DNA of 38,352 nucleotides from an uncultured Erysipelotrichaceae bacterium. GTDB lineage: Bacteria > Bacillota_I > Bacilli_A > RF39 > UBA660. This document shows, one piece after another, positions 1 to 38,352 of this stretch; position 1 is the stretch's first letter, and the number at the start of each line of letters is the position of its first letter. The notes below the pieces were generated by a model, which worked only from the letters and a program-made list of their open reading frames with translations, searched no databases and was not told the origin of the DNA. The DNA lies in assembly GCA_902783315.1 (NCBI GenBank), contig CACZQK010000025.1, positions 1 to 38,352 of the forward strand, written 5' to 3'. A program made the position numbers and the translations under genes.

Positions 1-63
1 AAAAGACACCATGAAACTTTCGGTTCCCTTTTGGAGACGCTTGACATCAAATTGAACCATCAT
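1..63 (-). CDS. 5' end of a leftward gene, product unknown (partial)
   Basis: On the minus strand an AAGGGG Shine-Dalgarno (74-69) lies 5 nt before an ATG at 63, with a second in-frame ATG at 60. The frame stays open to the window edge, giving 21 residues that begin MMVQFDVKRLQKGTESF. The SD quality and the AT-rich spacer up to the divergent pilin genes support a real start. The fragment is too short for me to assign a family. Confidence 0.5.
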   Translation of the reverse strand, partial: MMVQFDVKRLQKGTESFMVSF

Positions 64-151
64 TTCAACCCCTTATCTACTTTCTATAGTATTTTATCAA
101 ATATTATTATATAATAATTTTACAAGAATAGCAAGGAGCGTGAATTGGAAA

Positions 152-847
152 ATGCAAAAAAATAACAATAGAGGATTTGTACTTGCTGAAACACTTGTAG
201 TCACAATATTTTTGATGACAATTTTTACAATGCTATATGTCAATTTTTATCCATTAATTGGAGAATATGAAAAACGTGAAACATACGATGATGTAGATGG
301 TAAATATGCAGCATATTGGTTAAAAAGACTTATAGAGGATAACTCTTATTCAATACCAGATTCAAAAGTAAATAGTTTTAGAACAAAAGGCTATGTTAGA
401 TTTGAGTGTAACGATGTAGTAGGAAACGACAAACGACAAACTTGTATAAATCTTGTTCAGTCCTTAGAAATAGAAAATTGCAACCATGAAGGAAATCTAT
501 GTGAAATATATATCACGAAATATCGGTTAGGAGGGCCAGATGGCGATGTTTGGTTTAAATCAACAGTAGAGAATAATACCGATAAAGCCTATCAGGAAGT
601 AGGAGATATACAATCATATATTAATAAATGCAAAGGAACACTAAATAATGAAACAATACTAGCAAAGTGTACAAAACAAGCTCATAAAAAACTATTTAGG
701 AGTGGCTTTAAAGACTACATAGAAACTCTTCCTGATTATAGAGCAGAATCATTAAACTATGCAAAATATCGTGTAATAACAAGTATTCATCACAGAAAGG
801 ATAATAATAACTATTATTCCTATTCAACAATCGAGGTGAATCGCTAA
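152..847 (+). CDS. type IV-like pseudopilin with N-terminal methylation motif
   Basis: The N-terminus is a classic class III prepilin signal: a short charged leader ending NNNRG, then the cleavage point G8|F9 with Glu at mature position +5 (FVLAE) and one hydrophobic helix of about 20 residues. The remaining ~200 residues are soluble and contain several Cys (for example in the segments ending CNHEG and CEIYI). I chose ATG 152: the alternative GTG at 140 lies 1 nt after the AAGGAG at 133-138, too close, while ATG 152 is 13 nt away. The family role is a minor subunit of a Com/T2SS-like pilus, processed by a prepilin peptidase and assembled at the membrane. The gene overlaps the next pseudopilin by 1 nt. 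No ATPase, platform protein or peptidase lies in the window, so the exact system is open. Confidence 0.7.
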   Translation: MQKNNNRGFVLAETLVVTIFLMTIFTMLYVNFYPLIGEYEKRETYDDVDGKYAAYWLKRLIEDNSYSIPDSKVNSFRTKGYVRFECNDVVGNDKRQTCINLVQSLEIENCNHEGNLCEIYITKYRLGGPDGDVWFKSTVENNTDKAYQEVGDIQSYINKCKGTLNNETILAKCTKQAHKKLFRSGFKDYIETLPDYRAESLNYAKYRVITSIHHRKDNNNYYSYSTIEVNR

Positions 848-1512
848 TGAAAAAATTGAATAATAAAGGAATTACCACAATAGAAGTATTAATTTGCTTT
901 GTATTAATTGTTATTATTAGTATTTCTATGTATAATACAGTATCTATATACAATGAAAGAAGAATAATAGAAGGCTATAAGCAAGAAGTTACGTCATATA
1001 AAAATATTTTAACAAAAATGATTCAAGATGATTTTATAAAAATAGGCCTAACTCATGCAACTTATGAAAGAAAAATAGCTGATTCAGATGGAACAGTAAC
1101 TCATGTGGTAACTTGTAATTTAAAAGATGGTACAAATAGACAACTAATAATTGAGCAAAGGATTGGATATTCTAATTATCATATAAGTGGTGCTAAAAAT
1201 CAGAGTGATAAGTTTATGATTAGATATGGAATTTATTCAGAAGATCCAACAAAAAGTGATATTATTGAATACCCAATTCCAGATTTAGGAGAAATAGAAA
1301 TACCAGCCAATCCATCCTTAGGGGTTACAAAACATACTGTAAAAGATTTAAGTATAAACAATGTTTTAATTAGTATTGAAGATGACAGTGTTTTATCCAT
1401 TTATATTGGATTCTATCATCCAGAATTAACAACAAGATATGCCATATCTATTGTTTGTCCAATTGATTTTACATCAACAGGAACAGATGGAACTAAAAAG
1501 TGGGATTATTAA
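847..1512 (+). CDS. second type IV-like pseudopilin
   Basis: The N-terminus has a prepilin leader, MKKLNNKG|ITTIE, with Glu at +5 and a hydrophobic helix at about residues 9-30, followed by a ~190-residue soluble domain. The start ATG shares its A with the upstream TAA stop and has a GAGGTG SD at 833-838, so the two genes are translationally coupled. It is probably a partner minor pilin or pseudopilin of the upstream gene; the globular domains are unlike each other. An intrinsic terminator begins inside the last codons. Which pilus (competence, secretion or surface) cannot be told from these two genes. Confidence 0.7.
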   Translation: MKKLNNKGITTIEVLICFVLIVIISISMYNTVSIYNERRIIEGYKQEVTSYKNILTKMIQDDFIKIGLTHATYERKIADSDGTVTHVVTCNLKDGTNRQLIIEQRIGYSNYHISGAKNQSDKFMIRYGIYSEDPTKSDIIEYPIPDLGEIEIPANPSLGVTKHTVKDLSINNVLISIEDDSVLSIYIGFYHPELTTRYAISIVCPIDFTSTGTDGTKKWDY

Positions 1513-1526
1513 AGAATAATCCTTTT
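1503..1526 (+). terminator. intrinsic terminator overlapping the pseudopilin stop codon
   Basis: GGATTATT and AATAATCC form an 8-bp stem around an AAAG loop, followed by TTTT. The TAA stop of the pseudopilin (1510-1512) lies inside the hairpin. On the minus strand the same stem is followed a few nt later by TTTTT, so it may also end transcription of ylbJ. Confidence 0.75.
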
Positions 1527-2415
1527 ATAATATCCAAAAAATTAAAAAACAGAAAAAAGCTAAAATTGTCCCTTTAATTCTTCCTCGAAGAAAATTCCGA
1601 TAGGAGATACTTGTATCGGCTATAATAGCCATAATTTGCATATGAATCGACACCCCTCCAAAAGAAATAAAAAAAAGAATCAATGCTGCTTGAAAAAAAC
1701 AATTTGAAACAAGAGAAGTAGCAACAACTCCATTAGTTAAATCAAAGATACCACTGATAAAAATAAAAGATAATATTGAAAAAGAAAAATATTTTGTAAG
1801 AAAAAAAGAAATCAGATAAAAAAATAAAGAAGTTCCATAAATTAAAATTACAGTTTGAAAAGCTTGATAAATAGATTTAGAAAGAGTATTAGAAAAGTTT
1901 GGAATATAGATTTCTTTTTTTAAAAGAAAATTATCCTTCTTTTTTTTTCTAAAAAAAAACAAAAAGAGATTACTTATAATAATAGAAAAAAGAATTTTCC
2001 GAGCAAGAATCTTGCTTTTTAAAACAGAAGTTACTACTCCCATCACAAATAAAGGATTTGGAAAATGACTAAATTGTATAATCTGATTTGCTTCTATTTC
2101 ATCAATAAACTGTTTTTCCAGTAATTCTTTTGTATATTTAGCTCCACTGGGAAAACCACTAATAAGACTAATTAGTAAAACATAAAATGAACTAGTATTA
2201 ATATGGAAAATATCAAAGAAAACTTGAATAATACCATATTCAATAAGAAGACTAGATAAAATATAAAAGATAAAACTAGCTGGAAAAACTTTTGTAATAA
2301 ACAATTTTGAATACTCTAAAATATGAGCTAAAGTATCTTCAGAGTAAAAAACACAAAGAATTAGAAAAACTAAAAAAGTGACAAGTATTAGTATACTTTT
2401 ATGATTTTTTTTCAT
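1525..2415 (-). CDS. ylbJ: YlbJ-like integral membrane protein (nucleoside-recognition Gate family)
   Basis: A polytopic membrane protein of 296 residues from the chosen ATG, with about 7-8 hydrophobic segments. It carries the family signature SGFPSGAKYTKELL followed by FSHFPNPLFVMGVV in the middle and a second Gate-like half at the C-terminus (ISGIFDLTNG, SFGGVSIHMQI). Start: the ATG at 2415 is preceded by AAAGGAG, whereas the more upstream in-frame ATG at 2481 has no SD and would overlap the divergent gene. B. subtilis YlbJ, about 400 residues, is a spore-cortex related membrane protein, so this is a shorter version. It lies next to ylbL in Bacillus as well as here, which supports the assignment. 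Whether this organism sporulates is unknown. Confidence 0.75.
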   Translation of the reverse strand: MKKNHKSILILVTFLVFLILCVFYSEDTLAHILEYSKLFITKVFPASFIFYILSSLLIEYGIIQVFFDIFHINTSSFYVLLISLISGFPSGAKYTKELLEKQFIDEIEANQIIQFSHFPNPLFVMGVVTSVLKSKILARKILFSIIISNLFLFFFRKKKKDNFLLKKEIYIPNFSNTLSKSIYQAFQTVILIYGTSLFFYLISFFLTKYFSFSILSFIFISGIFDLTNGVVATSLVSNCFFQAALILFFISFGGVSIHMQIMAIIADTSISYRNFLRGRIKGTILAFFCFLIFWIL

Positions 2416-2429
2416 ATTTCTCCTTTTAT

Positions 2430-2450
2430 TTGTTATAATGTGAATAGGTG
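2430..2450 (+). promoter_or_regulatory. extended -10 promoter and adjacent SD of the ylbL gene
   Basis: TG-T-TATAAT (2431-2439) is an extended -10 box. The SD AGGTG (2446-2450) starts only 7 nt after it, so the predicted 5' leader is about 10 nt long. On the minus strand TATAAC at the same place may serve ylbJ, so the two divergent promoters would share bases. Confidence 0.6.
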
Positions 2451-2455
2451 ATAAA

Positions 2456-3472
2456 ATGAAGAAGTTAGCAAGAAACACCATAGAATTAATAAAGGAAGAG
2501 TATAAGTTCCTTCTCTTTTTAATTCTTCTCTATTTTATATTACAAGTCCCACTAAATTATTACATTATAACAGGAGGTGGTACCAGTGATATATCATCCC
2601 GTATAGAAGTAAAAGATGCTTATAAAAGCAAAGGAAGTCTTAACATTAGCTATGTGACAGAATTGCCAGGAACCGTAATGACATACTTGTTAAGTTACAT
2701 CATACCAACGTGGGAAAGAGAAAATGCTAATCTTTATAAATATTCCAAAGAAGAAAGCACTACTGATATTAGTTTTAGAAATGACCTAGATTTAAAGACG
2801 GCCTCTTCCCAAGCTACATATTGGGCTTATACTTTAGCAAATAAAGAATTAATAAAAACAAATTCAGACTTATATGTCATCACAATATTTGAAGGATATA
2901 ATACCCCCCTAAAAGTGGGAGATAAAATCAAAAGTATGGATAATTACTCCTATGAAACAATAGAAGAATACCGTAACTATATCCAAACAAAAAAAGAAAA
3001 TGAAGAAGTAACAATTAAAATTGAAAGAAATAATAAAACGAAAGAAATAAAATCAAAGATATATTCTTATAAAGACCATTTAATACTAGGAGTAGGACTT
3101 CAATTTTTAAATGAATATAAAACAGATCCTAAAGTAAAGATAAACTTTAAAGCTAGAGAATCAGGACCATCAGGAGGACTAATTACAACTCTAGAAATAT
3201 ATAACCAGCTAACAAAAAAAGATATTACTAAAGGACTACGAATTGCTGGAACTGGTACCATAGAAGAAAATGGGACTATTGGAGAAATAGGGGGCATAGA
3301 ACATAAAATATTAGGTGCAGAAAATGACAACATAGATATATTTTTAGTACCATCAGGAAACAACTATAAAACTGCCAAAGAATACAAAAAACAAAAGAAA
3401 TTAAAAATAAAGCTCATAGAAGTAAAAACGATTCAAGATGCTTTAATAAAATTGGAAAACGTCAAAAAGTAA
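2456..3472 (+). CDS. ylbL: Lon-like PDZ-domain serine protease (YlbL/SdrC family)
   Basis: 338 residues: an N-terminal TM helix (about 18-38), an extracytoplasmic linker, a PDZ domain (about 140-205) and a Lon-type S16 peptidase domain (about 225-335). The catalytic Ser-Lys dyad is visible as Ser239 in GPSGGL and Lys284 in GGIEHKILGA, with GTGTIEENGTIGEIGGI between them as in Lon. Length matches B. subtilis YlbL (~340). The protease faces outside the membrane and cuts secreted or membrane proteins. The ATG is set by AGGTG 5 nt upstream. It is followed after 15 nt by a membrane protein gene, so they are probably one operon. Confidence 0.85.
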   Translation: MKKLARNTIELIKEEYKFLLFLILLYFILQVPLNYYIITGGGTSDISSRIEVKDAYKSKGSLNISYVTELPGTVMTYLLSYIIPTWERENANLYKYSKEESTTDISFRNDLDLKTASSQATYWAYTLANKELIKTNSDLYVITIFEGYNTPLKVGDKIKSMDNYSYETIEEYRNYIQTKKENEEVTIKIERNNKTKEIKSKIYSYKDHLILGVGLQFLNEYKTDPKVKINFKARESGPSGGLITTLEIYNQLTKKDITKGLRIAGTGTIEENGTIGEIGGIEHKILGAENDNIDIFLVPSGNNYKTAKEYKKQKKLKIKLIEVKTIQDALIKLENVKK

Positions 3473-3487
3473 AAAGGATGAAATAAG

Positions 3488-4270
3488 ATGAAAAAAGTAT
3501 TAAAAGTATTAATGCTAGTAACGATAATGTTAATAGTTTACCAAGCAAAGGCTGCTAATTATACTATAAAAGAATTAATCCCAGTAAATATAAAAACAAC
3601 TATTGTAACCAATAACTTTAGTTATAAAGAGTTTTACTACAATGAAGAAACTAACTCTGTTGATTTTACGAATATTAAGAATTTAACAGACAAAGAATTA
3701 CCAATCAGTATAAGTATAGCTCTCTTTGGAGCTGACAAAAGAAATATTAGTATCATCAATCACTGTTCACCAGAAGAAAGACTAGGGAGTAAAGAAGAAA
3801 AAACATATGCTATAGGGGTAACATCGGAAGACTTACCAGATGATAAAAATATTAAAAATGTGAAGTATATAGCTATTCTAGGTGATAATATTAATTGTAG
3901 AACATCGGGAAATGGAGAATTTGTAGACCAAACAATAAAAGAGATAGGCATGGTAAAAAATAAAGCATTAGATGAACAAACAGAATTACTTCTTCAAATT
4001 TTAACAGTAATTGGTATTATTTTAATTACATTATTTTTATATAAATTTTTATTTACCACAACTTACCAAAATAAAGATGGAAATAGTGTTAGAAGAGATT
4101 ATAAAAAATATAATAAAAAACTACAAAAAGAAAGAGAAGAAGAATTAAGAAGAAATCCACCAAAAGTCAAAGAACCTAAAAAGATAAAAACCGATGAGGT
4201 CTTAAAGCAAGAAGAACAAGCTAAAAATGAAAATAAAGATGAAACGGATTTACATAATTTATATAAATAG
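3488..4270 (+). CDS. signal-peptide membrane protein with charged cytoplasmic tail, unknown
   Basis: 260 residues. An N-terminal signal peptide (about 1-22, ending AKA) leads a ~140-residue external domain with two Cys (in INHCSPEE and INCRTSG) that could pair. A single TM helix (about 165-187) follows, then a ~70-residue Lys/Glu-rich tail predicted to be cytoplasmic. I recognise no family. It starts 15 nt after ylbL with an AAGGATG SD, so it is probably co-transcribed and could be a substrate or partner of the protease; that link is inference from position only. Confidence 0.7.
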   Translation: MKKVLKVLMLVTIMLIVYQAKAANYTIKELIPVNIKTTIVTNNFSYKEFYYNEETNSVDFTNIKNLTDKELPISISIALFGADKRNISIINHCSPEERLGSKEEKTYAIGVTSEDLPDDKNIKNVKYIAILGDNINCRTSGNGEFVDQTIKEIGMVKNKALDEQTELLLQILTVIGIILITLFLYKFLFTTTYQNKDGNSVRRDYKKYNKKLQKEREEELRRNPPKVKEPKKIKTDEVLKQEEQAKNENKDETDLHNLYK

Positions 4271-4299
4271 TTGATTTTAATCCCTATTAAGGATACAAT
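4271..4299 (+). promoter_or_regulatory. sigma-A type promoter
   Basis: TTGATT (4271-4276), a 17-nt spacer and TACAAT (4294-4299), directly after the preceding stop codon and 40 nt before the next start. It would allow separate transcription of the gene at 4340. Confidence 0.6.
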
Positions 4300-4339
4300 A
4301 TGCATAATAAAAAAGACTTAACTATAATAGGAGAAATAT

Positions 4340-4864
4340 ATGAAAAAATTATTAAATCTAACCTTTATTTTAATGCTTTTAACCGGAATAAAGACTCCCA
4401 TTATTATCAACGTAGAGGAAAAGAAACCAGATAAAAATATTGAAAAAATACAAGTTTTTCTAAATGATATAAACAATCAAAAATTTGAAGAAGCTATTGA
4501 ATTAATAGATATTGCGACAATAAATAAATATAAAAAAATAAAATTATCAAAAAAAGATTATATTAATTCTTTAGATAACGACGTAAGTAGAAAATTCATT
4601 AAATATAAAATAAATACAATAAAAAAGAAAGAGAATAAAAGTACATTATATGGTATTATTTTGAAAAGAATATTAAAAAAAGATGATATTAATTATGAAA
4701 TATATACAGTTGAAGGTGAAATACCAGATTATAATATAAAAACTCAGAAATTACAGCAAAAAAAAGTTAGAGACATAGTATATATTAATCCAGAAAATTC
4801 TAAAATTTATGGTACATATATTTTAAATAATATGTTCAAAAGTTATTATTGTATAATAAATTAA
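4340..4864 (+). CDS. small secreted or membrane-anchored protein, unknown
   Basis: 174 residues, very Lys/Ile/Asn rich. The first ~24 residues form a hydrophobic signal or anchor, and the rest is a soluble basic domain with alternating strands and helices, loosely like NTF2/DUF4878-type envelope domains (a helix-rich ~60 residues followed by a sheet-like part). That resemblance is weak. The SD AGGAG precedes ATG 4340. It has its own promoter-like sequence at 4271 and a strong terminator at 4878, so it is probably monocistronic or the end of the ylbL operon. No function is assigned. Confidence 0.6.
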   Translation: MKKLLNLTFILMLLTGIKTPIIINVEEKKPDKNIEKIQVFLNDINNQKFEEAIELIDIATINKYKKIKLSKKDYINSLDNDVSRKFIKYKINTIKKKENKSTLYGIILKRILKKDDINYEIYTVEGEIPDYNIKTQKLQQKKVRDIVYINPENSKIYGTYILNNMFKSYYCIIN

Positions 4865-4877
4865 CAATATTAAAAGG

Positions 4878-4903
4878 ACTGAAAAAAGTTTCAGTTTTTT
4901 TTT
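4878..4903 (+). terminator. intrinsic terminator
   Basis: ACTGAAA (4878-4884), loop AAAG, TTTCAGT (4889-4895), then a run of T to 4903. It closes the transcript of the gene at 4340. Confidence 0.85.
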
Positions 4904-5130
4904 GCAAGAAATGAAAAATCACACAATTTCCCATAATTTGCTGATAATTCTGACATAATTTAGCAATATGATAATAATGTAAAGGAGGAATGCTTATAAG
5001 AATAAGATGAGAAAAATAAATAGTAAAGCAGTAATAAAAATAATAATATAGAAAAATAAAAAATAAAAGAGAAAGGGATGATAATAGAGAACAAATAAAA
5101 ATAGTGGTATACTAGGGATAGGTGGTATTT
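4904..5130 (+). other. purine-rich spacer with a strong SD and two micro-ORFs before the two-component genes
   Basis: No full gene. A near-perfect SD AAAGGAGG (4981-4988) sits just upstream of ATG 4990, which opens a 6-residue ORF (MLIRIR). Its TGA overlaps ATG 5007 of a 14-residue ORF (MRKINSKAVIKIII). TGACAT/AATAAT (4951/4973) is a weak promoter candidate, and TATACT (5108-5113) is the probable -10 of the response regulator. The micro-ORFs may be a leader or the relic of a lost gene start. Confidence 0.4.
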
Positions 5131-5793
5131 ATGTATACAATATGTTTGGTAGAAGATGAAGAGGCTTTATCAAATATAGAAAAATTATATTTGGAAAAAG
5201 CCGGTTATGAAGTTATTTGTTTTAAAACAGGAAAAGAAGCAGTAGACTATATTGGACAAAAAGTAGACTTATGGATTTTAGATATTATGTTAGGAGATGA
5301 TGTAAGCGGCTACAATGTAATCCAAGAAATTCGAAAGAAAGACAAAAATGTTCCCGTGATTTTTACATCAGCCAGAGATCAAGAAATTGATAAAATATTT
5401 GGTTTGGAACTAGGAAGTGATGATTACATGACAAAGCCATATTCAAGTAAAGAACTAGTATTAAGAACAAATAATATAATAAAAAGAGTATACAAAGATA
5501 AAAACGAAAAAAATACAATCAACTACGATGAATATATAATTGATTTAGACAAAAGAGTTGTAAAGCAACAAGAAAAAGAAATCAAACTTACAACTTTAGA
5601 ATTTGACTTAGTATTACTCTTTATAAAAAATAGGGATAAAAGTTTTTCAAGAGAAGAAATACTAACCAATGTTTGGGGAAATGATTATTTTGGTACAGAC
5701 AGAGTAGTAGATGATTTAGTACGCAGAGTAAGAAAGAGATTACCAAAATTAAAAATAGACGCTATTTATGGATATGGATATCGATTATCATGA
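5131..5793 (+). CDS. OmpR/PhoB-family response regulator
   Basis: 220 residues from ATG 5131. The receiver domain (about 1-115) has the acidic pocket E8-D9, phosphoacceptor D51 in WILDIML, the FTSA switch Thr and the conserved Lys in MTKPYS. The winged-helix DNA-binding domain (about 125-220) shows LTTLEFDLVLLF, SREEILTNVWG, the RVVDDLVRRVRKRL recognition helix and the C-terminal YGYGYRL hairpin. ATG 5131 is chosen over GTG 5122 because GGTGG (5121-5125) is its SD. TATACT upstream is the probable -10. The stop overlaps the kinase start (ATGA), showing a coupled two-component pair. The signal and regulon are not evident; neither flank is an ABC transporter. Confidence 0.92.
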   Translation: MYTICLVEDEEALSNIEKLYLEKAGYEVICFKTGKEAVDYIGQKVDLWILDIMLGDDVSGYNVIQEIRKKDKNVPVIFTSARDQEIDKIFGLELGSDDYMTKPYSSKELVLRTNNIIKRVYKDKNEKNTINYDEYIIDLDKRVVKQQEKEIKLTTLEFDLVLLFIKNRDKSFSREEILTNVWGNDYFGTDRVVDDLVRRVRKRLPKLKIDAIYGYGYRLS

Positions 5794-7070
5794 ACATAAA
5801 GAAAAATAGTTTAAGTAAGCAATTATTGCTTGTTGTAGGAATTGCTTTTGTCTTACTCTTTATATCTTTAGGCGTTATATTACCTAGAATGTTAATCCCT
5901 GTAGCAGAGCAAAATATATATGGTTATTTAAGTGAACCACTAAAAATATATGATAATGATGTAGACAATAAATTATTAAATACCGAAATAGCTTATATTT
6001 ACATATCTGATAATACTGTAGTTACAAGTTCAAATATAGAAGAAGTAATAAAATACAATGATTTAAATAAAATCATAAAAAAGATGAAAAAGTCCTACGG
6101 CAAATTTTTATACAATCATAAATACTATTATTACTACAAATTAACGAATGCTCAAATAACAAAAATAGCTATTGCCAATGACAATTATATCAACAGAACA
6201 AAGACTGCCATAATTAGTGCTATCTTTCCCTCGCTATTAGCAACATTTCTATTAATAGGACTAATGATTGTATATTGGTCTTCATTAGTAGTAAGAAAAA
6301 TAGAAAAGTTAAAAAATAAAATTGATAATATCGACAACCCAAATTATAACCACAAAATCGATTTTACAATTGATGATGAGATTCGGTCTCTTGCTTTAGC
6401 GCTAGAAGACATGCGTATCTCGCTTGTTAGTCAAGAAAAATATCGAAATCAAATGTATCAGAACATATCACATGATTTTAAAACCCCTCTAACAGTAATT
6501 GAATCTTATATAGAAGCTGTAGAAGATGGAGTAGAAGAAAAAGATATTGCTTTCGATATTATTAAAAATCAAACTAAAAAATTAGAACAAAAAGTACACT
6601 CTCTTCTTTACTTAAATAAACTTGACTATTTAAAAAATACTAAGCAAACAAAAGAAATAGTAAACATGGAAAAAATGATTAATGATGAAGTTAATAAATT
6701 TAAATTCCATAGAAAAAATTTAAAATTTGAAATCTTCTATGACAAAAAAGCAAAATATTATGGTTCAGTAGAAAATTGGGAAACAATATTAGACAACATT
6801 CTAAGCAACTTTATAAGATATGCAAATAAAACAATAAAAATAACTGCTAAACCGAATAAGATAATACTATATAACGATGGGGATCAAATAGATAATGATT
6901 TTTTAGAAGTAATTTTTACCCCGTTCCGAAAAGGTATTAAAGGTGAATTTGGATTAGGATTATCCATTGTCAAAAAAACATTAAATATAATGGGTTATGA
7001 TATTACAATAAGAAATGAAAAGAAAGGAGTATCGTTTATTATAATAAGTCAAAAGAAAGCGCATAAATAG
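5790..7070 (+). CDS. membrane sensor histidine kinase
   Basis: 426 residues. TM1 (about 10-32), an external sensor of ~105 residues rich in Tyr/Asn/Lys, TM2 (about 139-163), a HAMP-like linker (about 164-215), and a HisKA domain with H228 in NISHDFKTPLTVIE. The HATPase_c domain has an N box (NILSNFIRYA), a G1-like box (YNDGDQID), an F box (FTPFRKG) and a G2 box (GEFGLGLSIVKK). The N box keeps both Asn positions, so the enzyme should be active. It phosphorylates the regulator encoded just upstream (4-nt overlap). A terminator hairpin starts within its last codons. Confidence 0.92.
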   Translation: MNIKKNSLSKQLLLVVGIAFVLLFISLGVILPRMLIPVAEQNIYGYLSEPLKIYDNDVDNKLLNTEIAYIYISDNTVVTSSNIEEVIKYNDLNKIIKKMKKSYGKFLYNHKYYYYYKLTNAQITKIAIANDNYINRTKTAIISAIFPSLLATFLLIGLMIVYWSSLVVRKIEKLKNKIDNIDNPNYNHKIDFTIDDEIRSLALALEDMRISLVSQEKYRNQMYQNISHDFKTPLTVIESYIEAVEDGVEEKDIAFDIIKNQTKKLEQKVHSLLYLNKLDYLKNTKQTKEIVNMEKMINDEVNKFKFHRKNLKFEIFYDKKAKYYGSVENWETILDNILSNFIRYANKTIKITAKPNKIILYNDGDQIDNDFLEVIFTPFRKGIKGEFGLGLSIVKKTLNIMGYDITIRNEKKGVSFIIISQKKAHK

Positions 7071-7080
7071 CGTTTTTTTT
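7056..7080 (+). terminator. intrinsic terminator overlapping the kinase stop codon
   Basis: AAAGCGC (7056-7062) pairs with GCGTTTT (7070-7076, one G-U) around a 7-nt loop and runs into a T tract to 7080. The TAG stop (7068-7070) is inside the hairpin. Confidence 0.7.
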
Positions 7081-7133
7081 TAGCTAATAAGTATTACCAA
7101 TTACATTTACTATGAACATATGCTATATAAAAT

Positions 7134-7286
7134 ATGTTTAAAACAATTTTAACATTCTTTTTACTAGTCTTTGTTAATAATCTAAAAGTAATGATTTACA
7201 TAACACTATTTATTGTTTCAATACCCATGCTTTTCAATACCAGAAATTATAATAATGAAATTTTTAAAAATAGCGAAAAAGAATAA
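7134..7286 (+). CDS. possible small membrane protein of 50 residues
   Basis: An ATG-TAA frame fills the gap between the kinase and yitT. It encodes a hydrophobic segment of ~32 residues (MFKTILTFFLLVFV onward) and a charged tail ending KNSEKE. That layout is typical of small membrane proteins and less likely by chance than a random ORF. Against it, no SD precedes the ATG; TATATAAAAT directly upstream could be a -10 box, giving a nearly leaderless message. No family is recognised. Confidence 0.3.
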   Translation: MFKTILTFFLLVFVNNLKVMIYITLFIVSIPMLFNTRNYNNEIFKNSEKE

Positions 7287-7315
7287 AATTCAATATATAA
7301 ATCAAAATGAAATTA

Positions 7316-7355
7316 TTGAGAAAGTGTAAAAAATTCGTTATAATAATACTAGGTG
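7316..7355 (+). promoter_or_regulatory. promoter and SD of yitT-type gene
   Basis: TTGAGA (7316-7321), a 17-nt spacer, TATAAT (7339-7344). The predicted transcription start falls at about 7351, on the SD AGGTG (7351-7355), so the leader is about 10 nt. This decides in favour of the GTG start at 7361. Confidence 0.65.
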
Positions 7356-7360
7356 ATAAA

Positions 7361-8227
7361 GTGAAAAGAGTAAAAAATAATACAGTGCAAATAATACTAA
7401 ATTTAATCATAATATCAATAGGGTGCATGATTGCAGCCCTTGCCATAGAATGCTTCTTAATACCAAATACCATATTAGATGGAGGTATTACAGGTATATC
7501 AATCATTATACATAAAGTATTTAAAATTCCCCTAAGTTTATTAGTTATTATTTTAAATATTCCCTTTGTCTATATTGGGTATAAAAATTTAGGAAAACAC
7601 TTTGTGATTAGAACAGTCTATTCTATGATAGTATTTTCAGTCTTCCTAGACTATTTCAAAAACATTCAATCTTTTACTAATGAAATGCTTTTAGCAACAG
7701 TATTTGGCGGAGGACTCTTAGGAATTGGTGTAGGGCTAGTAATTCGGTTTGGAGGCTGTGTTGATGGAACAGAAAGTGTGGCCATTGTAATAAGTAAAAA
7801 ATTCAATTTTAGCGTCGGACAAATTGTTTTAATATTTAATTTAATTGTTTTTACTATAGCTGGATTTATTTTTGGATTTGACAGAGCAATGTATTCTCTC
7901 CTTACTTATATAATAACATTTAAAGTAATTGATTTTGTAGCCGAAGGAATAGATGAAGCTAAAGCCGCTATGATCATTACTGACAAAGGAACAAAACTAT
8001 CTGATGAAATATACAATAGATTAGGAAGAACAACTACGACATTAAGAGGAAAAGGGCTAATTAGTGGTGAAAAAGCAGTGCTATACTGTGTCCTAACAAG
8101 AATGGAATTATTTGAATTAAAACGGATTGTAGAAGAGATGGACGAAAGTGCCTTCGTAACCATAAATGATATATCAGATATTATAGGAAATCATATTAAA
8201 AGTACAAAAAACAAAAAAACAACATAA
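7361..8227 (+). CDS. YitT family membrane protein (DUF161 + DUF2179)
   Basis: 288 residues from GTG 7361. Five or six TM segments form the DUF161/YitT_membrane part with hallmark motifs FLIPNTILDGGITGIS, GGGLLGIGVGLVIRFGG and DGTESVAIVISKK. A C-terminal cytoplasmic DUF2179 domain (about the last 85 residues) has TLRGKGLISGEKAVLYCV and FVTINDISDIIG. The start is set by AGGTG 5 nt upstream; the longer frame from 7307 lacks an SD. The family is widespread in Firmicutes and its transport function is unproven. It has its own promoter. Confidence 0.88.
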   Translation: MKRVKNNTVQIILNLIIISIGCMIAALAIECFLIPNTILDGGITGISIIIHKVFKIPLSLLVIILNIPFVYIGYKNLGKHFVIRTVYSMIVFSVFLDYFKNIQSFTNEMLLATVFGGGLLGIGVGLVIRFGGCVDGTESVAIVISKKFNFSVGQIVLIFNLIVFTIAGFIFGFDRAMYSLLTYIITFKVIDFVAEGIDEAKAAMIITDKGTKLSDEIYNRLGRTTTTLRGKGLISGEKAVLYCVLTRMELFELKRIVEEMDESAFVTINDISDIIGNHIKSTKNKKTT

Positions 8228-8339
8228 AAGAATTATCTATGAAAGAAATAGATTATAAAAATATCATAATAATAGTTATAAGAAAAATAAGAAAAACGCT
8301 TGCCGAAAAATTATCGTAAGACATGAAAGAGGAAACCAT

Positions 8340-8849
8340 ATGATAGGAATCATAAGCAATGAACTAGAAGGATTTAGTATAATAGAGCAAATTAATAGAA
8401 AATATCCCAAAATAAATATATATTTATGTAAGACAAATGAGAATCTTGAAGAACAAATAAAAACATTAAAAAACAAAAAATGTAAAATTATTATTCTTCC
8501 AAAAGAAGATAAAAAGATAACAGAAAAGTATACTGAAATTAGCTTTATATCAATAGAAAAAAATATAGAACAGCAATTCATTTTGTTTGAAGAAAAAATG
8601 CTTTGTAAAGCAATTGATATAGGAAACACTGAAAAAATAGAACAAATAATAAAAAATACTAAAATTTCCAAAAATGGAAAAATTCTTTTAAGAAATCCCA
8701 AGATGTTATGGATAGAAGACTTAATAAAAAAGGTATATAAAAACGAAATTGTAAACATAACAGACATATTATTAGAAGAAATTAATAAAATAATAGAGGA
8801 GAAAGATTTAAATCCTAAGGAGAATGGAGTTCGTAGTATATTGATGTAA
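8340..8849 (+). CDS. degenerate glutamate-racemase-like protein
   Basis: 169 residues. The N-terminus aligns by eye with MurI: MIGIISNELEGFSIIEQI, then a KYPKINIYLCK strand, then KCKIIILPKED, corresponding to the racemase pattern of IGVFDSGVGG, a proline-rich linker and the CNTA strand. The catalytic Asp of DSG is Asn-Glu here, and the first catalytic Cys (CNTA) is absent. The second half (GKILLRNPKMLWIEDLIKKVY, then VNITD) is like the CTHYPLL/IDS region but again lacks Cys. Total length is ~100 short of MurI. If related, it is catalytically dead or regulatory. GAGG lies ~9 nt before the ATG. It is followed closely by the plsC pair. Assignment is by topology only. Confidence 0.4.
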   Translation: MIGIISNELEGFSIIEQINRKYPKINIYLCKTNENLEEQIKTLKNKKCKIIILPKEDKKITEKYTEISFISIEKNIEQQFILFEEKMLCKAIDIGNTEKIEQIIKNTKISKNGKILLRNPKMLWIEDLIKKVYKNEIVNITDILLEEINKIIEEKDLNPKENGVRSILM

Positions 8850-8867
8850 AATAGAAAGGATTATAAT

Positions 8868-9464
8868 ATGACAAAAAAAGATACTCTGTTTTATAAAATA
8901 ATAAAGCCTTTGCTGGCTTTTTTGGTATATTTTTTAGTGAGGCCAAAGATTGTTGGAAAAGAAAATATTCCAAAAGAAGGACCAGTTGTGTTTGCTGGAA
9001 ATCATACAAAATGGTTAGATCCAATAATGCTATGTGCCATAGTAAAAAAAAGACAGGTTCACTTTTTAGCAAAAATAGAACTATTTAAAGGACCTATTTC
9101 AATAATCACTAGAGGTATGGGCGCAATCCCAGTAAACCGTAAGATACACGATAAAAAAGCTTTACAAACATCTATCACCCTATTAAAAGAAGGTTTATGT
9201 ATTGGTGTTTTTCCAGAAGGTACAATAAATCGCACTAAGAACTTAATCATGCCATTTAAAATAGGAGCTGTAAAAATGAGCAAGGAAGCTAATGCCATCT
9301 TGACTCCGTTTGTAATAACAGGAAAATATCATCTTTTTCGAAAAAAGATAAAGATAGAATTTCTAAAACCATTAAAGATAGAAGATGATTTAGAACTTTC
9401 TAATCAAAAATTAATGAAAGTCATAAAAGATAAAATTAGAAAGGAACAAAAAAATGACAGCTAA
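8868..9464 (+). CDS. plsC: 1-acylglycerol-3-phosphate acyltransferase (PlsC family)
   Basis: 198 residues. A hydrophobic N-terminal segment (about 8-25) is followed by the acyltransferase motifs: block I N45-H46 with H-x4-D51 (NHTKWLD), block II around AIPVNR (86-91), block III F115-PEGT and block IV near the end (TPFVITGKY). It makes phosphatidic acid from lysophosphatidic acid at the inner membrane face, or acylates a related lysolipid. AAAGGA provides the SD. It overlaps the next plsC-like gene by 11 nt. The first ~45 residues of the two neighbours are nearly parallel (shared GKENIPKEGPV), so they arose by tandem duplication. Confidence 0.85.
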   Translation: MTKKDTLFYKIIKPLLAFLVYFLVRPKIVGKENIPKEGPVVFAGNHTKWLDPIMLCAIVKKRQVHFLAKIELFKGPISIITRGMGAIPVNRKIHDKKALQTSITLLKEGLCIGVFPEGTINRTKNLIMPFKIGAVKMSKEANAILTPFVITGKYHLFRKKIKIEFLKPLKIEDDLELSNQKLMKVIKDKIRKEQKNDS

Positions 9465-10302
9465 AAAAGCAACCCCACTTTTATATAAAATAGCCAAGCC
9501 AGTTTTAACTCCCTTATATAAGCTTTGGTATAATCCTAAAATTATTGGAAAAGAAAATATTCCCAAAGAAGGGCCAGTTATTATAGTCGGAAATCATATT
9601 CATATCATGGATCAATGTAATATTATTATTTCAACAAAAAGATGTATTTACTATATGGCCAAAAAAGAGTACTTTGATAAAAAGTACAAAGAAGGAAAAT
9701 TTCCTTGGTTTTTTAAACAAACAGGATGTATACCTGTAGATAGAAGTAAGAAAGATGACAAAGCCATAGAATCGGCTTTAGAAGTTTTAAAAAATCAAAA
9801 AGTTCTAGGCCTATTCCCAGAGGGGACAAGAAATAGCATAAAGGAAGAAAAAATAAAAGAATTATATAATAATTACTATAGAAATAAAATAAAATATAAT
9901 GATTTTTTCAAAAAGATAAAAAAGAATAAAACATCATTTATTAATTATCTAGAAGAACTAAAGGAAAAGAAAATAATAACAAAAAGAGAATTTCTAGATA
10001 ATCTTCATGATGCCAATGCCTTTTTAAAAAAATTGATAAAATCGAAAAAAATAACAATAGAAGATTATTATAATCATATTTTATTACCATTGAAATTTGG
10101 AGCAGTATCACTAGCAAAAAAAACGGATGCCTACATTGTTCCATATGCTATAACTGGAAATTACAAGTTTCGCAGCAAAAATTTACTTATTAGAATTGGC
10201 AAACCATTCAAGATAAAAACAAATCTAGAAGAAGCTAATTTGCTTTTAGAGCAAAAAATTAAGTCTCTAATAAAAGAAAATGAAACAATTAGTGAAAAAT
10301 AG
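9454..10302 (+). CDS. PlsC-family acyltransferase with a ~75-residue internal insertion
   Basis: 282 residues. Block I is H48-x4-D53 (NHIHIMD), then PVDRSKK near 95 and FPEGTRN (121-127). In the upstream copy FPEGT is followed within ~10 residues by the MPFKIGAVKMSK segment; here the equivalent LPLKFGAVSLAKK comes about 75 residues later. The insert (about 128-202) is Lys/Glu/Asn rich and predicted helical. All catalytic motifs remain, so it should act as a lysophospholipid acyltransferase with an extra lid or partner-binding helix bundle. Translation is coupled by the 11-nt overlap. Confidence 0.82.
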   Translation: MTAKKATPLLYKIAKPVLTPLYKLWYNPKIIGKENIPKEGPVIIVGNHIHIMDQCNIIISTKRCIYYMAKKEYFDKKYKEGKFPWFFKQTGCIPVDRSKKDDKAIESALEVLKNQKVLGLFPEGTRNSIKEEKIKELYNNYYRNKIKYNDFFKKIKKNKTSFINYLEELKEKKIITKREFLDNLHDANAFLKKLIKSKKITIEDYYNHILLPLKFGAVSLAKKTDAYIVPYAITGNYKFRSKNLLIRIGKPFKIKTNLEEANLLLEQKIKSLIKENETISEK

Positions 10303-10311
10303 TGTAAACTA

Positions 10312-10364
10312 AAGAAACCTTGTCAAAAATACGGTTTCATTTTGTGCTATGATAAACTTGGTGA
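10312..10364 (+). promoter_or_regulatory. weak terminator followed by extended -10 promoter of the esterase gene
   Basis: GAAACC and GGTTTC flank a 13-nt loop with ATTTT after it, a weak terminator for the acyltransferase pair. TG-C-TATGAT (10345-10353) then forms an extended -10, and GGTGA (10360-10364) is the SD of the gene starting at 10370. No good -35 is seen at 17 nt. Confidence 0.4.
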
Positions 10365-10369
10365 TGATA

Positions 10370-11218
10370 ATGCAGAATGAATTTGATAAAGAAATAAAAT
10401 ATAAATTATATAGAAGTGTAAAAGAAATACTACATCCAACCATTTCAAAGAAGAATATTAGTAATTATAGAATTGTTATAAAAGAAGATATCTTTCCAAT
10501 AAGAGTATTTTATCCAAAGAAAGTAACAGGAATTAATAAGGTAATAATATATATTCATGGAAACGGAAAAGTCACAAACTGTTCTGGAAAATATTCCGAT
10601 ATCTGTAAAAAAATAGCCTTAGAGACCAATCATCTTTTAATTGCAATTGAATATCAAATAGAAAAAAAGCCCTTAGAAAAAACCTATCAAAAAATAGCTA
10701 AAACAACAAAATATTTATATGAGGAATTGACAGAAAATGGTATCAATACAAAAGACATTACTTTAATGGGAGACTCTACTGGATGTAATATGATAGCGGG
10801 AATAAATTATTTAAGTAAAGAAAAAAACAAGATAAAAAAAGAAGTACTTTTCTATCCTATATTAAGTTTAAAATATTTTGATGTATCAAAATACAAATCT
10901 TTAGAAGAAAATAAAGAATTTAATTCTCATCTAATAGAAAGTCTGCAAGGCTATTTTTCAAAAATAGTCTCTAAAGAAGATTTAAATAAGGATATTTTAA
11001 CCCCTCTAAAAGTAAATCAAGAAAACACCCCCAAGACATTAATATTAGTTGGAAAAGTAGATTCATTAAAAGAAGAAGCAGAAGAGTATTATAATTTGTT
11101 AAAACCTCAAAAAAGAAAATATGTTGAGATACCTTTCTGCGCCCATGGCTTTTTAAAAAGTATGGATAAAGAATTAGAAACAGAAATATTTGAAAAATTA
11201 AACAATTTTTTACAATAA
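10370..11218 (+). CDS. alpha/beta hydrolase, HSL-type esterase/lipase
   Basis: 282 residues from ATG 10370, chosen for its GGTGA SD; ATG 10349 overlaps the -10 box. The fold order is clear: an oxyanion-type motif IHGNG (62-66; HGGG in typical HSL members), the nucleophile elbow GDSTG with S136, acid D231 in GKVDSLKEEA, and H259 in CAHGF. It is a cytoplasmic carboxylesterase of the alpha/beta-hydrolase_3 family; the substrate is unknown. Its position after two acyltransferases and before a lipoprotein fits lipid turnover, but it has its own promoter. Confidence 0.85.
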   Translation: MQNEFDKEIKYKLYRSVKEILHPTISKKNISNYRIVIKEDIFPIRVFYPKKVTGINKVIIYIHGNGKVTNCSGKYSDICKKIALETNHLLIAIEYQIEKKPLEKTYQKIAKTTKYLYEELTENGINTKDITLMGDSTGCNMIAGINYLSKEKNKIKKEVLFYPILSLKYFDVSKYKSLEENKEFNSHLIESLQGYFSKIVSKEDLNKDILTPLKVNQENTPKTLILVGKVDSLKEEAEEYYNLLKPQKRKYVEIPFCAHGFLKSMDKELETEIFEKLNNFLQ

Positions 11219-11273
11219 AGCATGATTTATAGTGAAAAATGATGTATACTAAGTACAAAAGGAAAGGAATATA

Positions 11274-11792
11274 ATGAAAAAGTATAAAATAATAATAACA
11301 AGTATTATCGTTCTTTTAGCAACAACAGGCTGCAATTTTAAGAACGAAAATTCATCCCAAGTCATTAGTAATGGAAAGGCAATAAACACATCCTCTATGA
11401 AACATAAACACTGTACGAGACAAGGTAAAGTAGAAGGTGGATCTGCTAACTTGAGTTATGAGTTGTTCTATACAGGCGAAAATCTTAATATATTAAAATC
11501 AGAAGAACAGATTATATCAAATGACAAAAATATCTTAAAAACTTATGAAGATGCCTATCGCAAAATACATAAGAATTATGAAGGATTACAATATTATGAT
11601 GCTGAAGTAGTACTAGGAGATACCTCTGTAACAAGTATCATAACAATAAATTATGACAAGATTAATATAAAAAAACTCCTTGCCATTGAAGGAGAAGAAG
11701 ATAATATTATTGAAAATGGTACTGCAAAAGTGTCAAAATGGCTAGAATTGTCCAAAAAATTTGGCACAAAATGCGAAGAAGTAGAAGATTAA
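11274..11792 (+). CDS. lipoprotein, DUF1307/YehR-like
   Basis: 172 residues with a lipoprotein signal: a charged start, a hydrophobic core and the lipobox ATTGC, so lipidated Cys is about residue 20. The mature part contains a Tyr/Lys sheet pattern (YELFYTGENLNILKSEEQI, then KNYEGLQYYDAEVVLGD and SIITINYDKINIKKL) that resembles the DUF1307 (YehR) family of small lipoproteins, with a Cys near the C-terminus. TATACT (11245-11250) is a likely -10, with GGAAAGGAA as SD. Function unknown. Confidence 0.7.
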   Translation: MKKYKIIITSIIVLLATTGCNFKNENSSQVISNGKAINTSSMKHKHCTRQGKVEGGSANLSYELFYTGENLNILKSEEQIISNDKNILKTYEDAYRKIHKNYEGLQYYDAEVVLGDTSVTSIITINYDKINIKKLLAIEGEEDNIIENGTAKVSKWLELSKKFGTKCEEVED

Positions 11793-11803
11793 CTTCTTTT
11801 TCT

Positions 11804-11879
11804 GTTCGGATAGTTTAACTGGATAAAATATTTCCCTCCGACGGAAATGATGAGGGTTCGAGTCCCTCTCTGAACACCA
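11804..11879 (+). tRNA. tRNA-Arg (anticodon CCG), CCA encoded
   Basis: The acceptor GTTCGGA pairs with TCTGAAC (11869-11875, one G-U). The anticodon stem TTTCC/GGAAA holds loop CTCCGAC with anticodon CCG (11838-11840 region), and the T arm is GAGGG-TTCGAGT-CCCTC. Discriminator A and CCA follow. The D stem is weak (GTTT/AAAT) with a D loop containing GGA. It would read CGG, a rare codon in so AT-rich a genome. Confidence 0.88.
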
Positions 11880-11897
11880 AATAATAGACATATAAAC

Positions 11898-12107
11898 TGT
11901 TTTTATAAAGGTGCAGAAATTGTATTAGAATTTTGTAAGAAAAATGAAATAAAAAAAGCTATTCTACAAAAGAATAGTCCATCCTGCGGAGTTCTAACAT
12001 ATGATGGAACTTTTACAGGGACTCTTGCAAATTATTCTGGTATTACTGCAGAGTTGTTAAAAGAGAATGGTATAGAAGTTATTTCTTCAGAAGATATAGA
12101 TAATTAA
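11898..12107 (+). pseudogene. C-terminal remnant of a DUF523 (YbbK-type) protein
   Basis: The frame directly after the tRNA reads YKGAEIVLEFCKKNEIKKAI, then LQKNSPSCGVLTYDGTFTG and ITAELLKENGIEVISSEDID before TAA. This matches the conserved C-terminal half of DUF523: a KGAE helix, the SPSCG motif, YDGTF and TAALL..NGIEVI. The N-terminal half with its own Cys motifs is missing, and no in-frame ATG or SD is present; the frame runs open into the tRNA CCA. It is therefore a 5'-truncated relic, about 66 residues of an expected ~145. The truncation point at the tRNA suggests a deletion or insertion event there. Confidence 0.7.
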
Positions 12108-12123
12108 ACAGGAAGATTAATTT

Positions 12124-12816
12124 TTACAATTTCAAAATATTATTACAAATGACAATGCAATGATTATCAGGAATTTCTTCCTGTTTGTTTATAGTCCAAA
12201 CCATAACTGGATATTTTAAAGATAGTTTTAAAAACTTAGGAGTTCTTAATAATTTCTTATGAATAGCTAAAAAATCAGCTTTACTATAATGAATCATAAA
12301 TAGGCTAGGTAACATAAATTGCAAAACTTTCTTATCATACTTTCTTTGTATCAAATAGCCAACTTCTAAATTGGGATAATGTTTTTTTAAATAACGAACA
12401 ATTCTAGGATTAAAAGACTTTAATACAAAATTATGATAAGGAAGAAGTTCTTTTACAAGCTTTTCACAAATAAGTTTAATCCTTTTCGTATGTTTAATCT
12501 CAATGTCAATCATGACTTTATCCTGATTGAGTTCTAATACTTGCTTTAAAGTGGGTATTTTTTCTTTAGTATCTAGTAAAGAATAATGACAAAGTTCTTC
12601 ATAAGTGCAATCAACTAACTCTTTAGAAATACCAGTCATTCTTTTTAAATTAAAGTCATGAAAAACAACTAAAATATTATCTTTAGTAAGTTGTACATCT
12701 AGTTCAAATGCATAAGAAAGAGAAATAGCTTTTTTAAAAGCCTTGATAGAATTTTCAGGAATATCTTCATTATTAAAAACGCCCCTATGAGCAATAATTT
12801 TATCTTTGATATTCAT
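12124..12816 (-). CDS. glycerophosphodiester phosphodiesterase
   Basis: 230 residues, a GDPD-family TIM barrel without signal peptide. Catalytic and metal positions are present: H10-R11 in AHRG, E21-N22 (PENS), E38 and D40 in FELDVQLT, H53-D54 in VFHDFNL, and IDIEIK later in the barrel. It ends with VWTINKQEEI, the usual C-terminal strand. It hydrolyses glycerophosphodiesters to glycerol-3-phosphate and an alcohol, feeding the same pool as the acyltransferases upstream. GGAGG lies before the ATG on the minus strand. No clear terminator is seen at its 3' side. Confidence 0.88.
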   Translation of the reverse strand: MNIKDKIIAHRGVFNNEDIPENSIKAFKKAISLSYAFELDVQLTKDNILVVFHDFNLKRMTGISKELVDCTYEELCHYSLLDTKEKIPTLKQVLELNQDKVMIDIEIKHTKRIKLICEKLVKELLPYHNFVLKSFNPRIVRYLKKHYPNLEVGYLIQRKYDKKVLQFMLPSLFMIHYSKADFLAIHKKLLRTPKFLKLSLKYPVMVWTINKQEEIPDNHCIVICNNILKL

Positions 12817-12891
12817 AAAATACCTCCATAAACATAATATGCAAATAATAATTCAACTATTTTAATCATAACAAAAAAAGTAGAAAATGAA

Positions 12892-12920
12892 TAGCTTTTA
12901 AATAGCATTTGTGATACAAT
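12892..12920 (+). promoter_or_regulatory. promoter of tRNA-Thr
   Basis: TAGCTT (12892-12897), a 17-nt spacer and TACAAT (12915-12920) with an upstream TGA giving an extended -10, 18 nt before the tRNA. Confidence 0.5.
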
Positions 12921-12937
12921 AAAGTATATTGATAGAT

Positions 12938-13013
<76 letters not shown>

Positions 13014-13057
13014 TTAAAGAATCTGGTTGAGCTTTGGTTCAATTTTCTAATAAATAT

Positions 13058-13085
13058 CAATTCTAGAAATGGAATTGCTTTTTTA
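13058..13085 (+). terminator. probable terminator after tRNA-Thr
   Basis: CAATTC (13058-13063) and GAATTG (13072-13077) enclose an 8-nt loop and are followed by CTTTTTATTT. Confidence 0.6.
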
Positions 13086-13086
13086 T

Positions 13087-13110
13087 TTATAAGGAATTCT
13101 CTCCTTATAA
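13087..13110. repeat. perfect 9-bp inverted repeat
   Basis: TTATAAGGA (13087-13095) and TCCTTATAA (13102-13110) around a 6-nt spacer ATTCTC. There is no T run after it on either strand, so it is not a typical terminator. It lies just upstream of the recombinase-like remnant and could be an operator, a recombination site or an old terminator. Confidence 0.55.
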
Positions 13111-13134
13111 AGAACAATGTAAAAATAAAAGAGA

Positions 13135-13553
13135 GTGGCCATGATACTCTCTAAAAAGATTCATATTATGGTAACCTCTCTAAGCCAAACGGGAAAGAAT
13201 AAAATAAGTATTGATGACACAATTGCTGAGTTAAAAAGACAAATACTAGAGAAAGAAGAAACAAAAGAATTAAAGCTTACTCATGAAGATATATTAATTA
13301 AAAGTGGTATAGATTTTATAAATCACGTGAAACTTCCAATGTTATATAAAGCAATCTAGAATGTTGGAAAGAATTGAACTGTAAAGCAAAATCTAGAATA
13401 ATAATGAATTATATTGATGATATTAAATTAACTAAAAATTATAAAGGGCAATATGTAGTGGAAAGTATTAATTTTAGAATTATATTTTATAAAGATTTTA
13501 AAAAGTTATATGATGATGGCACTGAAGAATTAGATTTAAGCAAAAAAAGATGA
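13135..13553 (+). pseudogene. frameshifted C-terminal fragment resembling a serine recombinase
   Basis: The first frame (13135-13359) encodes a Lys/Glu-rich helical segment ending DFINHVKLPMLYKAI, then a stop. The +2 frame continues from about 13353 with NLECWKELNCKAKSRIIMN, then YIDDIKLTKNYKGQY and VVESINFRIIFYKDFKKLYD before TGA. This two-part order, a 'kLP.kYk' helix, a 'K..Ii.nyId.I.l' helix and a final 'v..INFR..f..DF..L' strand, is what I recall from C-termini of large serine recombinases of Firmicute mobile elements. One indel near 13352-13357 breaks the frame. The N-terminal resolvase domain is absent. Family assignment is from memory of the motif and is moderate. Confidence 0.5.
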
Positions 13554-13592
13554 TTTTGAAAGATAAAATTATTGTCATCTTTTTTGCTTTTT
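13539..13592. terminator. long bidirectional terminator hairpin
   Basis: AGCAAAAAAAGATGA (13539-13553) pairs with TCATCTTTTTTGCT (13575-13588), with one bulged A and a 21-nt loop. A/T runs inside the stem and TTTTT after it could end the rightward remnant and the leftward gene at 13592. Confidence 0.6.
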
Positions 13593-15232
13593 CAGGCTAC
13601 TATCATGTCTTTTGCACTACCAGTTATAGGTTTTCTCTCAAAACTATAATAATCATAATTTTCAGAAGAATAGCGAGTATCTGGTTGTTGTTCATATTTA
13701 CTTATATTGACATACCTAATTGGAATACCAAATTCAGCTGCTACATCAATTTCAAATTGAGTTGGTGTATCTCTAGTTATTAAAATATAACTAGGTTTCA
13801 TTACTTCACCAGTTGTTCCCATATTAACTGTTACTTCAGTATAACCTTGAGTACATGCAACAAATTTATCCACAGGGAGGTAACTGCTTTTTATTACTTT
13901 TCTATGTCGTCTAAACCTTACTTCATTTCCATTAGTTCTACCATCACCAAGCGTAGCAGACGTAATTATTCGCCCATTTAAATCGTCATAACCGAACGTT
14001 ATTCTATTTTCTCCACAAAATAACGATGATAATTTTGTTTCATTTAACAATGAACAACTCCTTTTTCCGTTTTTAATTTCACCATTTTCATCAGAATAAT
14101 AAATTTGCTTAAATTTTATTGCGTCTTCAGAACATATAACTGTACTAATTGTACTAACGAGCATAGTAAAATGTTTTTGAATTTCTGTTTGATTTTCTAT
14201 ATTATAAAATTTCACTTCATTACCAGATGATGATAATAAAATTTTAGGCTCTATGTTTTCTGTTATATTTTTATTTATACTTTGTGAAACTAACTCTTTA
14301 AATCTTTTTTGACACATTAAATAGCATTTAGAAAGTATTTCATGATTTAATTGACTATTATTTAATAATAAACTATTTATATTTGAATGTTCCATATCAT
14401 TACTTAAAAATACATATATGTTGCATAGTATGTCATATAATTCTTTAATATATTCATTTTTAAAAGTAGGATCATTATTTGCAAAATCAATGATCGTTTT
14501 AAGATCTAAAAGAACATTTTGAGGAATATCATGGAAGTATAAATCGCAATAGGCATTTTTTACATCGTTAATATCATAATCTTGATAATTTATTATAATA
14601 TTCTTTAATTCATTTTCTCTTTTAATTACAAAGTCATTTGATAAATGTAAGTCATCAACCATTTCATAAAAGAAAGGAGCACTAATTTTTTCTGTAGCAA
14701 TATTTGCAAATCTTTCATTATTTAATAAAGTAGTTAATGTATTATCATCTTTATTTTCATATAAATCTCTGATTAAAAATAAAATTTCATTATCATCAAT
14801 GATATCTATTATATTATTAATAAACTGGATTCTATTTTGAACTTTTATACAAAGTAGAATTCGTGAAAGCCAAAATGGTCTATTATCCTTACTTTTTAAA
14901 TCCAAATATAATTGATAAAAGATTTGTTCTTCTAAATTATATGGCATATCTTGTAATAATAAATCAAGCCCTTTAACTCCTTTAATTGTCATAAATTTTA
15001 ATAAATAGCTTTGTACATTAGTAATTCCGTTTTCAAAATTATTAAATATTTCTTGAAAATCAAAATATGAAAGCAGTTCCTGTTGACTATTAGTTATATT
15101 GAAAGTATTTTCAAATAATAATTGAGAAAAAGCTAAATCAAAAAAGTCCTTTGTTTCATCTGCATTCCATTTTTTTCCTTTATATTTATATTTGCAATAC
15201 TGGATTAGATTCAATTTTTCTTGAATATCCAT
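13592..15232 (-). CDS. large soluble protein, unknown function
   Basis: 546 residues from ATG 15232, which has AGGTGG 7 nt upstream (the ATG at 15250 lies before this SD). No signal peptide or TM helix. Residues about 1-330 look all-helical, with Asn/Asp/Leu-rich repeated helices (for example LLLQDMPYNLEEQIFYQLYL). The last ~200 residues change to an alpha/beta pattern: FGYDDLNGRIITSATLGDGR, then RRHRKVIKSSYLPVDKFVA, YTEVTVNMG, MKPSYILITRD and EFGIPIRYVNISKY. The 'YTEV..KPSYIL..A..FGIPI..vn' arrangement reminds me of a C-terminal module in unnamed Clostridia/Bacilli proteins, but I cannot name it. It has its own extended -10 promoter and no operon partner. Confidence 0.75.
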   Translation of the reverse strand: MDIQEKLNLIQYCKYKYKGKKWNADETKDFFDLAFSQLLFENTFNITNSQQELLSYFDFQEIFNNFENGITNVQSYLLKFMTIKGVKGLDLLLQDMPYNLEEQIFYQLYLDLKSKDNRPFWLSRILLCIKVQNRIQFINNIIDIIDDNEILFLIRDLYENKDDNTLTTLLNNERFANIATEKISAPFFYEMVDDLHLSNDFVIKRENELKNIIINYQDYDINDVKNAYCDLYFHDIPQNVLLDLKTIIDFANNDPTFKNEYIKELYDILCNIYVFLSNDMEHSNINSLLLNNSQLNHEILSKCYLMCQKRFKELVSQSINKNITENIEPKILLSSSGNEVKFYNIENQTEIQKHFTMLVSTISTVICSEDAIKFKQIYYSDENGEIKNGKRSCSLLNETKLSSLFCGENRITFGYDDLNGRIITSATLGDGRTNGNEVRFRRHRKVIKSSYLPVDKFVACTQGYTEVTVNMGTTGEVMKPSYILITRDTPTQFEIDVAAEFGIPIRYVNISKYEQQPDTRYSSENYDYYSFERKPITGSAKDMIVA

Positions 15233-15255
15233 TATTTCGCCACCTTTCATTTATG

Positions 15256-15264
15256 ATTATACCA
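15256..15264 (-). promoter_or_regulatory. extended -10 of the gene at 13592-15232
   Basis: On the minus strand TGG-TATAAT lies only 24 nt before the start codon, with the SD AGGTGG between them. No good -35 at 17 nt. Confidence 0.5.
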
Positions 15265-15324
15265 TTATTTTTAATAAAACTGTTTATTTTTCAGTAAAGA
15301 AGTACGGTATAATCAATTAAAAAG

Positions 15325-15576
15325 ATGATGATATATGAGTACTATTATATTACAAAAGCAAGACAAAACCTATTTAAGTTAATTGCAGATATTAACGTCG
15401 GATTTAATCCAATGATAATCGTAAATAATAAAGATAAAAATTGCAGAAAAACACTTGATTTAATGAGTAGTAATCTTTTTCGTTATCCATCATCCTATGA
15501 AAAATTAACTAGAGAATTAAAAGACCTCATAGAATTGTTTATAAAGTTATTGAAGAAAAAAACAAAATGCATATAA
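15325..15576 (+). CDS. YefM/Phd-like antitoxin ORF, probably degenerate
   Basis: 83 residues. The N-terminal part YYITKARQNLFKLIADINVG followed by NPMIIVNNKDKN matches the Phd/YefM beta-helix-helix-beta start ('is.teaR.nL..li..v....epiiI...g.n'). The next conserved block ('avLis..dw..l.eTl.Ll') appears shortened to CRKTLDLMSS. The C-terminus ends in a run of Lys after a helix. TATAAT (15310-15315 region) lies upstream but no clear SD. No RelE/YoeB toxin gene follows; the next 230 nt are non-coding. It may be an orphan antitoxin or a decaying toxin-antitoxin remnant. Confidence 0.45.
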   Translation: MMIYEYYYITKARQNLFKLIADINVGFNPMIIVNNKDKNCRKTLDLMSSNLFRYPSSYEKLTRELKDLIELFIKLLKKKTKCI

Positions 15577-15585
15577 AATGCATAT
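15564..15585. repeat. 11-bp tandem direct repeat
   Basis: AAAATGCATAT occurs twice in direct succession (15564-15574 and 15575-15585), spanning the stop of the YefM-like ORF. It contains the palindrome ATGCAT. Possibly a slippage product; the duplication may have altered the end of the ORF. Confidence 0.6.
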
Positions 15586-15660
15586 AATTAGAATGTGGAC
15601 TCACTATGATAAATTATAGTTATAAGTATCTACAACACCAGCACCATTGACAAATGGTTC

Positions 15661-15689
15661 GAATCTCTTAATTGAGATTTGTTTTTTTT
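15661..15689 (+). terminator. intrinsic terminator
   Basis: AATCTC (15662-15667) and GAGATT (15674-15679) around TTAATT, then TG and eight T. It closes whatever is transcribed from the YefM-like region. The spacer 15577-15807 has no other gene that I can see. Confidence 0.75.
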
Positions 15690-15762
15690 GTATAAACTAT
15701 TTATTTTTATTGCCAATTCTTTTATAATGCTATTATAAATTAGTCATCTTGCAAAATATGGA

Positions 15763-15783
15763 TATACAGGATGACTGTATAAT
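15763..15783. promoter_or_regulatory. 7-bp dyad overlapping the -10 box of rsuA
   Basis: TATACAG (15763-15769), GATGA, CTGTATA (15775-15781) is a perfect 7-5-7 dyad, and the TATAAT at 15778-15783 overlaps its right arm. TTGCAA at 15749 is too far (23 nt) for a standard -35. It could be an operator or an RNA hairpin. Confidence 0.4.
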
Positions 15784-15807
15784 AACAAAGGAATGATATA
15801 AAAGAAT

Positions 15808-16506
15808 ATGCAAAGAATTGATAAAGTTATTTCAGAACAAACCCCTTATACTAGAAAACAAATAAAAGAAAAAATAAAAAAACATCAAATTCTAGTAAAT
15901 GGAAAACCAGTATTAAAACCAGAAACAAAAGTAACAGAAGAAGATAAGATAATGATTGATAATGAAGTCCTAAAAAGGCAAAAAAATGTATATTTAGTTT
16001 TAAACAAACCGAAAGGCTATGTTTCTGCAACAGAAGATAAAAATGATCATACAGTTTTAGAACTAATTTCTAAAGAATACCTTCATAGAAATATATTTCC
16101 AGCTGGAAGGCTAGATAAAGATACGACAGGATTAATGATTATTACAGATGATGGAATGTTTTCTCATGAAATATTATCACCCAAAAAGCACGTAAAAAAA
16201 GTTTACAAAGTCACAATTGATATTCCTATTACAGAAGAAATGATTGAAGGATTTAAAGAAGGCGTAAAATTAAAAGATAATACTTGTAAACCAGCAAAAC
16301 TAGAAAAGCAAAGAGAAAAAGTCGGATTAGTGACTTTAACAGAAGGAAGATATCATCAAATAAAAAGAATGTTTGGAGTATATAAAGCAAAAGTGGTTGA
16401 ACTTCAACGAATTCAAATAGGCGATTTTTCTCTTCCTAAGAATTTAAAAGAAGGGGAATCTAGGGTATTAACAAAAGAAGAATTGACAAAGATCTACAGG
16501 AAATAG
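15808..16506 (+). CDS. rsuA: RsuA/RluB-family pseudouridine synthase
   Basis: 232 residues. The N-terminal S4 RNA-binding domain (about 1-55: MQRIDKVISE, TRKQIKEKIKKHQILVNGK) is followed by the catalytic domain with LNKPKGYVSA, motif II GRLDKDTTGL with catalytic Asp103, and motif III EGRYHQIKRMF. RsuA modifies 16S U516. The length is that of RsuA rather than the longer RluB. ATG 15808 begins at the S4 domain; the nearest AAAGGA is 15 nt away, so initiation may be weak or use the AAAAGA closer by. A terminator hairpin begins in the last codons. Confidence 0.85.
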   Translation: MQRIDKVISEQTPYTRKQIKEKIKKHQILVNGKPVLKPETKVTEEDKIMIDNEVLKRQKNVYLVLNKPKGYVSATEDKNDHTVLELISKEYLHRNIFPAGRLDKDTTGLMIITDDGMFSHEILSPKKHVKKVYKVTIDIPITEEMIEGFKEGVKLKDNTCKPAKLEKQREKVGLVTLTEGRYHQIKRMFGVYKAKVVELQRIQIGDFSLPKNLKEGESRVLTKEELTKIYRK

Positions 16507-16516
16507 AGATCTTTTT
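16488..16516 (+). terminator. intrinsic terminator overlapping the rsuA stop
   Basis: AAAGATCT (16488-16495) pairs with AGATCTTT (16507-16514), then TT-A-TTTT. The stop codon TAG lies in the loop. Confidence 0.75.
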
Positions 16517-16531
16517 ATTTTCTATTTAGTA

Positions 16532-16548
16532 ATTTCAAAGTTTGAAAT
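16532..16548. repeat. 17-bp palindrome between convergent terminators
   Basis: ATTTCAAA-G-TTTGAAAT, a perfect 8-1-8 palindrome in the spacer between rsuA and the leftward gene. It may be part of the terminator zone or a protein site. Confidence 0.45.
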
Positions 16549-16583
16549 AAAAAAATACACATTAGGAATTTCCATATGTGCAT
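16548..16583 (-). terminator. intrinsic terminator of the leftward gene
   Basis: Read on the minus strand, ATGCACAT (16583-16576) pairs with ATGTGTAT (16562-16555, one G-U) and is followed by TTTTTTT-ATTT. It follows the stop at 16588 by 4 nt. Confidence 0.75.
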
Positions 16584-16587
16584 TGTT

Positions 16588-17610
16588 TTATTTTTTTTGA
16601 TAAATATTGCTAAATGTACTTTCTGTAGGGCTTAATCTATTAATTAGTGTATTAGCGTATAATGTTGAATTTATATCACTAATTATTTGAAATAAATTAT
16701 TTAAACAGTTTTGATCCACGTCAATAAAAGGCTTATTTTCTAAATATTCAGGATAAAAGCGTAGGATTTTTAAAGTACTATCATAATTGCTATCTGTTAG
16801 GTAAGTTTGGTCTAATTGCATTGGACCATTTGGCTTTATTTCAAAATGCTGTCCAATATTTGCACTAGTATAATCTTTATCAGAGCACACTCTATTACAT
16901 AGTTCCATATATTCTTCACTAGTAAAATAGTAAACTTTGTTATCGATAATTGCAAACAAGCCACTTGGATAACAATCAACAATGTCTTTAATATTTTCCG
17001 CCATAATTTCAGCAAATTTTTCTGGCTCAACATGATAAGCAACAACTTTTCCACCACTTGGTACATATAATACCTGTTGACGATATTTCAAGGCATCGAC
17101 ACCCTTGGATAAAGCCTCAGTAAAATTCATATTTTCGGTTTTACAAATTATCAAACCTTCTACACAAATTCCATTCTCCTCATTAATACGAAGCATAACA
17201 TCATTTCCTAAATCAGAATGTGTAGTACCTATTTCAGTAACTTTATCACCTAATTTCTCATAGTCAATCATTTGCAATCCGCCATAATCTACATTTTTTA
17301 GGTTTAGGTCAATAATCCACTGCCTTAAAAAACTAAGCAAATCAGTATCAAAATCTTCAGGAACTCCATTAAAATTCATCTTCTTTAATAAATCTTCAAG
17401 GTTATCAGCAATATTCAACCTAAAAATACCAGGTGTTCTTGTTAATTTATATTCCATTTTACGAGCATTGCAATCACGAACATAATTTATATTCAAAACA
17501 CCCATACTACAAGTAATTTTTTGCATCAAACTATTAATATAAATGCCAAACAGAAAGGGATTGATAAGATTTAATATATTAGCATCCGTAGTATCCGAAC
17601 CAATTCCCAT
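16588..17610 (-). CDS. soluble protein, unknown function
   Basis: 340 residues, no signal peptide or convincing TM helix, acidic. Visible features: an N-terminal hydrophobic stretch (LNLINPFLFGIYINSLM), two Cys near 34 and 48, a central sheet-like part (DVMLRINEENGICVEGLIIC, QVLYVPSGGKVVAYHVEPEK) and repeated LFAIIDNKVYYFTSEEY-type strands, ending with a helical tail. I recognise no family. The start has a long GAGGAGTGAGG SD. It is divergent from the Fur operon, and its promoter region contains GAAATGATTTT, the core of the Fur-operon dyad, which suggests metal-dependent control; that is inference. Confidence 0.72.
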   Translation of the reverse strand: MGIGSDTTDANILNLINPFLFGIYINSLMQKITCSMGVLNINYVRDCNARKMEYKLTRTPGIFRLNIADNLEDLLKKMNFNGVPEDFDTDLLSFLRQWIIDLNLKNVDYGGLQMIDYEKLGDKVTEIGTTHSDLGNDVMLRINEENGICVEGLIICKTENMNFTEALSKGVDALKYRQQVLYVPSGGKVVAYHVEPEKFAEIMAENIKDIVDCYPSGLFAIIDNKVYYFTSEEYMELCNRVCSDKDYTSANIGQHFEIKPNGPMQLDQTYLTDSNYDSTLKILRFYPEYLENKPFIDVDQNCLNNLFQIISDINSTLYANTLINRLSPTESTFSNIYQKK

Positions 17611-17647
17611 AAAACCTCACTCCTCTGCATATAAACATATCATATCC

Positions 17648-17658
17648 GAAATGATTTT
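17648..17658 (-). promoter_or_regulatory. Fur-type operator core in the promoter of the divergent gene
   Basis: GAAATGATTTT is an exact 11-nt match to the core of the dyad upstream of the fur gene (complement of 17750-17760 region). On the minus strand it falls between TTGCAA (-35) and TATGTT/TATGAT (-10) of the gene at 16588-17610. Its flanks do not keep the palindrome, so binding would be weaker. Confidence 0.4.
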
Positions 17659-17713
17659 TGCAAGTTTTCACTAAATAATAGTAGTAAAAAGGACTAATTA
17701 GAAATACCTACAC

Positions 17714-17763
17714 TTGAAATGAAAAAAAAATAGCGTATAATATAAATTGAAAATCATTTCCAA
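17714..17763 (+). promoter_or_regulatory. promoter and Fur-type operator of the fur-exporter operon
   Basis: TTGAAA (17714-17719), a 16-nt spacer, TATAAT (17736-17741). Just downstream lies TTGAAAATCATTTCCAA (17747-17763), a 17-bp dyad with one mismatched pair, centred on C17755, similar in style to Fur/Zur/PerR boxes (7-1-7, AAT-n-ATT core). Its place at the transcription start fits repression by the product of the next gene. Confidence 0.65.
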
Positions 17764-17775
17764 TTTGGAGGTAAT

Positions 17776-18180
17776 ATGTTAAAAAGAGAGACATATAACA
17801 CAAAACAAAAAGAATTATTAATAGAAACAATAAAAACATTAAATAGTGATTTTATGATTAAAGATTTATATAGCAAATTAACCGGAAAAGTAGGTTTAAC
17901 GACAATTTATCGTCTTATTGATAAACTGGTAAAAGAAAATAAGTTAAGAAAATATCTTGGAAAAGATAATAATACATATTATCAATATTTAGAAGAATGT
18001 GATAGAGAAAACCATTTTTATCTAGAATGTGATATATGTTTTAAAAAGATTCACATAGATTGCGATTGTATAACAGACTTATTTTCACATATTCATGATC
18101 GTCACAAATTTCTTCCAAATAAGAAGAATATCGTAATTTCTGGAGTTTGTAAAAATTGTCGAGATAAGGAGAGAAAATAG
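17776..18180 (+). CDS. Fur-family metalloregulator
   Basis: 134 residues. The N-terminal winged helix (about 8-70) includes LTTIYRLIDKLVKENKLRKY, matching the Fur recognition helix 'tvYRtL..L.e.glv'. The dimer/metal domain has H80 in ENHFYLEC, the structural zinc site C85-xx-C88 and C125-xx-C128, and a His cluster H105/H107/H110. The paired CxxC motifs are shared by Zur, PerR and Fur, so the cognate metal is not certain. GGAGG precedes the ATG. It is 3 nt from the exporter gene, with a dyad in its own promoter: probably an autoregulated operon. Confidence 0.88.
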   Translation: MLKRETYNTKQKELLIETIKTLNSDFMIKDLYSKLTGKVGLTTIYRLIDKLVKENKLRKYLGKDNNTYYQYLEECDRENHFYLECDICFKKIHIDCDCITDLFSHIHDRHKFLPNKKNIVISGVCKNCRDKERK

Positions 18181-18183
18181 AAA

Positions 18184-19026
18184 ATGTTAGATATATTATT
18201 AGATGGAATAATAGATACTTTAAAATTAATGCCATATTTATGTATAACCTTTATAATACTAGAGTTTTTAGAACATAAGATGAATAAGAAGAATGAAAGC
18301 ATCTTAAAAAATAGTAAAAAAGTAGGCCCAATTATTGGGGGAGCTCTAGGAGGTTTACCACAATGTGGTTTTAGTGCCATGGCCTCCAATTTGTTTTCTA
18401 GTAAGGTAATAACAAAAGGGACTTTAATTGCTATCTTTTTATCAACAAGTGATGAAATGTTACCAATTATGGTTAGCAAGAAAGTAGAACTATCTCTTTT
18501 ATTAAGAATAATTGGCTTTAAAGTGTTAATTGGTATAATAGTTGGATTAATAATAGATATCATCTTTTATCCCAAAGAAGAAAAATCAATAAAAGAAATA
18601 ACTCATTTATGTGAAGAAGAACACTGTGATTGTAACAATCATGGAATCATATATTCTAGTATAATTCATACCTTAAAAATATCTTTCTTTATTTTAATAG
18701 TAAATATTTTATTAAATATATTAATATCAAAAATAGGAGAAGATAATTTATCAAATATTCTGTTAAATAAGAATATTTTGACCTATTTCTTAGCTAGTTT
18801 CATTGGCTTGATTCCTAATTGTGCTAGCAGTGTCATTTTAACAGAATTATATCTTCAAAACATGATAACCATAGGAACCTTATTAGCAGGTCTTTTAACA
18901 GGAAGTGGAATAGGGTTATTGGTACTATTTAAAACGAATAAAAATTTTCAAGAAAATATAAAAATTTTAGCTACTATTTACTTAGTTGGAGTAATATTAG
19001 GAATAATTATAGATTTTATCATATAG
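18184..19026 (+). CDS. ArsP_2-type multi-TM heavy-metal/manganese exporter
   Basis: 280 residues with about eight to ten hydrophobic segments in two halves. The first half carries GGALGGLPQCGFSAMASNL and GTLIAIFLSTSDEMLPI, the signature of the 'putative manganese transporter / 10TM heavy-metal exporter' family (PF11449). The second half repeats the idea with IPNCASSVILTELYL and GTLLAGLLTGSG. The central loop is rich in Cys/His (HLCEEEHCDCNNH), fit for metal binding. Coupled to the Fur-family gene just upstream; the SD lies inside it. Probably removes a divalent metal from the cytoplasm. Confidence 0.82.
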   Translation: MLDILLDGIIDTLKLMPYLCITFIILEFLEHKMNKKNESILKNSKKVGPIIGGALGGLPQCGFSAMASNLFSSKVITKGTLIAIFLSTSDEMLPIMVSKKVELSLLLRIIGFKVLIGIIVGLIIDIIFYPKEEKSIKEITHLCEEEHCDCNNHGIIYSSIIHTLKISFFILIVNILLNILISKIGEDNLSNILLNKNILTYFLASFIGLIPNCASSVILTELYLQNMITIGTLLAGLLTGSGIGLLVLFKTNKNFQENIKILATIYLVGVILGIIIDFII

Positions 19027-19140
19027 AGTCGTTACATCTAAATAAAATGTTTCTATCTTAGAAAATATACTTAAAACAAAAAAAGGTTTACAAATGAAAC
19101 AAAAGTTGTTAGAGTAAATACGAAAAAGGAGAAAGAAAAC

Positions 19141-20625
19141 ATGAATTTAAAAGAAAAAAAACAGGTTATACCATTAAAAGAAAAGTTAACAGGACTTTAT
19201 GATTATATTGCTTCATGCATTATGTATGGTGAAGATGAAAGAAAGGATCAAATTGTATATCCACTAACTAGAGAAGATTTACTTTATTTAGATTTTACTG
19301 ATAAAAATATAAGAACATTAGTAGATAAAGGTATTCTAAATCACCCAAAAAGAGGTCAATATATAACATGTGATTCTAATAAATTAGTTGGTGGAATGTA
19401 TTTATATGGAGAAAAATTATTAGAAAGCAAAGAAGAAAAACAAGAAAACAAAGGAGAAGATATACTTGAGTCTTGTTTTATAATTAATCCGATGTATACA
19501 TCTTTTGAATTGTTTTATAGGTGTATTTTAACAAAAAACTATGAGATAGCTCTTGATTACTATAAAGAATTAGTAAAAACAGATAATCCTTATTTTTATG
19601 CAGATTTAAACTATTATTTATATCTTTTAAGTAAGATTATTGACTTACCATCAGAGTACCAAACCTATGTAAATAGTTTTGGGAAGGGTGAAAACCTATA
19701 TGATGCCATAAAAATACCAGAAATTGATTTCCAATATAAAGATTTACAAGAAATGGACCCTAGATATAAAGCTCAGTATCAACGAATAGTAAGAAATTCA
19801 ATAAGATGGCATGTTGCTGAAGATGATTATCAAGCTATAGAACCACTCATGTCAACATTTGGCTTAGATTTTAATGAAAGCTCAAAAAAAACAGATGAAA
19901 TAGAATTTCTTCTATTAGAAGAAGCGATACAGAAGGATAAGAATTTCCAAAATCAAATAGAAAGCAACCTATATAATAGGGACTACGATGGATTATTAGC
20001 TTGTCTAAAAGAAAAGCAAACAAAAGAAGATGGATTATCGCCATATTATTACAGATTTCTTAAATTAGCAAGTCAGGCCTGCTTTACTAATACTTTCCCT
20101 GATATCTTGTATCATCATCATTTAGAACTAGAAAGGACTGGCGGAATTAAGGTGATTCCTATAAAGCAAAATAAAGCAGAACTTGCAACGGAAATAGTGA
20201 GAGCATCACATTATGATATGAGAGCTGAAATAATCACTTTTCAAAATAACACTTATCTTGTTTTAAGAAGATATATGCCAGATAGTAATTTTGATTTTGA
20301 AGCTAAAAGAAAACAAGCCCAGGACGCATACTATCAAAGCGATTACAACTTAGTAATTAAAGAATATGAAGAATTACTGGCAAAATGCGAAGACCCATCT
20401 GTGGATATTTATAAATCATTGGGATATGCATATAAACATGTTGATAACTATAAAATGGCCTGTCGTTATTTTAAAATAGCAAGTGCTAAATATGCCCAAG
20501 TAGGCGACCTATGCTATAGTGAAAGCACAGAAAAGCAATGGAAACAATGTAAAAAAGAATTATCAAACTCAACTGTAAACGGTTATAATCAATACAAAAA
20601 AGGAGCCAAAAGATGGCATATATAA
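19141..20625 (+). CDS. winged-helix-like N-terminus plus TPR-like repeats, unknown function
   Basis: 494 residues, soluble. Residues about 40-80 (YPLTREDLLYLDF, then KNIRTLVDKGILNHPKRG and QYIT) have the shape of the AbiEi-type N-terminal winged helix ('lt..dl.....i..Lv.kGil.r..rG.Y'). Several TPR-like helix pairs follow (LFYRCILTKNYEIALDYYKE at about 125-145; NLVIKEYEELLAKCEDP and IYKSLGYAYKHVDNYKMACR near 405-450). A YLVLRRYMP strand at about 375 is conserved in the next gene. AAGGAG SD. The downstream start lies inside this gene (13-nt overlap), so the pair is coupled. It may be a regulator or scaffold; no known family name recalled. Confidence 0.75.
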   Translation: MNLKEKKQVIPLKEKLTGLYDYIASCIMYGEDERKDQIVYPLTREDLLYLDFTDKNIRTLVDKGILNHPKRGQYITCDSNKLVGGMYLYGEKLLESKEEKQENKGEDILESCFIINPMYTSFELFYRCILTKNYEIALDYYKELVKTDNPYFYADLNYYLYLLSKIIDLPSEYQTYVNSFGKGENLYDAIKIPEIDFQYKDLQEMDPRYKAQYQRIVRNSIRWHVAEDDYQAIEPLMSTFGLDFNESSKKTDEIEFLLLEEAIQKDKNFQNQIESNLYNRDYDGLLACLKEKQTKEDGLSPYYYRFLKLASQACFTNTFPDILYHHHLELERTGGIKVIPIKQNKAELATEIVRASHYDMRAEIITFQNNTYLVLRRYMPDSNFDFEAKRKQAQDAYYQSDYNLVIKEYEELLAKCEDPSVDIYKSLGYAYKHVDNYKMACRYFKIASAKYAQVGDLCYSESTEKQWKQCKKELSNSTVNGYNQYKKGAKRWHI

Positions 20626-21856
20626 TAGACTGTAGACTATCAGGATTAAAAAGGACATCAAAAACACAAAAAGTATTGGACATTCTCTATGATGAATTAA
20701 TTAAAACAGCTGAAAATACTTTAACAATAACAAGGAAAGAATTAAATGCATTGGGAATTACAGATTAAGACATACAGCTTATAAAAAATAGTAATATTAT
20801 AGAATCTAGTGGACGTGGGTGCTATTTATTAAAAATATTAACAACTAATGATGGAGTAGAAAACTTGTACTCATATGGAAAAAGGACTCTTCTTGGAGAC
20901 AGAAAATCAAACACAATGCCTAATACTACCAAGGCCACAAAAATTTTTGAAAAATGTCTTCAAATAGATCCAACACACATAGGTGCTTCCACCCAATTAT
21001 TTTATATAAGAGTTGGAAAGAAAGAATATGAAGAAGCGGCGAACCTATGTTATTCCTTAATAGGAAGAGTAACAGATTTTACCGAAAAAGATAAAAAATA
21101 TTACTTATATCTTTTAAGTATGCTTACAGAATTACCTTCTAGTAGTAGAAGATTAATACTAGGTTTAAACTATGATAGTGTTGCTATTCCTAATCAACAA
21201 CAAGGTTCAGAATTATTCACAGTTGGTCAAATAAACCGGTCAAGAAAATTAGCTTTTAGCAAAGCCTTCGATGGCGCTTGTACTGAACTAAATTTCATAG
21301 CAGACGTCAATGAGACGATACAAGTAGAAAAAGATTTACTTGCAGGGATAAGAGAAATTGAGAAAAAAGCTAATGCAAATATGCAAAAATTAATTGATAA
21401 CTTAGCTATCGAATTTGCAGACAACAGAAAAGGAATTGTGATGCTTGATATTACTGATGAAAAAAGCATAAAACAAGTTATGAATTTTGTGCGTCAGAAT
21501 CATAAATACATGCGAGCAGAAAAAATAGAAATTGATGGTCAATCAAATGTATTTGTAAGATATTGCGATCCTGAATTAGAATATAAGTGTACAACAACAG
21601 GTCAGGATGCAAATTTAGAAGAATACCTAAATCGTTTAGAGTATACAGAAAAACCAGGAGTTGCGGTATACATGGGAATAGGAGATTACTATTATCAACA
21701 AAAAAATATTCTGAGGCAATTCTTTATTTTGAAGTAGCGGCTTTTAAGAACAAAATGGAGCAGAGAGAATTTAAACTTTCTCCAGATACCTGTATTGAAA
21801 TATGCAAAGCTAAATTGAGATCAGCCCCTCAATATAGCAAGAAACTTCCTCACTAA
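20613..21856 (+). pseudogene. broken paralogue of the winged-helix/TPR gene
   Basis: ATG 20613 with AAGGAG SD opens a frame (MAYIIDCRLSGLKRTSKTQK, then LTITRKELNALGITD) that stops at TAA 20766-20768. The same frame then continues at once with DIQLIKNSNIIESSGRGCYL, the expected second half of the winged helix, and on through TPR-like helices to 21737. There CAA-CAA is followed by seven A; with eight, the frame would read QQKKYSEAILYFEVAAFKNK and run to 21856. The paralogue upstream confirms both joins (KYSEAILYFEVA against NYKMACRYFKIA). Two independent lesions make a pseudogene the simplest reading; slippage on the A tract or stop readthrough is possible but unproven. Confidence 0.75.
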
Positions 21857-21903
21857 AACTAATAATGGCAATAATTTGATAAACTGATATTAAAATAAAT
21901 AAG

Positions 21904-21928
21904 AAATGGCTGGATAGCCATTTTTTTT
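21904..21928 (+). terminator. intrinsic terminator
   Basis: AAATGGCT (21904-21911), GGAT, AGCCATTT (21916-21923), then T to 21928. It ends the winged-helix/TPR operon. Confidence 0.9.
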
Positions 21929-22018
21929 GGCATTTTTTTGATTTAAAAATGAAAAAAAATTTTTTTTATGCTAAAATGAAAATAATAGGAAAAGTTTTAA
22001 TAAAAGGAGAATAATAAT

Positions 22019-22579
22019 ATGAATAGTGATAATAAAGAGATAACAAAAAGCATAGTAAATGCAGCCATTAATAATGCAAATTTTGGAAAAGATGGGGTAT
22101 TTGCAGCTATCCAAAATTGGAGAGATAATCTTCAAAATATTTTATTAAATTTAGAGTCTTTAGGAGATAACATACAAGAAGATTATGGTAATAAGTTAAA
22201 AGATATATTTTTAAAAACGTATGAAGAAACAAATTCATATGATAAGGAACTTTACATTGCTAGTTTAATCAATTTTATTACAAAGGAAAAGAAAACTACT
22301 TTTTCAAATACCAAAGAAATGTATCATAAATTATCTGAAGTACAAGATAATATGTCAGAGACTGATTCTAATTTTGCTAAAACTTTAGATCAATATTTGG
22401 GAAAAATGAAAGAAAACGTAATGTATATTATAACCGCATCAGGATGGAAAATAGCAGTTTTAGATGGCAATACAACGATGGACATCAATCATGAGAATAT
22501 GATTAAGCTTATAGAGATTCCTTATGCAGAATATGATTCCTCATCCCTAAATGATATTGTAGCTATTATGCTAGCATAA
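22019..22579 (+). CDS. small helical protein, unknown function
   Basis: 186 residues, soluble, predicted mostly helical (INNANFGKDGVFAAIQNW; LQNILLNLESLGDNIQEDYG), with a short sheet-like end (GWKIAVLDGNTTMDIN). No signal peptide, TM helix or catalytic motif recognised. AGGAG precedes the ATG, and it follows the strong terminator at 21904, so it starts its own unit. Nothing in it resembles the neighbouring paralogues. Confidence 0.65.
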   Translation: MNSDNKEITKSIVNAAINNANFGKDGVFAAIQNWRDNLQNILLNLESLGDNIQEDYGNKLKDIFLKTYEETNSYDKELYIASLINFITKEKKTTFSNTKEMYHKLSEVQDNMSETDSNFAKTLDQYLGKMKENVMYIITASGWKIAVLDGNTTMDINHENMIKLIEIPYAEYDSSSLNDIVAIMLA

Positions 22580-22677
22580 GAACCAACTTTTTATATTATT
22601 AACTATACATATTGAAAAAAAGTCTTAACTTATTTAAAAAAATCAAAATAATAGTAATAAGATTAATACAGTGTTTA

Positions 22678-22706
22678 TTGACTGATATAATGGATAATTG
22701 TACAAT
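22678..22706 (+). promoter_or_regulatory. promoter in the 22580-22800 spacer
   Basis: TTGACT (22678-22683), a 17-nt spacer and TACAAT (22701-22706), about 95 nt before the first start codon at 22801. The rest of this AT-rich spacer shows no gene. Confidence 0.6.
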
Positions 22707-22800
22707 TTTTATATAGTTATTTTTTCAATAATTAAATAATATAGTCAAATAATTCCCTAATTATAATACAGAAATATGATGATAAAAGGAGATAATTTAT

Positions 22801-22866
22801 ATGAATAATGAGGCTTTACCAAAAATAAGGAAAGAAAAAAATGAAACCAAAAAAAGCTATAATTGA
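22801..22866 (+). CDS. 21-codon upstream ORF overlapping the next gene
   Basis: ATG 22801 follows an excellent SD (AAAAGGAG, 22786-22793) and encodes MNNEALPKIRKEKNETKKSY-N, ending at TGA 22864-22866, 26 nt inside the following gene in another frame. It may be a leader peptide that couples translation. A lost A in the run before 22841 would instead make it the former N-terminus of that gene. Confidence 0.4.
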   Translation: MNNEALPKIRKEKNETKKSYN

Positions 22867-24031
22867 ATCGCAGACAGAGAAATTTTTTGCCACTATAGTA
22901 ATAGAACCAAAAACGGCAGAACTTGATGTAGAAAACTTTGAAAAATTGAAAAAGTACTTAATCTCTTATCAGAATGAACTGAAAGATTTAGAAGAAGAGA
23001 TAAAAAGATTGATAGGACTATTTACGTGGAAGCTTGAAGAAAATCATCAAGAAAAATCATTTATATTATATGAAACTATGAGTATAGTAATGAATATGAT
23101 AAATAAAAATGAAGGTCAAACTTTATCTGTAAACGATATCCGTATCCAGAAGCTATTTTCAAATTATGATGCTACTTTCTTTGAAAAATTCATAAACGAT
23201 ATGAACAAAATTTTAGAAAAAGCTATACCCAAAATAAGAGAAATAACAAGCCGAATCGTATCATTAGCTCAAGATAAAATTAAATCGTTTGATTGTCAAA
23301 AACCATTAACAGACTCATTACCAAATATCAAAATGCCATATATTCCAAGTGAATATCGTGAAGAAGATATAGAAAAACTACTTGCCAATTGCTTAATTTC
23401 AATAGAAAATAATATGAATGAATTAGCTTTATATACAATTAATAAAAAAGGCCAACTACAAAAAGTAACAGATTTTTTAGCAATGTCGTTTTTCGATTCC
23501 TATGGATATGCTATTTTATGGGAACATTATTTTAATAGGAAGGAATTTTCTTATCCAATAGATAATGAAACAGTAGATTATTTAGGAAAAGCTATTTTTT
23601 CCTCCGATAATACAACAGATAAAGTGTTCTTTTTAATGTTGTCAGAGAGCTTCTTTAGAATAGAAGATAAAGACTTTATAATTGAAAACTTAAAGATGAT
23701 AAAAGAAAGCATTAAAGCTAATGATATACGTGATTGTCTGCAAAATATGATTGATGGAATTGCCTTATTAGATGATGAAGAAGTAGATTTATTCATTTTA
23801 TTTATGAATTATGAAAGATTCAATATGTATGACAGGGAAGACCATATTAGCGAAAAAATAACCACCTCTATTCCTCCATGTTTTTTAAGTACTATTAGTC
23901 TATTAAATGCACCAAAATCTTTATTAGATGAACTAAGGGTAGCTAATATAACTGAAGACGATATTACGATAGAAAGCTTAACTGATTATTACTATCAAAC
24001 AGGCATTTTGGAAGAAAGAAAGTCTAAATAG
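22841..24031 (+). CDS. large soluble helical protein, unknown function
   Basis: 396 residues, acidic, mostly helical, with an early coiled-coil-like stretch (LISYQNELKDLEEEIKRLIG, about 42-61). No signal peptide or TM helix, no motif I can name. The start MKPKK matches the start of the unknown gene at 26613 (MKPKKLEIEQ against MKPKKAIIES), which supports ATG 22841 rather than a longer product in frame with the upstream ORF. The own SD is the modest AAGGAAAG. The following ABC exporter begins 78 nt later with no clear terminator between them. Confidence 0.65.
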   Translation: MKPKKAIIESQTEKFFATIVIEPKTAELDVENFEKLKKYLISYQNELKDLEEEIKRLIGLFTWKLEENHQEKSFILYETMSIVMNMINKNEGQTLSVNDIRIQKLFSNYDATFFEKFINDMNKILEKAIPKIREITSRIVSLAQDKIKSFDCQKPLTDSLPNIKMPYIPSEYREEDIEKLLANCLISIENNMNELALYTINKKGQLQKVTDFLAMSFFDSYGYAILWEHYFNRKEFSYPIDNETVDYLGKAIFSSDNTTDKVFFLMLSESFFRIEDKDFIIENLKMIKESIKANDIRDCLQNMIDGIALLDDEEVDLFILFMNYERFNMYDREDHISEKITTSIPPCFLSTISLLNAPKSLLDELRVANITEDDITIESLTDYYYQTGILEERKSK

Positions 24032-24109
24032 CTTTAATATAGAATAAATTTAAATTATATCTTTTCTAAAGCAAAGAAAAATGCTATAAATAAAGAAAGG
24101 AGTGGTAGC

Positions 24110-26482
24110 GTGTTAGAATTAAAAAATATCAAAAAAAGCTATGTAGTTGGAGAAACTAGACAAGAAGTATTAAAAGGAATTAATATCAAATTCAGAAAAA
24201 ATGAATTTACCTCCATTCTAGGATCCAGTGGTTCAGGGAAAACAACTTTACTAAATATTATTGGTGGCTTAGATAAATATAATGCTGGGGATCTAATTAT
24301 TGAAAATATTTCTACAAAGAAATATTTTCAAAGAGATTGGGATTCTTATAGAAACTATAGGGTGGGTTTCATTTTTCAAAGCTATAATTTAATTATGCAT
24401 CAATCTGTTTTACAAAACGTAGAAATTGCCTTAACATTATCAGGTGTATCCAAACAAGAAAGAAAAGAAAAAGCTCTTGAAGCTTTAAAAAGAGTAGGTC
24501 TAGAAAATCATATTGATAAAAGACCAAATCAATTATCTGGTGGGCAAATGCAAAGAGTAGCCATAGCCCGTGCTCTAGTAAATGATCCAGAAATCATTCT
24601 AGCAGATGAACCAACTGGTGCACTAGACTCTAAAACAAGTATTCAAATAATGGACTTATTAAAAGAAATAGCTAAAGACAAATTAGTTATCATGGTAACA
24701 CATAATCCAGAACTTGCCAAAAAATATTCTACAAGAATTATTGAATTAAAAGACGGTTTAATAATTAACGATAGTAATCCATATGATGGCAAAGAAGAAA
24801 TAAAATCAACTAAAAATATGAAAAAGACCTCTATGTCTCTTGTATCGGCTTTAAACTTATCTTTCAATAATTTATTAACAAAGAAAGGAAGAACCTTTCT
24901 AACAGCATTTGCAGGAAGTATTGGAATTATTGGTATTGCTCTTATTCTTTCACTTTCAAATGGTGTAAATCATTATGCTAAAGATTTAGAAAAAGACTCT
25001 TTGTCTGATTTTCCAATCAATATAGAAAAAGAAAATTATGATATCTTTGGCACCATAGCAGCTAGTTTAAATGAAACAAAAGCTCAAAAGACATGTAGTA
25101 AAGATTCACTATGTTCTCAAGATGATATTGTAAAAAACACCGTAATATCACCAACAAAAGGATTAAAATCTACCAATAACTTAAAAGAATTTAAAAAATA
25201 TATAGAGAGTAATGACAACTTTAAAAAAGTTTCAGAACAAATAAATTATAATTATGATTTAGAATTACAGGTATATACAAACGATTACCAAAAAGTAAAT
25301 CCAAATACTTTTGCCTCAAATGAAAAAACAAACATCTTTACTGAATTTTCAAATAAGAATAAAAAAATAAAGATTTTAGCTGGAGAATTGCCAAAGAAAA
25401 TGAACGAAGTAGTGTTGGTAGTTGGCTCAAATCAATATATAAATGATTCAGTTTTATATTCTTTAGGAATAAAAGATAAAGGCATTTTATATGAAGATTT
25501 AGAAAAAATCAAAAAAGATGATAAATATAGAACTAAAAGTACAACTTATTCTTATGAGGATATTTTAAATAAGACTTATAAACTAATTTTAAATACAGAC
25601 TACTATAAAGAAGAAAATGGCATCTTTTTAGATCATAGTAATGATCTTGATTATATGAAAGAAAAAATAGATGCTGGAACAGAAATAAAAATAGTTGGAA
25701 TTGTAAAAGATAAAGATGCAACAAGTAATTATATTGGTTATAACAAAGAATTACTTATGAGTGTAATTGATAAAATTAGTAAAACAGATATTTATAAAAA
25801 ACAAACAAATAACAAAACAATTAATGTTTTAACTGGAATGGAATTTGATGGAATACTAAATACTTATGATAGCCTTGAAAAAGAATTAGGAATCTACGAA
25901 CTAGAGAGTCCATCTAGTATTAGCATTTATCCAAAAGATTTTTCATCTAAAGAAAAATTAGTAAAACTAATTGAAAAATATAATAAAGACAATAAGAAAA
26001 ACCATAGAGAAGATTTAATAATAAAATATACAGATATGATGAAATCGATAGTAGGAGGAATTACTAGAGTTGTTAATATTGTTTCATATGTATTAATTGC
26101 TTTTGTTGCAATAAGTTTAGTGGTATCTTCTATTATGATAGCCATTATTACGTATATCAGCGTTTTAGAAAGAACAAAAGAAATTGGTATTTTAAGAGCA
26201 ATAGGAGCCAGTAAGAAAGATATCAAAAGAGTATTTATTGCAGAAACAATTATTGAAGGTTTTATTGCTGGATCATTAGGTGTTGGAATTGCTTTTGTTT
26301 TATCATTATTAATAAATGTAATAGTAAATGCTCTAGCCAAAATAAATGGTATTGCCAATGTATCGTTAATAAACTCATTGTTCTTAATACTATTAAGTAT
26401 TTTATTAAATGTAATTTCTGGCTATAAGCCAGCTAGTATGGCTGCTGCTAAAGATCCTGTGGAAGCACTAAGATCAGAATAA
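24110..26482 (+). CDS. MacB-type ABC exporter, fused ATPase and FtsX-like permease
   Basis: 790 residues, GTG start with GGAGTGG SD. The ABC domain (1 to ~225) has Walker A GSSGSGKTT (38-46), signature LSGGQMQR (142-149), Walker B ILADEPTGALD with D166-E167, and the H-loop VTHNPEL, of the LolD/MacB class. The permease part has TM1 (~262-285, SIGIIGIALILSLSNGV), a ~370-residue external domain rich in Asn/Lys, then three TM helices with the FtsX pattern and the C-terminal signature ERTKEIGILRAIGASKKDI ... PASMAAAKDPVEAL. Such mechanotransmitting exporters move or release peptides or lipoproteins rather than pump small solutes. The substrate is unknown; the only two-component pair is 17 kb away. 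Confidence 0.88.
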   Translation: MLELKNIKKSYVVGETRQEVLKGINIKFRKNEFTSILGSSGSGKTTLLNIIGGLDKYNAGDLIIENISTKKYFQRDWDSYRNYRVGFIFQSYNLIMHQSVLQNVEIALTLSGVSKQERKEKALEALKRVGLENHIDKRPNQLSGGQMQRVAIARALVNDPEIILADEPTGALDSKTSIQIMDLLKEIAKDKLVIMVTHNPELAKKYSTRIIELKDGLIINDSNPYDGKEEIKSTKNMKKTSMSLVSALNLSFNNLLTKKGRTFLTAFAGSIGIIGIALILSLSNGVNHYAKDLEKDSLSDFPINIEKENYDIFGTIAASLNETKAQKTCSKDSLCSQDDIVKNTVISPTKGLKSTNNLKEFKKYIESNDNFKKVSEQINYNYDLELQVYTNDYQKVNPNTFASNEKTNIFTEFSNKNKKIKILAGELPKKMNEVVLVVGSNQYINDSVLYSLGIKDKGILYEDLEKIKKDDKYRTKSTTYSYEDILNKTYKLILNTDYYKEENGIFLDHSNDLDYMKEKIDAGTEIKIVGIVKDKDATSNYIGYNKELLMSVIDKISKTDIYKKQTNNKTINVLTGMEFDGILNTYDSLEKELGIYELESPSSISIYPKDFSSKEKLVKLIEKYNKDNKKNHREDLIIKYTDMMKSIVGGITRVVNIVSYVLIAFVAISLVVSSIMIAIITYISVLERTKEIGILRAIGASKKDIKRVFIAETIIEGFIAGSLGVGIAFVLSLLINVIVNALAKINGIANVSLINSLFLILLSILLNVISGYKPASMAAAKDPVEALRSE

Positions 26483-26484
26483 AA

Positions 26485-26571
26485 GTAGATAGACAAGTTG
26501 GACGTCATATAACCGAATACGCTGAAAGCTTAGGGTTAGGAAATACAAATTATGAATTAATAGAAATATAA
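26485..26571 (+). pseudogene. orphan C-terminal protein fragment, family unknown
   Basis: A frame with no start codon, beginning right after the ABC gene stop, reads VDRQVGRHITEYAESLGLGN followed by TNYELIEI and TAA. Composition (GRH, EYAESLGLG) and less AT-rich codons look like real protein, unlike the surrounding non-coding DNA. It resembles the tail of a larger gene left after a deletion. I cannot name the family. Confidence 0.35.
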
Positions 26572-26612
26572 CTAAAATAAAAAACTTAAAAACAATCATA
26601 GGGGGAAAAATA

Positions 26613-27638
26613 ATGAAACCAAAAAAATTAGAAATAGAACAAAGAATATTAGAAATGATAAAAGAATATTTAAATAGTTTGCCAGATGATAGAAGAGCAT
26701 ATTTAGATACAGTTCATACAGAAAATTTGAAAAATATGCAATCTGATGATGAACCAATGAAATATACTTACTTAGCACAGGATTATAGATGTACTCTTAA
26801 AGATATAATTACATACAAGATATATATATCATTCGTCAATGGCAAACTATCTGCTAAACCTTTTTGTACATCTAATGATATATATATTAATGACTTTGAA
26901 ATTGCTCTAAATGGAATTATGAGATGCATCGAAAATCTTGAGGAAAATTCAACGTTAAAGGAGCAAGTGTTAGAAAGCCTTTTTAAAGGGCTCTTTTATC
27001 AAGAAATAGTCAACATGCTAATATCAGAAACTACTAAAACAGATTATATGGGGATTTATCCATTTGAAGACATTGATCGGAATGATATTATCCTGGCTAG
27101 ATATTATTTAACTAAACCAACAGAATCAACTTTAGATGGGGAGATATCTTTTGACGAAAACTTATCAGGAAGACTATTCAACCAAGAATGTTCTAAAGCC
27201 TATCAAACTTTAGAATATGAAGCACAAAAATATATTATTGATATAGGGGAACGTTTAGCAAACAGCTCAGATATATTCAAAACTATAAGAGATATTGCTG
27301 CCGAAAGTCAAAATATACTTAATGAATTAAGAAACAATATACCACAAGTTTATACAGGCGAACTTCCTGATAGTCTTGAAGACTTATTTTTATGTAATAT
27401 GATAGCAAGAAGAGATCCATCAGGTAAAGGAACTTATGTAAATCCTTTTAATATTCCAGAACTAGACATGAAAAAAAGGCCACATGATGATCTAACAGAA
27501 AAACAGCATCAACTACAAAGGCAAATATTAGAAAGAGGACTCTTAGAAGTATTAGTTAAAAGTATTATTCAAGGAATAGAAGAAGAAATAAAGAACAATT
27601 CGCCTAGACAAAAGGTTTATAGCCAATGTGGAAGTTGA
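26613..27638 (+). CDS. soluble protein, unknown function
   Basis: 341 residues, acidic, mixed helical, no signal or TM segment. It begins MKPKKLEIEQRILEMIKEYL, like the start of the gene at 22841, and contains a Tyr-rich strand region (YTYLAQDYRCTLKDIITYKI) and a long helical end (LTEKQHQLQRQILERGLLEV). TAGGGGG serves as SD. The two MKPKK proteins do not obviously align further. It is closed by the bidirectional terminator at 27707. No function assigned. Confidence 0.65.
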   Translation: MKPKKLEIEQRILEMIKEYLNSLPDDRRAYLDTVHTENLKNMQSDDEPMKYTYLAQDYRCTLKDIITYKIYISFVNGKLSAKPFCTSNDIYINDFEIALNGIMRCIENLEENSTLKEQVLESLFKGLFYQEIVNMLISETTKTDYMGIYPFEDIDRNDIILARYYLTKPTESTLDGEISFDENLSGRLFNQECSKAYQTLEYEAQKYIIDIGERLANSSDIFKTIRDIAAESQNILNELRNNIPQVYTGELPDSLEDLFLCNMIARRDPSGKGTYVNPFNIPELDMKKRPHDDLTEKQHQLQRQILERGLLEVLVKSIIQGIEEEIKNNSPRQKVYSQCGS

Positions 27639-27706
27639 TAGAAAATAAAGAGTATTTATACAATTATACCAATAATGTTATCTGTCTTAACACTTTTAGG
27701 AATAAT

Positions 27707-27741
27707 AAAAAATTCTCAGTACTTACTTGAGAATTTTTTTA
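27707..27741. terminator. bidirectional intrinsic terminator
   Basis: AATTCTCA (27711-27718) pairs with TGAGAATT (27728-27735), flanked by A and T runs, so it works in both directions for the convergent genes at 27638 and 27767. Confidence 0.85.
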
Positions 27742-27766
27742 TATTAAGAATTTATTTTGTCACTTT

Positions 27767-30700
27767 TTAATGTTTATAATATTTAAGGTATAGATAAAGT
27801 AAACCAAAACTAACTGAAAGTAATACAAAAATTACTAATATACGGACATTTTTTGTTTCAGGATTTTTAAATTCTTCTAGCTTTCTAAAAGTTACTTCTA
27901 TTACTTTATCTTCCTTCATTTCTTTGAAATTATCTAATACTAATTTTATTTTTGTTCCTTCTAGTTTTATATCTTCTCCATTTATTCTTATCGTATCTAT
28001 TTGATACCCTTCAGCAGCTTCTATTATTATTTTATTTTCCGTTGAATTATTACCATAGTATAATGTTTCATTACCAACTATTTTACCACCAATGCCATGG
28101 ACAATTGTTTCTACTTTTACTTTCTTTTTTTGATATTTATAATAAATCTTTTGTTCATTTTCTTGATAAGTATATTCCTCTATATCTGGCTTTTTTACTA
28201 ATTCATATCCTTCAAATTCTTTTTCTATAGGAGTATACTCTTCACCAACTAGGTTTGTTGTTAAAAGAGGTTCCGTTAACATACCTAGTTCCTTATTTTC
28301 CTCATCTACTTCCAAATAGTAAACCATTATCTTACCAGATATTTTTATATCAGTTTCTGCATCAGCCGAAACACTTCTTTCATTATTATCAAGTGTTATT
28401 ACACCAGTTGCTGAATTTATCATTTCTCGTGATGTTGGAAGAATACCAAGATATGATAAATTAATGTTTTTACTAATTGTTATTTCATCTTCGATAGTAC
28501 TTTCAATATTTCTAGTTTCAATCCAAGTAATTGTTTTAGTTGTAGAATCATAAGTTCCACCATTTAAATTTGACTTTTCCAAATCAATTTCATAGGGTAG
28601 AGTATCAATAATCTTAATAGTTGCTTCCCCTAAGTAGTCAGTAATCTTCACTTTATAGGTAATGTTATAACTAACTTTAGCGTCAGTACTAGTGATTTCA
28701 TTTGTGCCAGTATTTTCAATAGAAGAAGTTAATTTAGAATCCTTCTTTTGATAATAGTAGATAACATTTATTTCTTTTTCACTAACAGTTCCAGTATAAT
28801 TATTAGTTTTTTCTTTTAATTCGTAATTATTAGGAATAGTAGGGGTGTAATCTTCATCTAAATTATAAGAATCTCCATAATATTTATCAAAACTCTTTGA
28901 GTCAAATAGATTGGTTGGATTTTGATATTCTTCATATCTTACATTTATCTTAGAAGCAATCTTTTGAATTCCCATATTGATATCTTGTACTTCTAATAAT
29001 TCAGATTCTGAAGTAACATTTAATGAAGTAATTTTATCTGTTTTTCCATCACTATTAACTTTAGAATGTTCTCCTTTTTCAATAGGTTCATAATTATTAG
29101 GAATAGAAAATTCAACATAATAGTTACTTTTTTCTATATTCTCAAAGATATAGTGCCCATTTTGATCTGTTTGTGTAGTTGCAATAGTATTACCAATTTC
29201 ATTAAGTAGTTTTACAGTATTTGCTTTTAAAAGTGTATCATCATCATCATAACTACCATTTCTATTTTCATCTATAAAAGCTTTACCTGAAATAGCTCTA
29301 GATACTACTTTAGTCATTACTGTATTAGTTTTTATTGCCGCTTGTAAATTATTACAAGTCATATTCATTGTAAAAGCATAAGTATCTTTTTCTTCGTTAT
29401 TATTTGGGTTTATTTCCATTATAAAATCTGCAGTTGATTTAGAAGGAAATACTTCAATAAAAGAAGCAATAGCTGTTGCATTTACAGGGATTTCTTCTCC
29501 TAGCTGAACCTCATTCCAACGACTATCGTTTTCTAAATCCACATCTTTTATGGTAAGTTTGCCATATTTATCTTCACTAAGTCCTATATCGGATATATTA
29601 CCTGTTGCATAGAAAAACCTTTGACCAGTAATATTTGTTAGTATTTTAATAGTATAATTTCCGTTAAAGACCGAACTGTTTTCATCGTGATTAGTAGGAA
29701 GAATTTCAATTGTTTTCAAATTTCGTAATTCTTCATCTCCATTATTTCCAATAATAGATGTTACTTGAAATGCTTCATTTTTTTCTATAATTTGTTTTGA
29801 TATTTCTTTACTTACTCGAGAACCTGCTAAGTTTGATATAACTACTCCATAAGAGCTTTTTTTATAATCATTTTCACGGTTATCATCATCTGATAAATCA
29901 ATGTCAGGTTCTATTCTTGATTTTATAAGCAAAGAAGTATTATTTTCAACAGAAGCTGATATTTCTGCAGTATAAGTTATTTCTTTAAATTCAGGGGCGT
30001 CATGATTTACTTGCCAATGATTATATTCCCATTCAATAGTTGTTGTACCATCTAAATTTCTAGTAACTCTTTTAGGGTCCTTATTTGCACTTCCTATTTT
30101 ATAGGATAATCCATCAGGTAAAGTAGCATAAACAGTTGCCCTCTCAGAATAAATATCATTATCACTAGCTTCTCCACCTGTAGTAAGTGTTGGAGTTATT
30201 TTTATATGTATTTCTCCTTCTTGAGTATCATACGAACTTTTTAAAGTACCATTAGGAGATACATCTGTAACAGTTGTTGAGGTAGATGCTCTTGCTCCAA
30301 TAATTAAAAGGGAAGCTCCAACACTTCTAGGTGTCGATGAACTTGCTAATGTACCATCATCATTATAAATTGCCTGTTTAAATGTTGTAGTAGCAGCCGG
30401 TCTAATCGCTTTTGTTCTAGCCTTATCTTCGTAAACAATAACTTTATGATAGAATGCAACGACTTTCCCAATGTTTTCAGGATTTTCATTTACTTTAAAA
30501 CTTATATTAAATCTTTTTTGAATACCACTTTCTTGAATATCTTTATCATCAATTTCAATAGCCGCAATTTTTCCATGACTCTTAGCTTCGCTAGTGGTTG
30601 AATACCAATCAAAGTCCTCAGCAGAAGAAGCATTTATCGCCTCTAAAGAAGTCAACCCTTCACTAGGATTAGTTTTTAAAATACCATATTTATAGGTATA

Positions 30701-32353
30701 GGCTTTTGTTGTTGGACAAGGAAACCCAGAATTACTAGTACAGGCTACGGCAATCTTATCACTAAAAGTTACATATTTAGCATTCCATGTAAAGTAACGT
30801 AAGGATCCACCTAAATATGGACCATCAGTTGGATATATTTGCGATGAAGGGGTCACAGTAGCACCTAAAGGAGCAGATGATTCTTCATTGTCATGGCTAT
30901 TGCCACTATATAGTCGAACACGCGGATTTATAGCTTTAGACAAAGCCTTAGAAAAAGTATATACTTGACTATTATTTGTTGTAATAGAATCAGAAGAAGC
31001 ATTATATTCATAACTTTGTCCATTAGTATCATAATATTTTACAGTGTCCAAACTAAATGTATATTCATAATCATAATCAGTGTCACTATCAAAATCATAA
31101 TGAGGAATAAAAATCTGTACATTACCTGCGAGAATTCTTCCAAAAGAAGGATCATTAGAATCATGCGTTTCTCCTAAACTGCGAGCAGGAAAAAATTCTT
31201 GATTTGTTTGAAAATTAGTAAAAGAAGATGTAAATAAATTATTTTCATAAGAAATATCAAAAACTCCAGAGTCATAAACACAAAAATTATCAGAATATAA
31301 TCCCAGTCTTCCACAAGGAACGCCTGGCATACGGTTATGATCTTCTAAATAATAGTTTGGTTTTGATTCATAATTTAGTCCATATTCAATAACTTCTGGA
31401 CTAATAGTAGATGTCTTCCAACTACCAGTAGAAGATCCTGTTTTTGAACGATAGTGATACTCACCTGTAAATGTTAATTCAACTCTTCCTTGAGGAAATT
31501 CCACTCCTTTTAAGCTAGAATCTTCAATATTTGCCTGCTGAATATTTACTCCAATTCCAAAATTTAAATATTGTCCAATAGTATCACCTTTCACACCACG
31601 TAAATTTTTTGCAGCATTTTTACTAATATACGCATCAAGGGATACCTTTCCACTAATAATAGTTTCATGATTGTCTTGTAGAGTAATGGATTCAACATTT
31701 GATGAAGCAGCATCAGGCTTGTTTCCTTCCATCCAAACTTCAAAAATGGGTGCCATATCATTAGTTACTTCTTTTTTATATCCATTTATTTTTACAGAAA
31801 AAGTTAAATTTTGACTAGCGTTTGTAATACTAACACCTTGAGGGACATGATATTCAGCATATATTTCAGTCTTATCATTTGAATATGTTACATTTTGCAT
31901 CCAGGCATCTTGTTCCCAATTCATTAATATAGGACTATTTTGATTTGGTAACTTTGCTCTTACTTTAATGACTCCACCTTCAAAAGTTGAAGAATCCGTA
32001 ATACCATCTATAGTAGTATTAGGAGCTATTCCTAATTCAACAGTATACTTCATAATATCAAAAGTTCTAACATAATCGTCACTATCACTGACATCAATTC
32101 CATCAGTATTTGATACGTCTCCTTCAGAAAACGGGGCAGTTCCAGTAATTCTACTTTTAATATTTACATATTCAATTTTCATCTTATCATAAACAGCCTG
32201 ACGTTCTTCAGATAAAGATAAATATTCTATTCTATCTTTCACAATCGTAGTTAAACTATGACCTCCATAAAAAGGAATAAAAAGAATTGCTATTAATAGT
32301 ACTGAAGTTATCCCTATTATTTTAAACCATTTATTTAATACTACTTTTTTCAT
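27767..32353 (-). CDS. giant surface protein with SdrD-type B domain, MucBP-like repeats and NPxT anchor
   Basis: 1528 residues from ATG 32353, chosen for GGTGATG just upstream; the earlier in-frame ATG (32419) lacks an SD. N-terminal hydrophobic segment (about 8-30), then a long beta-rich exoplasmic region with DUF11-like repeats (near 700-1000). An SdrD/Cna-B domain at about 1020-1130 shows ISGKAFIDENRNGSYDDDDT, a Ca-binding style loop, and GHYIFENI. Two MucBP-like segments (about 1135-1205, 1340-1410) contain INVIYYYQKK and KIYYKYQKKK. The end reads KNPETKN, a TM helix and YLKYYKH. It is probably a wall- or membrane-anchored adhesin. No LPxTG. Confidence 0.82.
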   Translation of the reverse strand: MKKVVLNKWFKIIGITSVLLIAILFIPFYGGHSLTTIVKDRIEYLSLSEERQAVYDKMKIEYVNIKSRITGTAPFSEGDVSNTDGIDVSDSDDYVRTFDIMKYTVELGIAPNTTIDGITDSSTFEGGVIKVRAKLPNQNSPILMNWEQDAWMQNVTYSNDKTEIYAEYHVPQGVSITNASQNLTFSVKINGYKKEVTNDMAPIFEVWMEGNKPDAASSNVESITLQDNHETIISGKVSLDAYISKNAAKNLRGVKGDTIGQYLNFGIGVNIQQANIEDSSLKGVEFPQGRVELTFTGEYHYRSKTGSSTGSWKTSTISPEVIEYGLNYESKPNYYLEDHNRMPGVPCGRLGLYSDNFCVYDSGVFDISYENNLFTSSFTNFQTNQEFFPARSLGETHDSNDPSFGRILAGNVQIFIPHYDFDSDTDYDYEYTFSLDTVKYYDTNGQSYEYNASSDSITTNNSQVYTFSKALSKAINPRVRLYSGNSHDNEESSAPLGATVTPSSQIYPTDGPYLGGSLRYFTWNAKYVTFSDKIAVACTSNSGFPCPTTKAYTYKYGILKTNPSEGLTSLEAINASSAEDFDWYSTTSEAKSHGKIAAIEIDDKDIQESGIQKRFNISFKVNENPENIGKVVAFYHKVIVYEDKARTKAIRPAATTTFKQAIYNDDGTLASSSTPRSVGASLLIIGARASTSTTVTDVSPNGTLKSSYDTQEGEIHIKITPTLTTGGEASDNDIYSERATVYATLPDGLSYKIGSANKDPKRVTRNLDGTTTIEWEYNHWQVNHDAPEFKEITYTAEISASVENNTSLLIKSRIEPDIDLSDDDNRENDYKKSSYGVVISNLAGSRVSKEISKQIIEKNEAFQVTSIIGNNGDEELRNLKTIEILPTNHDENSSVFNGNYTIKILTNITGQRFFYATGNISDIGLSEDKYGKLTIKDVDLENDSRWNEVQLGEEIPVNATAIASFIEVFPSKSTADFIMEINPNNNEEKDTYAFTMNMTCNNLQAAIKTNTVMTKVVSRAISGKAFIDENRNGSYDDDDTLLKANTVKLLNEIGNTIATTQTDQNGHYIFENIEKSNYYVEFSIPNNYEPIEKGEHSKVNSDGKTDKITSLNVTSESELLEVQDINMGIQKIASKINVRYEEYQNPTNLFDSKSFDKYYGDSYNLDEDYTPTIPNNYELKEKTNNYTGTVSEKEINVIYYYQKKDSKLTSSIENTGTNEITSTDAKVSYNITYKVKITDYLGEATIKIIDTLPYEIDLEKSNLNGGTYDSTTKTITWIETRNIESTIEDEITISKNINLSYLGILPTSREMINSATGVITLDNNERSVSADAETDIKISGKIMVYYLEVDEENKELGMLTEPLLTTNLVGEEYTPIEKEFEGYELVKKPDIEEYTYQENEQKIYYKYQKKKVKVETIVHGIGGKIVGNETLYYGNNSTENKIIIEAAEGYQIDTIRINGEDIKLEGTKIKLVLDNFKEMKEDKVIEVTFRKLEEFKNPETKNVRILVIFVLLSVSFGLLYLYLKYYKH

Positions 32354-32544
32354 ATCATCACCATCTATCCTATAATACAAATTATACAGTAAGTTAGACT
32401 TTTTGTATACAAAAAACATGTCCTAATTGACATTAAAATATTACAAAATATACCACTCAAACAAAGTAAAAATAATATTAAGAGATGTAATACCTGCTTT
32501 AATATTTAATAAAAAATTTGTAACTAAAATATATTTATTAAATC

Positions 32545-32585
32545 TTGCAATTTTTAAGACAATTTAATAAAATCTATTTAGGTGG
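32545..32585 (+). promoter_or_regulatory. promoter and SD of the 32595 operon
   Basis: TTGCAA (32545-32550), a 17-nt spacer, TAAAAT (32568-32573), then SD AGGTGG (32580-32585) before the GTG at 32595. A TTGACA at about 32432 with TATACC 16 nt later is a second candidate upstream. Confidence 0.6.
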
Positions 32586-32594
32586 TGTATAATC

Positions 32595-33161
32595 GTGTTA
32601 ATAGAACTAGAAGGCCAATTGATAGTAATTGAAAAAATAACTTCTGAGGACTTGGTGAACTATTTTACCGAAGAAGGAAGAGAAGGCTGTATAAATACAT
32701 TTGAAGATTTAACTTTTGAAAAACTTAAGAATTTTAGCAACTCTTCAGTTGATGAGCCACTAATATATGTTGCCAAAGAAAATGATACTGATACAATTAT
32801 TGCACTAAGAGTATATACTGTTGAGAGAGTATATAGTGAGAAAGAAAAAGATAATGAGAAAGAAAAAGGCCAATTATTCCGAAGAAGCAATCTATTTTTT
32901 TATGAAAAAAGCCTGACTGAATCCACAAAAACTCTGCTTAGGCAACATTTTTCTAATATGACGATATATAGTGAATATCTAGATAAATCACTAGGAGAAG
33001 TGCAACAAACTGTGGGCACAATTGAAGAAGAAATACAAGATAGTAGTGCCAACCGATATAATAGGGACAAAAATAGTGATATAGGAAATCTTTTCCAAAA
33101 AAGAAAATGTCTAGAAGCAATATTAGCTTATAAAAGAGAAAAGAAAAATCACCAAAAATAA
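32595..33161 (+). CDS. small soluble protein, unknown function
   Basis: 188 residues, GTG start set by AGGTGG. No signal peptide. The first ~90 residues look alpha/beta (LIELEGQLIVIEKITSEDLV, PLIYVAKENDTDTIIALRVY), with a Lys/Glu-rich repeat (SEKEKDNEKEKG) in the middle and a charged helical C-terminus. It lies 16 nt before the phosphodiester glycosidase gene and has the only promoter of the pair. No family recognised. Confidence 0.6.
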   Translation: MLIELEGQLIVIEKITSEDLVNYFTEEGREGCINTFEDLTFEKLKNFSNSSVDEPLIYVAKENDTDTIIALRVYTVERVYSEKEKDNEKEKGQLFRRSNLFFYEKSLTESTKTLLRQHFSNMTIYSEYLDKSLGEVQQTVGTIEEEIQDSSANRYNRDKNSDIGNLFQKRKCLEAILAYKREKKNHQK

Positions 33162-33177
33162 AGAAAGGAAATGTAAT

Positions 33178-34371
33178 ATGAAGATAAAAACAATATTACC
33201 TGTATTTATAATATTAAGTATTTTTTCATTTTTTAATACGTATGCTGCAGAAGATTTACCACTTACATATACGGAGGCCAGATATAGTCAAGGAGATGAT
33301 TCAGGAACCAATATTTGGTATTCAGTAATACCTTCTAAATATAAAATGCATTACTCTTATGGAAAAGATCAAATTCATGAATTGGAAAAGCCAACTACTA
33401 ACGCTAAACGTCACCATGCGACATTAGCAATCAACGCTGAATATATGGGGTTAGTAGATTATAATGGGACTCTTTTACAAGCCGGAGCTGACGTCTCACA
33501 ATATGACTTTTATATGAAACCTAATACGGAAGATTCAACTACTGCGGCCAACATGTATGCTACTAATCCAACATCTACTGATGTAGGAATTGATTTATCA
33601 TATGCTATAAACCCAAGATGGTGCACTGGAATGTGTTTTGTAACAATGATTCGTGATGGCATTCGTGTATATGACGATGAAAATAATTATTCGGGAACAG
33701 GAAATTTAGTTGAAAGAAGGCACCCCAGAACTTGGATTGCAATTGATTCAGAGGGAAATCAATTCGTTGCTGTCTCAGCTGGTAGAAATGAGCCTTTAAA
33801 TGACACAGACTTTAGTCTATCACAAGCCGGATTAACTTTTGATGAAATAATAGCTGCCACCCATGAGTATTTTACAACGGATATTAAGTATTTATACAAT
33901 CTAGATGGTGGAGGCTCATCAGCTTTCGTTTATAAAGGAAATATGCTAAATCCAAAATATGATGATAATTTTACTACAGAAAGAGAAGTTCGAGGAATAT
34001 ACTATTGGAAAGTAGATGATTATACTATTGAATATGACTTAGATGGTGGCATCTTACCAGCAAATTTAGAAAATCCAGAAAAATATAATGTTGATACAAA
34101 CGATATAAAATTAAATAACCCAGTCAAAGATGGTTATGAATTTACAGGTTGGATTGAAACAATTGATAAAGAAACAACTGAAAATATTCAAAAAGAAATA
34201 GTAATATCTCCAAATAAAATAGGTAATCGCAAATATGTAGCTACTTATAAAAAAATAGATAATATCAAAAATCCAATTACAAGTAGAAAAAGTTATATAA
34301 TTATATTTGGGGTATTATCTTTAATAGTTGGAGGATTAATAATTCTTAAAATAAAACATGTACAAAATTAA
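33178..34371 (+). CDS. secreted phosphodiester glycosidase (NAGPA domain) with InlB-type repeat and NPxT anchor
   Basis: 397 residues: signal peptide (about 1-23, ending TYA), then the NAGPA/DUF2233 domain with its motifs INAEYMG, RRHPRTWIAID and LDGGGSSAF, the last two being the conserved active-site loops. Next an InlB B-repeat of the Listeria-Bacteroides type (about 283-360; YTIEYDLDGGILPANLENPE, KDGYEFTGWIE). The end reads KNPITSR, a TM helix and KIKHVQN. It probably acts at the cell surface on N-acetylglucosamine-phosphodiester-type glycans. AAAGGAAA SD, co-transcribed with the gene at 32595, next to the large NPxT surface protein. Confidence 0.85.
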   Translation: MKIKTILPVFIILSIFSFFNTYAAEDLPLTYTEARYSQGDDSGTNIWYSVIPSKYKMHYSYGKDQIHELEKPTTNAKRHHATLAINAEYMGLVDYNGTLLQAGADVSQYDFYMKPNTEDSTTAANMYATNPTSTDVGIDLSYAINPRWCTGMCFVTMIRDGIRVYDDENNYSGTGNLVERRHPRTWIAIDSEGNQFVAVSAGRNEPLNDTDFSLSQAGLTFDEIIAATHEYFTTDIKYLYNLDGGGSSAFVYKGNMLNPKYDDNFTTEREVRGIYYWKVDDYTIEYDLDGGILPANLENPEKYNVDTNDIKLNNPVKDGYEFTGWIETIDKETTENIQKEIVISPNKIGNRKYVATYKKIDNIKNPITSRKSYIIIFGVLSLIVGGLIILKIKHVQN

Positions 34372-34388
34372 CTTGTATATGTTTTTAT
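34353..34388 (+). terminator. intrinsic terminator overlapping the glycosidase stop
   Basis: AAAACATGTACAA (34353-34365) pairs with TTGTATATGTTTT (34373-34385, one G-U) around a 7-nt loop and continues into T. The TAA stop is in the loop. Confidence 0.8.
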
Positions 34389-34421
34389 TTAATAAATTTA
34401 TTTTTTTAAAGTATTTACATT

Positions 34422-34430
34422 TGTTATAAT
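34422..34430 (+). promoter_or_regulatory. extended -10 promoter of the M48 protease gene
   Basis: TG-T-TATAAT, the same extended -10 as before ylbL, 47 nt before the ATG. The -35 region is only a T run. Confidence 0.5.
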
Positions 34431-34476
34431 GAATTGTAAAATAAAAACATAAATAAGAGACAAAAAGGAGTAAAGT

Positions 34477-36078
34477 ATGAAAAAGAGTTTATTAGGTATA
34501 TCGTTATTAACAATTACTGGATTATACGGTTTATTAGCAGCTGTAATTATATTAATAACACTATTAACAGATATTCCAGTATTATATGGAATTATTACTA
34601 GTATTATTATTTTAATAGTTCAATTTTTAATATCTCCATTTTTAACAGACATAACGATGAAATGGTTTTATAAAGCCAAGTTTAATCACGAAATTCCTGA
34701 ATATTTAAAAAATTTCATCGAAGAAGTATGCAAAAATAATAAAATGAAATATCCTCGTATTGGATATATTGATGATGGGGCACCTAACGCCTTTACTTAT
34801 GGTCACACAAAAAATAATGCCCGCATAGTTATTACAAGAGGTATTTTAGAGCTTTTAGATGAAGAAGAAGTAAAAAGTGTAGTAGCACATGAGTTGGGAC
34901 ATGCATCTCACTATGATATGCTATTTATGACAGTTGCTCAATTAGTTCCTCTTGTCTTATATGCAATTTATGAGATTCTCTTAAGGACAGACAACAGTTC
35001 TAATAGTGATAATGACAATTCGTATGGAGCTATTATTGGTATTGTTGCCTATATATTATATGTCATTAGTAACTATATTTTATTAGCTTTATCTAGAACA
35101 AGAGAATACTATGCCGATAGTTTCTCGTTAGAAGCAACTAAAAATCCTAATGCCTTAGCTTCAGCATTAGTAAAGATAGGCTATGGTTTATCAACCGCAC
35201 CTAAAAGTTCTAAGCATTCTGCTGCGAGTTCAAATGCACTAGGAATTTTTGATGCTAAAACCTCAAAATCATTAGTTGTTACCAGTATTGAAAATAACGA
35301 AATTTCTAAAGACAATATTAAACAAGCTATGAAATGGGAACAATGGAATATATGGGCTAAGTGGTATGAAATAAATTCAACACACCCACTAATTTCCAAA
35401 AGACTTTTGGCTATATCTAGTAGAAGTAAAGAATTTAACCAAGACCCATATATAGTATTTGATTTAAAAAAAGAAGAATCATATGTAGATGACTTTTTAA
35501 AAGAAGCCTTTATCAGCTTTTTACCAGGCTTTACTATAATAGTGGGATTAATTGCCTTATTATTAACATTGGAAGGTGAAACAACTTCAATACTTTTAGT
35601 AACTGGAATAACACTATTATTGTTTGGATTATCATCATTATTAAAATTTTCAAAGAAATATCCTAACAAAAATTATAAACTAGCACAAGTAAAGGATTTA
35701 TTAAGCGAAGTAAAAGTATCCCATATTACTGCTATTCCATGTAGTTTAGAAGGAACAATAATTGGTAGGGGAAATCCAGGTTGTATTTTTAATGAAGATT
35801 TTGTTTTAAAAGACAAATCAGGAATTATATTTTTAGATTATAATCAACCTATAAAAATAGTAAACAAAATATTTGCTCTTTTCTTATCAAAAGAATACTT
35901 TGACAAAAATATCAAAGTTACTGGATGGTATCGTAGAAGTCCAGTACCATATATTGAACTAAAAAGCATGGAAATTGATGGAAAGATAAAGAAAATTTAT
36001 ACTTATAGATTTCAATTAGTACTCTATATAATAATATTAATAGTAGCTTTACTTACACTTGGAATTGCCTTAACGTAA
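34477..36078 (+). CDS. M48 family membrane metalloprotease (HtpX-like) with C-terminal extension
   Basis: 533 residues. Two TM helices (about 8-30, 34-56), the zinc site H138-ELG-H142 in VVAHELGHASHYD with third ligand E210 in SRTREYYADS, and two TM helices between them. Then a soluble part, a TM pair (~347-385), a C-terminal beta-rich domain (about 400-505: LEGTIIGRGNPGCIFNED, IFLDYNQPI, VTGWYRRSPVPYIEL) and a final TM helix. HtpX proteins are ~290 residues, so the extension of ~200 is lineage-type; I recall it from other M48 members but not its role. SD AAGGAG. Membrane quality-control protease is the likely job. Confidence 0.85.
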   Translation: MKKSLLGISLLTITGLYGLLAAVIILITLLTDIPVLYGIITSIIILIVQFLISPFLTDITMKWFYKAKFNHEIPEYLKNFIEEVCKNNKMKYPRIGYIDDGAPNAFTYGHTKNNARIVITRGILELLDEEEVKSVVAHELGHASHYDMLFMTVAQLVPLVLYAIYEILLRTDNSSNSDNDNSYGAIIGIVAYILYVISNYILLALSRTREYYADSFSLEATKNPNALASALVKIGYGLSTAPKSSKHSAASSNALGIFDAKTSKSLVVTSIENNEISKDNIKQAMKWEQWNIWAKWYEINSTHPLISKRLLAISSRSKEFNQDPYIVFDLKKEESYVDDFLKEAFISFLPGFTIIVGLIALLLTLEGETTSILLVTGITLLLFGLSSLLKFSKKYPNKNYKLAQVKDLLSEVKVSHITAIPCSLEGTIIGRGNPGCIFNEDFVLKDKSGIIFLDYNQPIKIVNKIFALFLSKEYFDKNIKVTGWYRRSPVPYIELKSMEIDGKIKKIYTYRFQLVLYIIILIVALLTLGIALT

Positions 36079-36107
36079 AACACCCAGAATTAATTCTGAG
36101 TGTTTTT
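36077..36107 (+). terminator. intrinsic terminator
   Basis: AAAACAC..CAGAA-TTAA-TTCTG..GTGTTTTT, a 12-bp stem with one C-A mismatch and a TTAA loop, followed by T. It directly follows the M48 stop. Confidence 0.85.
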
Positions 36108-36114
36108 ATCATCG

Positions 36115-36143
36115 TTGCACAGAGTGTTTTCCCATGATATAAT
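36115..36143 (+). promoter_or_regulatory. promoter of tkt
   Basis: TTGCAC (36115-36120), a 17-nt spacer, TATAAT (36138-36143), with SD AGGAGGAG at 36153-36160. Confidence 0.75.
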
Positions 36144-36166
36144 AAACTAAATAGGAGGAGAAATCT

Positions 36167-38146
36167 ATGATGAATCAAATTAATGATATCTCAGAAATTA
36201 ATCAAGAAAAAATAATAAGTCAAATTAGATGTTTAGGAATTGATATGATACATGAAGCAAATAGTGGGCATCCAGGAATTGTACTAGGGGCAGCACCTAT
36301 TTTATATTCTCTTTATGCCCATCATTTGAATATTGATCCAAAATATCCTAACTACTTTAATAGAGATCGCTTTGTAATGTCCGCAGGTCATGGGGCTTCA
36401 CTATTATATGCAGTTTTATATATGGCAGGATATGATCTTACTTTAGATGATTTAAAAAGATTTCGTCAAATAGATTCTAAAACACCAGGACACCCCGAAT
36501 ATGGAATAACCCCAGGAGTAGATTGTACAACAGGACCATTAGGTCAAGGAATAGCCACTGCTGTTGGTATGGCTATAGCTGAGGCAAACTTAAATGCTAG
36601 ATATAAAAATTTAATTAACCACTATACATATGTATTATGTGGAGACGGCGACTTAATGGAAGGAATTTCTTATGAAGCCTGCTCCTTAGCTGGAACCTTG
36701 AAATTAAACAAATTAATCGTTTTATATGACTCTAATAGCATTTGTCTAGATGGGGAGACAAACAAAACATTTAATGAAGATATTTCTATGAGATTTATTT
36801 CTCAAGGTTGGAATGTAATTAAAGTGGAAGATGGTAATAACTTTGAGATGATTAATACAGCTATCAACGAAGCCAAGGCAAGTACCGATAAACCAACCCT
36901 AATAGAAGTAAAAACAATAATTGGAAAATATTCTTCCTTAGAAGGGACAAACAAAGTTCATGGAAAGCCTTTAACAGAAGAAGATATTACTAAAATTAAA
37001 GAAAAATTAGAAATTAGAGATATTCCTTTTGCTATTAGTCAAAAGGAAATAGAAGAATTTCAATATATTATTAAGGAAAGATGTCAAAATCTAAATCAAA
37101 AGTTTGAAGAAAAACTATCACACGAAGAAGAACAAGTTCAACAAGAAATAAACTATTTCCGTAGCTATGATAAAAGTATAGAATTAAAAGATTTCTTTTA
37201 TGATGCACCAGAATCAAAAAAAGAATCCCCAAGAGACACGTCATCTAAAATTTTAAATGCTCTTGTAAAAGACTGCCCCTACATGCTAGGTGGAAGTGCT
37301 GACTTATTTACCTCAACAAAAGTCTATATCAATGATGGGGGAGACTTTCAAAAAAATAATTACTTAGGAAAAAACATTTATTATGGTGTAAGAGAACATG
37401 CTATGGCTGCTATTAACAATGGATTAGCACTATGTGGCTTTCGCCCATATGCCGCAACTTATTTAGCTTTTAGTGATTATTTAAAACCATCCCTTCGCTT
37501 AACTTCAATGATGAATCTTTCAAACATTTACATATTTACTCATGATTCAATAAGTGTTGGGGAAGATGGACCAACACATCAACCAGTAGAACAATTATTA
37601 GCCTTAAGATCATTACCTAATCTAGATGTTTTTAGACCAGCAGACGCCAATGAAGTAATAGGCTCTTACAAAACTATTCTTGAAAAGAAAAATGGTCCTA
37701 GTGCCATTCTACTATCAAGAAACAGTTTGCCAATTCTTGAAGAAACAAAAGCTAATGAAATAGAACGTGGAGGTTATATTGCATTAGACACTATGAAAAA
37801 ACCAGACTGTATAATTTTATCATCAGGAGAAGAATTACATTTGGCTTTAGAAGTTGCCAAAAATTTAAAGGTAAAAGGAATTGAAATAAGGGTAGTCTCA
37901 ATCCCTAATTTAGGAAGATTCTTAAAACAAGACGAAGAATATATTGAAAATATATTACCGGTAGAAATAAGAAAAATAGTTGTAGAATCATCATCTAGTT
38001 TTTCTTGGAATAAATTAATATATAACAGCAAGAATTTAATTACTCTAGATGAATTTGGAACATGTGGCAAAAAAGAAGATGTCTATAAAAGGTATGGATT
38101 TGATATAACTTCATTAGAAGAGAAAATAGAAAATTTATTAAAGTAA
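36167..38146 (+). CDS. tkt: transketolase
   Basis: 659 residues, the normal length for bacterial transketolase. ThDP-binding domain: GHPG (H35), AGHGA (H74), GPLGQG (123-128), and the ThDP/metal loop GDGDLMEG (159-166). The Pyr domain has the catalytic-type sequence REHAMAAINNG and the SVGEDGPTHQP loop, and the C-terminal domain ends in a FGTCGKKEDVYKRYG motif near the end. It moves two-carbon units between pentose, triose and tetrose/hexose phosphates in the non-oxidative pentose phosphate pathway. Strong promoter and SD of its own. sirA follows, as in B. subtilis. Confidence 0.96.
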   Translation: MMNQINDISEINQEKIISQIRCLGIDMIHEANSGHPGIVLGAAPILYSLYAHHLNIDPKYPNYFNRDRFVMSAGHGASLLYAVLYMAGYDLTLDDLKRFRQIDSKTPGHPEYGITPGVDCTTGPLGQGIATAVGMAIAEANLNARYKNLINHYTYVLCGDGDLMEGISYEACSLAGTLKLNKLIVLYDSNSICLDGETNKTFNEDISMRFISQGWNVIKVEDGNNFEMINTAINEAKASTDKPTLIEVKTIIGKYSSLEGTNKVHGKPLTEEDITKIKEKLEIRDIPFAISQKEIEEFQYIIKERCQNLNQKFEEKLSHEEEQVQQEINYFRSYDKSIELKDFFYDAPESKKESPRDTSSKILNALVKDCPYMLGGSADLFTSTKVYINDGGDFQKNNYLGKNIYYGVREHAMAAINNGLALCGFRPYAATYLAFSDYLKPSLRLTSMMNLSNIYIFTHDSISVGEDGPTHQPVEQLLALRSLPNLDVFRPADANEVIGSYKTILEKKNGPSAILLSRNSLPILEETKANEIERGGYIALDTMKKPDCIILSSGEELHLALEVAKNLKVKGIEIRVVSIPNLGRFLKQDEEYIENILPVEIRKIVVESSSSFSWNKLIYNSKNLITLDEFGTCGKKEDVYKRYGFDITSLEEKIENLLK

Positions 38147-38150
38147 AAGA

Positions 38151-38211
38151 AAAAAGCTTACAAAAACACCAAAAGACAAAATTAGACCAAAAAAAATTGT
38201 AAGCTTTTTTT
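38151..38211 (+). terminator. large terminator hairpin between tkt and sirA
   Basis: AAAAAGCTTACAA (38151-38163) pairs perfectly with TTGTAAGCTTTTT (38197-38209) over a 33-nt loop, then more T. The T run adjoins GGTGA, the SD of sirA, so any sirA transcript from tkt must pass this hairpin. Confidence 0.75.
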
Positions 38212-38220
38212 GGTGATAAA

Positions 38221-38352
38221 ATGAAAACATATTATATCTTTCAAATAAAAAAAGAATTTATCAGCTTATATAAAGAAACCCCGAGTACATTATTCCATAT
38301 TTTAAGAAGTATTTATTACTTAGACAAGACAGAAGTAGAATATGGTTATAAT
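38221..38352 (+). CDS. sirA: SirA-like sporulation inhibitor of replication (5' part)
   Basis: 44 residues to the window edge: MKTYYIFQIKKEFISLYKET, then LFHILRSIYYLDKTEVEYG. This fits the N-terminus of the SirA family, which starts with a 'yYiy.ik.ef...y..' pattern. The order tkt-sirA (yneE) is that of B. subtilis, which strengthens the call. SirA binds DnaA and blocks replication initiation in sporulating Bacillus. SD GGTGA is 4-5 nt before the ATG, with no room for a normal promoter between terminator and start. Confidence 0.7.
   Translation, partial: MKTYYIFQIKKEFISLYKETPSTLFHILRSIYYLDKTEVEYGYN

Follow-up and report, generated by a model that had tools for sequence, protein, structure and literature searches.

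Two large surface proteins encoded in the window (the whole 38,352-nucleotide stretch of DNA analysed here, from an uncultured gut-type bacterium) end in much the same way, and the question is whether these ends are signals for a sortase or simply anchors in the membrane. The first is a giant protein on the minus strand (27767..32419; a 1550-aa ORF with a probable start at Met23) with SdrD_B (residues 1047-1139) and MucBP (residues 1363-1430) domains. The second is a phosphodiester glycosidase of 397 aa on the plus strand (33178..34371) with a NAGPA domain (residues 91-272) and a Listeria-Bacteroides repeat (residues 282-335); both assignments come from ORF translations and domain matches. An earlier note had pointed to a common KNPxT motif, transmembrane helix and basic tail, and had proposed either a class B/D-like sorting signal or a lineage-specific membrane anchor. 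Our reading, to which we give a probability of roughly 0.8, is that each tail is an ordinary C-terminal sorting signal of class B type. In that case each protein would be exported by Sec and then halted in the membrane by its helix and basic tail, a sortase would cut after the Thr and join the protein to a peptidoglycan precursor, and the wall would display both proteins, the giant one being adhesin-like.

Two tails of one build

Translation of the window gives KNPET-KN-TM-KYYKH as the C-terminus of the giant protein and KNPIT-SR-TM-KIKHVQN as that of the glycosidase. The motifs are in frame at residues 1518-1522 of 1550 (KNPET, 27854..27868, minus strand) and 364-368 of 397 (KNPIT, 34267..34281, plus strand). 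Each is followed by a hydrophobic segment of 18-19 residues (27785..27841 and 34294..34347) and a short basic tail (27770..27784 and 34348..34368; helix and tail coordinates by counting). At the other end, a signal peptide is evident in the glycosidase (33178..33246, plus strand), where cleavage is likely after NTYA (NTYA/AED), and the giant protein has a hydrophobic segment without a clear cleavage site (32267..32320, minus strand, by counting) that could be a signal peptide or an anchor. This combination of N-terminal hydrophobic segment, NPxT, helix and basic tail in both proteins is the first ground for the class B reading.

The arrangement is unusual within the window. A script found C-terminal hydrophobic tails in 5 of its 31 proteins; three of these are multi-pass proteins with 6-8 segments, and the giant protein and the glycosidase, otherwise soluble and N-terminally hydrophobic, are the only two of their build. 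NPxT occurs three times against 1.3 expected from composition (31 likely proteins, 11,203 residues), and two of the three occurrences stand directly before these tails. Since the chance of NPxT at one given position is 1.2e-4 (KNPxT, 1.2e-5), two matches in the few positions allowed lie far beyond chance. The genes are transcribed away from each other on either side of a 188-aa ORF and so do not form an operon.

The Lys is another matter. An exact scan of the bacterium's own genome found KNPxT at 19 places, and the reversed control had 16. Of the 19, only the window pair is in frame at a protein end, so that KNPxT with its Lys is no family signature. The residue preceding NP in relatives is I, V, T, G, N or E; by this comparison the Lys lies outside the sorting motif and is common to both tails incidentally. 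The common C-terminus described in the earlier note is thus real and in frame in both proteins, but its Lys is not part of what relatives keep, and the genome-wide scan for such ends that it called for returned the window pair and no further KNPxT members. A looser DNA pattern, NPxT followed by hydrophobic codons, was mostly noise, with 75 placements where the reversed control had 44. In the part of the 75 whose sequence was read, those in frame are both window tails, TNPKTYS in a 514-aa contig 37 protein, and two sites internal to proteins (contigs 73 and 75); others are possible, and contig 27 has a third internal site.

In relatives the position of the tail is partly retained, as far as their sequences indicate. 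A relative of the giant protein keeps NPET although its helix has diverged. At the equivalent place VPNT and SPNT stand in glycosidase relatives, so the first motif residue is not kept, and three further relatives have no tail. Conservation of the motif in orthologues, which the earlier note asked to be tested, is thus only partial. NPxT tails are not peculiar to these two proteins, as other proteins of relatives carry them too.

Sortases encoded in the source genome

The earlier note would have been undone by a genome lacking sortases; this one has seven sortase matches, six above the Pfam cut-off, although the window itself contains none and neither gene adjoins one. The class B sortase (L029) scores 176.5 bits against a curated equivalog cut-off of 153.75 (TIGR03064), and its catalytic residues can be recognised by sequence: HN at 207, TLSTC at 297 and the Arg in the following HAKRI. 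It is a solitary 318-aa protein on contig 19 and is the most likely candidate enzyme; a single sortase may serve both window tails. Four Transpeptidase domain matches mark penicillin-binding proteins, in line with peptidoglycan being available as the acceptor. That class B sortase and penicillin-binding proteins are encoded in the same genome is the second ground for the class B reading.

The genome also encodes class C/D-like sortases (at the end of contig 19 and on contigs 27 and 67), and the window tails might instead be their signals, an alternative that we consider improbable. It would fit the VPNT and SPNT ends of the glycosidase relatives, and motifs may be shared or interchangeable, given that VPxT stands just before NPxT in 8 of 46 members of a fused protein family (described below). 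However, the sortases of contigs 27 and 67 adjoin thioester/SpaA proteins with VPDT/VPNT tails, NPxT tails adjoin class B genes in relatives, and Asn-first motifs are known for class B enzymes (PMC11987632). The earlier observation that no LPxTG is seen is accurate for the window, and the genome at large has VPxT tails beside its class C/D-like sortases. Of the proposed B/D-like signal, class B is thus favoured over class D.

NPxT tails beside class B sortase genes in the genus

TIGR03064 has matches in all 39 genus genomes, above the cut-off in 35. Among the 30 class B sortase loci that were read, seven encode a short type (237-256 aa), and at five of these seven the same strand encodes an NPxT-tailed protein, upstream of the sortase by 40-66 bp. 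This immediate upstream position is the third ground for the class B reading. The five tails read NPHTG, NPGTA, NPNTA, NPKTK and NPETS; the last four indicate that Gly after Thr is not needed, as in NPETK and NPITS of the window. No NPxT neighbour was found in the 22 longer-type loci of the 30, and the source genome's own 318-aa enzyme is of the longer type. A 417-aa class B-like sortase (L226) adjoins an IPITG tail and not NPxT. An "LPFS" match at another locus (L216) is no signal, as it falls inside the sortase itself, and a 24,714-aa open frame in one genome (G033) is probably spurious, a product of masked bases.

These loci bear on the view that the window tails are plain, uncut membrane anchors in which NPxT caps the helix or stands there by chance. 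Neither tail reaches any curated anchor model and neither has Gly after Thr (Lys follows in one, Ser in the other), as that view would have it. On the other side, the NPxT position is retained in a relative whose helix diverged, NPxT tails adjoin class B sortase genes at five of the seven short-type loci, and five scrambled motifs occurred 0-1 times in 14 tails where NPxT occurred four times. We regard uncut anchoring as unlikely, and the lineage-specific membrane anchor of the earlier note is reduced to this minor rival; NPxT does stand before terminal helices in relatives, five times beside a class B gene, which removes the other finding (no such enrichment) that would have spoken against a sorting signal. 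Sortase B is, then, the most likely pathway for the two large surface proteins of the window. The same type of signal is most likely used widely in the genus, at protein ends and in the middle of lineage-specific fused precursors, which would mean that the lineage relies broadly on Asn-first signals.

A fused family with the motif mid-protein

Besides its C-terminal use, NPxT appears unusually, from sequence comparison, in the middle of fused proteins of close relatives. Their layout is a signal peptide, an Ig-like module A, NPxT, a transmembrane helix, a Lys loop, a second signal-peptide-like helix and a module B. Module A with two helices defines 46 proteins (13 of 59 were set aside, two with one helix and 11 with none); NPxT is present in 45 of them and is among the few invariant alignment columns. 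Among the genomes scanned, the full form was found only in the bacterial family of the window's source. The named-genome scan used a closer subset (A3) of an over-diverse alignment (A2), and the relatives it returned are MAGs, some from sheep duodenum or bearing RUG names, labelled Bacilli, Bacillales, Tenericutes or Erysipelotrichaceae.

How might such a protein be processed? We tentatively put forward, as a doubtful possibility prompted in part by structural models, that it is a precursor. Sortase would cut after NPxT, and signal peptidase behind the second signal peptide. The Lys loop, in the cytoplasm, would double as the first signal's basic tail and the second's n-region. Module A would be joined to the wall and module B would become a separate chain, held on A by its first beta strand, which would complete A's unfinished sandwich. 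One gene would then yield wall-bound holder and cargo in equal amounts, with no covalent link between cargo and wall. In two AlphaFold models B's first strand is placed in A's sandwich. Both helices are modelled as well, and two predicted helices with a basic loop are enough for a hairpin, so the proteins may also be pictured as uncut two-pass membrane proteins, A and B lying outside and tethered by the hairpin; this we think quite possible, if short of probable. A mere hairpin would not need a near-invariant NPxT, nor a second helix that ends in a signal-peptidase-like site (Ala nearly invariant, Pro before it in 39 of 46), and a nearly identical INVPDTxKNPNTG signal is terminal in a neighbouring gene. 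An internal start codon giving rise to module B on its own seems very improbable: 25 of the 46 have a Met within the loop or close to it, but 21 have none, and no stop interrupts the frame across the junction in any of the 46.

With a further alignment (A4), a PDB sequence search gave no match up to E = 1 and a Pfam search only chance-level matches; Foldseek gave no match at E <= 0.001. The best structural match of module A is the WxL-interacting protein (WxLIP) of Enterococcus faecium (9i1y; Z 9.1 and 8.7 for the two models, rmsd 3.0 and 3.2 over 117 and 114 residues), at an identity of only 11 and 9% and with Z near the level of unrelated sandwiches. No sorting hairpin is known in WxLIP. In donor-strand complemented pilins (Caf1, Fim) a sandwich is completed by a strand from another part, and Caf1M and Fim complexes are among the structural matches listed for module A; in the fused family, by contrast, strand and acceptor would belong to one chain, putatively parted by the two enzymes of the precursor model. 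The literature places sorting signals at the C-terminus (e.g., the abstract of PMC4155245), and a search of the open PMC literature by title or abstract start returned no internal sorting signals or sortase-plus-signal-peptidase polyproteins. If the precursor model is true, a conserved mid-protein signal with a second signal peptide after it would go against the C-terminal rule, a wall anchor and its partner would be obtainable from one chain, and annotators would have reason not to call fused members two-pass membrane proteins.

Comparison with known sorting signals

The class D signal is LPxTA/LPxTATN, a motif also found in the name of the NCBIfam model, and no Leu-Pro-x-Thr-Ala is present in the window tails (NPETK, NPITS). 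The LPXTG anchor model (TIGR01167) describes the same anatomy, with Asn as first motif residue in the window, and the Rumino_NPXTG model (NF033846) describes an NPxT-type terminal anchor like theirs; neither window tail matches either model at E up to 10. NF033846 does match 4 of 21 fused-family members weakly, as well as the terminal NPNTG tail of L200 (E 0.034), which is above the TIGR01167 cut-off; L200 also encodes a 314-aa fused-family protein. PMC10868615 implies that RF39 keeps srtA/B and that RFN20 and ML615J-28 are without them, which makes order RF39 a guess for the source bacterium.

The published class B motif is NPXTG or NPQTN, and the class B signals of IsdC are NPQTN in S. aureus and DNPKTGDE in B. 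anthracis; Gly after Thr is not obligatory (PMC11987632). Against the C-terminus of IsdC, a known class B substrate, the glycosidase tail gives a weak match (E 0.009) and one sortase-adjacent tail a better one (E 4.9e-5). Under the full IsdC model (TIGR03656) the glycosidase tail scores 15.8 bits against a cut-off of 155.85, with only the anchor part matching. The window differs from the IsdC case in that no isd/NEAT context is seen, the putative substrates are a MucBP/SdrD-type protein and a glycosidase, and the sortase is unlinked. Like the IsdC signals, the window tails consist of Asn-Pro-x-Thr, then a hydrophobic helix, then a basic tail, in a genome that encodes a class B sortase.

Two window proteins with a common tail

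Two neighbouring proteins carry the tails at issue: a 1550-aa ORF with SdrD_B and MucBP domains (the giant protein; 27767-32419, minus strand) and a 397-aa ORF with a NAGPA (phosphodiester glycosidase) domain and one Listeria-Bacteroides repeat (the glycosidase; 33178-34371, plus strand). The genes are divergent, and the 188-aa ORF between them matches no Pfam family. The earlier note was right that the two share a tail build: the giant protein ends KNPETKN-helix-KYYKH and the glycosidase KNPITSR-helix-KIKHVQN. Among 31 likely window proteins NPxT occurs three times, against 1.3 expected by composition, and two of the three are these tails; five of the 31 have a C-terminal helix, three being multi-pass and the remaining two the giant protein and the glycosidase.

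One published account gives NPXTG and NPQTN as class B sortase motifs and, for S. aureus and B. anthracis, IsdC as substrate (PMC11987632). Taken together with the genome, neighbourhood and orthologue evidence below, these motifs make a sortase B mechanism most likely: both proteins would be exported, arrested by the helix and basic tail, cut by a class B sortase after the Thr of NPxT, and joined to the wall.

Sortases in the genome and the genus

The genome's assembly (1,395,915 bases, 108 contigs, 72% complete) contains the sortase genes that the sorting-signal interpretation calls for: seven family matches, six above cut-off, all on contigs other than the window, which has none. An ORF at L029:3085-4041 (L numbers denote fetched loci, G numbers genomes of relatives, C numbers contigs) is a class B equivalog by NCBIfam (176.5 bits against a cut-off of 153.75), has the active-site His, TLSTC and Arg, and shares 65% identity with the corresponding G029 protein (L224). 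Three other sortases match the class B model and three match class C and D models, all below the NCBIfam cut-offs. Four penicillin-binding transpeptidase domains in the genome speak for peptidoglycan. The VPxT motif appears to have enzymes of its own, because class C/D-like sortases on contigs 27 and 67 directly adjoin thioester/SpaA proteins with VPDTA and VPNT ends. At L028:5295-7494 a thioester-domain/SpaA protein with a VPDTA tail lies directly upstream of a class C/D-like sortase, and at L030:5095-7046 one with a short VPNT tail does so with overlapping genes. Two paralogous loci of this genome (L031:4766-10164 and L032:3345-8720) each hold a class B-like sortase, the two enzymes being 52% identical, with a 606-609 aa Ig-like surface protein on one side and, on the other, a 915-929 aa protein without a Pfam match.

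The class B model TIGR03064 finds a match in all 39 genus genomes, above cut-off in 35, and we read the neighbourhoods of the 30 loci returned by that search. Seven encode a short enzyme (237-256 aa), and in five of these the same strand carries, 40-66 bp upstream, a gene with an NPxT-helix-basic tail (NPHTG in L207, NPGTA in L208, NPNTA in L211, NPKTK in L212, NPETS in L220); L206 and L210 have no NPxT-tailed neighbour upstream. These gene neighbourhoods argue strongly for an NPxT/class B pairing in the short type. A further 22 loci encode a 306-343 aa enzyme, like that of the genome under study, and no tail was found near any of them; for this long, solitary type the pairing would follow by analogy with housekeeping sortases. 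The neighbour of a 417-aa enzyme (L226) ends in IPITG. With a class B sortase in the genome and NPxT tails adjoining class B genes in the genus, the sorting-signal interpretation is likely right.

A census of 67 loci (228,417 bases), fetched by giant-protein, glycosidase or TIGR03064 queries and thus biased, since the window glycosidase is counted and many loci are sortase neighbourhoods, gave 14 proteins with a single C-terminal helix and basic tail. Ten have xPx[T/S] before the helix, four of the 14 NPxT; five scrambled motifs scored 0, 0, 0, 1 and 0 in the same tails.

Orthologues and anchor models

Conservation of the motif's position, which the earlier note proposed to check, held in part: its place is kept where a tail exists, but the first residue differs between relatives, some of which are tail-less. 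The best relative of the giant protein (L111 in G022; 39% identity over residues 1163-1534) ends ITNPETSN-helix-basic, NPET being kept although the helix differs; others end in TPNTS (G034), IPNTG (G028), VPDTG (G054) or no tail (G021). The glycosidase orthologue in G029 (L065, 64%) ends in VPNTS and a relative in G022 (L086) has SPNTG at the same place, while L067, L068 and L069 end without any tail; some relatives of both proteins are therefore not anchored via such tails. Beside the giant-protein relative, L111:2778-4025 encodes a protein with SHGCVN, a motif typical of L,D-transpeptidases. Both the glycosidase tail and the sortase-adjacent tail of L212 align with the IsdC model at its anchor end, the first weakly (E 0.009), the second better (E 4.9e-5). 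The NPXTG and LPXTG anchor models match neither of the two tails in the window.

A fused family with an internal NPxT

Three more NPxT sites in the genome are internal rather than terminal; they lie within the fused genes of contig 73 (L094:1-4017, minus), contig 75 (L095:1360-3063, minus) and contig 27 (L180:1215-3482, plus). After each motif (NPTTGD, NPETGD and NPKTGN) come a helix, a loop rich in Lys, a second helix whose end resembles that of a signal peptide, and several hundred residues (module B), and the same build, with an Ig-like module A ahead of the motif, is present in relatives. An alignment of 21 diverse members averages 28% column identity. Invariant in it are one Ala, with which the first signal peptide ends, and the motif's N, P and T; almost so are D69, Y73, N79, Y126, the Lys of the loop and the Ala ending the second helix.

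A profile of module A only, with the motif columns removed to lessen selection for the motif, was run on the 717 ORFs of all loci and found 59 proteins at 1e-5, 46 with two helices downstream. NPxT precedes the first helix in 45 of the 46 (the exception is L092), an upper estimate because the profile was built from NPxT members and the loci were largely fetched by NPxT-including profiles. At least two K/R stand in the loop in 45. The second helix has a small-x-Ala site close to its end in all 46 (Pro just ahead in 39), and at least 91 further residues follow in all 46. The residue after the Thr is G in 32, S in 4, N in 3, L in 2, and W, A, K or Q in one each, so the window tails, with Lys and Ser at this place, fall within range. 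VPxT stands just ahead of NPxT in eight of the 46 (L138, L130, L095, L198, L192 and L201 among them), as if two sortases could compete for one site.

In one AlphaFold2 model (11 sequences; mean pLDDT 74.2, pTM 0.63) module A is a beta sandwich; two helices come next, then, directly after the second signal peptide, a strand at 217-229 (block pLDDT about 92). In all 50 structural matches listed, ranges, which give only the first and last aligned residues, start at 6-42 and end at 227-240, and the alignments reach both ends of compact one-domain targets (2e6j, 110 of 112 residues by model 20-231), so the model counts this strand as part of the sandwich. A second model, of another member at full length (mean pLDDT 63.5, pTM 0.54), not independent since one alignment served both, places the strand at 218-230 (about 91) and leaves the rest of module B unmodelled (below 50); all 50 of its listed matches end at 227-240. 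Hydrophobicity alternation scores 0.71 over the 18 residues that follow the second signal peptide, against 0.43 for random module B stretches (0 of 10,000 draws). Models and pattern both fit the idea that the first strand of module B may complete the module A sandwich.

Distribution and possible mobility

Judged on nine candidates per genome, the 21-member profile matches 28 of 296 genomes of the class (24 of the same family, four outside), and matches spanning module A and both helices occur in six, all of the same family; many weaker class-wide matches run through stop codons, as expected for ordinary terminal signals. A smaller profile (A1) matches 31 of 39 genus genomes, many matches being confined to its repeat region. 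Family members L197-L205 come from MAGs, among which are RUG bins and sheep duodenum bins. Locus L200 has, after a fused gene, one for a 699-aa protein without module A whose C-terminus is a near-identical INVPDTLKNPNTG-helix-KKKK signal, here terminal, which suggests that the signal is a movable unit.

Contigs often end inside module-A genes (L177, C4 start; L178, C38 start; L179, C96 end; L182-L185, G120). Within G120, one pair of contig ends has 261 bp in common at 94% identity and another pair 639 bp at 88%, a hint of repeated or recombining copies. L191 (G003:C9:32000-40000) holds a tandem of three fused-family genes with 74-79% DNA likeness. A 24,714-aa open frame returned by the search (L071, G033:C22) is likely a masking artefact, since the fetched part has long N runs.

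Comparison with known systems

Of the structures listed for the module A models, E. faecium WxLIP comes out best (Z 9.1 and 8.7), with scores in a range that unrelated sandwiches reach too. A search of titles and abstract openings in the open literature found no description of an internal, fused sorting signal. By themselves, the giant protein and the glycosidase are likely added members of the already known class B substrates; set against substrates of that kind, the unusual part is the internal, fused signal.
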